A DNA stretch of 64,000 nt, taken from Catenulispora sp. MAP5-51. GTDB taxonomy: Bacteria > Actinomycetota > Actinomycetes > Streptomycetales > Catenulisporaceae. This document shows positions 1-64,000 of the stretch, in pieces (position 1 is the first letter of the stretch; each line of letters opens with the position of its first letter). A program made the translations under genes and the position numbers. Where the stretch lies: assembly GCF_041261205.1 (NCBI RefSeq), contig NZ_JBGCCH010000009.1, positions 124,001 through 188,000 on the forward strand, given 5' to 3'. The notes beneath the pieces were generated by a model. The model was given only the letters and a program-made list of their open reading frames with translations, was not told the origin of the DNA and did no database searches.

Positions 1-1330
1 GGGCATGCTCGGCCGCACCCCGGTGATCGGCGCCCCGCTGTACGAGGCGCTGCACGGCGTCAAGAAGGGCCTGAAGGACGTCGTCGCCCCGCAGGGGATG
101 TTCGAGGACCTGGGCCTGAAGTACGTCGGCCCGGTCGACGGCCACGACCTCGCCGGCATGGAGGCCGCGCTGCGCCGGGCCCGGCACTACGGCGGCCCGG
201 TGATCGTGCACGCGATCACCCGCAAGGGCGAGGGCTACCCGGCCGCCCGCAACAACGTCAACGACCAGCTGCACCAGGTCGCCGTGGACAGCGACCCGGA
301 GACCGGCCAGCCGCTGGTCCCGGCCGGCAAGTCCTGGACCTCGGTGTTCGCCGACGAGATGGTCAAGATCGGCGCGGAGCGCGAGGACGTGGTCGGCATC
401 ACCGCCGCCATGCTGCACCCGGTGGGCCTGGCCAAGTTCGCCGAGCGCTTCCCGGACCGGATCTTCGACGTCGGCATCGCCGAGCAGCACGCGGTGACCT
501 CCGCGGCCGGCATGGCCTACGCCGGCCTGCACCCGGTGGTGGCGATCTACGCGACCTTCCTCAACCGGGCCTTCGACCAGGTCCTGATGGACGCCGCGCT
601 GCACAACGCCGGTGTGACCTTCGTCGCCGACCGGGCCGGGGTCACCGGCAACGACGGCGCCAGCCACAACGGCATGTGGGACATGTCGATCTTCCAGGTG
701 GTGCCCCGGCTGCGCATCGCCGCCCCGCGCGACGGCGCCCAGCTGCGGGCCCAGCTGCGCGAGGCGGTGGCCGTGGACGACGCCCCGACCATGATCCGCT
801 TCTCCAAGGGCGCGGTCTGCCAGGACATCCCGGCGGTGGCCAAGGCCGGCTCGATGGACGTGCTGCGGAGCACCGCGGGTACCGGGCTGGCTCCGGACGT
901 GCTGATCGTCAGCGTCGGGGCGATGGCGCAGGTCTGCCTGGACGTCGCCGAGCGGCTGGCCGACCAGGGCATCGGGGCCACCGTGGTGGACCCGCGCTGG
1001 GTCAAGCCGGTGGACCCGGCGGTGGTGATGCTGGCCGCCGAGCACCGGCTGGTGGTCACGGTCGAGGACAACGTCCGGGTCGGCGGCGTGGGCTGCGTGG
1101 TGGCCCAGGCGCTGCGGGACGCCGGCGTGCACACCCCGCTGCGCGACTTCGGCATCCCGGCGGAGTTCCTGGACCACGCCAACCGCGGCGAGGTGCTGGA
1201 GGAGATCGGCCTGACCGGGCAGCGCGTCGCGCACGAGGTCCTCGGTCTGGTCGCCGGGCTCGGCAGCAAGGCGTCGGCCGACGGCGCCGCTTCGTCCAAC
1301 GGCTCGGCACCCAAAGTAGCAGCACGGTAG
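1..1330 (+). CDS. dxs: 1-deoxy-D-xylulose-5-phosphate synthase, C-terminal part
   Basis: Cut by the left window edge; about 442 codons remain of a protein usually near 640. DXS condenses pyruvate and glyceraldehyde 3-phosphate to DXP, the first step of the non-mevalonate isoprenoid pathway and a precursor step for thiamine and pyridoxal; it is cytosolic and uses thiamine diphosphate. The visible part has the GPVDGHD motif, the central transketolase pyrimidine-binding domain ([11 protein letters not shown], then [18 protein letters not shown]) and the C-terminal transketolase domain with VTVEDN. A short Ala/Ser-rich tail precedes the TAG stop. A hairpin terminator follows, so dxs ends its transcription unit here. 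Identity is very secure. Confidence 0.96.
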
Positions 1331-1349
1331 CAGCCTGCTGACTTTAGGG

Positions 1350-1395
1350 GGTTACCTCCCCGGCCACCGTTGCGTGGGAGGTAACCTCTCTTTCA
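1350..1395 (+). terminator. Hairpin terminator after dxs
   Basis: A perfect 11-bp stem (GGTTACCTCCC at 1350-1360 with GGGAGGTAACC at 1376-1386) has a 15-nt loop and is followed by TCTCTTTC. It lies 20 nt after the dxs stop and before the next start at 1420, fitting an intrinsic terminator. Confidence 0.75.
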
Positions 1396-1419
1396 TGGGC
1401 GGCGAGGCGTAACAAGGCG

Positions 1420-3105
1420 ATGGTCGCGACAGACGCTCCCACCCGAACCGGGCCGGGCCTGAACGGGCCTCCTGATCCGGAGCCCTCAGGCGTTCGAAGA
1501 CTCTGGTGTTCCGCCCGCTTCCAACGGCTCTGGAACACCCCCCAGGCCTCGTGGACACGTGTCGTCCTTCTGTTCTTCGCAGTCGCCACCATCACCCACC
1601 TTCCGGGCTTCAGCCGCACCTTCTGGAATCCCGACGAGGGTTTCCTGGCCACCCAGGCCCGCGCGCTGAACACCGAGAACGGGCAGTTCTACCAGATCAT
1701 CGTCGACCGCAAGCCGCCCCTGCTGCCGTACGTCTACGCCTGGGTGTTCCGGCTCGTCGGCGACCACGGCCTGTCCACGCTGGTGGTGATCCGGGCGCTG
1801 GCGATCTGCGTCCACGTCGTCACCGCGATCCTGATCACCCAGATCGCCAAGCGCCGCTTCGGCCGGCACGGCGTCTGGGCCGGGCTGCTGTACCTGCTCG
1901 GCTCGGCGGGCCTCGCGCCGGAGGACTCCCAGGCGGCCTCGTTCGAGGTCTTCATGCTGCCGTGGACCTGCGCGGCCTTCCTGCTCGCCGACAGCGCCCG
2001 CCGACATCCCCGGCGGGCCATCCCGCTGCTGGGCGGCTCCGGCGTCGCGGCGGCGCTGGCCACGCTCACCAAGCAGACCGCGGGCGTCACGATGCTCCCG
2101 GTGGCCTGGCGGGCCTGGAAGGACCAGCGCTGGAAGGGCCTGGTCGTGATCACCCCGGCGTTCATCCTGCCCATCGTGGGAGTGGCGCTGTGGGTCGGCT
2201 TCGGCGACTTCTTCTTCTGGGTGTTCACCGGCAACAGCGGCTATCTGACCTCGCTGGGCTCGTTCGGCACGATCATGGCGAGGTTCTGGGCGAACTTCGG
2301 GATCTTCATCGGCGCCTCGGCCGCGGCCTTCCTGGCGATCACGTACATGACGGCCCGCAACGGCATCTTCAAGGCCGACGCCGACCTGTGGCTGTGGCTG
2401 GCCGGTTCGGCGATCGGGGTCTCCAGCGGATTCCACTTCTTCGGCCACTACTTCCTGCAGATGCTTCCGCCGCTGGTGATCCTGGCCACCGGCGCGCTGC
2501 ACCGCAACGGCTCGCGGCTGCGCTGGACCATGCTCGGGGTCACGGCCACGACCGCGACACTGTTCCTCACGCTGGCGTTCACCTGGCCGCGCACCGACAT
2601 GGAACACGACTGGGAGGTCGCCCAGGAGGTGCAGAAGATCGCCGGCGCGGGCCGCTCGGAGCCGATCATCGTCTGGGGCATGGACCCCTCGATCTACTTC
2701 ATGTCCGGGCAGATCCCGGCCAGCCGGTTCATCACCGCCGGCTTCCTGTCCGGCTTCGCCGGCGGCGGCGACCAGGACAAGGTCGCGCCGATCGTCTACA
2801 CGCCGACCAGCCCGATCGTGGGCATGGCGCAGGACATCCTGAACCTGCAGAAGAAGGGGCAGGAGCCGGAGCTGTTCGTGGACGACTCCTGGGGCAAGCC
2901 GTACCAGCCCAAGGACATCCACGTCATCTCGGACCTGGTCAACAACTACTACACGTTCACAAAGGGCGTGGACCACACCTTCATCTGGAAGCTGAAGAAC
3001 CCGGAGGGCCTGCGCGTGTGGGCCCAGACGATAGTCGACAAAGGGATGCAGGACGTGTGGGACAAGAACCAGTGGGACTTCCTCAACCCGCCGACGGACA
3101 ACTGA
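1420..3105 (+). CDS. ArnT/PMT-like membrane glycosyltransferase (GT39/GT83 type)
   Basis: Integral membrane protein of 561 residues, probably a GT-C fold glycosyltransferase that moves a sugar from a polyprenyl-phosphate donor to an envelope acceptor outside the membrane. Near the N-terminus, NPDEGFLATQAR resembles the first extracytoplasmic loop of ArnT-like enzymes, where an Asp-Glu pair is catalytic, and DRKPPLLPYVY is the usual following motif. Many hydrophobic segments lie between residues 45 and 390, with a soluble C-terminal third containing WGMDPSIYFMSG. The ATG at 1420 has a weak AAGG upstream. It stands alone between a terminator and a gene 18 nt downstream. Donor and acceptor cannot be read from sequence. 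Confidence 0.8.
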   Translation: MVATDAPTRTGPGLNGPPDPEPSGVRRLWCSARFQRLWNTPQASWTRVVLLFFAVATITHLPGFSRTFWNPDEGFLATQARALNTENGQFYQIIVDRKPPLLPYVYAWVFRLVGDHGLSTLVVIRALAICVHVVTAILITQIAKRRFGRHGVWAGLLYLLGSAGLAPEDSQAASFEVFMLPWTCAAFLLADSARRHPRRAIPLLGGSGVAAALATLTKQTAGVTMLPVAWRAWKDQRWKGLVVITPAFILPIVGVALWVGFGDFFFWVFTGNSGYLTSLGSFGTIMARFWANFGIFIGASAAAFLAITYMTARNGIFKADADLWLWLAGSAIGVSSGFHFFGHYFLQMLPPLVILATGALHRNGSRLRWTMLGVTATTATLFLTLAFTWPRTDMEHDWEVAQEVQKIAGAGRSEPIIVWGMDPSIYFMSGQIPASRFITAGFLSGFAGGGDQDKVAPIVYTPTSPIVGMAQDILNLQKKGQEPELFVDDSWGKPYQPKDIHVISDLVNNYYTFTKGVDHTFIWKLKNPEGLRVWAQTIVDKGMQDVWDKNQWDFLNPPTDN

Positions 3106-3123
3106 GCGGCCATAATCGACGGT

Positions 3124-4257
3124 ATGGCGCCGACCACACTCACCCGGGACACGCTGAACCGCACCCTGCTGGCCCGCCAGCATCTGCTGACCCCGCACAG
3201 CGGCTCGCTGTCCGAGACGGTCGAGGCGATCGGCGCGATCCAGGCCCAGTACTGGCCGGCCGTCGCGGTCTCGCTGTTCACCCGCAACGACGGCGCCACC
3301 CTGGAGTCGGTCTACGACGCCTTCGAGCGCCGCGAACTGGTCGTCGGCTCCTCGATCCGGGGCACGGTGCACGCCGTCAGCCGCGCCGAGCACCCGCTGT
3401 ACGCGGCCGTGTCGGAGGCCACCAACGCCGACGTGCTCACCGCCAAGGCCGAGGCCAAGGATCCCGGCCTGCACGAACTGCGCGCGGCGGTTCTGAAGTT
3501 CGCCGCCGACCAGCCGCGCAGTGCTGCGGAGTTCGCGGACTTCGCCGCGAAGTGGGCGGCGGACAACCCGGGTCGCATGTCGGCGCCCAACCTGGAGTAC
3601 CACGAGTCGCGCAGCTGGCGGCCGATCTACCGCAGCAACGCCCTGATCCGCTTCCCGGCGGACGGGAACTGGGCCCCGGCCACCGGCCCCAAGACGTACC
3701 TGTACTCGCCGGAACGGGCCGCCGATCCGGACGCGGCGATCGCCTCGCTGGTGCACCGGCACCTCGCGGCGTTCGGCCCGGCCGCCGCCGACGACGTCGC
3801 GGTGTGGCTCGGGCTGAAGGTCACGCGCGCCCGCGGCATCCTCGAAGGCTTCGACGACCTGGTCGCCTACACCGACGAGGCCGGCCGCACGCTCTACGAC
3901 GTCCCGGACGGCGAGATCACCGACGCCGAGGTGAAGGCCCCGCCGCGCCTGCTGCCGCGCTTCGACAGCATCCTGCTCGCGCACAACGCGAAGCACCGGC
4001 AGCGGATCATCTCCCGCGAGTACTGGGAGCGGGTGTACAACGGCAAGAACCTGCAGATCCTGCCGTCTTTCCTGGTCGGCGGCTACATCGCGGGGATCTG
4101 GTCGGTGGAGGCGAAGAAGAAGCTGGCGACGCTGACGCTGGAGCCGTTCCACAAGCTGGGGAAGGCCGACACCAGGGCGCTGACGGCAGAGGCGGAGCGG
4201 GTGCTGCGGTTGCAGGCACCGGACTCCGCCTCGTACGCCGTCGAGTTCACCGGCTAG
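3124..4257 (+). CDS. Winged-helix DNA-binding protein of the AlkZ/YcaQ (HTH_42) family
   Basis: Soluble 377-residue protein. The N-terminus (LLARQHLLTP, then AIGAIQAQ near residue 40) and the conserved arrangement of charged helices match the HTH_42 family, which includes the DNA glycosylases AlkZ, AlkX and YcaQ that remove alkylated or crosslinked bases. Those enzymes use a short Q-hydrophobic-Q/D motif; the QAQ seen here is compatible, so a DNA-repair glycosylase role is possible. Most actinobacterial members remain uncharacterised and are annotated only as winged-helix proteins. It follows the glycosyltransferase by 18 nt and converges on the DUF427 gene. Confidence 0.75.
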   Translation: MAPTTLTRDTLNRTLLARQHLLTPHSGSLSETVEAIGAIQAQYWPAVAVSLFTRNDGATLESVYDAFERRELVVGSSIRGTVHAVSRAEHPLYAAVSEATNADVLTAKAEAKDPGLHELRAAVLKFAADQPRSAAEFADFAAKWAADNPGRMSAPNLEYHESRSWRPIYRSNALIRFPADGNWAPATGPKTYLYSPERAADPDAAIASLVHRHLAAFGPAAADDVAVWLGLKVTRARGILEGFDDLVAYTDEAGRTLYDVPDGEITDAEVKAPPRLLPRFDSILLAHNAKHRQRIISREYWERVYNGKNLQILPSFLVGGYIAGIWSVEAKKKLATLTLEPFHKLGKADTRALTAEAERVLRLQAPDSASYAVEFTG

Positions 4258-4290
4258 ATGTCTGCCCGGTGATCTTGGGAACGGGAACTC

Positions 4291-5094
4291 TCAGTACCGG
4301 GACTTCGGCCGCTCCTGCAGCACCCCGTCGAGGTAGATGTCGACCTTCTCGTTGTAGACCGCGGCCAGGCCGGTGATCTTCTGCACCTCCGGGAACGGCG
4401 TCCGGTAGCCCCAGATGAGGTCGGTGTGGAGCTTGTCGCCGACCTGGACCGACCAGTACGTCGCCGCGCCCTTGTAGGGGCAGTGCGTGACGGACTCCGA
4501 CGGCCGCAGGATGTCCTGGTTCAGTGCGGTGATCGGCACGTAGTAGCGCGGCGGCAGCCCGGTCTCGAACAGGATCATGCTGCCCGGCGAGTCGGCCAGG
4601 ACCACGCCGTCCAGCTCGGCGCGGAAGTGGCGGGTGCTGGCCAGGACGTCGATGCGGCTGTAGGGGTCGCGCGGGTGCGTGTAGACCGGCTCGTCCTCCT
4701 CGAACCAGTCGAAGGCGTCGAAGTCGAACCGGACCGCGTCCCGCAGCTCCTCCAGCGGCGACTCCGGGACCGTGCGCGCCTTGCCGGCCGCCGTGGCACC
4801 GCCGATCAGGACGTCGTGCACCTGCGCGTCGCCGCGGCTCGGCGAGTGCTCGGACTCCCCGGTGGGCTTCAGCTCGGCCAGGACGTCCTTCGCCGGGACG
4901 TAGTAGGTCGGGTAGAACGGCTTCTCCCAGACGAGCAGCGGCCTCAGCGTGTCCGCCACCAGCCGGTTGTCCAGATAAAGCCGAACGCGCTTGGCGCCGG
5001 TCTCCACTTTCACGCGCCCGCGGGCGTCTGTCCCCATGATCCTGCCGCCTCTCGGACCGATCACCTTCAGATCAGTCGCACTCAGATCAGTCAC
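4291..5094 (-). CDS. Tandem DUF427 protein
   Basis: Soluble 267-residue protein with two copies of the DUF427 beta fold (PF04248). The first is around residues 35-95, ending YVPAKDVLAELKP; the second is around 150-250, containing YYVPITALNQDILRPSES, HCPYKG and the final YNEKVDIYLDG. The family is common in actinobacteria and fungi and has no firmly established activity; ligand binding or small-molecule modification has been suggested. The upstream AlaX-like gene on the same strand ends 2 nt before this start, so the two are probably co-transcribed. Family assignment is strong, function unknown. Confidence 0.85.
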   Translation of the reverse strand: MTDLSATDLKVIGPRGGRIMGTDARGRVKVETGAKRVRLYLDNRLVADTLRPLLVWEKPFYPTYYVPAKDVLAELKPTGESEHSPSRGDAQVHDVLIGGATAAGKARTVPESPLEELRDAVRFDFDAFDWFEEDEPVYTHPRDPYSRIDVLASTRHFRAELDGVVLADSPGSMILFETGLPPRYYVPITALNQDILRPSESVTHCPYKGAATYWSVQVGDKLHTDLIWGYRTPFPEVQKITGLAAVYNEKVDIYLDGVLQERPKSRY

Positions 5095-5096
5095 AC

Positions 5097-5831
5097 TCAG
5101 TCACGGATGGCGATGCGCAAGCGCCGGAAGCCCTTGCCTTTGTTCTCCACCTTCAACACCTCGATCTTGCCGATCCATCTCGTGGATTCGACATGGGTTC
5201 CGCCATCCGCCTGAGTGTCCAGGCCCACGATGTCGACGATCCGCACTTCCTCCAGCTCCGGCGGCACGAGGTTGGTGGCGGTGCGGATGATGTCGGGGAT
5301 GGCGAAGGCCTCCTCGCGGGGCAGCACCTTCACGTCGATGCGGCGGTCCTGGTCCACCTCGACGTTGCAGGCGGCCTCGACCGTGGCCTTGAAGTCCGGC
5401 GGCACCTCGGGCAGGTTGAAGTCCATGCGGGCCGTCCCCGGCTCCATGTTCCCGCCGGTGACCAGGGCCCCGAAGTCGCGGAAGACGACGCCGGAGAGCA
5501 GGTGCAGCCCGGAGTGGGTGCGCATGAGCCAGGTGCGGCGCTCGTCGTCGAGCGCGCCGCGCACGGCGGTGCCCGCGGGCGGCAGCGGGTCCTCGTCGTG
5601 CGGGATCAGGACGAGGTCGTCGTCCTTGCGGGCCCCGACGATCCGGGTCCGCACCCCGCCCCACACCAGGACGCCCTCGTCCGGCGGCTGGCCGCCCCCG
5701 CCGGGGTAGAAGGCGGAACGGTCCAGGACCAGGCCCTCGGCGTCGGATCGCAGGACGGTCGCGTCCCATTCGCGCAGGGTCTGGTCGTCGAGGTCGAGGC
5801 GCTGGGTGTGCAGATGCGGAGTCGCCGTCAT
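5097..5831 (-). CDS. Alanyl-tRNA editing protein (AlaX-like)
   Basis: A free-standing relative of the AlaRS editing domain that hydrolyses mischarged Ser- or Gly-tRNA(Ala). The start at 5831 (MTATPHLHTQ) gives 244 residues, normal for the family; a longer reading from 5897 adds an unconserved Arg/Pro stretch. Visible motifs are SAFYPGGGGQP, the zinc HxxxH as HSGLH, and the second zinc loop as DGGTHV. In AlaRS and archaeal AlaX that second loop begins with Cys; here it is Asp, which may be normal for this bacterial subfamily. The C-terminal KGKGFRRLRI stretch is typical. The DUF427 gene starts 2 nt downstream. Confidence 0.87.
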   Translation of the reverse strand: MTATPHLHTQRLDLDDQTLREWDATVLRSDAEGLVLDRSAFYPGGGGQPPDEGVLVWGGVRTRIVGARKDDDLVLIPHDEDPLPPAGTAVRGALDDERRTWLMRTHSGLHLLSGVVFRDFGALVTGGNMEPGTARMDFNLPEVPPDFKATVEAACNVEVDQDRRIDVKVLPREEAFAIPDIIRTATNLVPPELEEVRIVDIVGLDTQADGGTHVESTRWIGKIEVLKVENKGKGFRRLRIAIRD

Positions 5832-5946
5832 GCTGCCGAAGCGTAGTCCGGGGGCCGCCGCCGGCGGCGGATGCTTCGGGCGCGAGCTGCGGGCCAATCG
5901 CGGATGAGTGGCCCGGTGCCGCTGGCCGGCCTGCCGGGGGAGGCGC

Positions 5947-6186
5947 TCAGACCAGCTGGTAGCCGGCGTCCTCGATGGCGTCGCGCACCGCGGTGATCTC
6001 CAGCGGACCGTCGCTGGTCACCATCGCGCGCTTGCCCGCCAGGTCGATCTCGACGGCGTGCACGCCCGGCAGCGCGCTCAGCGCCTCGGTGACGGCCGCG
6101 CTGCAGTGCCCGCAGCTCATGCCCAGCACGCCGTAGGCGACGGTGGTGGGGACCGTGTTGGCCCCGGTTTCGGCGACGGCGGTCAT
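5947..6186 (-). CDS. Heavy-metal-associated domain protein (CopZ-like)
   Basis: A 79-residue single HMA (ferredoxin-like) domain. GMSCGHCSAAV contains the CxxC motif that binds Cu(I) or another soft metal, and the rest (LPGVHAVEIDL, DAIEDAGYQLV) follows the copper-chaperone pattern. The ATG is preceded by AGGAG at good spacing and overlaps the stop codon of the upstream PAP2 gene as TGATG, so the two are translationally coupled. No copper ATPase or CsoR repressor lies nearby; the partner transporter is outside the window or absent. Copper is the likeliest metal but is inferred only from family. Confidence 0.88.
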   Translation of the reverse strand: MTAVAETGANTVPTTVAYGVLGMSCGHCSAAVTEALSALPGVHAVEIDLAGKRAMVTSDGPLEITAVRDAIEDAGYQLV

Positions 6187-7022
6187 CAGGTGCTCCTGGC
6201 AAGCTCGGGTTCGGTTGGCTCCGCCGAGGCTACGCGCGGGGCGCGGATCACCTCGACGCCACGCCGGACCCCGGCCTGGATTCCCGCCGAAAGGAGGAGC
6301 AGCGCCACGCCGACGATCCCGTCGGCCCAGTAGTGGTTCGCGGTGGCCAGCACGACGGTGATGGTCAGCACCGTGTGCAGCGGCCCGATCCAGCGCCACT
6401 TGCTGGAGGAGACCCGCCAGACCGTCCAGCCGACCAGTACCGCCCAGATCACGTGCACCGACGGCATCGCCGAGAGCTGGTCGGGGGAGTCGGCGTTCAT
6501 CGGGCCGTAGACCGACTGGTGGAAGTACAGCGCGGTGTCGACCAGGTGGGCCTTGTCGATCATCCGCGGCGGAGCCACCGGGATCAGCTGGATCGCCAGG
6601 GCGAAGGCGGTCGCCATGGCCATCGTGGTCCGGGCCCGCGCATAGTGCTCGCGGTGCCGGACGAACATCCAGATCAAGAAAATGATCATGCACGTGAAGT
6701 GCATCGACGCGTAGTACAGGTTGAAGAACTTCACCACGGTCGGATGCGCCGGGAAGAACAGGTGCTGAATCCAGTGCTCGCTGGGCAGGAACAGGTCCCG
6801 CTCGGCGTCCCAGATCCAGGTGCCGCGAGCGATCGCCCCGTCCACCTTCATCACGGACAGCTGCCCCGCCACCTGCCACAAGCCGAACAGACCCAGCACG
6901 GTCCCCAGCTCCCGGGGGAACGGCATGTACTTCACCAGCACCGGCTTGCCGGAGAAGTACATCGCCGCGGCCAGCACGATGAGGACGCCGCACAGCCAGA
7001 AGGCCATCTGATAGGGCATCAT
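6186..7022 (-). CDS. PAP2-superfamily membrane protein (Aur1/Ipt1-like)
   Basis: Polytopic membrane protein of about 278 residues from the ATG at 7022 (a second ATG directly follows). The PAP2 core is visible in the C-terminal half: PSVH (motif 2) and NHYWAD with the His and Asp of motif 3, with RMIDKAHL in the motif 1 area. The layout resembles the Aur1/inositol-phosphotransferase branch, which act on lipid phosphates or transfer phospho-head-groups at the outer membrane face. A long upstream extension in the same frame up to 7244 is Arg/Gly-rich and looks non-coding. Coupled by TGATG to the HMA gene. Confidence 0.82.
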   Translation of the reverse strand: MMPYQMAFWLCGVLIVLAAAMYFSGKPVLVKYMPFPRELGTVLGLFGLWQVAGQLSVMKVDGAIARGTWIWDAERDLFLPSEHWIQHLFFPAHPTVVKFFNLYYASMHFTCMIIFLIWMFVRHREHYARARTTMAMATAFALAIQLIPVAPPRMIDKAHLVDTALYFHQSVYGPMNADSPDQLSAMPSVHVIWAVLVGWTVWRVSSSKWRWIGPLHTVLTITVVLATANHYWADGIVGVALLLLSAGIQAGVRRGVEVIRAPRVASAEPTEPELARST

Positions 7023-7378
7023 CCAGTGCACGCGGGGCTCCAGCGAGGGTTCAGCACAGGTTCGGCGGGTTCGGCGGTGATCAGCTGTGATCGGGCTCAG
7101 CTTAACTCCAGCGGTACGCCGAGCGTCGGCCACGCTACCGGCCAGGCGGAGTCTGCCTCCGCCCGGGTCGGACCCCGCTTCGCCGCCGCCGCGCCACCGC
7201 GCCGAACCGGTGCGCACACCCCCGAACAGCCCGTACCCGCACAATCACAACGGATCTTGACTGGAACCCCCGCCGCACACCAGGGTATGTGCCAGCACGT
7301 CGCAAACCTCTGTAAGTCACAAGGCCGCGGTCACCGTCTCCGTGCCCCGCCTTGCGTTGACCTTTAGGTAGGCACACT
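7023..7378. other. Intergenic region, divergent promoters
   Basis: 356 nt between the divergent PAP2 gene and the glutamine-synthetase-like gene. I see no gene and no strong inverted repeat. TTGACC at 7358-7363 is too close to the ATG at 7379 to be a confident -35 element. Confidence 0.5.
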
Positions 7379-8746
7379 ATGCCCCCGCGTTCCGGCATGC
7401 TCACTCTCCAGCAGCTGCGCGACCTCATATCGGTCGGCCGCGTAGACACCGTTCAGCTGGCCATGACCGATATGCAGGGCCGGCTGCAAGGAAAACGGCT
7501 GTCCGCGGAGTACTTCCTGGACGAGGTGGCCGCGCACGAGACGGAGGCCTGCAGCTACCTGCTGGGCGTGGACGTCGACATGAACACCGTCGACGGCTAC
7601 GAGACCGCGAGCTGGGAGACCGGCTATGGCGACTTCGTCCTCAAGCCGGACCTGAGCACCCTGCGCAACGTTCCGTGGGAGCCGGGCTCCGCGCTGGTTC
7701 TGGCCGACGTCGTCGACCACCACGACGCGCCGGTCGCGCAGAGCCCGCGCCAGATCCTGAAGAAGCAGCTGGCGCGGCTGGCCGAGCGCGGCTGGACCGC
7801 CTACGCCGGCACCGAGCTGGAGTTCATCGTCTTCGACGACTCCTACCAGGACGCCTGGCGCAAGGGCTACCGCGAGATGCAGCCCTCGGTCCACTACAAC
7901 GGCGACTACTCGATGCTCGGCGGGTCGCTGGTCGAGCCGCTGCTCAAGCGGATCCGCACCGGCATGTCCGGCGCCGGCATGTACGTGGAGTCGGCCAAGG
8001 GCGAGTGCAACCTGGGCCAGCAGGAGATCGCCTTCCGCTACCGGGACGCGCTGACCACCTGCGACAACCACGTGATCTACAAGAACGGCGCCAAGACCAT
8101 AGCCATGCAGGAGGGCAAGTCCCTCACGTTCATGGCGAAGTACGACCACCGCGAGGGCAACTCCTGCCACATCCACCTGAGCCTGCGCGGCCCCGGCGGC
8201 GAGACGGTGATGGCCGATCCGGAGCGGCCCAACGGCTTCTCGGAGATGATGGAGCACTTCCTGGCCGGGCAGCTGGCCTTCCTGCGGGACTTCACGTTGA
8301 TGTACGCGCCGAACATCAACTCCTACAAGCGCTACGCGAACGGCTCCTTCGCCCCCACCGGCATCGCCTGGGGCCGCGACAACCGCACCTGCTCGATGCG
8401 GGTCGTGGGCCACGGCGAGTCGCTCCGTGTGGAGAACCGCGTGCCCGGCGGGGACGTGAACCCCTACCTGGCGGTCGCCGCGATGATCGCCGCCGGCCTG
8501 GCCGGGATCGACCGCGGCCTGAAGCTGCCGCCGGAGTTCACGGGGAACGCCTACGAAGCCGACATCCCGCGGGTGCCGGACATGCTCAGCGAGGCCGTCG
8601 ACTACTTCTCCTGGAGCGAGCCCGCCCGGGAGGCCCTCGGCAACGACGTCGTCGAGCACTACATCACCATGGGCCGCGTGGAACTCGCGGCCTTCCAGTC
8701 GACCGTGACCGACTGGGAGCGATTCCGTTCCTTCGAAAGGATGTGA
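7379..8746 (+). CDS. Glutamine-synthetase-like gamma-glutamyl-amine ligase
   Basis: A 455-residue member of the glutamine synthetase family. The N-terminal beta-grasp region (VDTVQLAMTDMQGRLQGKRL) and catalytic domain motifs (GTELEFIVFDD, ESAKGECNLGQQEIAFRYRD, NSCHIHLSL, ENRVPGGDVNPYLA) are present. TDMQGRLQGK and the operon context place it with GlnA3/GlnA4/PuuA-type ligases, which join glutamate to an amine (polyamine or ethanolamine) using ATP, rather than with housekeeping GlnA. The downstream hydrolase, aldehyde dehydrogenase and SDR support amine catabolism through a gamma-glutamylated intermediate. The actual amine is not decidable here. A GGTAGG element sits about 7 nt before the ATG. 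Confidence 0.85.
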   Translation: MPPRSGMLTLQQLRDLISVGRVDTVQLAMTDMQGRLQGKRLSAEYFLDEVAAHETEACSYLLGVDVDMNTVDGYETASWETGYGDFVLKPDLSTLRNVPWEPGSALVLADVVDHHDAPVAQSPRQILKKQLARLAERGWTAYAGTELEFIVFDDSYQDAWRKGYREMQPSVHYNGDYSMLGGSLVEPLLKRIRTGMSGAGMYVESAKGECNLGQQEIAFRYRDALTTCDNHVIYKNGAKTIAMQEGKSLTFMAKYDHREGNSCHIHLSLRGPGGETVMADPERPNGFSEMMEHFLAGQLAFLRDFTLMYAPNINSYKRYANGSFAPTGIAWGRDNRTCSMRVVGHGESLRVENRVPGGDVNPYLAVAAMIAAGLAGIDRGLKLPPEFTGNAYEADIPRVPDMLSEAVDYFSWSEPAREALGNDVVEHYITMGRVELAAFQSTVTDWERFRSFERM

Positions 8747-8753
8747 GGCCGCG

Positions 8754-9494
8754 ATGCCGGCGCCTCTCATCGGACTGAGCATGTACCAGGAGACGGCTTC
8801 GTGGGGCGCGTGGAAGAACGTGCCCGCCTCGCTGCTCCCGCACGCGTACGTCGAGTCGGTGACCCGGGCCGGCGGGGTCCCGTTGCTGCTCCCGGAGCAC
8901 CTGGAGCACGATTCGCAGGACCTCAGGGCCGAGGCCGAGGAGGTGGTCGCGGTCCTGCACGGCCTGATCCTGACCGGCGGCCCGGACATCGATCCGGCCG
9001 GCTACAACGCCGTGCGGCACCTGGACACCGACAGCCCGCGCAAAGGGCGCGACGCCTGGGAGTTCGCGCTCCTGGCCGCCGCCCTGGAGCGGAACGTCCC
9101 GGTGCTGGCCATCTGCCGCGGGTTCCAGCTGCTGAACGCCGCCCGCGGCGGCACGCTGCGCCAGCACCTGCCCGACGAGGCGGTGTTCGGCGACGCGCAC
9201 CGCAAGCAGCTGGGCCAGTACGCGGCGGTGCGGATCGACCTGGATCCGGCGGCGCCTCCCGGACGCGTGATGGGCACCCAGATCATCGCCTGGTGCCACC
9301 ACCATCAGGGCATCGACAAGCTGGGGGAGGGCCTGCAATCCTCGGGCAACGCCCCGGACGGCTTGATCGAGGCGGTGTGGATGCCCGAGAAGGACTACGT
9401 GGTCGGGGTGCAGTGGCACCCCGAGGAGGACAGCAAGCCGGAGCTCTTCCGCTCCCTGACCGACGCCGCGACCAGATACGCAAAAGGACGATAG
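8754..9494 (+). CDS. Gamma-glutamyl-amine hydrolase, class I glutamine amidotransferase-like (PuuD type)
   Basis: 246-residue peptidase C26-family protein. It should cleave the gamma-glutamyl bond of the oxidised intermediate, returning glutamate, as PuuD does with gamma-glutamyl-GABA. The nucleophile is in ICRGFQLLN and the His-Glu pair of the triad in WHPEED; LILTGGPDIDP is the oxyanion-region signature. It starts 7 nt after the ligase stop, and the downstream aldehyde dehydrogenase starts 3 nt after its end, so this is one operon. Family and general role are secure, substrate is inferred. Confidence 0.88.
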   Translation: MPAPLIGLSMYQETASWGAWKNVPASLLPHAYVESVTRAGGVPLLLPEHLEHDSQDLRAEAEEVVAVLHGLILTGGPDIDPAGYNAVRHLDTDSPRKGRDAWEFALLAAALERNVPVLAICRGFQLLNAARGGTLRQHLPDEAVFGDAHRKQLGQYAAVRIDLDPAAPPGRVMGTQIIAWCHHHQGIDKLGEGLQSSGNAPDGLIEAVWMPEKDYVVGVQWHPEEDSKPELFRSLTDAATRYAKGR

Positions 9495-9497
9495 CGC

Positions 9498-10856
9498 GTG
9501 TACGACCTGATCAACCCGGCCACCGGCGCGGTTTTCCACTCCCTGGAGATGACCTCCGCCGACGGCGTGGACGCGGCCGTCGGCCGGGCGCGCGAGGCCT
9601 TCCCGGCCTGGCGCGACGTCGCGCCGGCCGACCGGGCCCGGCTGCTGCGCCGGTTCGCCGAGCTCGTGGACTCCCACTCCGAGGAGCTCGCGCGCATCGA
9701 GGTGGAGAACGCCGGGCACACCATCTCCAACGCGCGCTGGGAAGCCGGCAACGTCCGCGACGTCCTCACGTACTACTCGGCGGCGCCGGAGCGACTGTTC
9801 GGCCGGCAGATCCCGGTCGCCGGCGGTCTGGACCTGACCGTCTCCGAGCCGCTCGGCGTGGTCGGCGTGATCGTGCCGTGGAACTTCCCGATGCCGATCG
9901 CCGCCTGGGGCTTCGCGCCGGCGCTGGCGGCCGGCAACACCGTGGTCCTCAAGCCCGCCGAGACCACGCCGCTGACCGCGCTGCGGCTGGCCGAGCTGGC
10001 GCTGGCGGCCGGGCTGCCGGAGGGCGTGCTGCAGGTCGTGCCGGGCTTCGGTGCCGAGGCCGGCGCGCGGCTGGTCGAGCACCCGGACGTCCGCAAGATC
10101 GTGTTCACCGGCTCCTCGAAGGTCGGCCGCGAGATCATGGCGAAGTGCGCCGCGACGGTGAAGCGGGTGACGCTGGAGCTCGGCGGCAAGAGCCCGAACA
10201 TCGTCTTCGCCGACGCGGACATCGAGAAGGCCGCCGCGTCCGCGCCCTACGGCGTCTTCGACAACGCGGGGCAGGACTGCTGCGCACGGTCCCGCATCTA
10301 TGTCGAGGCCTCGGCGTACGACGAGTTCCTGGAGCACTTCCTGACCGCCTGCCGCGGCGTGGTGATCGGCGACCTGATGGACGACAAGACCGAGATGGGC
10401 CCGCTCATCTCCGCGGCGCAGAAGGCGCGGGTGTCCGGCTACGTCGACCGGGTTCCCGCCGGCCGCCTTGCCTACCAGGGCGAAGTCCCGGACACCGCAG
10501 GGTTCTGGTTCCCGCCGACCGTCCTCACCGGAGTCGCGCCGGACGATGAGATCCAGTGCGAGGAGGTCTTCGGCCCGGTGGTCACCGTGACGCCGTTCGC
10601 CGCCGAGGACGAGGCGGTGGCCGCCGCCAACGCTTCCGAGTACGGCCTGTCCGGCTCGATCTGGACCCGCGACCTGTCCCGCGCGCTGCGGGTCTCGCGG
10701 GCCGTCCAGGCCGGGAACCTGTCGGTGAACTCGAACTCCTCGGTGCGGTACTCCACGCCGTTCGGCGGATTCAAGCAGTCGGGCCTGGGCCGGGAGCTCG
10801 GACCGGACGCGCTGGCCGCGTTCACCGAGACCAAGAACATCTTCTTCGCGCAGTGA
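9498..10856 (+). CDS. NAD(P)-dependent aldehyde dehydrogenase
   Basis: 452-residue ALDH-superfamily enzyme starting at GTG, with AAAAGGA upstream. The coenzyme-binding strand (GVVGVIVPWNFPMPIAAW), TGSSKVG, the general-base Glu in ELGGKSPN, the catalytic Cys in GQDCCARS and the EVFGPVV signature are all present. In this operon it should oxidise the gamma-glutamyl-aminoaldehyde made from the ligated amine to the acid that the upstream hydrolase then cleaves. No amine oxidase or aminotransferase is adjacent, so the enzyme that first makes the aldehyde must be elsewhere. Confidence 0.9.
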   Translation: MYDLINPATGAVFHSLEMTSADGVDAAVGRAREAFPAWRDVAPADRARLLRRFAELVDSHSEELARIEVENAGHTISNARWEAGNVRDVLTYYSAAPERLFGRQIPVAGGLDLTVSEPLGVVGVIVPWNFPMPIAAWGFAPALAAGNTVVLKPAETTPLTALRLAELALAAGLPEGVLQVVPGFGAEAGARLVEHPDVRKIVFTGSSKVGREIMAKCAATVKRVTLELGGKSPNIVFADADIEKAAASAPYGVFDNAGQDCCARSRIYVEASAYDEFLEHFLTACRGVVIGDLMDDKTEMGPLISAAQKARVSGYVDRVPAGRLAYQGEVPDTAGFWFPPTVLTGVAPDDEIQCEEVFGPVVTVTPFAAEDEAVAAANASEYGLSGSIWTRDLSRALRVSRAVQAGNLSVNSNSSVRYSTPFGGFKQSGLGRELGPDALAAFTETKNIFFAQ

Positions 10857-10909
10857 CCGTTGAGAAGCGTGAACACTCTGCAAACTCAGAAACTCAGAAC
10901 AGGAGCGAG

Positions 10910-11692
10910 ATGACCGAGCGTCTGGCCGGCCGGGTGGCCGTCATCACCGGCGGTACCGGCGGGATCGGGTTGGCGACCGCGCGCCGGTTCGCCGCCGAGG
11001 GCGCGCACGTGGTGCTCGCCGACCTCGACGAGGCGAGCGGCAAGGCCGCGGCCGAGGAGGTGGGCGGCCTGTTCGTGCGGACCGACGTCACCGACGCCGA
11101 GCGGGTGGCGGCGCTGTTCCAGACCGCCGTGGACACCTACGGCTCGGTGGACGTCGCGTTCAACAACGCCGGCATCTCCCCGCCCGACGACGACTCGATC
11201 CTGACCACCGACATCGAGGCCTGGGACCGGGTGCAGAGAGTCAACCTGACCTCGGTGTACCTGTGCTGCAAGGCGGTCCTGCCGCACATGCTGCGGCAGT
11301 TCGAGCAGACCGGCCGCGGCGGCTCGATCATCAACACCGCCTCGTTCGTGGCCACGCTGGGCTCGGCCACCTCGCAGATCTCCTACACCGCCTCCAAGGG
11401 CGGCGTGCTGGCGATGTCCCGCGAGCTCGGCGTGCAGTTCGCCCGGCAGGGCATCCGCGTGAACGCGCTGTCCCCGGGGCCGGTGAACACCCCGCTGCTC
11501 AAGGAGCTGTTCGCCAAGGACCCCGAGCGCGCCGCCCGCCGCCTGGTGCACGTCCCGCGCGGCAGCTTCGCCGAGCCGGAGGAGATCGCCGCCGCGGTGG
11601 CGTTCCTGGCCAGCGACGACGCCTCGTTCGTGAACGCCTCGAACTTCCTGGTCGACGGCGGCATCAGCGGGGCCTACGTCACGGCCCTGTGA
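10910..11692 (+). CDS. SDR-family oxidoreductase (FabG-like)
   Basis: 260-residue classical short-chain dehydrogenase. The start at 10910 has AGGAG four nt upstream. TGGTGGIG (cofactor loop), NNAG, the catalytic Ser region TASFVATLGSATSQ followed by YTASK, and the C-terminal FLVDGGISGAYV are all visible. It is the fourth gene of the amine-utilisation operon, 53 nt after the aldehyde dehydrogenase. It may interconvert an alcohol and an aldehyde in that route; FabG-like members cannot be given a substrate from sequence. Confidence 0.87.
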   Translation: MTERLAGRVAVITGGTGGIGLATARRFAAEGAHVVLADLDEASGKAAAEEVGGLFVRTDVTDAERVAALFQTAVDTYGSVDVAFNNAGISPPDDDSILTTDIEAWDRVQRVNLTSVYLCCKAVLPHMLRQFEQTGRGGSIINTASFVATLGSATSQISYTASKGGVLAMSRELGVQFARQGIRVNALSPGPVNTPLLKELFAKDPERAARRLVHVPRGSFAEPEEIAAAVAFLASDDASFVNASNFLVDGGISGAYVTAL

Positions 11693-11731
11693 CCTCTCGC
11701 AGATTCCCCTTGGTCTTGTAAGGTCTACGCC

Positions 11732-12421
11732 ATGACGAGCAACGTCCCCGAGCCGATCGACCCGCGGCAGCTGCGCGTTTCCGACACCGAGCGCGACCAG
11801 GTCGCCGAACGGCTCCGGGACGCGGCCGGGGAGGGCCGCCTGGGCCTGGACGAGCTGGAGGACCGCATCACCGCGGTCTACACCGCCAAGACCTACGCCG
11901 AGCTGGAGCCGATCACCCGGGACCTCCCGGCGGCCGGCTCCCGCCCGGCCGCTGCCCCCGCTCCGGCCACCGGCCGCGGCCGGTGGCGGGTCGGCCGCAC
12001 CCCGGGCCGCCGCAAGACCTTCGTGGTCATGGGCGGCTCGGAGAACCGGGGCGCCTGGGTGGTGCCCAAGCGGTACACGGCGTTCTGCTGGATGGGCGGC
12101 ATCGTGCTGGACCTGCGCGAGGCCGAGTTCGAGGACATGGAGGTGACGATCAACGCCTCCTGCTGGATGGGCGGCGTGGAGATCCTCGTGCCCGAGGGCC
12201 TGAACGTCCAGGTGCACGGCTTCGGCTTCATGGGCGGCTACTCCGGCAGCCCGGTCGGCCCGATCGACCCCGCCGCGCCGACGGTGCACGTCAAGGGTTT
12301 CGCGTTCATGGGCGGGGTGGACGTCAAGCGCAAGGGCCCCCGCGAGCCCAAGAACGACGATCTGCGCGGCGGCCACCACGGCCACCACGGCCACCAGCAT
12401 CACGGCGAGCTCGAAGGCTGA
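11732..12421 (+). CDS. DUF1707 protein with LiaF-like C-terminal domain and His-rich tail
   Basis: 229 residues. Residues about 8-62 form a DUF1707 domain (LRVSDTERDQVAERL, EDRITAVYTAKTYAEL), then a Pro/Ala linker, then a beta-rich domain with repeated WMGG/FMGG turns like the C-terminal domain of LiaF and other cell-wall-stress proteins. The tail GGHHGHHGHQHHGELEG is strikingly His-rich and could bind metal. No membrane segment is obvious, so it is probably cytosolic or membrane-associated. Function is unknown; a part in envelope-stress signalling is inferred from the LiaF-like domain only. Confidence 0.82.
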   Translation: MTSNVPEPIDPRQLRVSDTERDQVAERLRDAAGEGRLGLDELEDRITAVYTAKTYAELEPITRDLPAAGSRPAAAPAPATGRGRWRVGRTPGRRKTFVVMGGSENRGAWVVPKRYTAFCWMGGIVLDLREAEFEDMEVTINASCWMGGVEILVPEGLNVQVHGFGFMGGYSGSPVGPIDPAAPTVHVKGFAFMGGVDVKRKGPREPKNDDLRGGHHGHHGHQHHGELEG

Positions 12422-12430
12422 GATCCGCCG

Positions 12431-12457
12431 GTGGCGGCCGGAATAGCCTGCCGCCAC
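12431..12457 (+). terminator. Hairpin after the DUF1707 gene
   Basis: Eight-bp stem GTGGCGGC (12431-12438) with GCCGCCAC (12450-12457), 11-nt loop, starting 9 nt after the stop. It has no T-run, as is common in high-GC actinobacteria. Confidence 0.5.
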
Positions 12458-12505
12458 GCCATAAAGCGTTTACGGATTGTCCCTGAATCCCGCTAGGTTG
12501 CGGGC

Positions 12506-13531
12506 ATGGTCGACATCTCCACCTCGCCCACGCCTGCTCTCATCTCCTCCTCTTCCGACGCCCCGCTGATCAAAGCGGTGGGCCTGCGCAAGGTCTTCCC
12601 ACCGACCAAGCGCGGCGGCACTCCCTTCACCGCGGTGGACGGCGTCGACTTCGAGCTCCACCGCGGCGAGGTCTTCGGGTTCCTCGGCCCCAACGGCGCC
12701 GGCAAGTCCTCGACCATGCGCATGATCGGCTGTGTCTCGCCGATGACCGGCGGCGAGCTGACCATCCTGGGCATGGACCCGCGGGTGGACTCCTCGCGGA
12801 TCAAGGCCCGGCTCGGCGTGGTCCCGCAGGAGGACTCGCTGGACATGGAGCTGCGGGTCCGGGAGAACCTGCTGATCTACGGCCGCTACTTCGGGCTCAA
12901 GCGCGCCGAGATCGCCGCGCGGACCACCGAGCTGCTGGAGTTCGTGCAGCTCACCGACCGGGCCGAGTCCCCGGTCGAGCCGTTGAGCGGCGGCATGAAG
13001 CGGCGCCTGACCATCGCCCGCTCGCTGATCAACTCCCCGGAGATCCTGATCCTGGACGAGCCCACCACCGGGCTGGACCCGCAGGCCCGGCACGTGGTCT
13101 GGGACCGGCTGTTCCGGCTCAAGCAGGCCGGCACCACGCTCATCCTCACCACGCACTACATGGACGAGGCCGAGCAACTGTGCGACCGGCTGGTGGTGAT
13201 GGACCACGGCCGGATCGCCGCCGAGGGCTCGCCGCGCGAGCTCATCGAGCGCTACTCCACGCGCGAGGTGCTGGAGATCCGGTTCGCGCCGGACGGCGCG
13301 GACCGCAAGGCCGCCGCAGCGTCGCTGACCGCGTTGGTGGGCACCGGGGAACGCGGATCCGTCGACCGCATAGAGGAACTGCCCGACCGGATCCTGCTCT
13401 ACAGCGACGACGGCGAGGCCTGCATGGCCGCCGTCCACGGCGCCGGGATCGTGCCGGTGGCCTCGCTGGTGCGGCGCTCGTCGCTGGAGGACGTCTTCCT
13501 GCACCTGACCGGACGGACGTTGGTGGACTGA
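12506..13531 (+). CDS. ABC transporter ATP-binding protein (NodI/DrrA type)
   Basis: 341-residue ATPase subunit. Walker A GPNGAGKSST, Q-loop VVPQED, signature LSGGMKRRL, Walker B LILDEPTTGLDP and the H-loop TTHYMDEAEQL are all intact. DSLDMELRVRENLLIYGRYFGL-type sequence after the Q-loop is characteristic of NodI-like ATPases. It powers export through the two ABC-2 permeases encoded immediately downstream; its stop overlaps the first permease start as TGATG. Substrate unknown; such systems export drugs, lipooligosaccharides or polyketides. The downstream siderophore cluster makes siderophore export conceivable, but the iron box lies after this operon, not before it. Confidence 0.9.
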   Translation: MVDISTSPTPALISSSSDAPLIKAVGLRKVFPPTKRGGTPFTAVDGVDFELHRGEVFGFLGPNGAGKSSTMRMIGCVSPMTGGELTILGMDPRVDSSRIKARLGVVPQEDSLDMELRVRENLLIYGRYFGLKRAEIAARTTELLEFVQLTDRAESPVEPLSGGMKRRLTIARSLINSPEILILDEPTTGLDPQARHVVWDRLFRLKQAGTTLILTTHYMDEAEQLCDRLVVMDHGRIAAEGSPRELIERYSTREVLEIRFAPDGADRKAAAASLTALVGTGERGSVDRIEELPDRILLYSDDGEACMAAVHGAGIVPVASLVRRSSLEDVFLHLTGRTLVD

Positions 13532-14358
13532 TGGCGCTGACCGCGGCCGCCGCGCCGCCGATGGCGGTCCGCGAACTGCGCGGGCTGCTCACGAACTACC
13601 GCCGCACCTGGCGCGGCTCGATCATCTCCAGCGTGCTCGGGCCCTTGATGAGCCTGGTGGCCCTGGGCATGTCGCTGGGCAAGATCGTGGACGCCGGCCC
13701 GGGCGCGCGCTCCTTCGGCACCGTCGACGGCAAGCCGGTGAGCTACCTGCTCTTCCTGGCCCCGGCGCTGATGGCCAACGCGGCGATGCAGACCGCGATC
13801 GGGGAGTCGACGTATCCGGTGCTGTCGTCGATGAAGTGGCAGCGCACCTTCCACGCCTCGATCGCCTCGCCGCTGGGCTCGTTCGACGTCTTCCTGGGCC
13901 GGCTGCTGTTCATCGGCCTGCGGATCCTGATGAACTGCGCGATCTTCCTCGGCGTGATGGCGCTGTTCGGCGCGGTGCGCGCGGCCGGGCCTGGCGGCCT
14001 CGGGCCGGTGCTGGCCCTGCCGGCCGCGGTGCTGACCGGGCTGGCCTTCGCCGCCCCGGTGGTGGCCTGGGCGGTGACGCAGGACCGCGACACCGGGTTC
14101 TCGGTGGTCTTCCGGTTCGTGATGATCCCGCTGTTCCTGTTCTCCGGGACCTTCTTCCCGGTGTCGCAGCTCCCGGTCGAGATCCGGCCCCTGGCCTACG
14201 CCACGCCGCTGTGGCACGGCGTGGACCTGTGCCGGGGCCTGGCGCTCGGGACGGCGACCGCGGGCTCGGTGCTGCTGCACCTGGCGTACCTGGTCGGGGT
14301 GGTCGGCGCGGCGCTGTGGTACGGCAGGCGCACCTTCCGCCGCCGGCTGAACTTCTAG
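13531..14358 (+). CDS. ABC-2 type permease, first of two (NodJ/DrrB type)
   Basis: 275-residue integral membrane protein with about six hydrophobic segments. The start overlaps the ATPase stop (TGATG). The final segments contain the family pattern FLFSGTFFPVSQLPVEIRPLA and a following short amphipathic stretch (TPLWHGVDLCRGL) seen in DrrB/NodJ permeases. It pairs with the second permease 13 nt downstream, probably as a heterodimer with the ATPase. Substrate cannot be assigned. Confidence 0.88.
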   Translation: MALTAAAAPPMAVRELRGLLTNYRRTWRGSIISSVLGPLMSLVALGMSLGKIVDAGPGARSFGTVDGKPVSYLLFLAPALMANAAMQTAIGESTYPVLSSMKWQRTFHASIASPLGSFDVFLGRLLFIGLRILMNCAIFLGVMALFGAVRAAGPGGLGPVLALPAAVLTGLAFAAPVVAWAVTQDRDTGFSVVFRFVMIPLFLFSGTFFPVSQLPVEIRPLAYATPLWHGVDLCRGLALGTATAGSVLLHLAYLVGVVGAALWYGRRTFRRRLNF

Positions 14359-14371
14359 GAAGGAGCGGGTC

Positions 14372-15202
14372 ATGACGACTGCCGAGCTGTCCTTCTGGTC
14401 CAACGCCCCGCTGACCCGGGCGCTGCTGGGCCGGCGCGCCTTCGGCCCGATGGGCGGCGGCAAGGCCGGGGTGCTGGTCGAGCGCAACCTGATGGTCTAC
14501 CGCCGGCTGTGGCTGACCATGGTCTCCGGGTTCTTCGAGCCCGTGTTCTACCTGCTGTCGATCGGCGTCGGCCTGGGCAAGCTGACCGGCGCGATCGACG
14601 GCGTGCCGTACGCGCACTACGTCGCCCCCGGCCTGCTCGCGGTCTCGGCGATGAACGGCGCGGTGTTCGACGCCACCTTCAACGTGTTCTTCAAGATCAA
14701 GTACGGCAAGATCTACGACGCGATGCTGGCCACCCCGCTGCGGGTCGGGGACATCGCCCTGGGCGACATCATGTGGGCGCAGCTGCGGGGGCTGATGTAC
14801 TCGGCGGCGTTCCTGGCGGTCATGCTCGTCATGGGGCTGGTGCACAGCTGGTGGGCGCTGCTGGCGCTGCCGGTGACGGTGCTGATCGGCTTCGCCTTCG
14901 CCGCGGTCGGCATGGCGTGCACGTCGTTCATGCGGTCGTGGCAGGACTTCGACCTGGTGACGCTGGCGCTGATGCCGATGTTCCTGTTCTCCGGCGCGTT
15001 CTATCCGCTGTCGGTGTACAACCGCCAGGTGCGGATCCTGATCGAGGCGCTGCCGCTGTACCACGGGATCGACCTGCTGCGGGCCCTGGTCCTGGGGCGG
15101 GTGCACGTCGGGCTGCTGTGGGACGTGCTGTACCTGGCGGTGATGGGCCTGGTCGGGGCGGTGGTCGCGGCGCGGCGGCTGGAGGGGCTGCTGCTGACGT
15201 AG
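14372..15202 (+). CDS. ABC-2 type permease, second of two
   Basis: 276 residues, with an AAGGAG Shine-Dalgarno 7 nt before the ATG. It is homologous to the preceding permease: six hydrophobic segments and the C-terminal MFLFSGAFYPLSVYNRQVRIL and LPLYHGIDLLRAL pattern. The two permeases and the NodI-like ATPase make one exporter operon. Separated by 204 nt, including an iron box, from the siderophore genes on the same strand. Confidence 0.88.
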   Translation: MTTAELSFWSNAPLTRALLGRRAFGPMGGGKAGVLVERNLMVYRRLWLTMVSGFFEPVFYLLSIGVGLGKLTGAIDGVPYAHYVAPGLLAVSAMNGAVFDATFNVFFKIKYGKIYDAMLATPLRVGDIALGDIMWAQLRGLMYSAAFLAVMLVMGLVHSWWALLALPVTVLIGFAFAAVGMACTSFMRSWQDFDLVTLALMPMFLFSGAFYPLSVYNRQVRILIEALPLYHGIDLLRALVLGRVHVGLLWDVLYLAVMGLVGAVVAARRLEGLLLT

Positions 15203-15361
15203 CCGCGGGCTTGTGCGCGGCGGCCGGGCGGCTCGTTTTCGTTACGTGGCACGCGGGCGGTGCCGCCGCGTCCACGCTGGGCGTGTCGGAGACCCGCGCG
15301 TCTGATCACGCGCGGGAGAATCACTGTCGGTAGTGATTCAGGTTGACTTCCGTGACGGGAG

Positions 15362-15380
15362 TTAGGTAAGCCTTACCTGA
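15362..15380 (+). promoter_or_regulatory. Iron box (DmdR/IdeR operator) before the siderophore operon
   Basis: TTAGGTAAGCCTTACCTGA is a near-perfect 19-bp dyad matching the actinobacterial iron-box consensus TTAGGTTAGGCTAACCTAA. It ends 26 nt before the ATG of the diaminobutyrate aminotransferase gene, placing it over the likely promoter. Iron-loaded DmdR/IdeR would repress the whole operon. Confidence 0.88.
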
Positions 15381-15406
15381 TCTCTTGCCACGGATGGAGA
15401 ACCGCT

Positions 15407-16948
15407 ATGCCCTCGCCCGCCCTGCCCGCCGACCGTACGAACCCCCAGGCCGCCTCAGCAGCGAAGAGCTCTGCGCCAAAGATCTCGGCAGCAAAGATCT
15501 CGGCAGCAAAGATCTCGGCACCAAAGATCCCGGCAGCAAAGATCTCCGCGCCGAAGATCCTCGCGCGGCAGGCGGTGCGCGAGTCGGCGGCGCGGACGTA
15601 CGCGCGGCATCTGCCGATCGTGCCGGTGCGGGCGCAGGGTTCGTGGATCACCGGGGCGGACGGCCGGGACTACCTGGACTGCCTGTCCGGGGCCGGGACG
15701 CTGGCGCTGGGGCACAACCACCCGGTGGTGGTCGCCGCCATCCGCGCGGTGCTGGACAGCGGTGCCCCGCTGCACGTCCTGGACCTGGCCACGCCGGTGA
15801 AGGACGAGTTCACCTCGGTGCTGCTGGAGGCGCTGCCCCCGGAGCTGGCCGCCGACTGCCGCATCCACTTCGCCGGCCCGACCGGCGCCGACGCGGTCGA
15901 GGCCGCGGTGAAGCTGGCCCGGATCGCCACCGGGCGGCGCGGTGTGTTCGCCTTCACCGGTGCCTACCACGGCATGACCGCCGGGGCCCTGGCGCTGACC
16001 GGCGCGAACGCGGTGCGCGATCCGGCGGTCGCCGGCGACGCGTTCCTGACCCGGCTCCCTTTCCCGCATCCGTACCGCTGTCCGTTCGGCCTGGGCGGGG
16101 CGCTCGGCGAGGCGGCGTCGGCGGCGTATGTGCGCACCCTGCTGTCCGACCCGCACTCGGGCGCGGCGGCTCCTGCGGCGGTTGTGGTCGAGCCGGTCCA
16201 GGGCGAGGGCGGCGTGGTCCCGGCGCCGGACGGCTGGCTGCGGGCGCTGCGCGCCGTCACGGCCGAACACGGCGTCCCGCTGATCGCCGACGAGGTCCAG
16301 ACCGGGTTCGGGCGGACCGGGCGGCTGTTCGGCGTGGACCACGCCGGCGTGGTGCCGGACGTCATGGTCCTGTCGAAGGCGGTCGGCGGCGGACTGCCGC
16401 TGGCGGTGGTGGTCTACCGCGCGGAGCTCGACCGCTGGGCCGAGGGCGCGCACACCGGGACGTTCCGCGGCGACCAGCTCGCGATGGCCGCCGGCGCGGC
16501 GACCATCCGCCACATCCTGGCCGAGGACCTGGCCGCGCGGACCGCGGAGCTGGGCGGACGGCTCATCGGACGTCTGACCAGATATCAGGCCCTTCACCCC
16601 GCCCTCGGCCAGATCCGCGGCCGCGGCCTGATGCTCGGCATGGAGATCGTCGACCCCGACGGCGAACCCGACGCCCTCGGCGCCCTGCCCGCCGCCCCCG
16701 CGACGGCCCGCCGACTGCGCGCGGAACTACTGGCCCACGGCGTGATCGCCGAACTCGGCGGCCGCCACGGCGCGGTCCTGCGCCTGCTGCCGCCCCTCAC
16801 CCTCGGCGACGACGAGGCCGACCACCTGATGGGCGTCCTCGGCCTGGCCCTGGACGCCCTGTCAGACGCCGACGCCGACGCCGATCCCAACCCCAACCCC
16901 GACCCCGACCGCAAGACCCGCCGCGACTTGGAGGCAGCCGGTGTCTGA
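15407..16948 (+). CDS. rhbA: Diaminobutyrate-2-oxoglutarate aminotransferase (RhbA-like)
   Basis: 513-residue class III PLP aminotransferase that makes L-2,4-diaminobutyrate from aspartate semialdehyde and glutamate, the first step to 1,3-diaminopropane for siderophore assembly. GAGTLALGHNHP, GPTGADAVEAAVKLAR, the cofactor-binding DEVQTGFGRTG and the PLP Lys in SKAVGGGLPLAV are visible. Residues about 18-52 are a repetitive Ala-Lys-Ile-Ser/Pro tract encoded by 15-nt tandem repeats, absent from the family core and probably disordered. The Asp/Pro-rich C-terminal tail (DADADADPNPNPDPD) is also repetitive. GGAG lies 7 nt before the ATG. The stop overlaps the next gene by 8 nt. Confidence 0.92.
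   Translation: MPSPALPADRTNPQAASAAKSSAPKISAAKISAAKISAPKIPAAKISAPKILARQAVRESAARTYARHLPIVPVRAQGSWITGADGRDYLDCLSGAGTLALGHNHPVVVAAIRAVLDSGAPLHVLDLATPVKDEFTSVLLEALPPELAADCRIHFAGPTGADAVEAAVKLARIATGRRGVFAFTGAYHGMTAGALALTGANAVRDPAVAGDAFLTRLPFPHPYRCPFGLGGALGEAASAAYVRTLLSDPHSGAAAPAAVVVEPVQGEGGVVPAPDGWLRALRAVTAEHGVPLIADEVQTGFGRTGRLFGVDHAGVVPDVMVLSKAVGGGLPLAVVVYRAELDRWAEGAHTGTFRGDQLAMAAGAATIRHILAEDLAARTAELGGRLIGRLTRYQALHPALGQIRGRGLMLGMEIVDPDGEPDALGALPAAPATARRLRAELLAHGVIAELGGRHGAVLRLLPPLTLGDDEADHLMGVLGLALDALSDADADADPNPNPDPDRKTRRDLEAAGV
15458..15562 (+). repeat. 15-nt tandem repeat inside rhbA
   Basis: Seven degenerate 15-nt units; the best, GCAGCAAAGATCTCG, occurs identically at 15488-15502 and 15503-15517. 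Each encodes Ala-Ala/Pro-Lys-Ile-Ser/Pro. The period keeps the frame, so copy number could vary without breaking the gene. Confidence 0.9.
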
Positions 16949-18899
16949 GCACATTGACGAGGAGCCGGGCATCCAGCTGCCGGTCCGGGCCGGCGCGAAG
17001 GTCGACATCGGCGAGATGAGCGGCGTCGAGGCCGACGTCCTGCGCGGAGTCCTGCGCGCCGAACCGGTCGGCCGGCTCGCGCCCGCGGAGCACCCGACGG
17101 GACCGGCGCTGAGCATCGCCGCGAACCAGGTGGCCAATCAGGTCGCCAATCAGATTGCCAGCCAGGTCGCCAACTTCGGCGCGGCTGCCGGGTTGTTGTC
17201 GCCGGGCGACCGCCTCGCGCCGCTGAGTCTCATGCCCGAGCCGCCAACCGATCTGGCCGCGTTCTGGCAGCCGAGCCCTGCGATGACCGAGCCGGTCGCC
17301 ACGCCCGAGCCGCCGGCCGGCCATCCCGCCATCGCCCCCGTCATCGACCCCGCCATCGACACCACCCTCAACATCGCCATCGACGCCACCGCCCTGGCCT
17401 CCGGCCCCTCCGGCACCGGCCCCCTCGCCCTCCTGCTCGCCACCCTCCTCGACGGGCTGGACCGCGGCCGCGCCGACTGGCTCGGCCCCCTCCCGCCCGG
17501 CGGGCCGGCCGCCGTCCGCGACGCGGTCGCGGCCACCGGTTTCGGCGCGTTGCCGGACAAGGGCGAGGATCCGTTCGAGACCCTCGCCGCCCTCGGCCGG
17601 CTGCTGGCCTGGGGTTCCGCCGATCCCGCGCATCCGCACTGTGCCGCGCACCTGCACTGTCCGCCGCTGGCCGTCGGGGTCGCCGCCGAGACCGCGGTGG
17701 CCGCGCTCAACCAGTCGCTGGATTCCTGGGACCAGTCGCCGGCCGCCGGGGAGATCGAGGAGCGGGTCGTCCGGACCCTGACCCGCTCGGTCGGCTACTC
17801 CGATGCCAGTGCCGGCGTGCTGACCTCCGGCGGGACCGAGTCCAATCTCATGGGGCTGCTGCTCGCGCGCGACGATGTGCTGCGGCGCCGGTTCGACGCC
17901 GATCCCGATCTGGACGGTGTGCCGCCGTTCGCCGCCGGGCGGCTGCGGATCCTGGCCTCCGACCAGGCGCACTTCTCGGTCGCGCGCAATGCCGCGATCC
18001 TCGGGCTCGGGGAGCGCTGTGTCGTCTCCGTGGCCTCCGATACGGAGGGCCGGATGCGGTCCGACGCGCTGGCCGAGGCGATGGAGGCGGTCGCCGACCG
18101 GGACGAGATCCCGCTCGCCGTCGTGGCCACCGCCGGGACCACGGATCTGGGTGCCATCGATCCGCTGGTGCCGATCGCCAAGGTCGCGGCCCGGCACGGT
18201 GCCTGGTTCCACGTGGACGCGGCGTACGGCGGCGGCCTGCTGCTCGGCACCGTCGCCGACGCGCGGCTGCAGGGCCTGCACGTCGCCGACTCCGTCACCC
18301 TGGACCTGCACAAGCTCGGCTGGCAGCCGGTGCCGGCCGGCTGCTTCCTGGTCAAGCAGGCCGCGTCGCTGCGGTCGCTGGAGAAGCGCGTCTCCTACCT
18401 GAACTCCGTCGACGACGAGCAGGCCGGCTACCCCAGCCTGCTGGGACGCTCGCTGCGCACCACGCGGCGGGCCGACGCCGTGAAGCTCGCCGCGACCTTC
18501 CAGGCGCTGGGCCGGGACGGCTTCCAGCAGCTCACCGACCGTTGCCTGGCGCTGGCCGGGTATGCGGCCGAGGCGGTCCGGAAGCACGCCGACCTGGAGC
18601 TCACCGCCGAGCCGCAGCTGACCACCGTCCTGTTCCGCTATCTCCCGCCGGACCCCCGCGACGCCGACCGCGTCAACGGGCTCCTGCGGCGGCATCTGCT
18701 CGAGGCCGGCCGGGCCGTCCTCGGGCGCACCGAGCTGGCGCGCGAGCGGCCGGGTACGCCACCGGGCCGGGTCCGCCTCAAGCTCACCCTCCTCAACCCG
18801 CACACCACCGAGCTGCAGATCGACGCCTTGCTGGCCGCGGTCCGCGCCGCCGGCGGCACCGCGTCCTCATCCTCGGCTTTCGTCAGGGGCCCGTCATGA
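16941..18899 (+). CDS. rhbB: L-2,4-diaminobutyrate decarboxylase (RhbB-like) with long N-terminal extension
   Basis: PLP-dependent group II decarboxylase producing 1,3-diaminopropane. The catalytic part has TSGGTESNLMGLL, VATAGTTDLGAIDPL, FHVDAAYGGG and the PLP Lys in DLHKLGWQPVPAG. At 652 residues it is about 140 longer than relatives near 500; the extra N-terminal part includes four tandem NQVA-like tetrapeptides (residues about 61-76) and a low-complexity Pro/Ala stretch. GTG start at 16941 with GGAGG upstream; it overlaps the rhbA stop by 8 nt, and its own stop overlaps the next start (ATGA). Extra N-terminal function unknown. Confidence 0.9.
   Translation: MSEHIDEEPGIQLPVRAGAKVDIGEMSGVEADVLRGVLRAEPVGRLAPAEHPTGPALSIAANQVANQVANQIASQVANFGAAAGLLSPGDRLAPLSLMPEPPTDLAAFWQPSPAMTEPVATPEPPAGHPAIAPVIDPAIDTTLNIAIDATALASGPSGTGPLALLLATLLDGLDRGRADWLGPLPPGGPAAVRDAVAATGFGALPDKGEDPFETLAALGRLLAWGSADPAHPHCAAHLHCPPLAVGVAAETAVAALNQSLDSWDQSPAAGEIEERVVRTLTRSVGYSDASAGVLTSGGTESNLMGLLLARDDVLRRRFDADPDLDGVPPFAAGRLRILASDQAHFSVARNAAILGLGERCVVSVASDTEGRMRSDALAEAMEAVADRDEIPLAVVATAGTTDLGAIDPLVPIAKVAARHGAWFHVDAAYGGGLLLGTVADARLQGLHVADSVTLDLHKLGWQPVPAGCFLVKQAASLRSLEKRVSYLNSVDDEQAGYPSLLGRSLRTTRRADAVKLAATFQALGRDGFQQLTDRCLALAGYAAEAVRKHADLELTAEPQLTTVLFRYLPPDPRDADRVNGLLRRHLLEAGRAVLGRTELARERPGTPPGRVRLKLTLLNPHTTELQIDALLAAVRAAGGTASSSSAFVRGPS
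17123..17170 (+). repeat. 12-nt tandem repeat inside rhbB
   Basis: Four 12-nt units (AACCAGGTGGCC, AATCAGGTCGCC, AATCAGATTGCC, AGCCAGGTCGCC) encode Asn/Ser-Gln-Val/Ile-Ala repeats in the N-terminal extension. Confidence 0.88.
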
Positions 18900-20701
18900 A
18901 CACATTCGCCGCCGACGAGCTGTCGGCCGAAGTCCTGTTGCGCTGCTGGGTCCGCGAGGCCCGGATCCCGGTGCCGACCGGCGGCCCGATGCGGCTGACC
19001 TTCCCGGCCACCGGGGTCACCGTGGAGGTCGACGTCGACGCCTGGTCGGCGGTCGGCTGGCACCGGTTCGGCCCGGCCTACCCGCTGGCGCTGCCGCACG
19101 CCAACCGCAAGTCCGCGGCGCCCAAGAACAAGGCCTTCGGCCGGCCCGCGGGCGACGAGATCGAGCCGGACAGCGCCTGGACCGCCGAGTCCTGGCTGCC
19201 GCCGTCCGCCCCGCCGCCGCTGGACGCCGCGACGCTGGCCGCGCTGATCGCCCGCGAGGCCGGCGGCGGGGTCCCGGCGGTGGCCGAGCTGGTCGGCCGG
19301 GTCGTCGACTCCTCCCGCCGGATCGCCGCGCACCTGTCGCACGGCACGGCCCAGGGTGAGACCCGCTTCCTGTGGGCGGAGAAGGCGCTGGTCGCCGGCC
19401 ACCCCTTCCACCCGGCGCCCAAGGCCCGCGAGGGCTGGTCGCAGGAGGAGGCCGCGCGCTACTCGCCCGAGCTCGACGGCTCGTTCCAGCTGCACTGGTG
19501 GGTCGTGGACCCGGCCATCGCCGGCCACGACTCGGCGGAGTCCGACAAGGCCCCGACCCTGGTCCACAAGCTGCTCGGCGGCGACCTGCCGCGCGGCGCG
19601 ACCCCGAACAGCATCCTGATCCCCGCGCACCCCTGGCAGTCGCACGACCTGCGCCAGCGCCCCGAGGTCCGGGCCCTGACCGACCAGGGCCTGCTGGCCG
19701 ACCTCGGCCCGCACGGCCGCCCCTGGCACGCGACCAGCTCGATCCGCACCGTCTACCGCGCCGACGCCCCCTACATGCTCAAGCTGCCCCTGGCGCTGCG
19801 TATCACCAACTCCAAGCGCGAGAACCTGCGCAAGGAGCTCCGGCGCGGCGTCGAGGTCCGCCGGATGCTCGACGCGGGCCTGGCCAAGGCCATCACCGCC
19901 GCGCACCCCGGCTTCGGCATCCTCGGCGACCCGGCGTGGATCGTCGCCGAGACCGGCGGCCTGGGCCTGGACGTGCTGCTGCGCGAGAACCCCTTCGGCC
20001 CGATGGACCGCGTCTACTGCGTCGCGGCCTTCGCCGACCTCGGCTACGGCCCCTCCCGCAACGGCCACCTGCGCGAGAACCTGCTCGCCGACATCATCGT
20101 GGGCTCCGCTGAGCGCACCGGTCTACGGCCGGCCGAGGCGGTGCTGGACTGGTTCACGCGCTACTTGGAGAACGTCGTGGTGCCGATCCTGTGGCTGGAC
20201 TCGGCGCACGGGATCACGCTGGAGGCGCACCAGCAGAACACCCTGGTCATGCTGGACGCGCACGGCCTGCCCGAGGGCGGCCGCTACCGCGACAACCAGG
20301 GCTACTACTTCCGCGAGTCGGCGGTGCCGCACCTGGCGGACTTCGTGCCGCGCCCCGGCGAGGACAGCGACACCGTGGTGTCCGACACCATCGTCGACGA
20401 GCGCCTGACCTACTACGTGGGCGTCAACAACCTGATCGGCATGATCGGCGCGCTGGGCGCCACCGCGCTGGTCGACGAGCGCCGGCTGCTGCGCCGGGCC
20501 CGGGAGGTGCTCGGCCGCTTCGCCGCGTCGCGGCAGGCCGCCGGGCGTGCGCACCGGGTCACGGAGTCGCTGCTGGAGAGCCCCACGCTGCCCTGCAAGG
20601 CCAACCTGCTGACCCGGGTCGCAGGGCTCGACGAGCTGGTCGGCCCGCTGGAGACGCAGAGCGTGTACGTCCAGATCCTGAACCCGCTGGCGGTGCCGTA
20701 G
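18896..20701 (+). CDS. rhbC: NIS siderophore synthetase, IucA/IucC family (RhbC-like)
   Basis: 601 residues from the ATG at 18896, which overlaps the rhbB stop as ATGA. NRPS-independent siderophore synthetases adenylate a carboxylate of citrate and join it to a hydroxamate amine. Family motifs are clear: GHPFHPAPKAREGW, IPAHPWQ, SSIRTVYR and KLPLALRITNSKREN, then the C-terminal helical domain. One of two such enzymes in the operon; two successive condensations on citrate are expected for a schizokinen or rhizobactin type product. Which of the two acts first is not visible in the sequence. Confidence 0.93.
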   Translation: MNTFAADELSAEVLLRCWVREARIPVPTGGPMRLTFPATGVTVEVDVDAWSAVGWHRFGPAYPLALPHANRKSAAPKNKAFGRPAGDEIEPDSAWTAESWLPPSAPPPLDAATLAALIAREAGGGVPAVAELVGRVVDSSRRIAAHLSHGTAQGETRFLWAEKALVAGHPFHPAPKAREGWSQEEAARYSPELDGSFQLHWWVVDPAIAGHDSAESDKAPTLVHKLLGGDLPRGATPNSILIPAHPWQSHDLRQRPEVRALTDQGLLADLGPHGRPWHATSSIRTVYRADAPYMLKLPLALRITNSKRENLRKELRRGVEVRRMLDAGLAKAITAAHPGFGILGDPAWIVAETGGLGLDVLLRENPFGPMDRVYCVAAFADLGYGPSRNGHLRENLLADIIVGSAERTGLRPAEAVLDWFTRYLENVVVPILWLDSAHGITLEAHQQNTLVMLDAHGLPEGGRYRDNQGYYFRESAVPHLADFVPRPGEDSDTVVSDTIVDERLTYYVGVNNLIGMIGALGATALVDERRLLRRAREVLGRFAASRQAAGRAHRVTESLLESPTLPCKANLLTRVAGLDELVGPLETQSVYVQILNPLAVP

Positions 20702-20703
20702 CC

Positions 20704-21294
20704 ATGGCGATCATGAAGACGGCGCAGGCCCGCGGGGGCGGGGGCTGGCTGCTGCCCACGCCCTTCGGCCGGTTCGAGATGGAGCAGCTGCGGCCGCTGA
20801 AGGACCTGGCCGTGCTCCACCGCTGGATGAACGACCCGGAGGTGGCCGCCTTCTGGGACCTGGACGGCCCGCGCGAGGTGCTGGACCGGCACATCGCCGC
20901 CCAGCTGTCCTCGGCGCACTCCGAGCCCTACCTCGGGCGCCTGGACGGCGAGCCGATGAGCTACTGGGAGGTCTACCAGGCCGACCAGGACCCGCTGGCC
21001 GCGTACTACTCGGCACGCCGCGGGGACGTCGGCATCCACGTGCTGATCGGCCCCGGCTCCCACCGCGGACGCGGCGTCGGCTCGACGCTGATCCGCGCCG
21101 TCGCCGACTGGGCCCTGTCCCGGACCGCCTCCTCGCGCGTGCTGGCCGAGCCGGACCTGCGCAACCAGCGCTCGATCCGGGCCTTCACCAACGCCGGCTT
21201 CGAGCCGCGCGGCTTCTTGGACCTGCCGGACAAGCAGGCGATGCTCATGGTCTACGACCGGACCCTGATCCCCGAGACCCGGAGGGCGGGCTGA
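20704..21294 (+). CDS. rhbD: N-hydroxy-diamine acetyltransferase, GNAT fold (RhbD/IucB-like)
   Basis: 196-residue acyltransferase expected to acetylate the N-hydroxylated 1,3-diaminopropane, making the hydroxamate. It has the siderophore-acyltransferase pattern (LHRWMNDPEVAAFWDLDGP, MSYWEVYQAD) and the acetyl-CoA loop HRGRGVGSTL. The start chosen is 20704, 2 nt after the rhbC stop; an in-frame ATG at 20713 is an alternative, and neither has a strong ribosome-binding site, suggesting translation by coupling. The stop overlaps the monooxygenase start (TGATG). Confidence 0.9.
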   Translation: MAIMKTAQARGGGGWLLPTPFGRFEMEQLRPLKDLAVLHRWMNDPEVAAFWDLDGPREVLDRHIAAQLSSAHSEPYLGRLDGEPMSYWEVYQADQDPLAAYYSARRGDVGIHVLIGPGSHRGRGVGSTLIRAVADWALSRTASSRVLAEPDLRNQRSIRAFTNAGFEPRGFLDLPDKQAMLMVYDRTLIPETRRAG

Positions 21295-22637
21295 TGCAGC
21301 ACTATGACGTGGTCGGGGTCGGGATCGGCCCGTTCAACCTGTCGCTGGCGGCATTGGCCGAGCCGCTGCGGGAGAACCACAGCCTGCAGCCGCTCTTCCT
21401 GGAACAGCGGCCGGTCTTCGCCTGGCACCGGGGGATGATGCTCGACGGCGCCACACTCCAGGTGCCGTTCCTGGCCGACCTGGTCTCGCTGACCGACCCG
21501 ACCAGCCGGTTCTCGGTCCTGAACTGGCTGCGCGAGACCGACCGCCTCTACAGCTTCTACTTCGCCGAGAACCTGTTCCTGCAACGCCGCGAGTACGAGG
21601 CCTACTGCCAGTGGGTCGCCGCGCAGCTGCCTTTCTGCCGCTTCGGTACAGCGGTGACCCGTATCCGCCGCGCGGAGGTCGGCTTCGAGATCGAGTACAC
21701 CGCGCCCAGCGGGCCGACGATGGCCACGGCGGCGAACATCGTGCTCGGCATCGGCACCGAGCCGGTGACGCCGTTCGATCTCCCGGGAGCGACGCTGCAT
21801 AGTGCCGACTATCTGCTCCACCGCGAACGGCTGCGGACCCTCGACGACGTGACCGTGGTCGGCTCCGGCCAGTCCGGCGCCGAGATCGTGCTGGACCTGG
21901 TGCGCGGCGGCGCGCCGGGGCAGCGGGTCCGGTGGCTCACCCGCAGCGCGGCCTTCGAGCCGATGGAGTACTCCCAGCTGGGGTTGGAGCACTTCACACC
22001 GGACTACACGCGCTTCTTCCACGGCTTGCGCGAGGACGTGCGCGCCGACCTGCTGCGCACCCAGGGCCGGCTGCACAAGGCGATCAGCTTCGAGACCATC
22101 GCCGATCTGTACGCCGAACTCCACATGCGCTCGTTCGACAGCCTTTACGGCGGGACCCTCGGCCTGGCCGGGGACACCGGTGCCACTCTGCTTCCCGGGG
22201 TCTCGGTGACCGGCGCGACCTACCAGGTTCAGCAGTCCCAGCAGGCTCGTCAGTCCCAGGGTCCTGGTTCCGTCGAGCTCACCTGCCTGCACGACCGGCA
22301 GAAGCGCGAGTTCAGCGTCCTGACCGATGCCGTCGTCCTGGCCACCGGCTACCGCGACCGGATCCCGTCCTTCCTGGACCCGGGCCTGGCCGCCCTGCTC
22401 GGCCCCGCCGACCTGGAGCACCGGGCCGCCCCGGGGGTGTTCGTGCAGAACGCCGAGCAGCGCACGCACGGCGTCGGCGCCCCGGACCTGGGTCTGGGCG
22501 CCCACCGCGCGGCCGTCATCCTGAACGCCCTCACCGGCCGGACCGTCTACGACCTGCCCCGGCGTGCCGCGCACACCGCCTTCGACCCGGAGGCGGCCGC
22601 GGAGCGTGATCCCGGAATTCGAATCGAGGTGCCCTGA
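21294..22637 (+). CDS. rhbE: Diamine N-monooxygenase, IucD/SidA family (RhbE-like)
   Basis: 447-residue FAD- and NADPH-dependent N-hydroxylase. The FAD loop VGVGIGPFNLSLA at the N-terminus, the NADPH loop VVGSGQSGAEIVLDL near residue 190 and ATGYRDRIP near the C-terminus define the family of lysine/ornithine N-hydroxylases. With diaminobutyrate aminotransferase and decarboxylase upstream, 1,3-diaminopropane is the likely substrate. A short Gln/Ser-rich run around residue 310 (QVQQSQQARQSQ) looks like a repeat-derived insertion. Starts on the rhbD stop and ends 2 nt before rhbF. Confidence 0.93.
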   Translation: MQHYDVVGVGIGPFNLSLAALAEPLRENHSLQPLFLEQRPVFAWHRGMMLDGATLQVPFLADLVSLTDPTSRFSVLNWLRETDRLYSFYFAENLFLQRREYEAYCQWVAAQLPFCRFGTAVTRIRRAEVGFEIEYTAPSGPTMATAANIVLGIGTEPVTPFDLPGATLHSADYLLHRERLRTLDDVTVVGSGQSGAEIVLDLVRGGAPGQRVRWLTRSAAFEPMEYSQLGLEHFTPDYTRFFHGLREDVRADLLRTQGRLHKAISFETIADLYAELHMRSFDSLYGGTLGLAGDTGATLLPGVSVTGATYQVQQSQQARQSQGPGSVELTCLHDRQKREFSVLTDAVVLATGYRDRIPSFLDPGLAALLGPADLEHRAAPGVFVQNAEQRTHGVGAPDLGLGAHRAAVILNALTGRTVYDLPRRAAHTAFDPEAAAERDPGIRIEVP

Positions 22638-22639
22638 GA

Positions 22640-24439
22640 ATGTCCCCTTCGGCCCGCAACCTCCGTGCTGAAACCGGCGCGGCTTCCGAGACCTGGCGCA
22701 AGGCGGCCCGCGCGCTGCTGGCGAAGTGCGTCGGCGAGTTCTGCTACGAGGGATTGTTCGCCCCCGATCCGGATCCGGAGGCCGAGGGCGCCGACCACTA
22801 CCGCCTGGACCTGGACCAGGGCGTCTGCTACCGGTTCCGTGCCGACCGCGGCGACTACGGCTCCTGGTTCGTCGACCCCGACTCGCTGCGCCGCTCCGAG
22901 CGCGGCGCGGACAGCACGCCGCACGACCCGCTGCTGTTCGTCCGCGACGCCCAGGGCCGCCTGGACCTGCCCGGGGACACCGCCGGCCACCTGGTGCGCG
23001 AGCTGGCCGCGACGCTGGCCGCCGACGTGTGCCTGGCACGCTCGGCGGTGACCGCCGCCGAGCTCGCCGACCTGTCCTACGCCGAGCTCGAAGGGCACAT
23101 GACCGGCCACCCCTGGATCGTGTTCAACAAGGGCCGGTTCGGCTTCTCGGCCTCCGACGCCCTGCGCTACACCCCCGAGGCCCGGCACCACATGCGCCTG
23201 CCCTGGATCGCGGTGGACCAGGAGCTCGCGGAGTTCAACGCGGTCCGGAACCTGACCTCCCAGCGGCTGTACACGACCGAGCTGGACTCCAACACCCGCA
23301 TCCGCTTCGGCTCCGAGCTGGTCCGCAACGGCTTCAACCCGGCGCGCTACTGGTGGCTGCCGGTGCACCCGTGGCAGTGGGACGAGATGATCCAGCCGCT
23401 GTTCGGCGCGGAGGTGGCGGCCGGCCTGATCGTCCCGCTGGGCTACGCCGACGACGAGTACCTGCCGCAGCAGTCGATCCGGACGTTCTCCAACGTCTCG
23501 CACCCCGAGCGCCACCACGTGAAGCTGCCGCTGTCGGTGCTGAACACCATGGTCTGGCGCGGACTGCCGACCGAGCGCACCGTCGCGGCGCCGGCGGTGA
23601 CCTCCTGGCTGCTGGACATCGCGGACGCGGACCCGTTCCTGAACGACGAGTGCCGCGTGATCCTGCTCGGCGAGGTGGCCTCGGTGGCGGTGCGCCACCC
23701 GGTGCTGGACCGGATGCCGGACGCGCCGTACCAGTACCGCGAACTGCTCGGCGCGATCTGGCGCCAGCCGCTGCCCCCGCGCCTGGAGCCGGGGGAGCGG
23801 GCCCGCACGATGGCCTCGCTGCTGCACGTCGACAGCGAGGGCCGGCCGCTGGTGGTCGAGCTGGTGAAGCGCTCGGGGCTGGACGGCGCGGACTGGCTGG
23901 ACAAGATGTTCGCCGCCGTCCTGCCGCCGCTGCTGCACTTCCTCTACAAGTACGGCGTGGTCTTCTCCCCGCACGGGGAGAACGCGGTGCTGGTCAACGA
24001 CGAGCGGGAGTGGCCGACCCGGCTGGCCGTGAAGGACTTCGTCGACGACGTCAACATCTCGGCGAAGGACCTGCCCGAGCTCGCCGAGATCCCGGCCGAG
24101 GTGGAAGCCGTCATCCTGCGCGAGATGCCGGACTACCTGTGCCAGTTCATCCACTCCGGGCTGTTCGTCGGCCACTTCCGGTACCTGTCGCGCATCGCCG
24201 AGCAGCACCTGGGCGTCGACCCCCGGCTGTTCTGGGGCCTGCTGGCCGACCGGATCCTGGACTACCAGGCCTCGTTCCCGGAGCTGGCCGACCGCTTCGA
24301 GGCCTTCGACCTGTTCACCCAGCGGATCGACCGGCTGTGCCTGAACCGGAACCGGCTGCTGCTGGACGGGTACCGGGACCGCGCGGAGCGGCCGCACATC
24401 GAGGCCTCCGGAACGGTCGCCAACCCGCTGAGTCTGTAG
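22640..24439 (+). CDS. rhbF: NIS siderophore synthetase, IucA/IucC family (RhbF-like)
   Basis: Second IucA/IucC enzyme, 599 residues. GHPWIVFNKGRFGFSASD replaces the HPxHPxxK version of RhbC, and LPVHPWQWDE, SIRTFSNVSHPERHHVKLPL and FSPHGENAVLV are present; this is the pattern of the last synthetase in rhizobactin and aerobactin sets. It should add the second hydroxamate arm to the citryl intermediate. Starts 2 nt after the monooxygenase stop. The stop codon is the first of a set of 12-nt tandem repeats that recreate in-frame TAG codons; a hairpin follows. Confidence 0.93.
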   Translation: MSPSARNLRAETGAASETWRKAARALLAKCVGEFCYEGLFAPDPDPEAEGADHYRLDLDQGVCYRFRADRGDYGSWFVDPDSLRRSERGADSTPHDPLLFVRDAQGRLDLPGDTAGHLVRELAATLAADVCLARSAVTAAELADLSYAELEGHMTGHPWIVFNKGRFGFSASDALRYTPEARHHMRLPWIAVDQELAEFNAVRNLTSQRLYTTELDSNTRIRFGSELVRNGFNPARYWWLPVHPWQWDEMIQPLFGAEVAAGLIVPLGYADDEYLPQQSIRTFSNVSHPERHHVKLPLSVLNTMVWRGLPTERTVAAPAVTSWLLDIADADPFLNDECRVILLGEVASVAVRHPVLDRMPDAPYQYRELLGAIWRQPLPPRLEPGERARTMASLLHVDSEGRPLVVELVKRSGLDGADWLDKMFAAVLPPLLHFLYKYGVVFSPHGENAVLVNDEREWPTRLAVKDFVDDVNISAKDLPELAEIPAEVEAVILREMPDYLCQFIHSGLFVGHFRYLSRIAEQHLGVDPRLFWGLLADRILDYQASFPELADRFEAFDLFTQRIDRLCLNRNRLLLDGYRDRAERPHIEASGTVANPLSL

Positions 24440-24499
24440 CCGAATCCATAGCCGAACCTGTAGCCGGACCCGCAGCCGAAGCTGTAGCCGGATCCGCGG
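24437..24499 (+). repeat. 12-nt tandem repeat beginning at the rhbF stop
   Basis: Directly after the TAG stop come five 12-nt units: CCGAATCCATAG, CCGAACCTGTAG, CCGGACCCGCAG, CCGAAGCTGTAG, CCGGATCCGCGG. Three recreate an in-frame TAG. The unit keeps the reading frame. Confidence 0.9.
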
Positions 24500-24532
24500 C
24501 CGCCGCGTGCCCCCCGTGTGGCACGCGGCGGC
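24499..24532 (+). terminator. Hairpin terminator of the siderophore operon
   Basis: Perfect 13-bp stem GCCGCCGCGTGCC (24499-24511) with GGCACGCGGCGGC (24520-24532) and an 8-nt loop, 60 nt after the rhbF stop. No T-run follows. Confidence 0.75.
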
Positions 24533-24624
24533 TGTGTGTGCCCGTATCAATACAACGCGTTGGACAGCGTGGCCCCACCATGTTTCGATCAGGTTCGAAG
24601 GTCTCATCAAGCGTGGGGGCGCCG

Positions 24625-25650
24625 ATGCTGCGGTTCGATCTGGACGGCCCGATGCTGGCGAACACCCGCTTCGCGATCTCGCCGGTCGCCATCACGGTCC
24701 ACGCGCTGTCGCTGTTGTCCGCGAAAGCCGCGCCGTTCGGCGGCGGCTGGCACGACCGCGTACGGTCCGCCATCCGCGACCACCGCCTGACGGCGGTCGG
24801 CGCCTTGTTCGGCTCCGCCGGCGACTACGTCCCCGACTTCCTCACCCCGCAGCCCCTCGGGCCCGAGGCGGAGTTCGTCGACGAGCTGCACGCGATCGCC
24901 ACGACCGGGGCCGAGCGGCTGGCCTTCGAGCTGCGGGTGACGATCGAGGGCGTGCCTTGTGAGGGCGTCACCGGCGTCGTCGGCGGACGCGCCCCGAACG
25001 CCCTGCTGGATCTGGCCCAGCGCGGCGAGCGGGCCGCGGCCGAGCGGCTGGCCGCGGAGCTCGACCAGGTCTGGCGGCTGGTGGTCGCGCCGGCGTGGCC
25101 GATGTTCCGGGCCCGGCTGGAGGCGGACATCTCCGGACACGCCCAGGTCATCGCCCGCCACGGCCTGGCCGCGGTCTGGCCCGGTCTGCACCCCAGCCTG
25201 GACATGCCCGCCGACGACCACCTGCGGGTGGCGAGCCGGTTCAAGGGCCGGATCCCGTCCGGCGGCGGGCTGACCCTGGTGCCGACGGTGTTCGGCAGTG
25301 CTCTGCGGATCATCGCGGACTCGATCCCGGCGCCGGATCCGCGCTCGCCCATGCTCGCCTATCCCGCGGCTCCGGGGCCGCGCAGCAGGTCGTCGGACTC
25401 CGTGCCGCCGCCCCCGGACCCGGCGCCGGACCTGCTCGGCGCGACCCGGGCCCGGCTGCTGGCCGACCTGGACATCGCGCGCACGACCGCGGAGCTCGGC
25501 GAGCGCCACTTCCTGGCCGTCAGCACCGTGTCGTACCACCTGGGCATCCTGCACCGCTCCGGCCTGGTGACCCGGGTCCGCGACCGGAACCGGGTGCTCT
25601 ACCAGCACAGTTCGCGGGCCGCGGCGGTGCTGCCGGGACCGCGCCGGTGA
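24625..25650 (+). CDS. ArsR-like regulator with DUF5937-type N-terminal domain
   Basis: 341 residues from the ATG at 24625 (GGGGG upstream); in-frame ATG at 24580 and GTG at 24613 are alternatives. The N-terminal two thirds (MLRFDLDGPMLANTRFAISP, HPSLDMPADDHL, LTLVPTVFG) match the DUF5937 sensor domain, and the C-terminal part is a winged helix (LLGATRARLLADLD, VSTVSYHLGILHRSGLVTRVRDRNRVLY) of ArsR type. Probably a one-component transcriptional regulator of unknown ligand. A 10-bp palindrome CAACGCGTTG at 24553-24562 in its upstream region could be its own operator. Linkage to siderophore regulation is only positional. Confidence 0.8.
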   Translation: MLRFDLDGPMLANTRFAISPVAITVHALSLLSAKAAPFGGGWHDRVRSAIRDHRLTAVGALFGSAGDYVPDFLTPQPLGPEAEFVDELHAIATTGAERLAFELRVTIEGVPCEGVTGVVGGRAPNALLDLAQRGERAAAERLAAELDQVWRLVVAPAWPMFRARLEADISGHAQVIARHGLAAVWPGLHPSLDMPADDHLRVASRFKGRIPSGGGLTLVPTVFGSALRIIADSIPAPDPRSPMLAYPAAPGPRSRSSDSVPPPPDPAPDLLGATRARLLADLDIARTTAELGERHFLAVSTVSYHLGILHRSGLVTRVRDRNRVLYQHSSRAAAVLPGPRR

Positions 25651-25669
25651 GTGTCGGGGCGGGCGGATT

Positions 25670-25691
25670 CGGTCCCGAGCTGTCGGGACCG
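25670..25691 (+). terminator. Hairpin between the ArsR-like gene and dinG
   Basis: CGGTCCCGA (25670-25678), GCTG loop, TCGGGACCG (25683-25691): a perfect 9-bp stem 19 nt after the regulator stop. Confidence 0.65.
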
Positions 25692-25711
25692 CCAAGTACT
25701 CTGGTGCGACC

Positions 25712-27907
25712 ATGCCGAACTCTGTACCGACTGCAAAACCAGAGCCGACTGCGACACCGGGCGGGGCCACCCCCGAGCCTGCCACCGATGACCTGACCCC
25801 CCTGCTCGACGCGGCAGTCGAGGCGTTGGGCGGTCAGACGCGCCCCGGCCAGATCGCGATGGCCAAGGCCGTCGCGGCGAGCCTGGACGACCGGGTCCAC
25901 CTGCTGGTGCAGGCCGGCACCGGCACCGGCAAGTCGCTGGCGTACCTGGTCCCGGCCCTGGCGCACCACAAGCGCGTGATCGTGGCCACCGCGACGCTGG
26001 CCCTCCAGCGCCAGCTCGTGGCGCACGACCTGCCCCGGCTGGCCACGGCGATAACCCCGCTGATCAAGCGGGAGCCGGCGTTCGCGCTGCTCAAGGGCCG
26101 CAACAACTACGTGTGCCTGAACAAGGTCGAGGGCGGCGCCGAGGACGAGAACCAGGACGTGCTCTTCGACCCGCTGGCCGTGGGCAAGCTCGGGGCCGAG
26201 GTGCTGCGGGTCCGGGAGTGGGTGGAGGAGACCGAGTCCGGGGACCGCGACGACCTCTCCCCGGGCGTGTCCGACCGCGCCTGGGCGCAGGTGTCGGTCT
26301 CGGCGCGGGAGTGCCTGGGCTCCAAGTGCCAGTACTTCGAGGACTGCTTCGCCGAGCAGGCCAAGGAGCTGGCCCGGTCCGCGGACGTGGTCGTCACCAA
26401 CCACGCGCTGCTGGCCATCGCGGCCATGGACTCCGACGTGCAGGTGCTGCCCGAGCACGACGCGGTGATCGTCGACGAGGCGCACGAGCTGGTGAACCGC
26501 GTGACCTCCGCGGCGACCGGCGAGCTCACCAAGACCGCGGTCGAGCGGGCGCACCACCGGGCGGACAAGTTCCTGAAGGAGGCCACGGGCGCGAACCTGG
26601 CGGTGGCCACCCTGGATCTCACCGAGGCGCTGGAGAACACTCCGGAGGGCCGCTTTCAGCGCGGGCTGCCCGAGGAGCTCGGCATGGCGCTGGTCGCGTT
26701 GCGCGACGCCAGCCGCTCGGCGCTCACCGAGCTGTCCAAGAACAAGGGCGGCGACCTGGATATGGACGGCGCCCGCAAGCAGGCGCGGGCCGCGACCGAG
26801 GCCGTGCACCAGGTCGCCGAGCGCGTACTGGAGGGCGCCGAGCAGGACGTGGTCTGGCTGGAGCGCAGCGAGTTCAAGGGCGTCAAGAACTCCACGCTCA
26901 AGATCGCCCCGCTCGGCATCGAGCACCTGCTGCGCTTCAAGATGTTCGCGCGCACCCCGGTGGTCCTCACCTCGGCGACGCTCAAGCTCGGCGGCGACTT
27001 CACCGGCGTGGCCGGCAGCGTCGGGCTCTACGGCAGCGAGCGCGTGGAACTGGACTTCAAGCCGGAGCTGCCCGAAGAGATCTACGACGCGGCGGTGAAG
27101 CTGCTGCGCGACGGCGACAGCGACGGCGAGGAGTTCCTGGACACGGTCCAGAACCTGCCGCAGCACTGGCGGGCCCTGGACGTCGGCTCGCCCTTCGACT
27201 ACCCGAAGCAGGGCATCCTGTACGTCGCGCGGCACCTGGACCCGCCGGGCCGCGACGGCATCCGCGACGACCAGCTGGACCTGCTCGCCGACCTGATGGA
27301 CAACGCCGGCGGCCGCACGCTGGGCCTGTTCTCCTCGATGCGCGCGGCCCAGACCGCCACCGAGAAGCTGCGGGCGAAGATCGACCTGCCGATCCTGTGC
27401 CAGGGCGAGGACTCGCTGGCCGAACTGCTCCGCAAGTTCTCCTCGGACCCCGAGACCTGCCTGTTCGGCACGCTGTCGCTGTGGCAGGGCGTGAACGTGC
27501 CCGGACCCTCGCTACAGCTGGTGGTGATCGACCGCATCCCGTTCCCGCGCCCGGACGACCCGGTCTCCGCGGCCCGCACCGAGGCCGTCGGCCGCAGCGG
27601 CGGCAACGGGTTCATGGCGGTCTCCGCCTCGCACGCCGCGCTGCTGCTGGCCCAGGGCGCCGGCCGCCTGGTCCGGGCGATAGACGACAAGGGCGTGGTG
27701 GCGGTGCTGGACTCCCGGCTGGCGACCAAGCCGTACGGCGGCTTCCTGCGGGCCTCCATGCCGGCCTTCTGGCAGACCGACGACACCGACAGGGTGCTGA
27801 AGTCGCTGCGGGCCATCGACGCGATGGCGAAGCTGGCGGAGAACGCCGAGAAGGACCGCGAAAAGGACGACGAGCAGGAGGACGAGCAGGACGCCGAGGA
27901 GGACTGA
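25712..27907 (+). CDS. dinG: DinG/XPD-type ATP-dependent DNA helicase with Fe-S cluster
   Basis: 731-residue superfamily 2 helicase. Walker A is in LVQAGTGTGKSLAYLVP and the DEAH box in VDEAHELVN. Four cysteines (NYVC, ECLG, SKC, EDC) between them form the 4Fe-4S domain typical of DinG/XPD. C-terminal motifs SLWQGVNVPG and GAGRLVRAIDDKG are intact. DinG helicases unwind 5'-3' and resolve R-loops and D-loops at stalled forks. The last 25 residues are almost all Asp, Glu and Lys. I see no SOS box in the 61-nt upstream gap. Monocistronic between hairpins. Confidence 0.92.
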   Translation: MPNSVPTAKPEPTATPGGATPEPATDDLTPLLDAAVEALGGQTRPGQIAMAKAVAASLDDRVHLLVQAGTGTGKSLAYLVPALAHHKRVIVATATLALQRQLVAHDLPRLATAITPLIKREPAFALLKGRNNYVCLNKVEGGAEDENQDVLFDPLAVGKLGAEVLRVREWVEETESGDRDDLSPGVSDRAWAQVSVSARECLGSKCQYFEDCFAEQAKELARSADVVVTNHALLAIAAMDSDVQVLPEHDAVIVDEAHELVNRVTSAATGELTKTAVERAHHRADKFLKEATGANLAVATLDLTEALENTPEGRFQRGLPEELGMALVALRDASRSALTELSKNKGGDLDMDGARKQARAATEAVHQVAERVLEGAEQDVVWLERSEFKGVKNSTLKIAPLGIEHLLRFKMFARTPVVLTSATLKLGGDFTGVAGSVGLYGSERVELDFKPELPEEIYDAAVKLLRDGDSDGEEFLDTVQNLPQHWRALDVGSPFDYPKQGILYVARHLDPPGRDGIRDDQLDLLADLMDNAGGRTLGLFSSMRAAQTATEKLRAKIDLPILCQGEDSLAELLRKFSSDPETCLFGTLSLWQGVNVPGPSLQLVVIDRIPFPRPDDPVSAARTEAVGRSGGNGFMAVSASHAALLLAQGAGRLVRAIDDKGVVAVLDSRLATKPYGGFLRASMPAFWQTDDTDRVLKSLRAIDAMAKLAENAEKDREKDDEQEDEQDAEED

Positions 27908-27933
27908 GGCGGGCAGCCAGCACTGCCCGCCTC
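27906..27933. terminator. Bidirectional hairpin at the dinG stop
   Basis: GAGGCGGGCAG (27906-27916) pairs with CTGCCCGCCTC (27923-27933), 11 bp with a 6-nt loop, overlapping the dinG TGA. It also lies just past the end of the convergent lipoprotein gene. A similar hairpin sits after the paralogous lipoprotein at 28747. Confidence 0.7.
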
Positions 27934-27939
27934 GTCGGG

Positions 27940-28656
27940 TCAGTGCTGCGACTCCTCGGGAACGCTCGCGAACGCGATCTGCTTGATCGCCGTGGCCTTG
28001 TCGCTGTTGTAGGTCCCCAGCTTGGCCCCGGCCACCTTCGCCGGTGCCGGCAGCCGCAAGTCCTGGACGTCCTTGCCGCTGCTGTCCGGAGTGGGGTTCG
28101 CGGTCACTGCCAGTGAGGTGTAGCCGGCGACCGCGTCCGAAGCCGATTGCGGGTTCAGATCGATGCCCGCGTACATGGTCTGGCCCGAGGCGATGATGTG
28201 GGGTCCGCCGCCGAGCCCGTTCTCGATCAGGGGCCGGGTCTGCTCCGGGCTGCTGTTCTGGCCCGCGGTGATCCAGACGTAGGGCAGATAGTCGATGTCG
28301 CACGCCGGGCCGGTGTTCTTCACGGCGATCACGTAGACCGACGCCTTCTGGCCCGAGTCCGGCGGCACGACCGAGGCGTTCAGCTTGGCGTTGTCGCACA
28401 CGGCCGGTGCGCCGCCAGGTGCCGTCGAGCCGGTGGACGCGGAGCTTGCCGGCGCGGTCGTGCCGGAGGAAGCAGACGCGCTCGGCGCGGACGACGTCGC
28501 GCTGCTTGAGGCGTCGGAGGGTGCGGCGACGGCGCTGGTGCCGGACGTGGCCGGGTCCGAAGCGGCGGAGTTCGCCGTGCTCGAAGAGCAACCGGCCGCG
28601 GCAGCCACCACGAGTGCGCCACCCGCCAGGAGAGCGATGCGGTTCAGGGTTTTCAC
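27940..28656 (-). CDS. DUF4232 lipoprotein (copy 1)
   Basis: 238-residue exported lipoprotein. The GTG start is followed by a hydrophobic signal and the lipobox AAAAGC at residue 23, then a Ser/Ala/Thr-rich low-complexity linker to about residue 85. The C-terminal domain (LNASVVPPDSGQKASVYVIAVKNTGPACDIDYLPYVWI, two Cys likely in a disulfide) is DUF4232, a beta-sandwich of unknown function common on actinobacterial surfaces. It is a tandem paralogue of the next gene. No partner genes are evident. Confidence 0.85.
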   Translation of the reverse strand: MKTLNRIALLAGGALVVAAAAGCSSSTANSAASDPATSGTSAVAAPSDASSSATSSAPSASASSGTTAPASSASTGSTAPGGAPAVCDNAKLNASVVPPDSGQKASVYVIAVKNTGPACDIDYLPYVWITAGQNSSPEQTRPLIENGLGGGPHIIASGQTMYAGIDLNPQSASDAVAGYTSLAVTANPTPDSSGKDVQDLRLPAPAKVAGAKLGTYNSDKATAIKQIAFASVPEESQH

Positions 28657-28746
28657 AGCGAGATGACGTGCGACCGGCGTCGGTGGTTGCCCGCACCTTC
28701 GAAGGAGGCGTTCCTGGCTTGTCCGTGGGTCAGAGCGGCCGGCGCT

Positions 28747-28775
28747 GAGGCGGGCAGCTGTCGCCCGCCCGCCTC
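28747..28775. terminator. Hairpin downstream of the second DUF4232 gene
   Basis: GAGGCGGGC (28747-28755) pairs with GCCCGCCTC (28767-28775), 9 bp. The left arm and flank (TGAGGCGGGCAG) are the same as in the hairpin after the first copy, so the terminator seems to have been duplicated with the gene. Confidence 0.65.
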
Positions 28776-28788
28776 ATCAGCTCCTCTG

Positions 28789-29583
28789 TCAGCTCTCCGG
28801 CGTCGTGGAGTACTGCAGCGCGTTGAGCGCGTTGGCCGGGTTGGTCGCGTAGACCCCGAGCTTGGGGCCGGAGACGTTCATCGCGTTCGGGAGCTGAAGG
28901 TCCTGGACGTCCTTGCCGCTCGAGTCCTTCGTGGGGTTCGCCGTGACTTCCAGGTAGCTGTAGCCGGCGCTGTCCGAGGCGGAGGTCGAGTCCAGGTCGA
29001 CCGCCGCGTACAGCGTGGTGCCGGACAGGAAGGTCGAAGGCTGCGCGGTGCCGGCGGCGCCGCCGGGGACCAGCGGCCGGAGCTCGTCGGAGCCGTCGGT
29101 CGGGCTCTTCACGATCCACAGGTAGGGGATCGGGTTGATCATGCAGGTGGGGCCGGTGTTCTTCACGGCGATGATGGGGTTCGTCGGCGGCTGGCCCTTG
29201 TCCTGCCAGAGCGAGGCGTTCAGGTTGGCGTTGGCGCAGACCGGGTGGCTGACCGGGGCGGCGGCGTTGGAACCGCCGGAGGAGCCGCCGCTGGAGCCAC
29301 TGCTGGAACCGCCGTTTGATCCGCCGTTGGAACCGCCGTTGGAACCGGTGCTGGAGGAGGAGCCGCCGGCCGGGGCGCTGGAGGAGCCGCCGGCGGGGGC
29401 CGAGCTGGAGCCGGCAGCCGGGGCGGAGCTGGAGGGGGCGGTGGTGCTCGGCGCGGCCGCGGTGGTCGAGGAGCCGGCGGCCGGGCCCGCGGCGGCGGGC
29501 TTGGCGCTCGAGGCGCATCCGGTCGCGGCGACCGCCACGAGAGCGCTGCCGGCAAAGAGAGCGATGCTGTTCATTCGGTTCAT
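28789..29583 (-). CDS. DUF4232 lipoprotein (copy 2)
   Basis: 264 residues, clearly paralogous to the preceding lipoprotein: a signal peptide with lipobox ATGC, a long Ser/Gly/Pro/Ala linker (roughly residues 25-110, including SNGG repeats), and a DUF4232 domain with the conserved IIAVKNTGPTC, IPYLWIV and GKDVQDLQLP stretches. The linker is longer and more Gly-rich than in copy 1, as expected from expansion of short repeats. Same orientation, 132 nt apart. Function unknown; probably a surface-exposed binding protein. Confidence 0.85.
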   Translation of the reverse strand: MNRMNSIALFAGSALVAVAATGCASSAKPAAAGPAAGSSTTAAAPSTTAPSSSAPAAGSSSAPAGGSSSAPAGGSSSSTGSNGGSNGGSNGGSSSGSSGGSSGGSNAAAPVSHPVCANANLNASLWQDKGQPPTNPIIAVKNTGPTCMINPIPYLWIVKSPTDGSDELRPLVPGGAAGTAQPSTFLSGTTLYAAVDLDSTSASDSAGYSYLEVTANPTKDSSGKDVQDLQLPNAMNVSGPKLGVYATNPANALNALQYSTTPES

Positions 29584-29668
29584 GTCACAGTGACGTGCAC
29601 CGGGTACAGCAGGTTGCTGACAACCCTAAGGTGTTGAGGAAACTCCGTGACCAGCCTGTTCGCGCGGC

Positions 29669-29702
29669 GGCGGCGGGTCCCGCCCAATAAGGGCCCGCCG
29701 CC
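29669..29702 (-). terminator. Hairpin downstream of lexA
   Basis: GGCGGCGGG (29669-29677) with CCCGCCGCC (29694-29702), 16-nt loop. It lies 60 nt past the lexA stop, after the 20-nt tandem repeats. Confidence 0.6.
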
Positions 29703-29712
29703 GTGGCGCGCA

Positions 29713-29772
29713 GTGCTGATCGATCAAACGCCGTGCTGCTCGATCAAACGCCGTGCTGATCGATCAAAGGCG
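29713..29772 (-). repeat. 20-nt tandem repeat spanning the lexA stop
   Basis: Three 20-nt units on the plus strand (29713-29732, 29733-29752, 29753-29772), each GTGCTG[A/C]TCGATCAAA[C/G]GC-like. The third contains the last lexA codons and stop (TCA at 29764-29766 on the plus strand). The other two copies lie just downstream, so the end of the gene has been duplicated in tandem. Confidence 0.9.
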
Positions 29773-30450
29773 GCGCAGCACGGTCACGACCCGGCCCAGG
29801 ATGACCGCGTCGTTGCCCGGGATCGGCTCGTAGGCGGCGTTGCGCGGCATCAGCCAGACCGCGTTCGCCTCCTTCTTCAGCTCCTTGACGGTCGCCTCGC
29901 CGTCGATCATGGCGGCCACGAACTCGCCGTTCTCGGCCTGCTTCTGCTGGCGGATGACGACCACGTCGCCGTCGCAGATCGCGGCCTCGATCATCGAGTC
30001 GCCGACCACCTTCAGCGCGAAGAACTCGCCCTCGCCGACCATCTGCTTGGGGATCGGGATCATCTCCTCGACCCGCTCCTCGGCCAGGATCGGGCCGCCG
30101 GCGGCGATCCGGCCGACCAGCGGCACGTACGCCGGCTCCGGCTCGGAGCCGTTGCCGGACCGGGCCGCGCCCTCGGCACCGCGCACGATGTAGGCGCGCG
30201 GGCGGTTCGCGTCGCGGTGCAGGAAGCCCTTGCTCTCCAGGGTCACCAGCTGGTGCCGCACGCTGGAGGTGGACTGCAGGCCCACGGCCTCGCCGATCTC
30301 GCGCATCGACGGCGGGTAGCCCCGGCGCCGGACCGAGTCGCGGATGACGTTCAGGACCGCCGTCTGGCGCTCGGTCAAGCGCGGAGACGGTACGTGCCCG
30401 TCGTGCGCGGCCTCTCGGGTGTCGGTCGGGGAAGTACTCCGGACGGCCAT
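29764..30450 (-). CDS. lexA: LexA repressor of the SOS response
   Basis: 228 residues from the ATG at 30450, which has AAGGAG 9 nt upstream; in-frame codons further upstream are not needed. Winged-helix DNA-binding domain at residues about 24-80 ([20 protein letters not shown]). The self-cleavage site is Ala117-Gly118 in RIAAGGP, and the catalytic dyad is Ser152 (VVGDSM) and Lys189 (ATVKELKK). RecA filaments trigger autocleavage and derepress DNA-repair genes. A perfect SOS box lies 98 nt upstream and a weaker one at 47 nt, so autoregulation is expected. Divergent from nrdR-nrdJ. Confidence 0.96.
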
Positions 30451-30496
30451 TGCTTGTGGCTCCTTCGCCATTGAGCTGGGCGGTGGCAGGGGACGA

Positions 30497-30508
30497 GAAA
30501 GTTTGTTC
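30497..30508. promoter_or_regulatory. Weak SOS box
   Basis: GAAAGTTTGTTC differs by one base from the actinobacterial LexA core GAAC-N4-GTTC. It lies 47 nt before the lexA ATG. Confidence 0.5.
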
Positions 30509-30546
30509 GCTTGGATCAACCGTAGCGGGTGCCACCCCCACAGTGA

Positions 30547-30561
30547 CGAACGGCTGTTCGA
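30547..30561. promoter_or_regulatory. SOS box (LexA operator)
   Basis: CGAACGGCTGTTCGA contains the exact GAAC-N4-GTTC core of the LexA box with extended dyad symmetry, upstream of lexA. Confidence 0.85.
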
Positions 30562-30838
30562 CAACCCGTGAGGGGGGCGGGCGTACGGAATGTCTAACGC
30601 GGCACCGGCTGGAAGGTAACGGCCTGTTTCCACAACTCTGTTCGCTCGCGTCACGCCGGTACCGGCGCGGCGTTGGTCCGGTCGGGCGAAAACCGGGGAG
30701 AATCTTGGGGATTCGAACAGCGCCCCGGGCTTGCCCCTGTAGCTGGGGCGATCGCGAACAGTAGTCCCACGGACCCCGTTGGACCCTTACGCAAGAGCCC
30801 GATCCGGGTTGCGAGCGGTGGGGCGAAGTGGCTAACGT

Positions 30839-30886
30839 ACCCCTACATCTTGTGATTGGAATAGCGTCAACGCTCCATAGGTTGTG
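30839..30886 (+). promoter_or_regulatory. Paired NrdR boxes
   Basis: Two 16-nt elements, 30839-30854 (ending ATCTTGTG) and 30871-30886 (ending AGGTTGTG), resemble the right half of the NrdR box. They are exactly 32 nt apart, about three helical turns, the usual NrdR arrangement. They sit about 80 nt before nrdR and imply autoregulation of nrdR-nrdJ. Confidence 0.65.
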
Positions 30887-30966
30887 GTTAGTGGACCACA
30901 GCGGAGGGTGACGCCATCCCGTCACGCGCATCGCCCGTCACGCTGTGAGAAGGAGGCCGGAAAACC

Positions 30967-31422
30967 GTGCACTGTCCCTTCTGCAAGCATGACGACAGCC
31001 GCGTGGTGGACTCCCGCAGCTCCGAGGACGGCACCTCGATCCGCCGCCGCCGCCAGTGCCCCGAGTGCGGGCGCCGCTTCACCACGGTGGAGAGCGCTCA
31101 GCTCCTGGTGGTGAAGCGCTCCGGTGCGACCGAGCCGTTCAGCCGGGACAAGGTGGTCGGCGGCGTGCGCAAGGCTTGTCAGGGACGACCGGTGACCGAG
31201 GGTCAGTTGGCCGTGCTCGCCCAACGGGTGGAGGACGTGCTGCGGGCCGCCGGGTCGGCGGAGATCCCCGCCCACGAGGTCGGGCTGGCGATACTCGTGC
31301 CGCTCCGGGAGCTCGACGAGGTCGCCTACCTCCGCTTCGCATCGGTGTACCGGGCCTTCGAGTCCTTGGAGGACTTCGAGGCCGAGATCCTGATGTTGCG
31401 GGCGGAGCGCGAACGGGCCTGA
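30967..31422 (+). CDS. nrdR: Transcriptional repressor NrdR
   Basis: 151 residues from a GTG with a strong GAAGGAGG about 9 nt upstream. The N-terminal zinc ribbon (HCPFCKH and QCPECGRRF) is followed by an ATP-cone domain ([24 protein letters not shown]). NrdR senses ATP/dATP and represses ribonucleotide reductase operons. It is followed 151 nt later by the class II reductase it should control, the standard actinobacterial nrdRJ arrangement, with paired NrdR boxes upstream. Very secure. Confidence 0.97.
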
Positions 31423-31430
31423 GGCCCGAG

Positions 31431-31448
31431 CCCGCCACTGCCGGCGGG
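31431..31448 (+). other. Small hairpin in the nrdR-nrdJ gap
   Basis: CCCGCC (31431-31436) and GGCGGG (31443-31448) with loop ACTGCC, just after the nrdR stop. Could attenuate or process the nrdRJ transcript; weak evidence. Confidence 0.3.
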
Positions 31449-31573
31449 GACATGATGAAAACTTTGCGGGGTCGGCAACTGGGGCCCGGCGATTCAGAGC
31501 TTGTTCAATTCCGTAGGCGGCGAACCGCCTCGGAATGTCGGAATGGTTTCCCAGGACGGGAGAGGGAAGAAGT

Positions 31574-34564
31574 ATGACGGAGACGGCTAGCGGACCGCGC
31601 GGTGCGGCGTCGGCCCGCGGCAACGGGAAGGCTCCCATGAAGCCCGGGCAGGTCGTGCCCGCCCCGGGTGTTTCCCATGAGGTGAAGACTCCCGCCAAGG
31701 GCGGTCAGGGAATGCAGATCGAGCGGATCCACACCACCCCCGGCGTGCACCCGTACGACGAGGTCGTGTGGGAGCGCCGCGACGTCGTGATGACGAACTG
31801 GCGCGACGGCTCCATCAACTTCGAGCAGAAGGGCGTGGAGTTCCCCGAGTTCTGGTCGGTCAACGCCGCGAACATCGTGACCACCAAGTACTTCCGCGGC
31901 GCCGTCGGCACCCCGGTCCGCGAGTGGTCGCTCAAGCAGCTCATCGACCGGATCGTGAAGACCTACCGCAAGGGCGGCGAGGACCACGGGTACTTCGCGA
32001 CCCCGCAGGACGCGGAGATCTTCGAGCACGAGCTCGCCTACGCGCTGCTGCACCAGATGTTCGCCTTCAACTCCCCGGTCTGGTTCAACGTCGGCACCAA
32101 GTCGCCGCAGCAGGTCTCGGCGTGCTTCATCCTGGCCGTCGACGACTCGATGGACTCGATCCTGAACTGGTACCGCGAGGAGGGGCTGATCTTCAAGGGC
32201 GGCTCCGGCGCCGGCCTGAACCTGTCCCGGATCCGCTCCTCCAAGGAGCTGCTGTCCTCCGGCGGCAACGCCAGCGGCCCGGTCTCCTTCATGCGCGGCG
32301 CCGACGCCTCGGCCGGCACCATCAAGTCCGGCGGCGCGACCCGCCGCGCGGCCAAGATGGTCGTGCTGGACGTGGACCACCCGGACATCGAGGAGTTCGT
32401 CCAGACCAAGGCGCGTGAAGAGGACAAGATCCGCGCCCTGCGCGACGCCGGGTTCGACATGGACCTCGGCGGCAAGGACATCACCAGCGTCCAGTACCAG
32501 AACGCGAACAACTCGGTGCGCGTGACCGACGAGTTCCTGACCGCGGTGGAGAACGGCGAGCGCTTTGGCCTCCGCGCCCGGCAGACCGGCGAGGTCATCG
32601 AGACCCTGGACGCCAAGAAGCTGTTCCGCGACATCGCCCAGGCCGCCTGGGAGTGCGCAGACCCGGGCCTGCAGTACGACGACACCATCAACGCCTGGCA
32701 CACCAACCCCGAGACCGGCCGCATCACCGCGTCCAACCCGTGCTCGGAGTACCTGTCGCTGGACAACTCCTCCTGCAACCTGGCCTCGCTGAACCTGATG
32801 AAGTTCCTGCGCGAGGACGACAGCTTCGACACCGGGACCTTCGTGAAGATGGTCGAGCTGATCATCACCGCGATGGACATCTCCATCTCCTTCGCGGACT
32901 TCCCGACCCCGGAGATCGGCCAGACCACCCGCGACTACCGCCAGCTGGGCATCGGCTACGCCAACCTCGGCGCGCTGCTGATGGCCACCGGCCACGCCTA
33001 CGACTCCGAGGGCGGCCGCGCCATCGCCGCGGCGATCACCTCGCTGATGACCGGTGTCGCCTACCGCCGCTCGGCCGAGCTGGCCGGCGTGGTGGGCCCG
33101 TACAACGGCTTCGCGCGCAACGCCAAGCCGCACGCGGCCGTGATGAAGAAGCACTCGGACGCGGCGGACGCCTACGTCCCGCTGGAGGACTTCGACAAGG
33201 AGATCCTGGAGCTCTCGCGCACCGAGTGGAAGCGCGGCCTGGACATCGGCGCGGTCAACGGCTGGCGCAACGCGCAGGCCTCGCTGCTGGCCCCGACCGG
33301 CACCATCGGCTTCATGATGGACGTCGACACCACCGGCGTGGAGCCGGACCTGGCGCTGGTGAAGTTCAAGAAGCTGGTCGGCGGCGGCTCGATGCAGATC
33401 GTGAACAACACGGTCCCGCGCGCCCTGCAGCGCCTGGGCTACCAGCAGGAGCAGATCGAGGCGGTCGTCGAGTACATCGGCGAGCACGGCCACGTCGTGG
33501 ACGCCCCGGGCCTCAAGCCCGAGCACTACGAGGTCTTCGACTGCGCGATGGGCGAGCGCTCCATCGCCCCGATGGGCCACGTCCGGATGATGGCGGCGAT
33601 CCAGCCGTTCCTGTCCGGGGCCATCTCCAAGACCGTGAACATGCCCGAGCAGGCCTCGGTCGAGGACGTCGAGGAGATCTACTTCCAGGGCTGGAAGCTC
33701 GGCCTGAAGGCGCTGGCGATCTACCGCAACAACTGCAAGGTCGGCCAGCCGCTCCAGGACGCGAAGGGCCAGAAGGCCGCCGAGGCCGCCGCGGCTGCCG
33801 CCTCCGCGCTGACCACCACGGCCACCACGGCCGCCACGGCCACCGTCCCGGCCCCGGCCGCGGCGACGCTGTTCGCGCAGCCGGTCCGCAAGCGCCTGGG
33901 CAAGAACCGCCGCGGCATCACCAGCTCCTTCTCCGTGGGCGGCGCCGAGGGCTACATGACGGCGAACTCCTACGAGGACGGCGACCTCGGCGAAGTCTTC
34001 CTGAAGATGTCGAAGCAGGGCTCGACCCTGGCCGGCATGATGGACGCCTTCTCGATCGCCATCTCGGTGGGCCTGCAGTACGGGGTCCCCCTGGAGACCT
34101 ACGTCGCGAAGTTCACGAACATGCGCTTCGAGCCGGCCGGCATGACCGACGACCCGGACGTCCGCATGGCCCAGTCGATCATCGACTACATCTTCCGCCG
34201 CCTGGCTCTGGACCACCTGGACTTCGACACCCGCGCGGCCTACGGCATCTACACCAACGAGGAGCGCCAGCGCCAGCTCGAAACCGGCAGCTACCTCCCC
34301 GACGAGGACGAGCAGCTCGACCACGAAACCCTCGCCCAGTCCGCGCCGATAGAGCACCGGACCGAACCGGCCGCCCCGGCGAAGAAGAACGACCCGACCC
34401 CCCTGCCCGCCCCGAAGAGCGTCGGCTCCTCCACGGAGCTGCTGGAGGCGAAGCTCGGCTACGCCGCCGACGCCCCCCTGTGCCTGACGTGCGGGACGAA
34501 GATGCGTCCTTCGGGGAGCTGCTATGTGTGCGAGGGGTGTGGGTCTACGAGCGGGTGCAGCTGA
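31574..34564 (+). CDS. nrdJ: Class II (adenosylcobalamin-dependent) ribonucleotide reductase
   Basis: 996 residues from the ATG at 31574 (GGGAAGAAG upstream); a longer frame from 31535 lacks support. It reduces ribonucleotides to deoxyribonucleotides with a cobalamin radical, oxygen-independently. SACFILAVDDSMDSI, the active-site NPCSEY loop, CNLASLNL and the finger-loop glycines are present. Near residue 740 there is an Ala/Thr-rich linker. The C-terminal CLTCG...CYVCEGCG cysteines form the zinc-binding, redox-active tail. cobS, cobT and cobU in the same window support cobalamin supply. Ends in a perfect bidirectional terminator. Confidence 0.96.
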   Translation: MTETASGPRGAASARGNGKAPMKPGQVVPAPGVSHEVKTPAKGGQGMQIERIHTTPGVHPYDEVVWERRDVVMTNWRDGSINFEQKGVEFPEFWSVNAANIVTTKYFRGAVGTPVREWSLKQLIDRIVKTYRKGGEDHGYFATPQDAEIFEHELAYALLHQMFAFNSPVWFNVGTKSPQQVSACFILAVDDSMDSILNWYREEGLIFKGGSGAGLNLSRIRSSKELLSSGGNASGPVSFMRGADASAGTIKSGGATRRAAKMVVLDVDHPDIEEFVQTKAREEDKIRALRDAGFDMDLGGKDITSVQYQNANNSVRVTDEFLTAVENGERFGLRARQTGEVIETLDAKKLFRDIAQAAWECADPGLQYDDTINAWHTNPETGRITASNPCSEYLSLDNSSCNLASLNLMKFLREDDSFDTGTFVKMVELIITAMDISISFADFPTPEIGQTTRDYRQLGIGYANLGALLMATGHAYDSEGGRAIAAAITSLMTGVAYRRSAELAGVVGPYNGFARNAKPHAAVMKKHSDAADAYVPLEDFDKEILELSRTEWKRGLDIGAVNGWRNAQASLLAPTGTIGFMMDVDTTGVEPDLALVKFKKLVGGGSMQIVNNTVPRALQRLGYQQEQIEAVVEYIGEHGHVVDAPGLKPEHYEVFDCAMGERSIAPMGHVRMMAAIQPFLSGAISKTVNMPEQASVEDVEEIYFQGWKLGLKALAIYRNNCKVGQPLQDAKGQKAAEAAAAAASALTTTATTAATATVPAPAAATLFAQPVRKRLGKNRRGITSSFSVGGAEGYMTANSYEDGDLGEVFLKMSKQGSTLAGMMDAFSIAISVGLQYGVPLETYVAKFTNMRFEPAGMTDDPDVRMAQSIIDYIFRRLALDHLDFDTRAAYGIYTNEERQRQLETGSYLPDEDEQLDHETLAQSAPIEHRTEPAAPAKKNDPTPLPAPKSVGSSTELLEAKLGYAADAPLCLTCGTKMRPSGSCYVCEGCGSTSGCS

Positions 34565-34620
34565 AGCCCTCTGCCTCTGAGACAGCTGAGACAGTGGGGC
34601 GGATGAGCCGCTACTGACCT

Positions 34621-34668
34621 AAAAGCGTGTCCCCTTGGAGCTCGAGCTCCAAGGGGACACGCTTTTTA
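34621..34668. terminator. Perfect bidirectional terminator after nrdJ
   Basis: A 46-nt perfect palindrome: a 23-nt arm starting AAAAGCGTGTCCCC at 34621-34643 and its complement at 34644-34666, flanked by an A-run on the left and a T-run on the right. It can terminate nrdJ (+) and the convergent surface-protein gene (-). Confidence 0.95.
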
Positions 34669-34684
34669 TTAGGGAGCCGCCCGC

Positions 34685-36658
34685 TCACGGCAACAGCGGC
34701 GCCACTCGGTTGAGGTGGTAGTCCCAGTTCCCGGCGCCCTTGGCGGTGTTCGCGACGGCATCCGCCGCGGCCTTCGTCACGACCGAGGTTCCGCCGAAGA
34801 CGACGATCTCCTCCACGTTCGTGGAGTTCGCTGCCAGGTAGGTGGACTCGCCGGCGGGCAGCCCGCTCGGGCCGCTCAGCAGCAGCGGACCGGGGTGGGT
34901 GCCCAGCAGCGCGCCGCCGCCGAGGGCGTCCGGCCAGTTGAAGCCGGTCGCCACGCCGACGGTCGCCGGCTTGGAGGCGCCGCTGTAGAAGTGCACGGCG
35001 AGCTGTCGGGCGGTGTCGAAGCGGTCGGTGCCGCGGAACTGCCCCGTGATGCCGTTCAGCGGCAACGCCGAGGCGAGGGCGTTGCTCCCCTGATTGCCGA
35101 CGCCGAACACGGAGTCGCCGGCATGGCGGCTGGCGGCCAGGTAGTCCCTGGTGGCCTGCGGAAGGGTGTTGTCGTCGCTGAGCAGGACCACGGCGTCGGA
35201 CTGCGCGCCGGCCACGGCGCCGGCCGCCAGCGCGTCCGGATAGTCCCTGCCGGTCGCGACCAGGAACGTGTGCGGCGTCGCGGTGATCTGCTTCGCGATG
35301 GCGACGGCGGTGGCGTCCCGGTCCTGGCCGGCCACCCGCACCGGGGTGAAGCCCAGGGCCGCCACCTGGTGCAGGACGTTGTCGGACAGCGCGCTGGTGC
35401 CGCCGAGCAGGTACACCGTCGCGTGCGCCGGGAGGACACGGGTCAGCTCCTTGGCCACCGTCGGGTCCAGCGACTTGGTACCGGTCAGCAGCAGCGGGCC
35501 CTTCTTGTGCGCGGCCAGGGCGCTGCCGGCGAGGGCGTCGGCGAACGTGTCAGAGCGCGACAACACCGCCGAGGCCGCTTGGCGGCCGCCGGCTCCGGCC
35601 GCGGCGAAGCCGAGCTGGGAGGTCGCGATCGCGGTGGCGACACGGTCGCCGCCGCCGACGCGGTCCTGCTGGGTCCGGGCCACGACCGGGCGCCACGCGG
35701 CCGGGAGGGTGTAGACGCCGGTCGCGGGGGGCACCGCGGCGGACACGGCGCCGGTGCCGGGGTTCCACACGGCCACGTGGGTCCCGGTGGGGCTCTTGCC
35801 GGAATTGGCGTCGACCGCGGCGAAGGCGATCTCGGTGCCGTCCGGCGACCACGCGATGGCGGGCTCGATCGTCGATGCGAGCGGCGTGTCGTGGTGGGAC
35901 GCGAGGTCGATCACATGCAGCGAGCCCTGCCCGGTCTTCGGGTCGGTCTCGTCCACCGCCAGACGGGTGCCGTCCGGCGAGGCGCGGACGGTGTCGAACT
36001 GGCCGGTCGCCACCGGCGTCAGGGCCGGCTCGCCGGGGTGCCAGACCGAGATCGTGGCCTGGGTCGCGGAGAAGTCGTCCAGGACGTACCCGCCGTCCGG
36101 CAGCACGTCGAAGATCTGGTGGCCGGTGCCCAGCGGATCCGGCACCGCCAGCGGGGCCGCGCCGGTGCCGTCCGGCTTGACCGTCCACAGGGCCGGCTTG
36201 CCGGAGCCGCCGCTCTTGGCGAAGGCGATGGCCGACCCGTCGGCGAGCCACACGGGCGAGGCGACGGAGACGCCCGTCTCACTGGCGGGCACCGTGTAGA
36301 CGGTCACCGGATGGGTGAGCTCGGCGTCGTAGACGACGACCGACTTGCCGACCACCACGGCGGCGTTCGCACCGTCCGGCGACCACGACATCCCCTGGCC
36401 GGTGAACGCCAACGGCGTGCTCCGGTCACCGCTCGCGTCGACGGCCCGCAGGGTCATGGCACTGCCGACTTCGCGCCCGTAGTAGAGCGCACCGTTCCCG
36501 ATCAGCCGCCGGGAGCCGTCCGAGGCCGCGTCACCGCCGGCTCGGGACGTGGCGGCGTGCGCGGACGCCGCCGCCATCGAAGCCGCGACCCCGGTCATCG
36601 CCAATCCGGCGACCGCGCGGGTGGCGATGCCCCGCTTTCCGCCGTTCTCCAGCACCAC
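34685..36658 (-). CDS. Exported CWB2 cell-wall-binding protein with beta-propeller-like domain
   Basis: About 657 residues from a GTG at 36658 or 36655 (GAGG upstream); an ATG at 36724 is possible but has no spaced ribosome site. A signal peptide ends at SAHA. The N-terminal half has repeated W-[ST]-PDG motifs (MSWSPDG, IAWSPDGTEIAFA) typical of TolB/WD40-like propellers. The C-terminal half carries three cell-wall-binding repeat 2 units, each with a DR..TA..A start and an ATG...PDALA...LA pattern. Likely attached to cell-wall polymers; ligand unknown. Convergent with nrdJ across a shared terminator. Confidence 0.85.
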   Translation of the reverse strand: MVLENGGKRGIATRAVAGLAMTGVAASMAAASAHAATSRAGGDAASDGSRRLIGNGALYYGREVGSAMTLRAVDASGDRSTPLAFTGQGMSWSPDGANAAVVVGKSVVVYDAELTHPVTVYTVPASETGVSVASPVWLADGSAIAFAKSGGSGKPALWTVKPDGTGAAPLAVPDPLGTGHQIFDVLPDGGYVLDDFSATQATISVWHPGEPALTPVATGQFDTVRASPDGTRLAVDETDPKTGQGSLHVIDLASHHDTPLASTIEPAIAWSPDGTEIAFAAVDANSGKSPTGTHVAVWNPGTGAVSAAVPPATGVYTLPAAWRPVVARTQQDRVGGGDRVATAIATSQLGFAAAGAGGRQAASAVLSRSDTFADALAGSALAAHKKGPLLLTGTKSLDPTVAKELTRVLPAHATVYLLGGTSALSDNVLHQVAALGFTPVRVAGQDRDATAVAIAKQITATPHTFLVATGRDYPDALAAGAVAGAQSDAVVLLSDDNTLPQATRDYLAASRHAGDSVFGVGNQGSNALASALPLNGITGQFRGTDRFDTARQLAVHFYSGASKPATVGVATGFNWPDALGGGALLGTHPGPLLLSGPSGLPAGESTYLAANSTNVEEIVVFGGTSVVTKAAADAVANTAKGAGNWDYHLNRVAPLLP

Positions 36659-36843
36659 GGACACCTCAGTTCTCAATGGGTTGATAGGATTGTCACCGTT
36701 CAGATGTCGGTCATTTGTATCCATCGCCGGACGGCCGGGAATCCTCCAGGTGGAGGAGGGGTCGTACGTTCTTTCGATGACGGGTTTGCCCGGGGTGGCG
36801 CCGGGCCGGGTGTGGCAGCATGTCCGCGAACAAGGGGGCGGAC

Positions 36844-37884
36844 ATGGGGTTGGGTATCCGCGCGACCGTGGCTGCGCTGCTCATCGCGCTGTTCTACGGG
36901 CTGCTCGGGGCGGTGACGTGGTTCGGGGTGGCGACCGTGCACCGTGCCTTCACCGACCCGGCCTACCTCGGCAAGGACCGGGTCGTCGTCGGGCTCTTCG
37001 GCACGGTTTTCGTGGTGCCGGCGGTGCAGGTCGCGATCGCGGCGGTGAAGCGTCGGGCGCCCGCCTACGCCGGCGTCGAGCTGTCGCCGGACGCGCAGCC
37101 GGAGCTCTGGCGCTTCATCGAGACCCTCGCCGGGGCCTGCGAGGTGCCGGCGCCGACCCGCATCGTCGTGACCGCCCAGGTCAGCGCGGCGGCGCAGAGC
37201 TCGGCCGCGTTGTTCGGCACGCTGCGCCGCGAGCGCACGGTATACCTCGGCCTGCCGTTGCTCGCGGTCCTCGACACGGCCCAGATCGCGGCAGTCGTCT
37301 GTCACGAGCTCGGGCACCACGCGGGCGGCGACTCGCGGCTGACGGCCCTGACCTACCGCTCGGGCGACATGCTGCTGGCCGCCACGATCCGGCGCGGGAA
37401 GCTGCGGATGTTGTCGCTCACGCAGGGCCTGTTCCAGGCCTTCGCCGGGGTGTACTTCAGCATGACGTTCGCCCTGCGCCGCCGCCAGGAACTCGCCGCC
37501 GACCGTCTCGCCGCACGCGTCGCTGGATCCGAGGCGACGGCCACGGCCCTCGAAGCCCTCCCGCTGATAACGGCCACCTACGCGGTGTTCGCTCAGTCCA
37601 ACCGCACCAGGACATCAGCCGGTGAGCCCCTCGACCCGGCCGCCGACCTGGCCGGATACCGTGATTTCTTCGAGTCCGCCACGCTGGCCGCGCCGGACGG
37701 CCCCGTGCGGCGACGCCTCTTCGACTCCCACCCGCCCATGGCGGAGCGGGTCGCCGCGGTCCGCGGGATCGGCAGCCCGCCGACCGTGAGCATCCCGTCC
37801 GGCCAGGCCATCGATCTCCTGCGGATGTGGGCCGAGGTCGCAGCGGCCACCGCACAGGTCACCCGTTCCGCCCGGTCACGCTGA
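36844..37884 (+). CDS. M48-family membrane metalloprotease
   Basis: 346 residues from the ATG at 36844, which has AAGGGGG upstream; an in-frame ATG at 36820 gives eight more residues. Two hydrophobic segments near the N-terminus (about residues 5-27 and 45-62) are followed by the zinc site HELGHHAGGD and the downstream third-ligand region RRRQELAADRLAA. This is the HtpX/Ste24-like M48 layout: a membrane-bound zinc protease facing the cytosol. No neighbours suggest a substrate. The C-terminus ends in a basic tail after SHPPMAERVAA, which is standard for the family. Confidence 0.87.
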   Translation: MGLGIRATVAALLIALFYGLLGAVTWFGVATVHRAFTDPAYLGKDRVVVGLFGTVFVVPAVQVAIAAVKRRAPAYAGVELSPDAQPELWRFIETLAGACEVPAPTRIVVTAQVSAAAQSSAALFGTLRRERTVYLGLPLLAVLDTAQIAAVVCHELGHHAGGDSRLTALTYRSGDMLLAATIRRGKLRMLSLTQGLFQAFAGVYFSMTFALRRRQELAADRLAARVAGSEATATALEALPLITATYAVFAQSNRTRTSAGEPLDPAADLAGYRDFFESATLAAPDGPVRRRLFDSHPPMAERVAAVRGIGSPPTVSIPSGQAIDLLRMWAEVAAATAQVTRSARSR

Positions 37885-37897
37885 CACTGCGCCGCCC

Positions 37898-38551
37898 TCA
37901 CCCCACCGACCAAACCGCCCCCTCCGGCATCCGCGACTGCAGCATCCCCACCCCGTCCCCGGCCAGCGCCGCCAGCCCGGCGGGCCGTCCCGTCATCGCG
38001 AGCACCAGCGCCAGCGCCGGGCCGCTCACCTCGGGGCCGCTGCCGGTCGTCCAGTCGGCGTCGGTGGCGCGAAGGGTCAGGCCGGTGATGCGGTTCTTGG
38101 CGCCGATCAGCAGGTTCGATTTCTTGTAGAAGTCTGCGACGCGCAGAACCGCGTCGGTCGGGTACTCGTGCGCGATGCCCAGCGGTCTGCGGATGTCCTC
38201 GGCGTGGACGATGGTCTCGCCGAGCCAGGAGTCGGCCGGGCCCGGCGGGTGGGTCGAGGTGTCGGCCTGGCTCTCGAAGGCCGCGAGGCCCTCCGCTGGC
38301 GTTCCGGAGGTGCGCTGGCCTATGTCCGCGTCGGTCATGGCGCCGAACTTGAAGCCGGACTTGGCCAGCTTGGTGAGGAACTTCGGCGGGGTCATCTCCG
38401 CCGTCGCCGTCATGTGCGCCAGGACGTCGCGGACCGAGCGCCCCGCGCACAGCGACTGCGTGTCCCACTGCTCCGGCGTCAGCTGCTGGAGATCCGCCGC
38501 CAGTGCGTGGCGCTCGGAGTGGATGACGGGCCAGGGGCTGGGTGCGCTCAT
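37898..38551 (-). CDS. DinB-like / mycothiol-dependent maleylpyruvate isomerase family protein
   Basis: 217 residues from the ATG at 38551 (AAGGGA upstream). The N-terminal four-helix domain has the metal-binding His pattern of the MDMPI_N/DinB_2 group (VRDVLAHMTATAEM, then GETIVHAEDIRRPLG). Members use divalent metal and often mycothiol for isomerase or transferase reactions; most are uncharacterised. It converges on the M48 gene with 13 nt between stops. Assigned to family with good confidence; no specific reaction can be claimed. Confidence 0.8.
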   Translation of the reverse strand: MSAPSPWPVIHSERHALAADLQQLTPEQWDTQSLCAGRSVRDVLAHMTATAEMTPPKFLTKLAKSGFKFGAMTDADIGQRTSGTPAEGLAAFESQADTSTHPPGPADSWLGETIVHAEDIRRPLGIAHEYPTDAVLRVADFYKKSNLLIGAKNRITGLTLRATDADWTTGSGPEVSGPALALVLAMTGRPAGLAALAGDGVGMLQSRMPEGAVWSVG

Positions 38552-38639
38552 CAGGGATCCCTTCGACGCCCCCGCCACCAGCCAACCACCGTGCGGGTGG
38601 CCGCGCTACTGGTCGCGCGGCCCGATGCGCGCCGGCTAA

Positions 38640-38689
38640 CCGAACTGCACCGCTACCCGAACTGCACCGCTACCCGAACTGCACCGACC
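38640..38689 (-). repeat. 17-nt tandem repeat spanning the LigB-type gene stop
   Basis: CCGAACTGCACCGCTAC at 38640-38656 and 38657-38673, then a partial third unit running into the coding sequence. The stop (CTA on the plus strand at 38670-38672) lies in the second unit, so the last codons VQFG-stop were duplicated in tandem. Confidence 0.92.
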
Positions 38690-39458
38690 GCTTGGCCAGC
38701 CCCATCCAGAACCCGTCGATCACCGACCGCTGCGACCCGAGCTCCTCCTCGGCCGCGCCCAGCGTCACGAACAGTGGCGCGAAGTGCTCCGTGCGCGGAT
38801 GTGCCAGCTTCCCGGCCGGCGCCTTGTTCTCGAAGTCCAGCAGCGCGTCCACGTCGCCGGCCTCCAGCGCGCGGTGCCCCCAGTCGTCGAACTCCGACAT
38901 CACCGAGTGCACCTTGCCCTCCTGGCTCAGGGCCCGCAGGTTGTGCGTGAAGAAGCCGCTGCCGACGATCAGCACGCCCTCGTCGCGCAACGGCGCCAGC
39001 CGCCGTCCGATGGCCATCAGCTGCTCCGGCTCCAGCGTCGGCATCGACACCTGGAGCACCGGGACGTCCGCGTCCGGGTACATCTCGACCAGCGGTACGT
39101 ACGCGCCGTGGTCCAGCCCGCGTGTCGGCTCGTCCTGCACCTCCAGTCCCGGCGAGTGCAGCAGCTTGCGCACCGACTCCGCCAGCTCCGGCGCGCCCGG
39201 GGCCCGGTACTGGACCTCGTAGTAGTGCTGCGGGAAGCCCCAGAAGTCGTACACCAGGGGGATGGTCGTGGTCGCGCCGAGCGCCAGGGGCGCCTCCTCC
39301 CAGTGCGCCGAGACCATCAGCACGGCCTGCGGCTTCGGGAGGTCGGCCGACCACGCCGCCAGCTGGCCGGGCCAGATCGGGTCGTCGGCCAGCGGGGGAG
39401 CGCCGTGGCTCAGGTAGAGCGCGGGCATCCGTTCGGGGGACACAGTCTCTTCGGTCAT
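38670..39458 (-). CDS. LigB-type extradiol dioxygenase (DODA/YgiD-like)
   Basis: 262 residues from the ATG at 39458. The start MPALYLSHGAPPLADD carries the metal His, and SAHWEE, LDHGAYVPL and GSGFFTHNLR are the other conserved elements of the class III ring-cleaving dioxygenases that act on catechols such as DOPA, using non-haem Fe(II) or Zn. The upstream gene on the same strand is a stand-alone GTP cyclohydrolase II, 26 nt away, so the two are probably one operon. Substrate is unknown. A 17-nt tandem repeat covers the stop codon. Confidence 0.87.
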   Translation of the reverse strand: MTEETVSPERMPALYLSHGAPPLADDPIWPGQLAAWSADLPKPQAVLMVSAHWEEAPLALGATTTIPLVYDFWGFPQHYYEVQYRAPGAPELAESVRKLLHSPGLEVQDEPTRGLDHGAYVPLVEMYPDADVPVLQVSMPTLEPEQLMAIGRRLAPLRDEGVLIVGSGFFTHNLRALSQEGKVHSVMSEFDDWGHRALEAGDVDALLDFENKAPAGKLAHPRTEHFAPLFVTLGAAEEELGSQRSVIDGFWMGLAKRSVQFG

Positions 39459-39484
39459 GGCTTCTCCCGGGGGTGTGCGGAGGT

Positions 39485-40171
39485 TCAGGCCACGGACAGC
39501 ACGTCGTCCAGCGCGATGCTGTGCCGTGTGTGCTCGACCTTGGCCCGCAGGTAGCGCAGGTTGTGGGCGGTGGTGTGGGCCCCGGTCGGCACGCGCTCGG
39601 TGACGGTCACGTGCAGACCCGCCAGCTGCGCCTCCTTGTCCGGATTGTTCGACAACAGGTGCACGCTGTCCACGCCGAGGGCCGTCAGCATCTGCGCGGC
39701 GACCGTGTAGTCGCGCGCGTCCTCCGGCAGGCCGAGGGCGACGTTGGCCTGGTACGTGTCCAGGCCCGAGTCCTGCAGCGCGTAGGCGTCGAGCTTGTTG
39801 TACAGCCCGATGCCGCGCCCCTCCTGCCGCAGGTAGAGCAGGTAGCCGCCGGCCTCGGCGATGCGCTCCACCGACTCGCGCAGCTGCGGGCCGCAGTCGC
39901 AGCGGGCCGAGCCGAACACGTCGCCGGTCAGGCACTCCGAGTGCATCCGGACCAGGGGCGGGACGCCGGGCACGGAGCCGGGCTCGCCGAGGACGACGGC
40001 CAGGTGCTCCCCGCCGTCGACCAGGCCGTGGAAGGTCACGAGCTCGGCGTCGACGCTGTAGCCGTCCCCGAATCGCAACGGCACGCGCACGCGGGTGCGA
40101 ATGGTGGCCTCGGGCGTCTCGGCCGCTGGTGGCTGGCCCGCGAGCGTCTCAGCCTCGGGTGTCTCGGTCAT
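39485..40171 (-). CDS. ribA: GTP cyclohydrolase II (stand-alone RibA)
   Basis: 228 residues. GTP cyclohydrolase II opens GTP to the pyrimidine precursor of riboflavin. The zinc-binding HSECLTGDVFGSARCDCGPQL and catalytic RQEGRGIGL are exact. It lacks the RibB half found in the usual actinobacterial RibBA fusion, so it is probably a second, dedicated copy for secondary or regulated flavin or pteridine-like chemistry. Two copies of a 14-bp dyad sit upstream of the ATG, with a MarR regulator gene beyond. The LigB-type dioxygenase follows in the same operon. Confidence 0.92.
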   Translation of the reverse strand: MTETPEAETLAGQPPAAETPEATIRTRVRVPLRFGDGYSVDAELVTFHGLVDGGEHLAVVLGEPGSVPGVPPLVRMHSECLTGDVFGSARCDCGPQLRESVERIAEAGGYLLYLRQEGRGIGLYNKLDAYALQDSGLDTYQANVALGLPEDARDYTVAAQMLTALGVDSVHLLSNNPDKEAQLAGLHVTVTERVPTGAHTTAHNLRYLRAKVEHTRHSIALDDVLSVA

Positions 40172-40196
40172 GGCACGGGTCCCTCCGTGACGAGTT

Positions 40197-40254
40197 GTTC
40201 CAATTCGAACTACCGGTGCGAAGCCAGAGCCTAGACCGCCGTTCGAATTTGAAC
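40197..40254 (-). promoter_or_regulatory. Paired inverted repeats upstream of ribA (candidate MarR operators)
   Basis: GTTCCAATTCGAAC at 40197-40210 and GTTCGAATTTGAAC at 40241-40254. The second, read on the other strand, is GTTCAAATTCGAAC, 13 of 14 identical to the first. They are 44 bp apart in the 126-nt gap between ribA and the upstream MarR gene. Confidence 0.65.
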
Positions 40255-40267
40255 AAACCCCACGCGT

Positions 40268-40302
40268 CCCGAGGCTATTCCCGAGGCTGTGCCCGGGCTA
40301 TT
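40268..40302 (-). repeat. 12-nt repeat spanning the MarR gene stop
   Basis: Plus-strand units CCCGAGGCTATT (40268-40279), CCCGAGGCTGTG (40280-40291) and CCCGGGCTATT (40292-40302). The last includes the stop (CTA at 40298-40300), so the gene end is repeated downstream. Confidence 0.82.
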
Positions 40303-40756
40303 CGCGCAGCCGCCGCGAGACCTCGCCGAGCCCCTCGGCCAGCACCGCGAGCTGTTCGGGGGTGAGCACATCGATCAGCGCCTCGCGCACGACCGCCACG
40401 TGCCCGGGCGCCGCCTGCTCCAGCTTCTTGCGCCCGGCTTCGGTGAGCACCGCGAACACGCCGCGCACGTCGGTGGGGCATGACCGCCGCTCGGTCAGCC
40501 CCGCCTTCTCCAGCTGCGTCATCTGGTACGTCAGCCCGCTCTTGGAGTTCAGCAGCGCCTCGGCGAGCTCGGTCATCCGCAGCGACCCCTCCGGCGCGGC
40601 GGAGAGCCGCACCAGGATCTCGTACTGGGTGTGCGACAGCCCGGCGTCCTCGCGCAGCTGGTGGTCGATCCGCCGCTCCACCAGAGCACTCGCGGCCAGA
40701 AAGCCCGTCCAGGCCTGCATCTCCTGTGCGGAAAGCCACCGCGGTTCGTCACCCAT
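40298..40756 (-). CDS. MarR-family transcriptional regulator
   Basis: 152 residues, normal for the family. The winged helix spans about residues 45-105 (LSHTQYEILVRLSAAPEGSLRMTELAEAL, KSGLTYQMTQLEKAGLTERR, then DVRGVFAVLTEAGRKKLEQAAP). The helices at both ends form the dimer. It lies directly upstream of ribA on the same strand, with two candidate operators in between, so it probably controls the ribA-dioxygenase pair in response to a small aromatic or flavin-related ligand. That link is inferred from position. Confidence 0.88.
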   Translation of the reverse strand: MGDEPRWLSAQEMQAWTGFLAASALVERRIDHQLREDAGLSHTQYEILVRLSAAPEGSLRMTELAEALLNSKSGLTYQMTQLEKAGLTERRSCPTDVRGVFAVLTEAGRKKLEQAAPGHVAVVREALIDVLTPEQLAVLAEGLGEVSRRLRE

Positions 40757-40780
40757 GCCCGCGATTCTAACGAGGGGAAA

Positions 40781-41527
40781 TCAGCGTGGTGTAAGCCCCA
40801 ACCCCACCGCCAGCTCGCGCACCTGCCGGTCGAACCACTCGCCGCGCTCGTCGAACACCCGATTGAGTCGTCCGAAGACTTCGAAGTTCACCGCGCCGAA
40901 GACATGCGTTACCGCGCTCACGGCACGCTCGATGACATGCGAATCCTCAGCGAACCCCATGCCGACCGCGACGGTACGGAGTTCCTCCGCATAGGCGGGG
41001 TTCTCTGTGGCGGGAGAAATCGCAGCACCGTGCGGAGCGTGGATCTTCCCGGCCGTCTCGGCTTCCGCGACGCACCGCACCATCGCGATCATCGCCCACG
41101 CCCCCGGTTCGATGGTCTCGTCGGGCGCCAGGTAGCCGGGGATCGGGCTGCCGTAGATGAGCGCGTACTCCGCCGGCCTGGCTATGGCCCAGCGGCGGAC
41201 GGTGTGGCAGACCGCGAACCAGCGTGACAGGTACGCGTCGCGGCGGTCCACGCCGCCGTCCGCCTCCTCCACCGCCTCCCCGAGGTCGTTGTACGCGTCG
41301 ATGATCAGGGCGGTCAGCAGTTCGTCGCGGCTGGGGAAGTAGCGGTAGATCGCCGACGAGACCATCCCCATGTCCCGCGCGACCGCGCGCAGCGACAGCG
41401 CCGACCCGTCGCGGGCCAGGTGCTCCAGGGCGACCCGTTTGATCTCGTCGGTCATCTCCGCGCGGACCCGCGCCCGGATGGAGGGCGCCGGAGTCTGCTC
41501 CGTATTCGAAATCCTCGCCGCGTTCAT
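40781..41527 (-). CDS. TetR-family transcriptional regulator
   Basis: 248 residues from the ATG at 41527. The N-terminal HTH (LARDGSALSLRAVARDMGMVSSAIYRYFPSRDELL-type pattern) is at residues about 35-75, with the TetR_C_13-like ligand domain after it (WAIARPAEYALIYGSPIPGYLAP). It is divergent from a Rossmann-fold epimerase-like gene, and two near-identical palindromes lie between them. Autoregulation and control of the divergent gene are likely; ligand unknown. The residues before the HTH are unconserved, and a later internal start is possible. Confidence 0.87.
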   Translation of the reverse strand: MNAARISNTEQTPAPSIRARVRAEMTDEIKRVALEHLARDGSALSLRAVARDMGMVSSAIYRYFPSRDELLTALIIDAYNDLGEAVEEADGGVDRRDAYLSRWFAVCHTVRRWAIARPAEYALIYGSPIPGYLAPDETIEPGAWAMIAMVRCVAEAETAGKIHAPHGAAISPATENPAYAEELRTVAVGMGFAEDSHVIERAVSAVTHVFGAVNFEVFGRLNRVFDERGEWFDRQVRELAVGLGLTPR

Positions 41528-41551
41528 ACCGGTGAGTATCGCACACAAGCG

Positions 41552-41564
41552 AGAGCAGTGCTCT
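41552..41564. promoter_or_regulatory. TetR operator candidate 1
   Basis: AGAGCAGTGCTCT, a perfect 13-bp dyad, 25 nt upstream of the TetR start codon. The same core recurs at 41604-41618. Confidence 0.75.
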
Positions 41565-41603
41565 TGACAGTGTGCGGCGCTCTGGTGCACAGTGATGTCA
41601 ACA

Positions 41604-41618
41604 GAGAGCAGTGCTCTC
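41604..41618. promoter_or_regulatory. TetR operator candidate 2
   Basis: GAGAGCAGTGCTCTC, a perfect 15-bp dyad sharing its 13-bp core with 41552-41564, 53 bp centre to centre. It lies 48 nt before the divergent epimerase-like start. Confidence 0.75.
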
Positions 41619-41666
41619 AAAGAGAAGCATCGCACACCGGATCGCCGGTGAAGAGGAGTGGACATC

Positions 41667-42575
41667 ATGGCGCTGCACGTCATCGTGGGTGCGGGACCGG
41701 TCGGGACGGCCACCGCGAAGGTGCTGGCCGAGCGCGGCGAGCAGGTGCGCGTCGTGACGCGCAGCGGTTCCGGGCCCGAGCACGCGAACATCGAGCGCGT
41801 GGCCGCCGACGCCACCGACGCCGACCGGCTCGGCACCCTGGCCGACGGCGCCGCGGCGCTCTACAACTGCGCGAGCCCGGCCTACCACCAGTGGCTCACC
41901 GACTGGCCGCCGCTGGCCGCCGCCCTGCTGGCCGCCGCCGAGCGCAGCGGCGCGGTGCTCACCGTCGCCAACAACCTCTACGGCTACGGCCCGGTGACCG
42001 GCACCATCACCCCGGACAGCCCGCTGGCCGCGATCCACCCCAAGCTGAAGCTGCGCGCCGACATGTACCGCGACGCGCTGGCGCTGCACCAGGCCGGCCG
42101 GATCCGGATGACCGAGGTCCGGGCCAGCGACTATCTGGAGGCGAACTCGATCTTCTCTTACGTGCTGGCGAAGCCGCTGGACAACGGCAAGCGCGCCTAC
42201 GTCCCGACCCCGCTGAACGTGAAGCACAGCTGGACCTCCATCGCCGACGTGGCGCGCACCCTGGCCCTGGTCTCCGGCGACGAGCGGGCCTGGGGCCGGG
42301 CCTGGCTGGTGCCGACCACGGAGCCGCTGACCGTCCGGGAACTGGCCGACCGCTACGTCGCCGCGCGCGGCCTGCCGCCGGCGAAGCTGACCCAGCTGCC
42401 TTACGCAGTGCTCTGGGGTGCGGGCCTGTTCGACAAGATGTCGAAGGAGCTGCGGACCACGCGCTACCAGTTCGCGAAGCCCTTCACCATCGACAGCACC
42501 CTGACCGAGAAGACCTTCGGCCTGGCGCCCACGCCGATCGACGACGTGCTGCGGACGATGACGGTTCCCGCGTAA
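41667..42575 (+). CDS. NAD(P)-dependent epimerase/dehydratase-like oxidoreductase
   Basis: 302 residues from the ATG at 41667, with GAAGAGGAG 9 nt upstream (a GTG at 41658 is possible). The dinucleotide loop VGAGPVGTATAKVL is at the very N-terminus, and VANNLYGYGPV is the region where extended SDRs hold the catalytic Tyr. Divergent from the TetR gene with shared operators, so it is probably its regulated target, in a small redox or detoxification circuit. Substrate unknown. Confidence 0.8.
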   Translation: MALHVIVGAGPVGTATAKVLAERGEQVRVVTRSGSGPEHANIERVAADATDADRLGTLADGAAALYNCASPAYHQWLTDWPPLAAALLAAAERSGAVLTVANNLYGYGPVTGTITPDSPLAAIHPKLKLRADMYRDALALHQAGRIRMTEVRASDYLEANSIFSYVLAKPLDNGKRAYVPTPLNVKHSWTSIADVARTLALVSGDERAWGRAWLVPTTEPLTVRELADRYVAARGLPPAKLTQLPYAVLWGAGLFDKMSKELRTTRYQFAKPFTIDSTLTEKTFGLAPTPIDDVLRTMTVPA

Positions 42576-42581
42576 GTCAGT

Positions 42582-42628
42582 GGTGATCAGTACCGTGGAA
42601 GACGATCAACCGAACGACGCTGATCACC
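42582..42628 (+). promoter_or_regulatory. Spaced inverted repeat before the FAD oxidoreductase gene
   Basis: GGTGATCAG (42582-42590) and CTGATCACC (42620-42628), perfect 9-bp arms 29 nt apart, in the 75-nt gap before the ATG at 42651. Could be paired regulator half-sites; a long-loop hairpin is the alternative. Confidence 0.4.
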
Positions 42629-42650
42629 CTGACCGAGAGGATCGCGTGCC

Positions 42651-43970
42651 ATGACTGAGCCGTCCCTGTTGTCCCTGCGTGACGCCGTCCGCGGCGAGGT
42701 CCTGCTGCCCGGCGAGGAGGGCTTCGACGCCGCCCGCAAGCCCTACAACCTGGCGGTCGTGCAGGACGTGCGCGCCGTGGTGACGGCCGCCGACGCCGAC
42801 GACGTCGCCGCGCTGGTGCGCTACGCGAACCAGGCGGGCGTCCCGATCGCGGTCCAGCCCACCGGCCACGGCGCCTCGGGCACGGCGGCCGGCGCCATCC
42901 TGCTGCGCACCGGCCGCCTGGACGAGCTGAGCGTGGACCCCGAGGCCCGCACCGCGCGCATCGGCGCCGGTGTGACCTCCGGCGCGGTCAACGCCGCGAC
43001 CGCCCCGCACGGCCTGATCGGCAAGCCCGGCAGCTCGCCGACCGTGTCCGTGGCCGGATACACCCTCGGCGGCGGCGCCGGCTTCTTCGCCCGCAAGTAC
43101 GGGATGTCCTCGGACCACGTGATCGAGTTCGAGGTCGTGGACGCCACCGGCGAGCCCCGCAAGGCCAACGCGGAGGAGAACCCCGACCTGTTCCACGCCC
43201 TGGCCGGGGGAGGCGGCGACTTCGCGATCGTGACGGCGCTGACCGTGCGCCTGCACGAGGAGCGCGAGCTGTTCGGCGGCACGACGTTCTGGCCGGATTC
43301 CCGCGCGGACGAGGTGTTCGCGGCGTTCCGCGACGTCACCGCCTCCGCGCCGCAGGAGCTGAGCGTATGGGTGTCGCGCGCGCAGTTCCCGGGCGGAGCG
43401 CCGGCGATGGTGGCGGTGACCGTGGCGTATCTGGGCCCGGAGACGGACGGCCGCGTGCTGCTGAAGCCGTTCGAGGCGATCGACGGCGTCCTGAACGGCG
43501 CCTGGAAGGCCCTGCCGTTCGAGGAGCTCGCGACCATCACGAACGACCCGGTCGACCCCGGCCCGAGCGTCTCGCGCGCCGAACTGCTGGGCCGCTTCGA
43601 CGCCGGCACCATCGCCGTGCTTCTGGCCGAACCGGTCGCGCCGCTCCTGGCCCTCCAGGTCCGCCACCTCGGCGGCGCCCTGACCGGCGCCCGCCCCGGC
43701 CCGCGCGGCCCGGTCGCCGAGGAGTACCTGGTCTACCTGCTGGGCCTGGCGCCCACGAAGGAGGCCGGCGCGGCCGTGGCCGCGAAGCAGGCGGAGGTGG
43801 TGGCCGCGCTCGGCGACGCGGTGACCGGCGGGAAGCTGGCGACCTTCCTCGGGGCGACGGACACGCTGGCCGACACGATGGCGCCGGACGAGGCCGAGCG
43901 GCTGCGCGGGCTGAAGAAGAAGTGGGATCCGCAGGGGCGGTTCGTCGCGAACTTCCCGCTGGGGGAGTAG
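42651..43970 (+). CDS. FAD-linked oxidoreductase (berberine-bridge-enzyme-like, PCMH fold)
   Basis: 439 residues. The PCMH FAD-binding half contains PTGHGASG, whose His is positioned to carry the covalent flavin, and VAGYTLGGGAGFFARKYGMSSDHV. In bicovalent relatives a Cys (G-x-C-x-x-V-G) provides a second link; here the corresponding stretch reads GSSPTVS, so only single His attachment is expected. The C-terminal KKKWDPQGRFVANFPL is the usual end. Such enzymes oxidise sugars, alkaloids or other small molecules with O2; the substrate is not predictable here. Confidence 0.87.
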   Translation: MTEPSLLSLRDAVRGEVLLPGEEGFDAARKPYNLAVVQDVRAVVTAADADDVAALVRYANQAGVPIAVQPTGHGASGTAAGAILLRTGRLDELSVDPEARTARIGAGVTSGAVNAATAPHGLIGKPGSSPTVSVAGYTLGGGAGFFARKYGMSSDHVIEFEVVDATGEPRKANAEENPDLFHALAGGGGDFAIVTALTVRLHEERELFGGTTFWPDSRADEVFAAFRDVTASAPQELSVWVSRAQFPGGAPAMVAVTVAYLGPETDGRVLLKPFEAIDGVLNGAWKALPFEELATITNDPVDPGPSVSRAELLGRFDAGTIAVLLAEPVAPLLALQVRHLGGALTGARPGPRGPVAEEYLVYLLGLAPTKEAGAAVAAKQAEVVAALGDAVTGGKLATFLGATDTLADTMAPDEAERLRGLKKKWDPQGRFVANFPLGE

Positions 43971-43981
43971 GCCGGAGTCAG

Positions 43982-44018
43982 CGACGGGGCGGCGCCGGAC
44001 TGTCAGGCCGCCCCGTCG
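43982..44018. terminator. Bidirectional hairpin between the FAD oxidoreductase and HxlR genes
   Basis: CGACGGGGCGGC (43982-43993) with GCCGCCCCGTCG (44007-44018), a perfect 12-bp stem with a 13-nt loop between convergent genes. The right arm overlaps the last codons of the HxlR gene. Confidence 0.75.
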
Positions 44019-44368
44019 TACTCGTCCCGCGCCGCGCGCAATGCCTCCAGGTTCGCGAAACCCCACTCGCGGCACGCCTCGATCGCCGGCAGCAGGCTCC
44101 GCCCCAGCGGCGTGAGCTCGTACTCCACGTGCGGCGGGTTCTCGTCGAAGACCGTGCGGGTGATGAATCCGTTGCGTTCCAGGGCGCGCAGCGTCTCGGT
44201 CAGTACCTTCGGGGCCACTCGGCTCAGGGGCACCCGCAGCTCGGTGAAGCGGCGCGGGCCGCCTTCGAGGCAGATCAGCACCAGGCCGCCCCACTTGTCG
44301 GCGATACGGAACGGCGACTCGGCCGAGGGGCAGGCGGCGTCGAACATGTCCGGGCTCAGCGATTCCAC
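44003..44368 (-). CDS. HxlR-family transcriptional regulator
   Basis: 121-residue winged-helix regulator of the HxlR type (DKWGGLVLICLEGGPRRFTELRVPL, VAPKVLTETLRALERNGFITRTVF, VEYELTPLGRSLLPAI). The usual DUF24/HxlR redox Cys near the N-terminus may be the Cys in DAACPSAESP. It is divergent from the NAD(P)-binding gene, as HxlR repressors of quinone or aldehyde detoxification enzymes often are. A dyad lies between the two starts. Confidence 0.88.
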   Translation of the reverse strand: MESLSPDMFDAACPSAESPFRIADKWGGLVLICLEGGPRRFTELRVPLSRVAPKVLTETLRALERNGFITRTVFDENPPHVEYELTPLGRSLLPAIEACREWGFANLEALRAARDEYDGAA

Positions 44369-44379
44369 AGGTCGAGCCT

Positions 44380-44397
44380 AGTTACGTTGCAGTGACT
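44380..44397. promoter_or_regulatory. HxlR operator candidate
   Basis: AGTTACGTTGCAGTGACT is an imperfect dyad (arms AGTTAC and GTGACT) in the 56-nt gap between the divergent HxlR and NAD(P)-binding genes. Confidence 0.55.
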
Positions 44398-44424
44398 GGG
44401 GCGGTCCGTCCTACCGTCGCGGAC

Positions 44425-45051
44425 ATGGCGAACATCATTGTTTTCGGAGCAGGCGGTCGGGCCGGGCGGCCCACGGTGGCCGAGGCGGCTCGGCGCGGGC
44501 ACACGGTCACGGCGGTGGTCCGGGACCCGGCCAAGTACCCGGACCTCGGCGCGGTGGCCGGGGTGAGCGTCGTCGCCGGCGACGTCACGGACCCCGCGAG
44601 CATCGCGGGGCTGGCGAAGGGGCACGACGTGGCCGTCAACACCGCCGCGGCCATGGACGAGGGCCACTTCGTCGCCGCGGCCCGGGCCCTGATCGAGGGC
44701 CTCGACGCCGCCGGTGTGCGCAGGCTCGTCGCGGTCGGCATCGGCGGCGCGCTCGAAGTCGCACCCGGCGTCCCCGCCCACGACGGCGACGGCCTGCCCG
44801 AGGAGGTCCGCGCCTTCTCCCGCGGCCACGCCGCGCAGCTCCCGCTGCTGCGGGCTTCGGACCTGGACTGGGTCGTCCTCGCGCCGCCGCTGGTGTTCCT
44901 CGACGAGGGCCCCGGGACCGGCGCCTACCGGCTCGGCGGCACGCGGGCGATCCCCGGGGCCGACGCCTTCGCCTACGCCGACCTGGCCCTCGCGCTCGTC
45001 GACGAGGCCACGGCGCCGACCCGCTCCCGGGAGATGGCCGCCGTGGCCTGA
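44425..45051 (+). CDS. NAD(P)H-binding atypical SDR (NmrA/YwnB-like)
   Basis: 208 residues from the ATG at 44425. N-terminal Rossmann loop FGAGGRAGRPTVAEAARRGHTVTAVVRDPAKY, GDVTDPASI and LDWVVLAPP place it with the NAD(P)H-binding PF13460 family (YwnB, biliverdin-reductase-like). Some members are redox sensors, others reductases. Divergent from an HxlR repressor with a candidate operator between, so it is likely induced by the stress that HxlR senses. Enzyme activity is not established. Confidence 0.85.
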   Translation: MANIIVFGAGGRAGRPTVAEAARRGHTVTAVVRDPAKYPDLGAVAGVSVVAGDVTDPASIAGLAKGHDVAVNTAAAMDEGHFVAAARALIEGLDAAGVRRLVAVGIGGALEVAPGVPAHDGDGLPEEVRAFSRGHAAQLPLLRASDLDWVVLAPPLVFLDEGPGTGAYRLGGTRAIPGADAFAYADLALALVDEATAPTRSREMAAVA

Positions 45052-45076
45052 CGTGCCGGAGCCCGCCGCCTACCCG

Positions 45077-46441
45077 TTAGGCGGTGGCCAGCTCCTCACT
45101 GCGAAAAGAGACCCCGAGATCGGACAACACGGACCGCGCGGCACGCCGTCCCGACTCCATCGCCCCGTCGATGCCGGCGGTGTCCCGATGATCTCCGCAC
45201 ACGTACAACCCGTGGATCAGGCGTACCGGACGCCGGAAGTTGTGCGGCGAGGTCATCGCGGGCACCGCGTGCGGGAAGTGGTGCACCGCCACGCACTCCC
45301 AGCGGTCGTCGCCGCCCGGGTACAGCTCCGCGAGCCGGGCCCGGACCGCCGACTCCAGCTCCGAGGTGCGGGTCCCGGTGTGGCCGACCACGTTCGTGGA
45401 GACCAGGGTCCGTCCGTCGGGGCTGCGGCTGGGCACCGCGTGGCTGACCGCCGCCGTGCGCGCGACCGGCGAGTGCGGGTCGGCGTCGACCAGGACCGCC
45501 GGCTCGGTGCGCGGCGGCGGCAGCACGGTGGCGTGGTGGAACGCGGTCACCGACCGCGGCTCCGGCTCGTGCAGGCCCGGCAGCAGCTCCACCGCCGTCG
45601 CCGGGTCCGTCGCCACCACCACCGCGGAGCTGCGCAGCACCTCGTCGGCGGTGACGACGCCGTTCGCGTAGACCATCAGGACCTCGGTCTCCAGCCGCAC
45701 CGCGCCCGGCGGCAGCTTCTCGGCCAGCCGGTGCGGGATCGCCGCGATGCCGCTCGCCGGCAGGCACCAGCGCCCCCGCACCAGCTGCCGCAGCGCCAGC
45801 TCCATCGCCCGGCCCGACACCGCCAGCGCCGGGTCCGGCTCGGCGGCGAAGGCCTCCAGGTACGGCCGCAGGAAGCCGTCCACCACCCGCCGCGACAGGC
45901 CGACCTCGGCGACCAGCGCCGCGGCCGTGCGCTCGGGGCCGGCCAGGATGGCCTCGGGCCGGCTCAGGGCCACCCGCAGCAGCCAGCCCGACTGGCGGCG
46001 GCGCTCGGCCGGGGAGCCGAGCGGGGTGCGCAGGACCGTGCCCGCGCCGATCGCGCCCATCGCCCCCGTCCCGCCCATGGCATTCATCGCGCTGATCGCG
46101 CCGATCGCGTCGATCGCGCTCTGGCCGCCGGCGCGGTCGCCGTAGCGGATCCGCTTGCCGTCCAGCTGCAGGTCCACGCCGGGGGCGAAGCTCCCCAGCT
46201 CCAGTTTCGCGTTCTCCCCGTGCTCGACGGAGTTCACCAGGTGGAACCCTTTGTCCACCAGGAACCCGGAGACCCGCTCGGTGCCGGCTCTGCCCCCCAC
46301 CCGGTCCGACGCCTCGATGACCAGGACGTCCAAACCCGCCTCGTGCAGCCGCCCCGCGGCGTGCAATCCGGCGACGCCGGCGCCGACGACGATCACGTCG
46401 GCGTCCAGGCGATGCCGGTGGCTCGGACTTTGTGCTGTCAC
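45077..46441 (-). CDS. FAD-dependent amine-oxidase/phytoene-desaturase-like protein
   Basis: 454 residues from a GTG with GGAGGGG upstream. The N-terminal FAD fingerprint VIVVGAGVAGLHAAGRLHEAGLDVLVIEASDRVGGRAGT is followed by the usual desaturase fold and closes with YVCGDHRDTAGIDGAMESGRRAA. Residues about 107-133 form a low-complexity Ala/Ile/Met/Gly insert with degenerate 9-nt DNA repeats. No other carotenoid genes are near, so neither carotenoid desaturation nor amine oxidation can be preferred. Confidence 0.83.
   Translation of the reverse strand: MTAQSPSHRHRLDADVIVVGAGVAGLHAAGRLHEAGLDVLVIEASDRVGGRAGTERVSGFLVDKGFHLVNSVEHGENAKLELGSFAPGVDLQLDGKRIRYGDRAGGQSAIDAIGAISAMNAMGGTGAMGAIGAGTVLRTPLGSPAERRRQSGWLLRVALSRPEAILAGPERTAAALVAEVGLSRRVVDGFLRPYLEAFAAEPDPALAVSGRAMELALRQLVRGRWCLPASGIAAIPHRLAEKLPPGAVRLETEVLMVYANGVVTADEVLRSSAVVVATDPATAVELLPGLHEPEPRSVTAFHHATVLPPPRTEPAVLVDADPHSPVARTAAVSHAVPSRSPDGRTLVSTNVVGHTGTRTSELESAVRARLAELYPGGDDRWECVAVHHFPHAVPAMTSPHNFRRPVRLIHGLYVCGDHRDTAGIDGAMESGRRAARSVLSDLGVSFRSEELATA
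46043..46123 (-). repeat. Degenerate 9-nt repeat inside the amine-oxidase-like gene
   Basis: Around 46090-46120 the units GATCGCGCC, GATCGCGTC and GATCGCGCT follow each other, with weaker copies to the left. They encode the AIGAI/AMGAI insert, keep frame, and probably expanded from one loop of the protein. Confidence 0.65.
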
Positions 46442-46637
46442 GTGAGCCCCTCCACCCTCTAGAGCCGACCTCCCGGCGCGCCTTGTGGGCCCGCGTGGTT
46501 GGCGCGCAGGGCAGGGCGAAGCCGGCCGAGCGTCGGCGCTTGTGCAGGGATGCCTACCCCTGCGCCCGTGGCGTACTCACGGGAAACGCCTGCTGTCTCA
46601 GCATTTGAGAACTCTGGGTATCCGGGCCGTCACGCAT

Positions 46638-47576
46638 TTAAGAGGCCTGATTCTCCGCTGGTTCGCCGCGGCCTCGGGCGAGCGCGGCGGCCAACGCCGC
46701 GCGGGCGTCGGGGGTCGTGAAGGCGAACCCGGATCCTGTCAGCCGTGCCGGCAGCACCCGCTGGCTTCCGGTGAGCTCATGGGCCATCTCCCCGAACATG
46801 ACCCGCAGCGCGAACCCCGGTACCGGCATGACCGTCGGCCGGTGCAGCACATGGCCCAGGGCCTTGGTGAAGGCGCGGTTCGTGACCGGCAGCGGACCGG
46901 TGACGTTGACCGCCCCGGTCATGGTCCCCTCCGTGGTCAGGGCCATGATGTGCTTGACCGCGGCCAGGTAGTCGGCCATCCCGATGAACGAGAAGTACTG
47001 CCGGCCGCTGCCGATCGGGCCGCCGATCCCGGCCTTGAAGAACGGCAGCATCCGCGCCAGCGCGCCGCCGGAGCCGCCGAGCACGACGCCGTTGCGCAGG
47101 TGCGCCACCGGGATCCCGGCGTCCTCGGCGGGCTTGGTCGCCGTCTCCCAGTCCCGGCACACGGCGCCCAGGAAATCCTCAGAGCCCGGCGACTCCTCGG
47201 TGACCGGCGTGGTGCCGGTGTCGCCGTAGAAGCCGATCGCCGAGGCCGACAGCAGCGCCTTGGGCCGCTCGGTCAGCAGGGCCAGCGAGCGCGCCAGGGT
47301 GTCGGTGCCGTGGACGCGGCTCTCCCTGATCTCGCGCTTGTAGGCGGCCGACCACCGCTTGTCGCCCAGGCCCGCGCCGGCCAGGTGGACCACGACGTCG
47401 CAGCCCTCGTACGGCTTGGGGTCCGGGTCGCCGAACGGCGACCAGTGGCGCTCGCCGGCGGCCTCGTCGGGGTGCGTGTGGCGGACCAGGCGGACGATCT
47501 CGTGGCCGTCTTCGGTGAGCGCGGCGGAAAGGGCCGTGCCGATCATTCCCGTGGAGCCGGTGATGGCGATCCGCAT
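46638..47576 (-). CDS. TIGR01777-family SDR-like epimerase
   Basis: 312 residues from the ATG at 47576. It begins directly with the Rossmann loop MRIAITGSTGMIGTAL. GCDVVVHLAG, SASAIGFYGD, FLGAVCRDWE and the C-terminal DUF1731 region (RVMFGEMAHELTGSQRVLP) identify the TIGR01777 (SDR39U1-like, YfcH) family. Activity unknown although the family is almost universal. A reading frame from 47627 adds unconserved residues. The iron box at 47632 lies just upstream on the opposite side and probably serves the small plus-strand frame instead. Confidence 0.9.
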   Translation of the reverse strand: MRIAITGSTGMIGTALSAALTEDGHEIVRLVRHTHPDEAAGERHWSPFGDPDPKPYEGCDVVVHLAGAGLGDKRWSAAYKREIRESRVHGTDTLARSLALLTERPKALLSASAIGFYGDTGTTPVTEESPGSEDFLGAVCRDWETATKPAEDAGIPVAHLRNGVVLGGSGGALARMLPFFKAGIGGPIGSGRQYFSFIGMADYLAAVKHIMALTTEGTMTGAVNVTGPLPVTNRAFTKALGHVLHRPTVMPVPGFALRVMFGEMAHELTGSQRVLPARLTGSGFAFTTPDARAALAAALARGRGEPAENQAS

Positions 47577-47631
47577 AGCAGCAGCATAGCCCTGTGATCC
47601 GCGCCATCCGGGGAGCCGGGCCGCCACGAAG

Positions 47632-47650
47632 TCAGGTTAGGCTAACCTAA
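47632..47650. promoter_or_regulatory. Second iron box
   Basis: TCAGGTTAGGCTAACCTAA matches 18 of 19 positions of the iron-box consensus TTAGGTTAGGCTAACCTAA, better than the box before the siderophore operon. It lies 10 nt before ATG codons at 47660/47663 (+) and 56 nt before the TIGR01777 gene start (-). Confidence 0.85.
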
Positions 47651-47659
47651 GTTACAGAG

Positions 47660-47814
47660 ATGATGAAGGAAAGACAAGACGATAGGCGGGCCCGCGCGCC
47701 CACGGTGGTGCTGCGGGCGGGCAGTTCGCCGACGAGCGCGCCGCCTACCTGGACGTGCGCCGGGACGACCTCGCGGTGACGCTGACCCGCGAGCCGAAGA
47801 CCAAAGCAGGCTGA
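47660..47814 (+). pseudogene. Small iron-box-controlled reading frame, apparently frameshifted
   Basis: From the ATG at 47660 the frame begins MMKERQDDRRARAPTVVLRAG and stops after 39 codons. One frame over, from about 47719, runs GQFADERAAYLDVRRDDLAV and on to EPKTKAG and a TGA at 47812-47814. A single missing base near 47715-47721 (GCGGGCAG) would join them into one protein of about 51 residues. Support: an iron box and start codons upstream, a tandem repeat centred on the second frame's stop, and a strong terminator right after. Either a decayed gene, a programmed frameshift, or a sequencing error. I do not recognise the protein. Confidence 0.5.
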
Positions 47815-47840
47815 GACCAAAGCAGGCTGAGACCAAAGCA
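47799..47840 (+). repeat. 16-nt tandem repeat spanning the small ORF stop
   Basis: GACCAAAGCAGGCTGA at 47799-47814 and 47815-47830, then a 10-nt partial unit to 47840. The TGA at the end of unit 1 is the stop of the second reading frame. Confidence 0.92.
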
Positions 47841-47847
47841 AAAGGCA

Positions 47848-47875
47848 GTGGCCCGGTCCTTTCGGACCGGGCCAC
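47848..47875. terminator. Bidirectional hairpin between the small ORF and sucB
   Basis: GTGGCCCGGTCC (47848-47859), TTTC loop, GGACCGGGCCAC (47864-47875): a perfect 12-bp stem between the convergent small frame and sucB. Confidence 0.85.
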
Positions 47876-47902
47876 CGCCTCGTTCTCAAGCGCTACCGGC
47901 GA

Positions 47903-49801
47903 CTACAGCCCGAGGTCGGCCTCGAACTTGCCCTCTTCGAGCCGCTCCTTCATGGTGACCAGGAAGCGGGCGGCGTCCGCGCCGTCCACCAGGCGGTGGT
48001 CGTAGGTCAGCGCCAGGTACACCATCGAGCGCACCGCGATGACCTCGCCCAGGTCGGGGTCGTTGATGACCGACGGGCGCTTCACGACCGCGCCGGTGCC
48101 CAGGATGCCGACCTGCGGCTGGTTCAGGATCGGGGTGTCGAACAGCGCGCCGCGGCTGCCGGTGTTGGTCAGCGTGAACGTGCCGCCGGCCAGCTCGTCC
48201 GGGAGGACCTTGTTGGTGCGGGTCCGCTCGGCCAGGTCCGCGATGCCGCGGGCCAGGCCGCCCAGGTTCAGGTCGCCGGCGTTCTTGATGACCGGGGTCA
48301 TCAGGCCCTTCTCGCTGTCGACCGCGATGGCCAGGTTCTCGTAGTCGTGGTACGTGACCGTGCCGGCCTCGGTGTCGATGACCGCGTTGACGTTCGGGTG
48401 CTGCTTGAGCGCCTCGATCGCGGACAGCGCGAAGAACGGCATGAACGACAGCTTCACGCCCTCGCGCGCCTCGAACTCGGCCTTGGCACGGGTCCGCAGG
48501 CGGGCGATGTTGGTGACGTCCACCTCGACCACGGTGGTCAGCTGCGCCGAGGTCTGCAGCGACTCGAGCATGCGCTTGGCGATCAGCGCGCGCATCCGGG
48601 TCAGCTTCTCGGTGCGGCCGCGCAGCGGGCTCGGGGCGACCGGCGCCTTGGCGGCCGGGGCGGAGCCCGAGGACGCCGCCGGGGCGGCGGCCGGAGCCGG
48701 CTTGGCCTTGGCCGCGTCGATCACGTCCTGCTTGCGGATGCGGCCGCCGACACCGGTGCCGGTGACGCCGGCCAGGTCCACGCCGTGCTCGGCCGCCAGC
48801 TTGCGGACCAGCGGGGTGACGTAGGCCGCGGCCGGCTCGGCGCCGGGGGAGTCGACGCGCGCGGCCGTCTGGGCCTGCGCGACGACGGCCGGGGTGCCGG
48901 GCTTGTACTCGCCGCCCGGGGCCGGAGCCGGGGCGGTCGCGGTGAACGACGGCGTGGCCGCCACGGCCGGGGCCGGGGCCTGCGGTGCCGGGGCCGGAGC
49001 GGCGACCGGCGGGGTCGCCGGCAGCGGCGCGGGCGCCGGGGGAGCGGCCTGCGGGGCCGGGGCCGGGGCCGGAGCGGGAGCCGGCGCCGGGGCGGCCTGC
49101 GGCTGGGCCGGAGCGGCCGGGGCCGCGGCCGCCGGGGCGGAGGCACCCGGAGCGCCGATCACGGCCAGCTGCGCGCCGATGTCGATGGTCTCGTCCTCGG
49201 CGACGCTGATCTCCAGCAGGACGCCGGCGACCGGCGAGGGGACCTCGGTGTCGACCTTGTCCGTGGAGACCTCCAGCAGCGGCTCGTCGACCTCGACGGT
49301 GTCGCCGACGGCCTTGAGCCAGCGGGTGATGGTCGCCTCGGTGACCGACTCGCCCATCGCCGGCAGCGTGACCGGGGTGCCCGAGACGGCGCCGCCGGTC
49401 GGGGCGGCCGGAGCAGCGGCCGGGGCCGGAGCCGGGGCGGCGACGGCCGGCGCGGGGGCCGGAGCGGCAGCCGGGGCCGGAGCAGCGGCCGGAGCCGGGG
49501 CCGGAGCGGCCGCGGGGGCGGCAGCCGGGGCCGCGGCGGCCGGAGCCGCCGGGGCGGCGTCCGCGGTGTCGCCGATGACCGCCAGCTCCGCGCCGACCTC
49601 GACCGTCTCGTCCTCGCCGACCTTGATCGACACCAGGAACCCGGCGGCGGGGGACGGGATCTCGGTGTCGACCTTGTCGGTGGAGACTTCGAGCAGCGGC
49701 TCGTCGACCTCGACCCGGTCGCCTTCCTTCTTCAGCCAGCGGGTGATGGTGGCCTCGGTGACCGACTCACCCATCGCGGGCAGAACTACTGAGACCGACA
49801 T
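47903..49801 (-). CDS. sucB: Dihydrolipoamide acyltransferase (E2) with two lipoyl domains
   Basis: 632 residues. Two lipoyl domains (residues about 4-78 and 140-216), each with the lipoylated Lys in ESTDKVDTE-like VSTDKVDTE, are separated and followed by long Ala/Pro linkers. The subunit-binding domain is [19 protein letters not shown] near residue 330, and the catalytic domain ends with [17 protein letters not shown]. It is annotated in actinobacteria as the succinyltransferase of 2-oxoglutarate dehydrogenase, but because their OdhA/Kgd carries its own E2-like domain, this subunit may mainly serve pyruvate dehydrogenase. It follows lpdA by 92 nt. Confidence 0.92.
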
Positions 49802-49892
49802 GAGCGCTCTCTATCTCCTTCGCAGAACATTCCGTGCAGAATTCTCAGGGCTTCCGCAGGCTGTGTCCTGCGGTGTCCATACAGCAGGCTTA

Positions 49893-51275
49893 TCAGTCGT
49901 GGACGTGGAGCGGCTTGCCGGCCAGGGCCATCATGGCCTCGCCCATCGCCTCGGTCTGGGTCGGGTGCGCGTGCACGAGCTGGGCGACCTCCTGCGGCAG
50001 CGCCTCCCAGTTGAAGATCAACTGCGCCTCGCCGACGAGTTCACCCATCCGGTCGCCCACCATGTGGATGCCGAGCACCGGTCCGTCGACCTGCTGGACC
50101 ACCTTCACCTGGCCCGAGGTCTTGAGGATCTTGCTCTTGCCGTTGCCGGCCAGGTCGTAGTTGAAGGTCTTCACGGCCGCGTCGCCGTACTTGGTCTTCG
50201 CCTGCGCCTCGGTCAGACCCATGGAGGCGACCTCGGGGTGCGAGTAGGTCACGCGCGGCACGCCGTCGTAGTCGATCGGGGCGGGGTTGAGGCCCGCGAT
50301 GTGCTCGGCGACCAAAATGCCCTCGGCGAAGCCGACGTGCGCCAGCTGCAGGGTCGGGATCAGGTCGCCGACCGCGTAGACGCCGGGGACCGAGGTGCGG
50401 CAGTACTGGTCGACCTTGACGAAGCCGCGGTCCATGGCGACCCCGGCCTCCTCGTAGCCCAGGCCCGCGGAGACCGGGCCGCGGCCGACGGCCACCAGCA
50501 TCAGGTCGGCCTCGACGGTCTTGCCGTTGGCGATGGAGGCGCGGACGCCGTTCTCGGTGTACTCCACACCGGAGAAGAAGTTGCCCAGTTCGTACTTGAT
50601 GCCGCGGCGGCGGAAGGCGCGCTCCAGCAGCTTGGAGGAGTTCTCGTCCTCCAGCGGGACCAGGTGCGGCAGGCCCTCGATGATGGTCACGTCGGTGCCG
50701 AAGGACTTCCAGACCGAGGCGAACTCCGAGCCGATGACGCCGCCGCCGAGGATGATCGCCGAGGCCGGGACGTAGTCGAGCTTCAGGGCGTGGTCGCTGG
50801 AGATGATCCGGTTGCCGTCGATCTCCAGGCCGGGCAGCGACTTCGGCACCGAGCCGGTCGCCAGCACCACGTTCTTGCCGGTCACGTTCTGACCGTTGAC
50901 CTGGATCGTGTTCGCCGAGACCAGCTTGCCCTCGCCGGGGATGAACTCGATCTTGCGGGCCTTCACAATGCCCTGCAGGCCCTTGTACAGCTGGCCGACG
51001 ACGCCGTCCTTGTAGGAGTTCACGGCCGCCATGTCGATGCCGTGGAAGGTGGCCGCGACGCCGAACTGGGCCGCCTCGCGGGTGTTGTCCGCGACCTCGC
51101 CGGCGTGCAGCAGTGCCTTGGTGGGGATGCAGCCGCGGTGCAGGCAGGTCCCGCCCACTTCGGCCTTCTCGATCAGCGCCACGCTCATGCCGAGGTCCGC
51201 CGCCCGGAAAGCGCAGGCGTAGCCGCCCGAGCCGCCGCCGAGGATGACCAAGTCGAACTGGTTGTCGCCTGCCAC
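49893..51275 (-). CDS. lpdA: Dihydrolipoamide dehydrogenase (E3)
   Basis: 460 residues from the GTG at 51275, with AGAGGA 7 nt upstream; a further GTG at 51290 is less likely. FAD loop VILGGGSGGYACAFRAADLG, redox-active disulfide GGTCLHRGCIPTKALL, NAD loop ILGGGVIGSEFASVW and the C-terminal His-Glu pair (HAHPTQTEAMGEA) are all present. It re-oxidises dihydrolipoamide on the E2 encoded just downstream, in the 2-oxo acid dehydrogenase complexes. The lpdA-sucB pair with pepA and gcvT nearby matches streptomycete gene order. Confidence 0.95.
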   Translation of the reverse strand: MAGDNQFDLVILGGGSGGYACAFRAADLGMSVALIEKAEVGGTCLHRGCIPTKALLHAGEVADNTREAAQFGVAATFHGIDMAAVNSYKDGVVGQLYKGLQGIVKARKIEFIPGEGKLVSANTIQVNGQNVTGKNVVLATGSVPKSLPGLEIDGNRIISSDHALKLDYVPASAIILGGGVIGSEFASVWKSFGTDVTIIEGLPHLVPLEDENSSKLLERAFRRRGIKYELGNFFSGVEYTENGVRASIANGKTVEADLMLVAVGRGPVSAGLGYEEAGVAMDRGFVKVDQYCRTSVPGVYAVGDLIPTLQLAHVGFAEGILVAEHIAGLNPAPIDYDGVPRVTYSHPEVASMGLTEAQAKTKYGDAAVKTFNYDLAGNGKSKILKTSGQVKVVQQVDGPVLGIHMVGDRMGELVGEAQLIFNWEALPQEVAQLVHAHPTQTEAMGEAMMALAGKPLHVHD

Positions 51276-51486
51276 GTGCGTTCCTCTCACTGCCTGCTTC
51301 TCGCTTTAGCCGGTCCCGTTCCGCCCCACACTGACACACTGCTGTGGAAGGGTCAGCGAGCGGACGGACGCGGAGTCGCGGGTAGCGCATCCGCGACCGG
51401 AACGCCAGTCTAGTCCGCGTGCGGACCCGACTTCTGCCGAGCCCCGCGGCCCGGCCGAAGGGAGCAACGATCTTCCGGGAGTGGTT

Positions 51487-51861
51487 ATGCCCCTGTTCCG
51501 CCGACGCCGTCCCACCATGCCCGTTCCGGCTCCCGGACCGACCGCGCCGCCGCCCAGCAGGAGATCCACTGAGGAACTGGCCGCCGCCGAAGCGCACTTG
51601 AGCGAGTTCGCCCGCAGCCGGACCGGAGTCGAGGCGTACATAGAGCCGCGCACCTCTGTGACCGACACCACAGTGGTCTTCATCGCGGCGTCCGGGGAGT
51701 GGACGCGGCGGCGGGTGCGCAGCCCGCAACAGGCGCACGCTCTGGCGCGCGCATTAGGTATTCCTGCCTACGACGCCGATGTGGTCGGCTACCCACAGCG
51801 CATGCGGGACTGGACGCGCAAACGCGCCGAGGAGGACAAGCGACGGCTCGACGGAGTCTGA
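51487..51861 (+). CDS. Conserved small protein beside lpdA
   Basis: 124 residues from the ATG at 51487 with GGGAG 5 nt upstream. After a basic and Pro-rich start (MPLFRRRRPTMPVPAPGP) there is a compact domain: VEAYIEPRTSVTDTTVVFIAASGEWTRR, SPQQAHALARALGIPAYDADVVGYPQRMRDW. Homologues without assigned function occur next to lpdA/sucB in related actinobacteria as I recall; no motif identifies a reaction. The basic C-terminus (KRAEEDKRRL) may bind nucleic acid or protein. Divergent from lpdA across a 211-nt gap. Confidence 0.7.
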   Translation: MPLFRRRRPTMPVPAPGPTAPPPSRRSTEELAAAEAHLSEFARSRTGVEAYIEPRTSVTDTTVVFIAASGEWTRRRVRSPQQAHALARALGIPAYDADVVGYPQRMRDWTRKRAEEDKRRLDGV

Positions 51862-51882
51862 CACCGCGGCCTCGGTAGAAGC

Positions 51883-51953
51883 CCGGTCTGCCGAGAACCC
51901 GGTCTGCTGGGAAACCGGTCTGTCAGGAAGCCGGTCTGCCGGGCCCCGGTCTC
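51883..51953. repeat. 16-nt tandem repeat between two convergent genes
   Basis: The core CCGGTCTG recurs at 51883, 51899, 51915 and 51931 (exact 16-nt period) and as CCGGTCTC at 51946. It fills the gap between the stop at 51861 (+) and the Sel1 gene, whose stop (TCA at 51952-51954) overlaps the last unit. Confidence 0.9.
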
Positions 51954-52305
51954 AGCCGCTGTCGTCGTCGGCGCTCACCTTGCAGAACCAGGAGTCGGCG
52001 CCCTCCAAGTCACCGCGCCGCTCGCAGAACTGCCCCATCGTGGCGATCGCGTCCTGATAGCCGCTCACGGCCGCGCGGTGCACCAGTTCCTCGCCGTCCT
52101 GGTGCTCGCCCCGGTGCCACAGCAGGACGCCCAGCTTGTGCACCGCCTCCAGGCTGCCGAGGTCGGCGGCCGACCGCAGCCAGCGCTCCGCCTCGGCGGG
52201 GTCGTGGTGCTTGGCCGCGTGCGCGAGGCGCAGCATCGCCTCGGTGTCCCCGTGCGCCGCGGCGGCCCGCCACTGCTCGATCCGTTTCTCGTGCCAGTGC
52301 AGCAT
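51952..52305 (-). CDS. Small Sel1/TPR-like repeat protein
   Basis: 117 residues made of about three Sel1-type helical hairpins: AAAHGDTEAMLRLAHAAK, DPAEAERWLRSAADLGSLEAVHKLGVLLWHRG and GEELVHRAAVSGYQDAIATMGQFCERRGD. Sel1 repeats form a solenoid for protein binding. No signal peptide. The stop overlaps a 16-nt tandem repeat. It starts 11 nt downstream of the VIT1-like gene stop on the same strand, so they may be co-transcribed. Partner unknown. Confidence 0.8.
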   Translation of the reverse strand: MLHWHEKRIEQWRAAAAHGDTEAMLRLAHAAKHHDPAEAERWLRSAADLGSLEAVHKLGVLLWHRGEHQDGEELVHRAAVSGYQDAIATMGQFCERRGDLEGADSWFCKVSADDDSG

Positions 52306-52316
52306 GGCGCCCTAGG

Positions 52317-53045
52317 CTAATCGACTTGCCCGATCAGGGTGCCGACAAGGTAGGTGATCCCCATCGCCAGCGCCCCGCCGATCACGTTGCGCAGGATCGC
52401 CCTCCCCGGCGCCGCGCGGCCCAGCCGGGCGCTGAACCAGCCGGTGGCCACCAGCGCGATCAGCACGCTGACCACCGTGACCGGGACCCGCCAGCCGTCC
52501 GGCGGCAGCACGATCGCCAGCAGCGGCAGCAGCGCGCCGACGCTGAACGCCACGAAGCTGGCGAGCGCCGCGTGCCAGGGGTTCGCCAGCTCGTCGGGGT
52601 TGATACCTAATTCGGTCTGGGCGTGGGCGCTCAGGGCGTCGTGCGCCGTCAGCTCCTTGGAGACCTGTCGCGCCGTGGTCTCCGTCAGCCCCTTGTCGCG
52701 GTAGAGGCCGACCAGCTCCTCGAGCTCCGCCTCGGGCGTCTCGGCGAGTTCCTTGCGTTCCATCGCCAGCGCCGCCTTCTCGGTGTCGCGCTGGGTGGAC
52801 ACCGACACGTACTCCCCGGAGGCCATCGACAGCGAGCCGGCCAGCAGCCCGGCGATGCCGGAGGCCAGCAGCGCCGAGCGGGAGCCCGTGGCCCCGGCCA
52901 CGCCGACCACCAGGCCGGCCGTGGAGACGATGCCGTCGTTCGCGCCCAGCACCCCGGCGCGCAGCCAGTTCAGCCGGGTGCCGAGGCCTTCGTGCGGGTC
53001 GTGGGCCGGGTGCCCACCCTGGTCGGTGCCGTCGTCGGCGCTCAT
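52317..53045 (-). CDS. VIT1/CCC1-family iron/manganese transporter
   Basis: 242 residues from the ATG at 53045. The N-terminal LNWLRAGVLGANDGIVSTAGLVVGVAGA is the first-helix signature of the vacuolar iron transporter family. The middle cytosolic part (YVSVSTQRDTEKAALAMERKELAETPEAELEEL) supplies the acidic metal-binding domain, and three hydrophobic segments close the protein. It should move Fe2+ or Mn2+ out of the cytosol in exchange for protons. Its iron link is notable near an iron box, but no box lies directly upstream. Confidence 0.88.
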   Translation of the reverse strand: MSADDGTDQGGHPAHDPHEGLGTRLNWLRAGVLGANDGIVSTAGLVVGVAGATGSRSALLASGIAGLLAGSLSMASGEYVSVSTQRDTEKAALAMERKELAETPEAELEELVGLYRDKGLTETTARQVSKELTAHDALSAHAQTELGINPDELANPWHAALASFVAFSVGALLPLLAIVLPPDGWRVPVTVVSVLIALVATGWFSARLGRAAPGRAILRNVIGGALAMGITYLVGTLIGQVD

Positions 53046-53068
53046 GGCCTCACGCTTACCCGCGAACG

Positions 53069-53109
53069 CCGAAGCGGTCACCTCCCGTTCGGGGAGATGA
53101 CCGCTTCGG
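53069..53109 (-). terminator. Long hairpin after pepA
   Basis: CCGAAGCGGTCA (53069-53080) pairs with TGACCGCTTCGG (53098-53109), with an inner CTCCC/GGGGAG stem around a GTTC loop. It lies 25 nt past the pepA stop and overlaps the upstream region of the VIT1-like gene. Confidence 0.85.
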
Positions 53110-53134
53110 ATCAGTTCGGATCAGTACCGGGTGC

Positions 53135-54655
53135 CTACTTGCCCGCGCCTAGGTCCTCGGCCAGCTTCACCAGCGTCCGCACCGCGGCGCCGGTGCCGCC
53201 CTTCGGCGTGTCGCCGTAGGGGGCCTTCTCGTTGAAGGAGGCGCCGGCGATGTCCAGGTGGGCCCACTTGATGCCCTCGCCCACGAACTCGCGCAGGAAC
53301 AGGCCGGCGACCAGCATGCCGCCCATGCGCTGCCCCATGTTCGAGATGTCGGCGCTCTGGGTGTCGATGGTCTCGCGCAGGTACTCCGGCAGCGGCATCG
53401 GCCACATGTCCTCGCCGGCGGCCTTGGCGGTCTCCACGATGGTGGCGCGCAGGTCGTCGTCGTTGCCCATGACCGCCGAGTACCGGTCCAGCGCCAGGAC
53501 CTGCGCGCCGGTCAGGGTCGCGACGTCCAGCAGCAGGTCCGGGCCGTCCTCGCTGGCCCGGGCCAGCGCGTCGGCCATGACCACGCGGCCCTCGGCGTCG
53601 GTGTTCATGATCTCGACGGTCTTGCCGCCGTACATGGTGATGACGTCCGAGACCTTGATCGCGCCGCCGCCGGGCATGTTCTCGGCCAGCGACAGGTACG
53701 TGGTGACGTTGACCGGCACCTCCTGCCGGGCCACGGCCAGCGTCGCGGAGAACACCGCCGCGGCGCCGCTCATGTCCGACTTCATGGTGTCCATGGCGTT
53801 GGCCGGCTTCAGCGAGATGCCGCCGGTGTCGAAGGTGATGCCCTTGCCGACCAGCGCCAGGTGCTTCTTGGCCTTGGGGTGGCGGTAGGTCACGCGGACC
53901 AGGCGCGGCGGCTTGGCCGAGCCCTTGCCGATGCCCATGATGCCGCCGTAGCCGCCCTTGGTCAGCGCCTTCTCGTCCAGCACCTCGATGCTGAGCGTGG
54001 CCAGCGCGGCGTCCTTCACCTCGGCCTGCGCGCGCTCGGCGAAGGTCTGCGGGTACAGGTGCGAGGGCGGGGTGTTGATCAGGTCGCGGGCCAGGTTCAC
54101 GGCGCCGGCGACGGTGGCGGCGCGCTCCAGGGCCTTCTTGGCCGGGGCCTGCTTGGCAGCCGGGGAGGCCAGCACGACCTCGCCCAGGGCGCCCTTGGCG
54201 TCCTTGCGCGGGGTCTTCAGGCCCTGCCACGCGTAGCTGCCCAGCAGCACGCCCTCGGCGATGGCGCCGACCTGCTCGGCGTCCTCGGCCGGCAGCGCGA
54301 AGACCGCCTTGGCCTTGCCGGCCAGCGAGCGGGCCGCGGCGGCCGCGGACTTGCGCAGGGTCTCGGTGCTCAGGGAGGCGCCCTTGCCGGGCTTCTTGCC
54401 CAGGCCCACGGCGACGATCAGCGGCGCCTTGACGTCGCTCTGCCCCGGCAGCCGGGTCAGCTCGCCGTCCTTGCCGGCGGCGCCGAGCAGATCCAGCGCC
54501 TTGGCCAGGGTTCCGCCGTAGGCCGCGTCCACGGCCTCGGCGCCGGGTGCCAGGGCGACGCCCTTGACCCCCTTTGCGGTCTCGGTGGCGTACACGCCGA
54601 CTACGACGGCGTCCGCCTTGCCGGTCGCGGTAGCGGACAGGGAGATCGAGGTCAT
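53135..54655 (-). CDS. pepA: Leucyl aminopeptidase (M17)
   Basis: 506 residues from the ATG at 54655; normal length. The two-metal catalytic domain shows GKGITFDTGGISLKP, the signature NTDAEGR, MKSDMSGAAAV and DVATLTGA. It trims N-terminal residues from peptides in the cytosol as a hexamer; in other bacteria PepA also binds DNA, which cannot be judged here. Divergent from gcvT across 258 nt and followed by a long hairpin. Identity is secure. Confidence 0.95.
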   Translation of the reverse strand: MTSISLSATATGKADAVVVGVYATETAKGVKGVALAPGAEAVDAAYGGTLAKALDLLGAAGKDGELTRLPGQSDVKAPLIVAVGLGKKPGKGASLSTETLRKSAAAAARSLAGKAKAVFALPAEDAEQVGAIAEGVLLGSYAWQGLKTPRKDAKGALGEVVLASPAAKQAPAKKALERAATVAGAVNLARDLINTPPSHLYPQTFAERAQAEVKDAALATLSIEVLDEKALTKGGYGGIMGIGKGSAKPPRLVRVTYRHPKAKKHLALVGKGITFDTGGISLKPANAMDTMKSDMSGAAAVFSATLAVARQEVPVNVTTYLSLAENMPGGGAIKVSDVITMYGGKTVEIMNTDAEGRVVMADALARASEDGPDLLLDVATLTGAQVLALDRYSAVMGNDDDLRATIVETAKAAGEDMWPMPLPEYLRETIDTQSADISNMGQRMGGMLVAGLFLREFVGEGIKWAHLDIAGASFNEKAPYGDTPKGGTGAAVRTLVKLAEDLGAGK

Positions 54656-54704
54656 CGTTGATCCAGTTCTCGCTAGGACATCTGCAGATTCTGGCGGGGA
54701 AGGG

Positions 54705-54740
54705 GGTCGCCCTTCGCAGGGGTCGCCCTTCACAGCGGTC
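54705..54740. repeat. 16-nt direct repeat upstream of pepA
   Basis: GGGGTCGCCCTTCGCA is followed at once by GGGGTCGCCCTTCACA in the pepA-gcvT intergenic region. Two copies differing at one position; no function assigned. Confidence 0.7.
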
Positions 54741-54913
54741 GAGGCGGCCGTCACCCGAGTCATCGTTACTTTAGGCGACTGTATTCCGTACCGGCATGCC
54801 GGGCGAGGCGCCGGGATGACCTTCCCCGTTCCCGGCCCGTCCACCCCTGCGTCGTTCCGCACGGCCTCGGCCGTGGCTCGTCGGGGCCCCCTTCTCGGGT
54901 ATCGTCTCGGCCT

Positions 54914-56023
54914 GTGACCAGCGATCTGTTGACTTCGCCCCTGCATGCCCGCCACGTCGCCCTGGGCGCCAAGATGTCCGATTTCGGCGGCTGGGACATG
55001 CCGATCGAGTACAGCAAGACAGGCGGAGTCCTCAAGGAGCACGCCGCGGTCCGCGAGCAGGTCGGCGTCTTCGACGTCAGCCACCTCGGGAAGGCCTCGG
55101 TCACGGGCCCCGGCGCGGCGGCGTTCGTCAACTCCGTGCTGGCCAACGACCTGCAGCGCATCGAGCCCGGCCAGGCGCAGTACACGCTGTGCTGCGACGA
55201 CGCCACCGGCGGCGTCGTCGACGACCTCATCGCCTACCTCAACGGCCCCGAGGACGTCTTCCTGATCCCCAACGCGGCCAACACCGCCGAGGTGGTCCGC
55301 CGGTTGCGGGCCGCCGCCCCCGAGGGCGTCGTCATCGAGAACCGGCACCGCGACTTCGGGGTGCTCGCGGTTCAGGGCCCGAAGTCGGCCGAGGTGCTGG
55401 CCAAGCTCGGTCTGCCCACCGACCACGACTACATGTCCTTCGCCGTCGCCTCCTTCCAGGACGCCCCGCTCACCGTCTGCCGCACCGGCTACACCGGCGA
55501 GCACGGCTACGAGCTGGTCGCGCCCTGGGACAAGACCGAGGCGCTGTGGGACGCGCTGCTGGCCGCCGGCGAGGAGTTCGGCATCCGCCCCTGCGGCCTC
55601 GGCGCGCGCGACACCCTGCGCACCGAGATGGGCTACCCGCTGCACGGCCAGGACCTGTCGCTGGACATCACCCCGAACATGGCGCGCGCCGGCTGGGCCG
55701 TGGGCTGGAAGAAGCCGGCGTTCTGGGGCCGCGAGGCGCTGCTGGCCGAGCGCGAGGCGGGTGCGAAGCGTCTGCTGCGCGGCATCAAGGCCGTGGACCG
55801 CGCGATTCCGCGCGCGCACATGGTGGTGAACGACGCCGACGGCAAGCAGATCGGCGAGGTCACCTCTGGAACTTTCTCGCCGAGCCTGCGCGAGGGTATC
55901 GGGCTGGCGCTGCTGGACCGCGAGTACACCGAGGGCGACACCGTGTACTTGGACGTGCGCGGAAAGGCCGCGGCGTTCACCGTCGTGAAGCCTCCGTTCG
56001 TGGACGTGCGCACCCGCGGCTGA
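54914..56023 (+). CDS. gcvT: Glycine cleavage system T protein (aminomethyltransferase)
   Basis: 369 residues from a GTG. It transfers the aminomethyl carbon of glycine from lipoyl-H protein to tetrahydrofolate, releasing ammonia. MSDFGGWDMPIEY, VFDVSHLGK (with the catalytic Asp region), CRTGYTGEHGYEL and GARDTLRTEMGYPLHGQDL are all typical. gcvH and gcvP are not in the window. No glycine riboswitch could be recognised in the 258-nt upstream region. A strong hairpin lies 18 nt after the stop. Confidence 0.95.
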   Translation: MTSDLLTSPLHARHVALGAKMSDFGGWDMPIEYSKTGGVLKEHAAVREQVGVFDVSHLGKASVTGPGAAAFVNSVLANDLQRIEPGQAQYTLCCDDATGGVVDDLIAYLNGPEDVFLIPNAANTAEVVRRLRAAAPEGVVIENRHRDFGVLAVQGPKSAEVLAKLGLPTDHDYMSFAVASFQDAPLTVCRTGYTGEHGYELVAPWDKTEALWDALLAAGEEFGIRPCGLGARDTLRTEMGYPLHGQDLSLDITPNMARAGWAVGWKKPAFWGREALLAEREAGAKRLLRGIKAVDRAIPRAHMVVNDADGKQIGEVTSGTFSPSLREGIGLALLDREYTEGDTVYLDVRGKAAAFTVVKPPFVDVRTRG

Positions 56024-56041
56024 GTTCCGGCTCAGGTGATC

Positions 56042-56067
56042 CGCCCCCGGCCCGAGCGCCGGGGGCG
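56042..56067 (+). terminator. Hairpin terminator after gcvT
   Basis: CGCCCCCGGC (56042-56051) with GCCGGGGGCG (56058-56067), 10-bp perfect stem, 6-nt loop, followed by CCTT. Confidence 0.75.
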
Positions 56068-56088
56068 CCTTCGTGGGAGCATGGCCGC

Positions 56089-57033
56089 ATGATCAGTGCC
56101 CCCCACACAAGCGGTAACGAGCGGCCGACCGGAGAGCAGTACACGATCAAGGCGGGCCAGTACACCGCCGCGATCACCGAGCTCGGGGCGGGTCTCAGGA
56201 GCCTGCGACTGGACAACCGGGAACTGATCATGGAGTTTCCCGAGGACGGCACCCCGGTCGGCGGCAGCGGCCAGCTGCTCATCCCGTGGCCGAACCGTGT
56301 CCGCGACGGCAAGTACACCTTCCGCGGCGTCGAGCGCGAGCTGGAGATCACCGAACCCGCGCGCAACAACGCGATCCACGGCCTGACCCGCAACGCCCAC
56401 TGGCACCTGGACGCCCAGACCGACTCCTCGCTCCGCCTGACCCTGCGCCTGGAGCCGCGGCCGGGCTACCCGTTCCTGCTGGACCTGGCCGCCGAGTACT
56501 CGCTGGACGAGGACGAGGGCCTGACCGTCTCGGTGACCGCGCGCAACGCCGGCGACTGGGAGGCGCCCTACGGCATCGGCTCGCACGCCTACCTGAAGGT
56601 GGACGGCGGCCTGGACGGCCCGCAGGGCCTGACCCAGGTCCCGGCCGGCCGCTGGCTGATGGTCGACGAGCGCATGATCCCGCAGTGCGAGGTCCCGGTC
56701 GGCGGCACCCCGTACGACTTCCGCGACCGCCGCCAGCTGCGTGGCGTGACCTTGGACACGGCCTACACGGACATCGTCCGCGACGCCGACGGCCAGGCCC
56801 GCGTCACCCTCGGCCAGGGCGTGGACGGCGTGACGATGTGGTTCGGCGCCGGCCTGGAGTGGGTGCAGCTGTTCTCCGGCGACCCGCTGGACGCGCCGTA
56901 CCGCCGCTCGGCCCTGGCGGTCGAGCCGATGAGCTGCCCGCCGAACGCCTTCGCCAGCGGCAAGGGCCTGATCGTGCTGGAGCGCGGCGAGTCGGTGACG
57001 CACACCTGGGGCATCGTGGTGGGCACGGCCTAG
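56089..57033 (+). CDS. Aldose 1-epimerase (galactose mutarotase-like)
   Basis: 314 residues. The galactose-mutarotase fold is shown by LIPWPNRVRDGKYTF, the His in NAIHGLTRNAHW, the second His in YGIGSHAYLKV and the catalytic Glu region AVEPMSCPPNAFASG near the C-terminus. It interconverts alpha and beta anomers of aldoses in the cytosol; some relatives act on hexose 6-phosphates. The ATG at 56089 lies inside the gcvT terminator-proximal gap; GGGAG is 9 nt upstream. It is followed after 2 nt by the metallo-beta-lactamase-fold gene. Confidence 0.9.
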   Translation: MISAPHTSGNERPTGEQYTIKAGQYTAAITELGAGLRSLRLDNRELIMEFPEDGTPVGGSGQLLIPWPNRVRDGKYTFRGVERELEITEPARNNAIHGLTRNAHWHLDAQTDSSLRLTLRLEPRPGYPFLLDLAAEYSLDEDEGLTVSVTARNAGDWEAPYGIGSHAYLKVDGGLDGPQGLTQVPAGRWLMVDERMIPQCEVPVGGTPYDFRDRRQLRGVTLDTAYTDIVRDADGQARVTLGQGVDGVTMWFGAGLEWVQLFSGDPLDAPYRRSALAVEPMSCPPNAFASGKGLIVLERGESVTHTWGIVVGTA

Positions 57034-57035
57034 CC

Positions 57036-57980
57036 GTGGAGAGCCCGGTTCAGAGCCCACTGGACCTGCACTGGAACCACGGCGTACCGCGCTGGGGGCG
57101 TCGGGGGCGCGGGGGTCGCGGGGGTCCGCGCTCGGCCGCGGAGCCGCCGATCCAGGTGCAGTCGTACGGCGAGCGCACGGTGATCTTGCGCCAGAGCAAG
57201 AGCACGAGTTTCGAGGCGCCGTTCATCTACCTGCTCTTCGGCGAGGACCGCGCCTTCCTGCTCGACACCGGGGCCACCGCCGACCCGGCGGTCTTCCCGC
57301 TGCGCGAGACGGTCGACGCCCTGGTCGCGGACTGGCTGCGCCGGCACCCGCGCGAGGGGTACGAGCTGGTGGTCGCGCACACGCACGGCCATGGCGACCA
57401 CGTCGCGGCCGACGCGCAGTTCGCCGGCCGGCCGGACACGGTCGTCGTCGGCAAGGAGCCGGAGGCGGTGCGGGAGTTCTTCGGGTTCGACGACGCCCGC
57501 TGGCCGGACCAGGAGGTGGAATTCGACCTCGGCGGCCGCGTGCTCCGGGCGATCGGCGCCCCCGGCCACCACGCGGCGGGGGTGGTGTTCTTCGACCCCG
57601 AGACCGGCTTCCTGCTGACCGGCGACACCGTGTACCCGGGCCGGATCTACGTCGCGGACTACCCGGAACTGGTGGCCACGCTGAACCGCCTGGTGGCGTT
57701 CTGCGCCACGCACGAGGTGACGTGGGTGATGGGCTGCCACGTCGAGATGACCGACCGGCCCTGCCGCGACTACCCGGCCGGGGCGACGTACCAGCCGCGC
57801 GAGCGTGCGCTGCCGATGACGGCGGCGCAGCTGACCGCGCTGCGCGACGCGGCGGTGCGGGTCGGCGGACGGCGCGGGGTGCACAGGTTCGAGGACTTCA
57901 TCGTGTTCTACGAGCCCTCGGGACTGGCGAAGCGGATGTTCTTCGCTCGCGCTCTGCGGGCGCGTGTGATGGGCCGCTAG
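57036..57980 (+). CDS. Metallo-beta-lactamase-fold hydrolase
   Basis: 314 residues from the GTG at 57036, 2 nt after the preceding stop; later starts are possible because the first 45 residues are Gly/Arg-rich and unconserved. The zinc site HTHGHGDH and the downstream metal residues (GAPGHHAAGV, GDTVYPGR, MGCHVEM) define a binuclear MBL-fold enzyme. General hydrolase of thioesters, lactones or glyoxalase-like substrates; no specific substrate is visible. It overlaps the convergent cobS stop by 4 nt. Confidence 0.85.
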   Translation: MESPVQSPLDLHWNHGVPRWGRRGRGGRGGPRSAAEPPIQVQSYGERTVILRQSKSTSFEAPFIYLLFGEDRAFLLDTGATADPAVFPLRETVDALVADWLRRHPREGYELVVAHTHGHGDHVAADAQFAGRPDTVVVGKEPEAVREFFGFDDARWPDQEVEFDLGGRVLRAIGAPGHHAAGVVFFDPETGFLLTGDTVYPGRIYVADYPELVATLNRLVAFCATHEVTWVMGCHVEMTDRPCRDYPAGATYQPRERALPMTAAQLTALRDAAVRVGGRRGVHRFEDFIVFYEPSGLAKRMFFARALRARVMGR

Positions 57981-58771
57981 CGAGCCAGAACCACCAGCGC
58001 GGCGGTGAATCCGACCTCGACGAGCGCGCCCAGCACGTCGCCGGTGATCCCGCCGAACCGCCGGATCGCGTGCCGCAGCACCAGGGTCGCGGCTCCGACG
58101 CCCACCACCACCGCGGCCGGCCACAGCAGCCACCGCGCCCCGTCGCTCACCCAGCACCCTGCGATACCGGCCACGCCCACCGCGAGGACCGACACCACGC
58201 CGACCGCCATCCGCGAAACGCTCCCCGCGACCCACGCCCCCAGCCCGTCGGGCCGCGCGGACGGCACACCCGGCCGGCAGGCCCACGTCACCGCGAGGCG
58301 CCCCGCGACGCAGGCCACTGCCAGGGCGCACGCGCCGTACCAGGCCCCGTGCCGGCCCCAGGCGCCCGCGAGCAGCAGCACCTGGCCGAGCAGCGCCAGC
58401 ACCAGCGTGACGACCCCGAACGGGCCGATGTCCGAGGCCTTCATGATGCGCAGCGCATCCGCCGCCGGCTTGGCCGAGCCGAGCCCGTCGGCGGTGTCGG
58501 CGAGACCGTCGAGATGCAGGCCGCGGGTCAGCGCGGCCAGCGTCGCCACCCCGCCGACCGCCGCGACGACAGGACTGGACGTCCACCACCCGAGCCCCGC
58601 ACCGACGGCCGCACCCAACGCGCCGAGCACCGCGCCGACCACGGGCGCGCAGGCCATGGCGCGCCCCGCCACCGACCGGTCGACCTCGCGCGGCGGCCCG
58701 ACGGGCAGGGCGGTGAGGGTCGAGAAGGCGAGGCGGAGGCCGTTGGCCCACCGCGCGCCAGGAGCATTCAT
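57977..58771 (-). CDS. cobS: Adenosylcobinamide-GDP ribazoletransferase (cobalamin synthase)
   Basis: 264-residue polytopic membrane enzyme joining the lower ligand to the corrin ring in the last step of cobalamin synthesis. FSTLTALPVG at the N-terminus, LTRGLHLDGLADTADGLG with the catalytic Asp cluster, and KASDIGPFGVV are diagnostic. The ATG at 58771 falls inside the last copy of a tandem repeat that starts at the cobT stop, so the spacer and possibly the ribosome-binding site derive from that duplication. The open frame continues upstream through the repeats without a stop. Confidence 0.94.
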   Translation of the reverse strand: MNAPGARWANGLRLAFSTLTALPVGPPREVDRSVAGRAMACAPVVGAVLGALGAAVGAGLGWWTSSPVVAAVGGVATLAALTRGLHLDGLADTADGLGSAKPAADALRIMKASDIGPFGVVTLVLALLGQVLLLAGAWGRHGAWYGACALAVACVAGRLAVTWACRPGVPSARPDGLGAWVAGSVSRMAVGVVSVLAVGVAGIAGCWVSDGARWLLWPAAVVVGVGAATLVLRHAIRRFGGITGDVLGALVEVGFTAALVVLAR

Positions 58772-58992
58772 ACCCGCGACCGCGGCGCCGGCTTCGTCCC
58801 GCCGATCGCTGTCTCGCTCGCCGGCAGTGCTCACACCTGCGGCCGCGACCGCAGCACCGGGTTGGTCTCGCGTATCGCTGTCTCGCTCGCCGGCAGTGCT
58901 CACACCTGTGGCCGTGACCGCAGCACCGGCTTCGTCTTGCCGATCGCCGTCCAGCCGATCGCCAGGCCTCACACCCGCGACCGCAGCACCGG
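58772..58992 (-). repeat. 69-nt tandem repeat filling the cobT-cobS spacer
   Basis: The anchor ending GC[A/G]CCGG recurs at 58791, 58860, 58929 and 58992 on the plus strand: periods 69, 69 and 63 nt, all divisible by three. Read on the minus strand, each copy repeats the end of cobT (CTGCGGTCGCGGGTGTGA-like). In the last copy the sequence is GGTATGAATG, giving the cobS start codon. Confidence 0.93.
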
Positions 58993-60216
58993 CTCCGGGA
59001 TCCCGGCCTCGGCGAACGTCGGCAGCTCCGCGGCCAGCGCGGCGGCGGCCTTCACCATCGGCAGTGCGAGCAGGCCCAGGGCGCCCTCGGCCTGGCGGAC
59101 CTCGTAGCCCTCGACCAGCGGTTCGAGCGAGAGTCGGTCCAGGGCCGCCTTGTGCGCCGGCTCCGGGGACAGCGCGCCGGCCAGCAGCCACTGCGGTGAG
59201 CGGTAGGCGATGCGCTGGACCAGCATCGCGCAGGCGGTGGTGGTGACGCCGTCGAGCAGGACCGGCACGCGCCGGATCACCGCCTGGAGCAGGAAGCCCG
59301 TCAGCGCCGCGAAGTCGCGGCCGCCGACCTTGGTCAGCAGCTCCAGTTGGTCGCCGAGGACCGGGCGTCCCCGGCGCATCGCGTCGCGGACGGCCGCGCA
59401 CTTGCGCATCCAGGCGGTGTCGTCCACGCCGGAGCCGCGGCCGGTCACCGCCGCCGCGTCCTTGCCGGTCAGCACGCCGGACAGCACCGAGGCCACCGTG
59501 CTGCCGCCCACGCCGACCATCGCCGGGATCAGCACGTCCGCGCCGGAGTCGGCCTCGGCGTCGGCCACGCTCATGCCCAGGCGGAAGGCCTCCTCGATCT
59601 GCGCGCGAGTGGCCGCGTCCTCCTTGTCGACCCGGCCCGAGGGGCTGCCGACCGCCACGTCGACCACGCGCACGGTCGCGCCGTGCAGCCGGGCCAGGAC
59701 ACCGACCGCGCCGCCCCCGTCCTCGATCTGCTTCACCCGCGCCGCTGTGACAGCCTGCGCCTGCTCCGGAGCCGTGGCCGACACGCCGAGCGCCGCCACC
59801 CCGTGGTCGCCGGCGAACACCACGACCCGGGCCCGCTCGATCGCCTTCGCCGCACCGCTGCCGCGCGCGCCGGCCAGCCAGACCGCCAGCTCCTCCAACC
59901 GCCCCAGCCCAGCCGCCGGAACGGCCAACTCGGCCAGCCGCGCACGCATCTGGTCACGGGCCGCCTCGTCCGGCCGCTCGGCCTGGTCGGCGAGCTGGTC
60001 GAGGTTCAGGGGCTCGGGACCGGAAGGCAGGTCGGAGTCGGTACCGGCGTCGGCAGAGGTTTCAGCGTCCGGGGCAGCCTCGCCGGCCTCTGCGACGATC
60101 TCAGCCTCGGCCTGGCTCTCGACCGCGACGGTCTCGGTCTCGGCCTCGACCGCGGCCGCCGCACGGGGCTCGGGCAGGTCGGCCGACTCGGGGGTGGGGT
60201 TCTCGGGCGCGTCCAT
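58969..60216 (-). CDS. cobT: Nicotinate-nucleotide-dimethylbenzimidazole phosphoribosyltransferase
   Basis: 415 residues. CobT activates dimethylbenzimidazole as the alpha-ribotide for cobalamin's lower ligand. FAGDHGVAALGVSA, MVGVGGSTVASVLSG, TGRGSGVDD and LLDGVTTTACAMLVQRI are typical, and the catalytic Glu region reads VRQAEGALGLLALPMV in place of the usual GEGTGA-type loop. The N-terminal ~75 residues are a Glu/Ala-rich acidic extension not needed for the fold. The stop is the founder of a 69-nt tandem repeat running to cobS. Confidence 0.93.
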   Translation of the reverse strand: MDAPENPTPESADLPEPRAAAAVEAETETVAVESQAEAEIVAEAGEAAPDAETSADAGTDSDLPSGPEPLNLDQLADQAERPDEAARDQMRARLAELAVPAAGLGRLEELAVWLAGARGSGAAKAIERARVVVFAGDHGVAALGVSATAPEQAQAVTAARVKQIEDGGGAVGVLARLHGATVRVVDVAVGSPSGRVDKEDAATRAQIEEAFRLGMSVADAEADSGADVLIPAMVGVGGSTVASVLSGVLTGKDAAAVTGRGSGVDDTAWMRKCAAVRDAMRRGRPVLGDQLELLTKVGGRDFAALTGFLLQAVIRRVPVLLDGVTTTACAMLVQRIAYRSPQWLLAGALSPEPAHKAALDRLSLEPLVEGYEVRQAEGALGLLALPMVKAAAALAAELPTFAEAGIPEPVLRSRV

Positions 60217-60288
60217 GGTGCGAACAGCCTAGCGGCGGCGCCCTCGGCGTGGGGAAGCCCCGCGCCCCGCGCCCCCGTGCCCCCGCGC

Positions 60289-60897
60289 CTACTTCACCGC
60301 CATCGCGATCCCGGCCACCATCAGCACCACCGCCTCCGAGGCCGCCGCGATCCGCTGGTTCAGCCGCCCCTGCTCGTCCCGGAAGCGCCGCACCGCCGCG
60401 CTCTCCGGCACGATCCCCAGCCCGACCTCGTTGCTCACCGCCAGCACCGGCACCGTCGCCGCGCGCCACGCGTCCTCGAGCTCGTCGAACCGGGCCGCCA
60501 GCTTCTGCTCGCCGCCGCCGTACCAGGCCTCGTCGTCCCAGGCGCCGGCCTCGTCCATCATCGCCGTCAGCCACAGGGTCAGGCAGTCCACCAGCACCGG
60601 CCGGGTCGCGCCGCGCAGCACGGCGGCGACGTCCGCCGTCTCCGCCGTGGCCCAGGAATCCGGCCGCCGTTCCCGGTGCCGCCGGACCCGCTCGGCCCAG
60701 TCGGCGTCGCCGTCCCGCCGGCCGCCGGTCGCGACGTAGAGCGCGTCGCCGGGGCGGCCGGCGCCGTCAGCCAGGAGGGTGAGCCGACGCTCGGCCTCGG
60801 AGGACTTACCCGAACGCGCGCCGCCAAGGATCAACGTCCGCGTTATGTTATTCAGCGATGGCTGGGCGATTGAAGGGGTCAACACTGTGACTTTCAT
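60289..60897 (-). CDS. cobU: Adenosylcobinamide kinase/guanylyltransferase
   Basis: 202 residues. CobU/CobP phosphorylates adenosylcobinamide and then adds GMP, before cobS. P-loop LILGGARSGKSSEAE, VDCLTLWLTAMM, and VLAVSNEVGLGIVPE are characteristic. The longest start is an ATG at 60897; a GTG at 60885 is also possible. Both lie inside the 5' end of the divergent 69-residue gene, so the two genes share no intergenic space. cobT is 72 nt downstream on the same strand, giving cobU-cobT-cobS in order. Confidence 0.92.
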   Translation of the reverse strand: MKVTVLTPSIAQPSLNNITRTLILGGARSGKSSEAERRLTLLADGAGRPGDALYVATGGRRDGDADWAERVRRHRERRPDSWATAETADVAAVLRGATRPVLVDCLTLWLTAMMDEAGAWDDEAWYGGGEQKLAARFDELEDAWRAATVPVLAVSNEVGLGIVPESAAVRRFRDEQGRLNQRIAAASEAVVLMVAGIAMAVK

Positions 60898-61096
60898 GTG
60901 GCGTTATGAGGACACCGCCGGCGGCGAGAAGGACACCGGTGCGAAACCGGAGGAGTTCTCCACGCAGTCCGACGCCGAGAGCTGGATCGGAGAGAACTGG
61001 AAGGACCTCCTGGAGGCCGGGGTCGACCAGGTCACGCTGATGGAGGACACCGCGGTCGTCTACGGCCCGATGTCGCTGCACCCGGTGGAGCAATAG
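60887..61096 (+). CDS. Conserved small acidic protein divergent from cobU
   Basis: 69 residues from a GTG at 60887 with AAGGGG 8 nt upstream (an ATG at 60896 is the alternative). MTFMWRYEDTAGGEKD and SDAESWIGENWKDLLEAGVDQVTLMEDTAVVYGPMSL are compact and acidic, with no motif I recognise. The good Shine-Dalgarno, codon use and intact frame argue for a real gene. Its 5' end overlaps that of cobU on the other strand. Function unknown. Confidence 0.75.
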   Translation: MTFMWRYEDTAGGEKDTGAKPEEFSTQSDAESWIGENWKDLLEAGVDQVTLMEDTAVVYGPMSLHPVEQ

Positions 61097-61098
61097 TC

Positions 61099-61587
61099 TC
61101 ACCCGGCCGGCGACGGCTCGCGGGTATACGAGGCCACTTTGCTGCGGCCGGCGTAGGTGACGTCCATCACGACGTGCTCGCCGGCCAGCACCAGTGGCAG
61201 CCACAGGCGTGAGTCGTCCCACATCCGGTCGTAGGGCAGATCCGCCTCGGCCATCCAGTCCGCGGCGATCTCCGCGCTCTCCCGCGGCTCCCCGGCGTAC
61301 TTCGCCGCCGTGAAGTAGTGCAGCCGCAGATCATCCCACTCCGGCACGTCCGGGAACCGGAACGTCAGCACCGCGGCCGGCGTCAGGTCGCCCACCGCCA
61401 GCGTCATGCCGGTCTCCTCGGCGAACTCCCGCACGACCGCCTCCTCCGGACTCTCCCCGGGCTCGAGCTTGCCGCCCGGGCAGTTGATCAGACCGGCGCC
61501 GAAGCCCGTCTTCTTCAGCCCGACGAGCACTTCGGGACGTCCATCGGATCCGGTGCGCCGCAGCAGCGCGGAGGTGACGATCAGCAC
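61099..61587 (-). CDS. Nudix hydrolase, MTH1-like (8-oxo-dGTPase candidate)
   Basis: 162 residues. The Nudix box GGKLEPGESPEEAVVREFAEETGM is complete (listed residues G, E, REFAEE, G). The preceding KKTGFGAGLINCPGGK resembles the substrate-binding region of human MTH1, suggesting removal of oxidised purine nucleotides, though other nucleoside diphosphates linked to X are possible. The small acidic gene ends 2 nt away on the opposite strand. Family is secure, substrate is a guess from similarity. Confidence 0.88.
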   Translation of the reverse strand: MLIVTSALLRRTGSDGRPEVLVGLKKTGFGAGLINCPGGKLEPGESPEEAVVREFAEETGMTLAVGDLTPAAVLTFRFPDVPEWDDLRLHYFTAAKYAGEPRESAEIAADWMAEADLPYDRMWDDSRLWLPLVLAGEHVVMDVTYAGRSKVASYTREPSPAG

Positions 61588-61675
61588 CCCGCGAGCTTAG
61601 CCAGTCGCTCTCACTCGTTTGCCCGCCGCATCACTCATTGAGGTGATCAATACATGCGCCCCGCGCGCCGATCCG

Positions 61676-61697
61676 ATATTCGGGGGAACCCGAAGAT
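61676..61697 (+). promoter_or_regulatory. Inverted repeat over the HNH gene ribosome-binding site
   Basis: ATATTCGGG (61676-61684), GGAA loop, CCCGAAGAT (61689-61697), one mismatch in nine pairs, ending directly before the GTG at 61698. The purine-rich ribosome-binding sequence is inside it, so it could hide the start or be an operator. Confidence 0.5.
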
Positions 61698-61994
61698 GTG
61701 AGTGGATCGCAGGATCTGGTGAAGCTACCGCGAAACTGGAACCGGCTGGTACGCAAAGTCATGCGGCGCTGTGGCCGGCGCTGCGAATGGAAGCACGCCC
61801 ATTTCTCGGTCGGCTGCTCCCGCGAGGCCGGCATGGTCGTCCACGCCGGCAAGAAGGACGACCACTCCCTGGACAACCTCCTCGGCCTGTGCACATGGCA
61901 CGCCGCGCAGAAGGCGGCCCTGGAATGGGAGGCCAGCTTGCACGTCGCGATCAAAGTCCGACCGCCGGCCGAGGACAAGAGGGACAAGTCCTAG
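61698..61994 (+). CDS. HNH-type small protein
   Basis: 98 residues from a GTG. The layout WNRLVRKVMRRCGRRCEW, GCSREAGMVVHAGKKDDHSLDNLLGLCTWHAAQK matches actinobacterial and actinophage HNH endonucleases: zinc Cys pairs, then His, Asn and His of the beta-beta-alpha metal motif. The usual residue before the first His is Asp (VDHI); here it reads VVHA, so nuclease activity is uncertain. Single-domain and short, it may be a free-standing nuclease or a domesticated phage relic. The stop overlaps a 9-nt tandem repeat. Confidence 0.78.
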   Translation: MSGSQDLVKLPRNWNRLVRKVMRRCGRRCEWKHAHFSVGCSREAGMVVHAGKKDDHSLDNLLGLCTWHAAQKAALEWEASLHVAIKVRPPAEDKRDKS

Positions 61995-62028
61995 ACCCTC
62001 AAGTCTCTCAAATCCCGCAGGTCCCTCA
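61993..62028. repeat. 9-nt tandem repeat between convergent stops
   Basis: Four 9-nt units at 61993-62001, 62002-62010, 62011-62019 and 62020-62028. On the minus strand they read TGAGGGACC, TGCGGGATT, TGAGAGACT, TGAGGGTCT; the first TGA is the stop of the rhomboid-like gene and two later copies are also in-frame TGA. The HNH gene's TAG overlaps the left end. Confidence 0.85.
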
Positions 62029-62655
62029 GGGTGCGATCCAGAAGAACGCAAACCCGATCGCCAGCGCGCACAGATGCCCGATCGCAGTGAAGTCCCGCCG
62101 GTTCTTGAGCCATCCGTACCCGTAGAAACCGATCAGCGCCACGACATAGGGCACCAGCCACGGCATCGGAATCCGGTACGCCAACACCGCCGACGCCCCA
62201 GCCTGCGCATAGCTGACGCCGTAGTCGGCCGTGGTCCGCTCCGACTGCGGAAGCCGTCCGGCGTGGATCTCCCGCGCGACCCACCCCTCGCTCAGCAGCG
62301 TCGCCCCGACGTGGGCGACCAGCAGCACCACCAGCCATCGCCACGTCCCCAGCCAGTGCTCGGCCGGGGCGTGGAAGACGCTGTAGGTCACCGCATAGAA
62401 CAGCCAACTGGTCCCCGCGGTGAAGAACAGACTGGTGATCATCACCTTGACCGGAGCGTGCCGCAGCCGATCCAGGTTCGTGGAGTTCTGTTCCAGCAGC
62501 TTCTTCGCGCGGTCGGCCGGCAGCCGCCTGACATAGAGCGACACGCCGAACAGCGCGACCAGCCACAGATAGGTCCCCGGCGCGTCGCGGACGTAGTCCC
62601 ACACGTCGGCGGGCAGACGGCTCAGCACGCTGTCACGATAGCCAAGCTCGGCCAT
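62026..62655 (-). CDS. Rhomboid-like membrane protein
   Basis: 209 residues with about six hydrophobic segments from the ATG at 62655. The region TTADYGVSYAQAGASAVLAY aligns in position with the rhomboid active-site GxSx helix, and IGHLCALAIGF holds the later His. The residue after the Ser is Tyr, not Gly, so this belongs with actinobacterial rhomboid-like proteins whose protease activity is unproven. It sits immediately downstream of a broken ftsH fragment; the frame continues upstream into it. Family moderately confident, activity unknown. Confidence 0.7.
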   Translation of the reverse strand: MAELGYRDSVLSRLPADVWDYVRDAPGTYLWLVALFGVSLYVRRLPADRAKKLLEQNSTNLDRLRHAPVKVMITSLFFTAGTSWLFYAVTYSVFHAPAEHWLGTWRWLVVLLVAHVGATLLSEGWVAREIHAGRLPQSERTTADYGVSYAQAGASAVLAYRIPMPWLVPYVVALIGFYGYGWLKNRRDFTAIGHLCALAIGFAFFWIAP

Positions 62656-62716
62656 GGCTAATCCGAGTCGGACACCTGCCGCGGCACCGCCGCCACCCGA
62701 TGGGCATCGGCCTCGT

Positions 62717-63117
62717 TCAGCGCGGCGGCACCGGCTTGGGCGGCCCGCGCCGTCCCAGCCCTCCCATCGCCCGGCGCTTATCCGGCGCGCGATCAGCGGC
62801 CACAGGCCCAGCAGCGGCGCCACCGGCGCCAGCGAGATCAGCAGGTTGATCAGGAAGCTCTGCTGCTGGACCACCGGCTTGGCGGTGATGGTCACGCCGT
62901 TGGTCGACAGCTGCTGCCACAGCGGGTCCTCGGCCCAGGACGGCCGCTGCGTGTCGAACTTGACGTAGGTGTCGCTGCCATCGTCGGGCACCGGCGCCTT
63001 CTCCTTCAGGTCGCCCTGGATGGCGTCGCCCTTGGAGTAGACCTCCTTGACGTTGTTCGCGGCCACCTGCTTGGTGAACTCGGTATACGGGATCTTCGTC
63101 GAGGAGCCGCTCGCGGG
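62717..63117 (-). pseudogene. Truncated, frameshifted ftsH N-terminal fragment
   Basis: On the minus strand the frame reads SSTKIPYTEFTKQVAANNV, YSKGDAIQGDLKEKAPVP, FDTQRPSWAEDPLWQQL and TITAKPVVQQQSFLINLLI, then a hydrophobic segment to GLWPLIARRISAG. This is the extracytoplasmic domain and second membrane segment of the FtsH protease. The first membrane segment is missing (a TGA lies upstream), a frameshift near 62768 moves MGGLGRRGPPKPVPPR into another frame, and a stop follows at 62717. The AAA ATPase and M41 protease domains are absent. It is a relic or a chimeric leftover beside the rhomboid-like gene. Confidence 0.75.
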
Positions 63118-63207
63118 TGAGTGGTCGGTTATTCAGACTGATTCCGAGACTCATAGGGATCCGTACGAGCTAAAGCCGTACCCCCATTTGTGCCGAAGGA
63201 CATGGGT

Positions 63208-63903
63208 ATGCGGACCATGATGCGGAGCGCGGCGGCCGTCGGTGTGGTGGTCGCCGCCGCGATGACGGTGGGGACCATGTCCACGCTCGCGGCCCGGGCC
63301 GGCGCCGTGCCCACGCTGCCCACCGACGCCAGCGCCAGCGGAAGCGCCGACGGAGTGCGCGTGGAGATCAGCGACGACACCCGTTCGGCCCATTCCGGCG
63401 ACGTCGTCGACTACACGGTGCGCGTGGACAACCAATCGCCGACCTCGTACCCGGACCTCGAGGTCTACCACCTGGTCCCGGCCGGCTTCCAGCTCGTCGA
63501 CTCCAGCCCCGCCGCCACCCAGCAGGACCGCACGATGCGCTGGACGGCGAACGTCCCGGCCGGCCGCACCGCGGTCTTCACCGACCAGGTGATGGCCGGC
63601 ACCGTCGAGGAGTCCGACCACCTGGCCCCCCGCACCCGCGACGCCAAGCCACCGACCGAGACCGAGACCGACCAGTTCACCTCCACGGCCTGCGCCCGCA
63701 GCACCACCACCGGCTCGACCCTGGCCTGCGGCACCGTGCGCGAGCAGCTGACCGACGGCCCCGCCGCGTTGGCCGGCCTCGCGGCGCCCGCGGCGAAGCA
63801 CTGGCAGCCGGGGCTGCTGTGGATCGCGCTGCTCGCGGTGGTGTACTCGGCGTTCCGGGGGGTTTTCCGGAGGCGGAAGAAGACGGAGGTCGAAGAGGGC
63901 TGA
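63208..63903 (+). CDS. Exported DUF11-like protein with C-terminal membrane anchor
   Basis: 231 residues from the ATG at 63208 (GAAGGA upstream); ATG and GTG codons a little upstream are alternatives. A signal peptide ends near AARAGA. Residues about 45-125 form a DUF11/CARDB-like beta-sandwich (DYTVRVDNQSPTSYPDLEVYHLVPAGFQLVDSSPA), followed by a Thr-rich stretch and a C-terminal transmembrane helix (LLWIALLAVVYSAFRGVF) with a basic, acidic-ended tail. Likely surface-displayed and membrane-anchored. Function unknown. Confidence 0.82.
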   Translation: MRTMMRSAAAVGVVVAAAMTVGTMSTLAARAGAVPTLPTDASASGSADGVRVEISDDTRSAHSGDVVDYTVRVDNQSPTSYPDLEVYHLVPAGFQLVDSSPAATQQDRTMRWTANVPAGRTAVFTDQVMAGTVEESDHLAPRTRDAKPPTETETDQFTSTACARSTTTGSTLACGTVREQLTDGPAALAGLAAPAAKHWQPGLLWIALLAVVYSAFRGVFRRRKKTEVEEG

Positions 63904-64000
63904 GGTGGCGGGCGGCGGAGAGGGCTCTCGCTGCCTGCCCGCCTGCCCGCCTGGGCCGCTCGCTGCCTGCCCGCGCCGCGCGGTGCCTGCCGGGCCGCTC
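63904..64000 (+). repeat. 32-nt repeat after the last gene, cut by the window end
   Basis: CGCTGCCTGCCCGC occurs at 63929 and again at 63961 (32-nt period), with CCTGCCCG sub-repeats between and a degenerate third copy near 63984. It begins 25 nt after the stop of the DUF11-like gene and runs to the edge. Confidence 0.7.

What the first reader, a model, noticed from the sequence alone, without database searches (positions are those of the whole stretch)
58772..58992. cobT-cobS spacer built from copies of the cobT end; last copy gives the cobS start
Periods of 69, 69 and 63 nt, each repeating the end of cobT including its stop region. In the final copy a base change turns the stop region into GGTATGAATG, where cobS starts. 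The periods keep the frame open, so read-through could make a CobT-linker-CobS product. It is an example of a gene junction that appears to be newly generated by duplication.
Basis: partly seen in the sequence, partly recalled or inferred. Interest (0 to 1): 0.6.

Follow-up and report, generated by a model that had tools for sequence, protein, structure and literature searches.

The report
Duplicated cobT-cobS stop-start junction
A short overlap between two vitamin B12 genes in a soil actinobacterium has been copied head to tail, most likely adding a floppy, repeat-built tail to the front of the second protein; it is a neat but probably minor example of how gene starts move.

Summary
The repeats are real: spacings of 63, 69 and 69 nt on the minus strand, far above shuffles. 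Each copy repeats the cobT end and with it the GTGA (ATGA in the last copy), where a stop in the cobT frame overlaps a start in the cobS frame.

The interpretation needs changing. Three of nine readable Catenulispora junctions are compact and without repeats; there the only start ahead of the cobS core is the GTG overlapping the cobT stop. The closest sister has homologous repeats but no start in its last copy; that same GTG is its only ATG/GTG/TTG between cobT and the core. So the last copy hardly "gives" the cobS start. Likeliest: duplication of a 4-nt overlap lengthened CobS by 67 disordered residues (pLDDT below 50 for residues 1-48). Read-through cannot fuse CobT to CobS: the frames differ.

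In three other species the frame from that GTG ends exactly on an NTGA at cobS, a possible bridge ORF; G004 (C. acidiphila) has none. This idea is post hoc and was not enriched at other repeat junctions. The linker shows no sign of amino-acid constraint. Modest interest.

The parts
58969..60216 (-). cobT (NaMN:DMB phosphoribosyltransferase), stop TGA at 58971-58969
   Evidence: ORF list; PF02277 E 4.4e-91
58969..58972 (-). GTGA: cobT stop overlapping a GTG in the cobS frame; probable ancestral and present cobS start
   Evidence: the same overlap is the only start ahead of the cobS core in G002, G009 and G005, which have no repeats
58934..58996 (-). repeat copy 1, 63 nt (native cobT end plus 35 nt)
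58865..58933 (-). repeat copy 2, 69 nt, GTGA at 58903-58900
58796..58864 (-). repeat copy 3, 69 nt, GTGA at 58834-58831; 90% identical to copy 2
58763..58795 (-). repeat copy 4, partial (33 nt), runs into the cobS core; ATGA at 58771-58768
58772..58972 (-). proposed repeat-built N-terminal extension of CobS, 67 codons, open in the cobS frame
   Evidence: the G008 equivalent has no other ATG/GTG/TTG before its core; AlphaFold pLDDT below 50 for residues 1-48
57977..58771 (-). cobS from the ATG (short form), adenosylcobinamide-GDP ribazoletransferase
   Evidence: PF02654 at residues 82-327 of the 331-aa long form; best NCBIfam match NF001279, below its cut-off

Best explanation
The cobT-cobS pair of this Catenulispora genome descends from a compact pair in which the cobT stop and the cobS start overlapped by four bases (GTGA). 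A unit spanning that overlap was duplicated head to tail in the ancestor shared with G008, and once more in this lineage. Because all units are multiples of three, and the overlap itself was copied, cobS stays in frame with its original GTG at 58972. A ribosome that ends cobT at 58969 can restart there and make CobS with a 67-residue disordered tail. The copied GTG/ATG codons at 58903, 58834 and 58771 are spare in-frame starts that may give shorter forms. Shown: repeats, frames, overlap, states in relatives, absence of another start between cobT and the core in the sister. Inferred: the polarity (compact first), restart at the GTG, and that the tail is tolerated rather than useful.
For: Repeats and frames. 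Compact GTGA junction in G002, G009 and G005, and a GTGA overlap in G015 of another family. In G008 the cobS frame has GTG at codon 1, then no ATG/GTG/TTG until codon 76, past the conserved core that starts at codon 53. In G008 the cobS frame has 0 stops in the linker against 3 and 4 in the other frames. All spacings in both species are multiples of 3. My simple gene caller, which knew nothing of this, put the G008 cobS start at the 4-nt overlap. No Shine-Dalgarno at any of the four sites (-2.5 kcal each; called genes median -5.3, random places -3.0), which suits a coupled start. Experiments in E. coli and Haloferax found coupling almost abolished by about 20 nt of spacer (PMC10666635, abstract), so a start 200 nt beyond the cobT stop would be uncoupled. 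AlphaFold: residues 1-48 below 50.
Against: The ATG at 58771 gives a CobS of the length usual in the compact relatives, and ATG is the better codon. My gene caller chose the GTG of copy 3 (58834) in the window, not 58972. In the window the third frame of the linker is open as well, so openness there proves little; 22% (window) and 41% (G008) of shuffles stay open in frame. Differences among copies show no excess at third codon positions, and the G+C by codon position of the G008 linker is flat (0.76/0.73/0.75); the same count for the window failed in that script. The lack of a Shine-Dalgarno is not special: the cobT and cobU starts lack one too (-2.1 and -1.7 kcal). No expression or peptide data.
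Confidence: 0.6

Rival explanations
1. Short CobS: the ATG at 58771, made by a G to A change in the last copy, is the main start, and the repeat is an untranslated, neutral minisatellite between the two genes.
For: ATG start, normal CobS length, no codon-position signal. G004 has a repeat spacer with stops and an ATG start. Repeats in same-strand junctions are common also in G014, of another family (20 of 170 junctions).
Against: No Shine-Dalgarno and a 200-nt gap from the cobT stop; the homologous last copy in G008 has no start; the cobS frame is open in both.
Confidence: 0.3
2. Bridge ORFs: after a duplication the frame beginning at the GTG in the cobT stop is kept open either into cobS or up to a stop that overlaps the cobS start (NTGA), so coupling passes step by step across the expanded junction in the whole genus.
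For: Five of six expanded junctions behave so: window and G008 in frame; G001, G006 and G007 end on NTGA at cobS. Shuffle chances are 0.22, 0.41, 0.09, 0.07 and 0.19. Two other junctions look alike: G004 2008831-2009186 and, less exactly, G006:C4 71738-72062.
Against: Defined after seeing the data; G004 is a counter-case; G001/G006 and window/G008 may not be independent. At 17 repeat-bearing NTGA junctions of four Catenulispora genomes bridges were hardly more frequent than in shuffles (relay 3 against 2.33 expected, in frame 6 against 4.65). At junctions without arrays relays were above expectation in Catenulispora (13 against 7.68 of 81) and in G014 (5 against 2.6 of 27), so they are not tied to repeats; missed small genes may explain them. 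In 37 array junctions the coupled frame was open in 14, the two other frames in 12 each.
Confidence: 0.25
3. Read-through or fusion product CobT-linker-CobS.
For: The cobS frame is open far into cobT (ORF 57977-59401).
Against: That frame is not the cobT frame; TGA in the cobT frame in all four copies.
Confidence: 0.03

Closest known systems
Translational coupling of 4-nt-overlap gene pairs by termination-reinitiation (PMC6728339, title and start of abstract in the search listing; PMC10666635, abstract)
   Same: Co-directed pair, stop and start overlapping as GTGA, no own Shine-Dalgarno.
   Different: Here the overlap is present four times, in frame with the second gene; coupling not measured.
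Initiation at AUGUG/GUGUG motifs (PMC9841429, abstract)
   Same: Copies 1-3 contain GUGUGA, two start codons in different frames.
   Different: That work concerns E. coli start sites; here the first GTG is followed at once by a stop.
Ordinary in-frame tandem repeats in disordered N-terminal tails (general knowledge, recalled)
   Same: Alanine-rich, unstructured, multiple-of-three units, variable between species.
   Different: The unit is made from a gene junction, so it carries the end of one gene and the start of the next.

Membership tests
CobS (PF02654) | CobS domain match above the Pfam cut-off | tested here: met
   E 8.4e-45, 153.9 bits against 23.2. All six NCBIfam CobS models matched below their curated cut-offs.
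4-nt-overlap coupled gene pair | Stop of the first gene overlaps a start codon in the frame of the second by 4 nt | tested here: met
   GTGA at 58972-58969, in the cobS frame
4-nt-overlap coupled gene pair | That start is the one used | tested here: inconclusive
   In G008 no other ATG/GTG/TTG lies between cobT and the core; in the window three more in-frame starts exist
4-nt-overlap coupled gene pair | Translation of the second gene depends on the first | not testable with these tools
   Needs reporters
Tandem repeat (minisatellite) | Head-to-tail copies well above chance | tested here: met
   TRF 279 against a maximum of 62 in 500 shuffles
CobT-CobS read-through fusion | Both genes in one frame with nothing but the stop between | tested here: not met
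   Frames differ; TGA in the cobT frame in every copy

The most novel reading that the evidence does not exclude
In Catenulispora the cobT-cobS overlap is a recurrent site of tandem expansion. Selection for coupled translation lets mainly those expansions survive that keep a translated bridge, either as a CobS tail or as a small ORF entered and left through NTGA overlaps: a route by which repeat DNA becomes new coding sequence.
Probability: 0.22. Interest if true: 0.6.

Novelty: new variant of a known kind. Interest (0 to 1): 0.35.

Why it matters
If the long form is made, this is a clear case of an overlapping stop-start site being copied so that new N-terminal sequence appears without breaking the link to the upstream gene. 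With nine related junctions, three of them compact, it offers a natural series for testing how far coupling tolerates spacers. No effect on B12 synthesis is claimed.

Tried and rejected
Special RNA structure in the repeat: not supported. Units and the whole spacer fold no better than shuffles (z from -1.56, for copy 1, to 1.37), and Rfam finds nothing in 56500-62500 at gathering thresholds.

A dispersed element: not supported. In the own genome the junction occurs once; the four other matches are 25-31 nt at E 2.8e-4 to 9.6e-4 (which scored 40 of 543 candidates).

A repeat-rich genus: not supported. Arrays in same-strand junctions: 14 arrays for 159 junctions, 19 for 186, 7 for 148, 11 for 151, against 20 for 170 in G014.

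cobT-cobS as an outlier in length variation: no. It ranks 21st of the 111 junctions that could be compared in four species.

Bridge ORFs as a general rule: not supported. A second, ortholog-based list (33-69 compact junctions tested per ordered species pair) gave 14 expanded junctions. Of seven whose compact relative overlaps, the coupled frame was in frame in 4, open in 2, stopped in 1; of seven with a short gap, open in 3, stopped in 4. One of the four in-frame cases is cobT-cobS itself, listed only because my caller gave G008 the long start, so it is no comparison with a compact relative; others may likewise be start-call differences. Too few to decide.

Solved CobS structures: phmmer gave no match at E 0.01. 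Papers: among the titles and abstract beginnings listed (12 of 21 listed; 10 of 17 listed; some found none) I saw nothing on duplicated stop-start overlaps; the library is open-access only and few terms were tried.

Limits: gene calls come from a simple codon-usage caller of mine, and some starts are wrong. G003 was left out of junction counts, because its cobT and cobS lie at contig ends. Junctions of G010-G013 and G015 were read but are not among the nine. The alignment for the structure used 24 of the 80 loci. The window part of the linker G+C count failed (the stretch was cut to 11 nt).

Full report
What was checked. The window lies in an unnamed 10.9-Mb genome. The genus is Catenulispora by inference: contigs of its same-genus relatives G002, G009 and G007 have the same lengths as contigs titled Catenulispora pinistramenti, C. 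pinisilvae and a Catenulisporales MAG. G004, a single contig of 10,467,782 bases, is C. acidiphila by a genome length that I recall, not by a record. On the minus strand the order is cobU, cobT, cobS.

The repeat. Units begin at 58996, 58933, 58864 and 58795, spaced 63, 69 and 69 nt; copies 2 and 3 carry 6 nt that copies 1 and 4 lack. TRF score 279 against at most 62 in 500 shuffles; the cobT end matches the spacer at 24 of 28 against at most 22 in 1000 shuffles. Copies 2 and 3 are 90% identical, copy 1 against 2 76%. NTGA sites lie at 58972, 58903, 58834 (GTGA) and 58771 (ATGA), all with the start codon in the cobS frame and the TGA in the cobT frame. So what is copied is not just a stop but a stop-start overlap.

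Relatives. All 9 same-genus genomes searched have a cobS match, in pieces in G003 and G005; with the window, 9 of 10 junctions could be read (not G003). From the cobT stop to the conserved core the distances are: window 230, G008 155, G001 148, G006 235, G004 114, G007 142, G002 29, G009 29, G005 26 nt. TRF finds repeats in 5 of the 6 long spacers (not G007) and in none of the 3 short ones, with different main units: 69 nt (window), 63 (G008), 15/30 (G001), 15/61 (G006), 8/18/24 (G004). A tree of cobT and cobS cores (11 rows; G005 by cobT alone) groups the window with G008 (100/99), G002 with G009 (100/100) and, less surely, G005 with G007 (92/98); the rest is unresolved. Compact junctions therefore occur in two separate places, and a GTGA overlap also in G015 of another family. 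I infer that compact is ancestral and that expansion happened several times; expansion followed by contraction is not excluded.

Where cobS starts. In the three compact relatives the only start ahead of the core is the GTG overlapping the cobT stop. In G008, whose 63-nt copies look homologous, the last copy lacks a start, and the cobS frame has no ATG/GTG/TTG between codon 1 (that GTG) and codon 76, past the core at codon 53; CTG codons at 22 and 51 are possible but rare starts, and two upstream in-frame starts lie 73 and 143 codons inside cobT. By homology the window should use GTG 58972, giving a 331-aa CobS. None of the four sites has a Shine-Dalgarno, but neither do the cobT and cobU starts (anti-SD sequence recalled). 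Huber et al. report that about 20 nt of spacer almost abolish coupling (abstract). My gene caller picked the overlap GTG in G008 and the GTG of copy 3 in the window. In the AlphaFold model of the long form the block means are 34-41 over residues 1-50, 59-61 over 51-70 and mostly above 90 after that, with a dip to 66-78 over 151-190.

What speaks against more than that. Among copies there is no excess of changes at third codon positions, and the G008 linker has no codon-position G+C pattern. At this G+C an open frame is cheap: 22% and 41% of shuffles stay open, and in the window the third frame is open too. The linker may simply be tolerated, or not translated at all.

The bridge idea. In G001, G006 and G007 the frame from the GTG runs through the spacer and ends in a TGA overlapping the cobS start. 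If all five coupling-keeping junctions were independent the chance product is about 1e-4; with one per lineage (window, G001, G007) about 4e-3, and G004 is a failure. These products are mine and post hoc. A look at other junctions gave no clear excess at repeat arrays, although single cases are striking. In G004 2008831-2009186 an ORF entered at TTGA crosses five 63-nt copies and leaves at GTGA; the relatives have a 14-nt gap there, not an overlap. In G006:C4 71738-72062, a junction that overlaps in three species (gaps -4, -4, -1), there is a 72-nt array in which the coupled frame stays open and ends 14 nt past the called start. In G006:C4 171009-171342 a 175-nt duplication of a junction makes a small ORF with the start of one gene and the end of the other.

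Verdict. The cause (duplication of the cobT end) is right. The claim about where cobS starts is probably wrong, and the fusion claim is wrong on the frames. A tidy new variant of known things: tandem duplication and overlapping gene pairs.

Noticed in passing
57977-57980: cobS and the convergent gene at 57033-57980 (+; weak match to hydroxyacylglutathione hydrolases, below cut-off) share their stop codons in the palindrome CTAG.
   Followed up: partly
58969-60216: CobT also carries a Glu/Ala-rich low-complexity stretch before its domain (Pfam match from residue 80), so two neighbouring genes of the operon may have repeat-like N-terminal tails.
   Followed up: no
L184 (G004:C1:2088374-2088474): G004 has a 15-nt unit in 6.7 perfect copies just upstream of cobT and a 34-nt array at 2090924-2091013; with the cobT-cobS array, 3 of its 7 junction arrays in 320 kb lie within 4.2 kb.
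   Followed up: partly
L200 (G006:C4:171009-171342): A 175-nt direct duplication across a gene junction makes a small chimeric ORF starting like the downstream gene and ending like the upstream one.
   Followed up: partly
L130 (G000:C12:238187-239203): A second CobT-like stretch (40% identity) lies in a very long open frame; 11 of 13 relatives in the family show a similar second match.
   Followed up: partly
   Followed up: no
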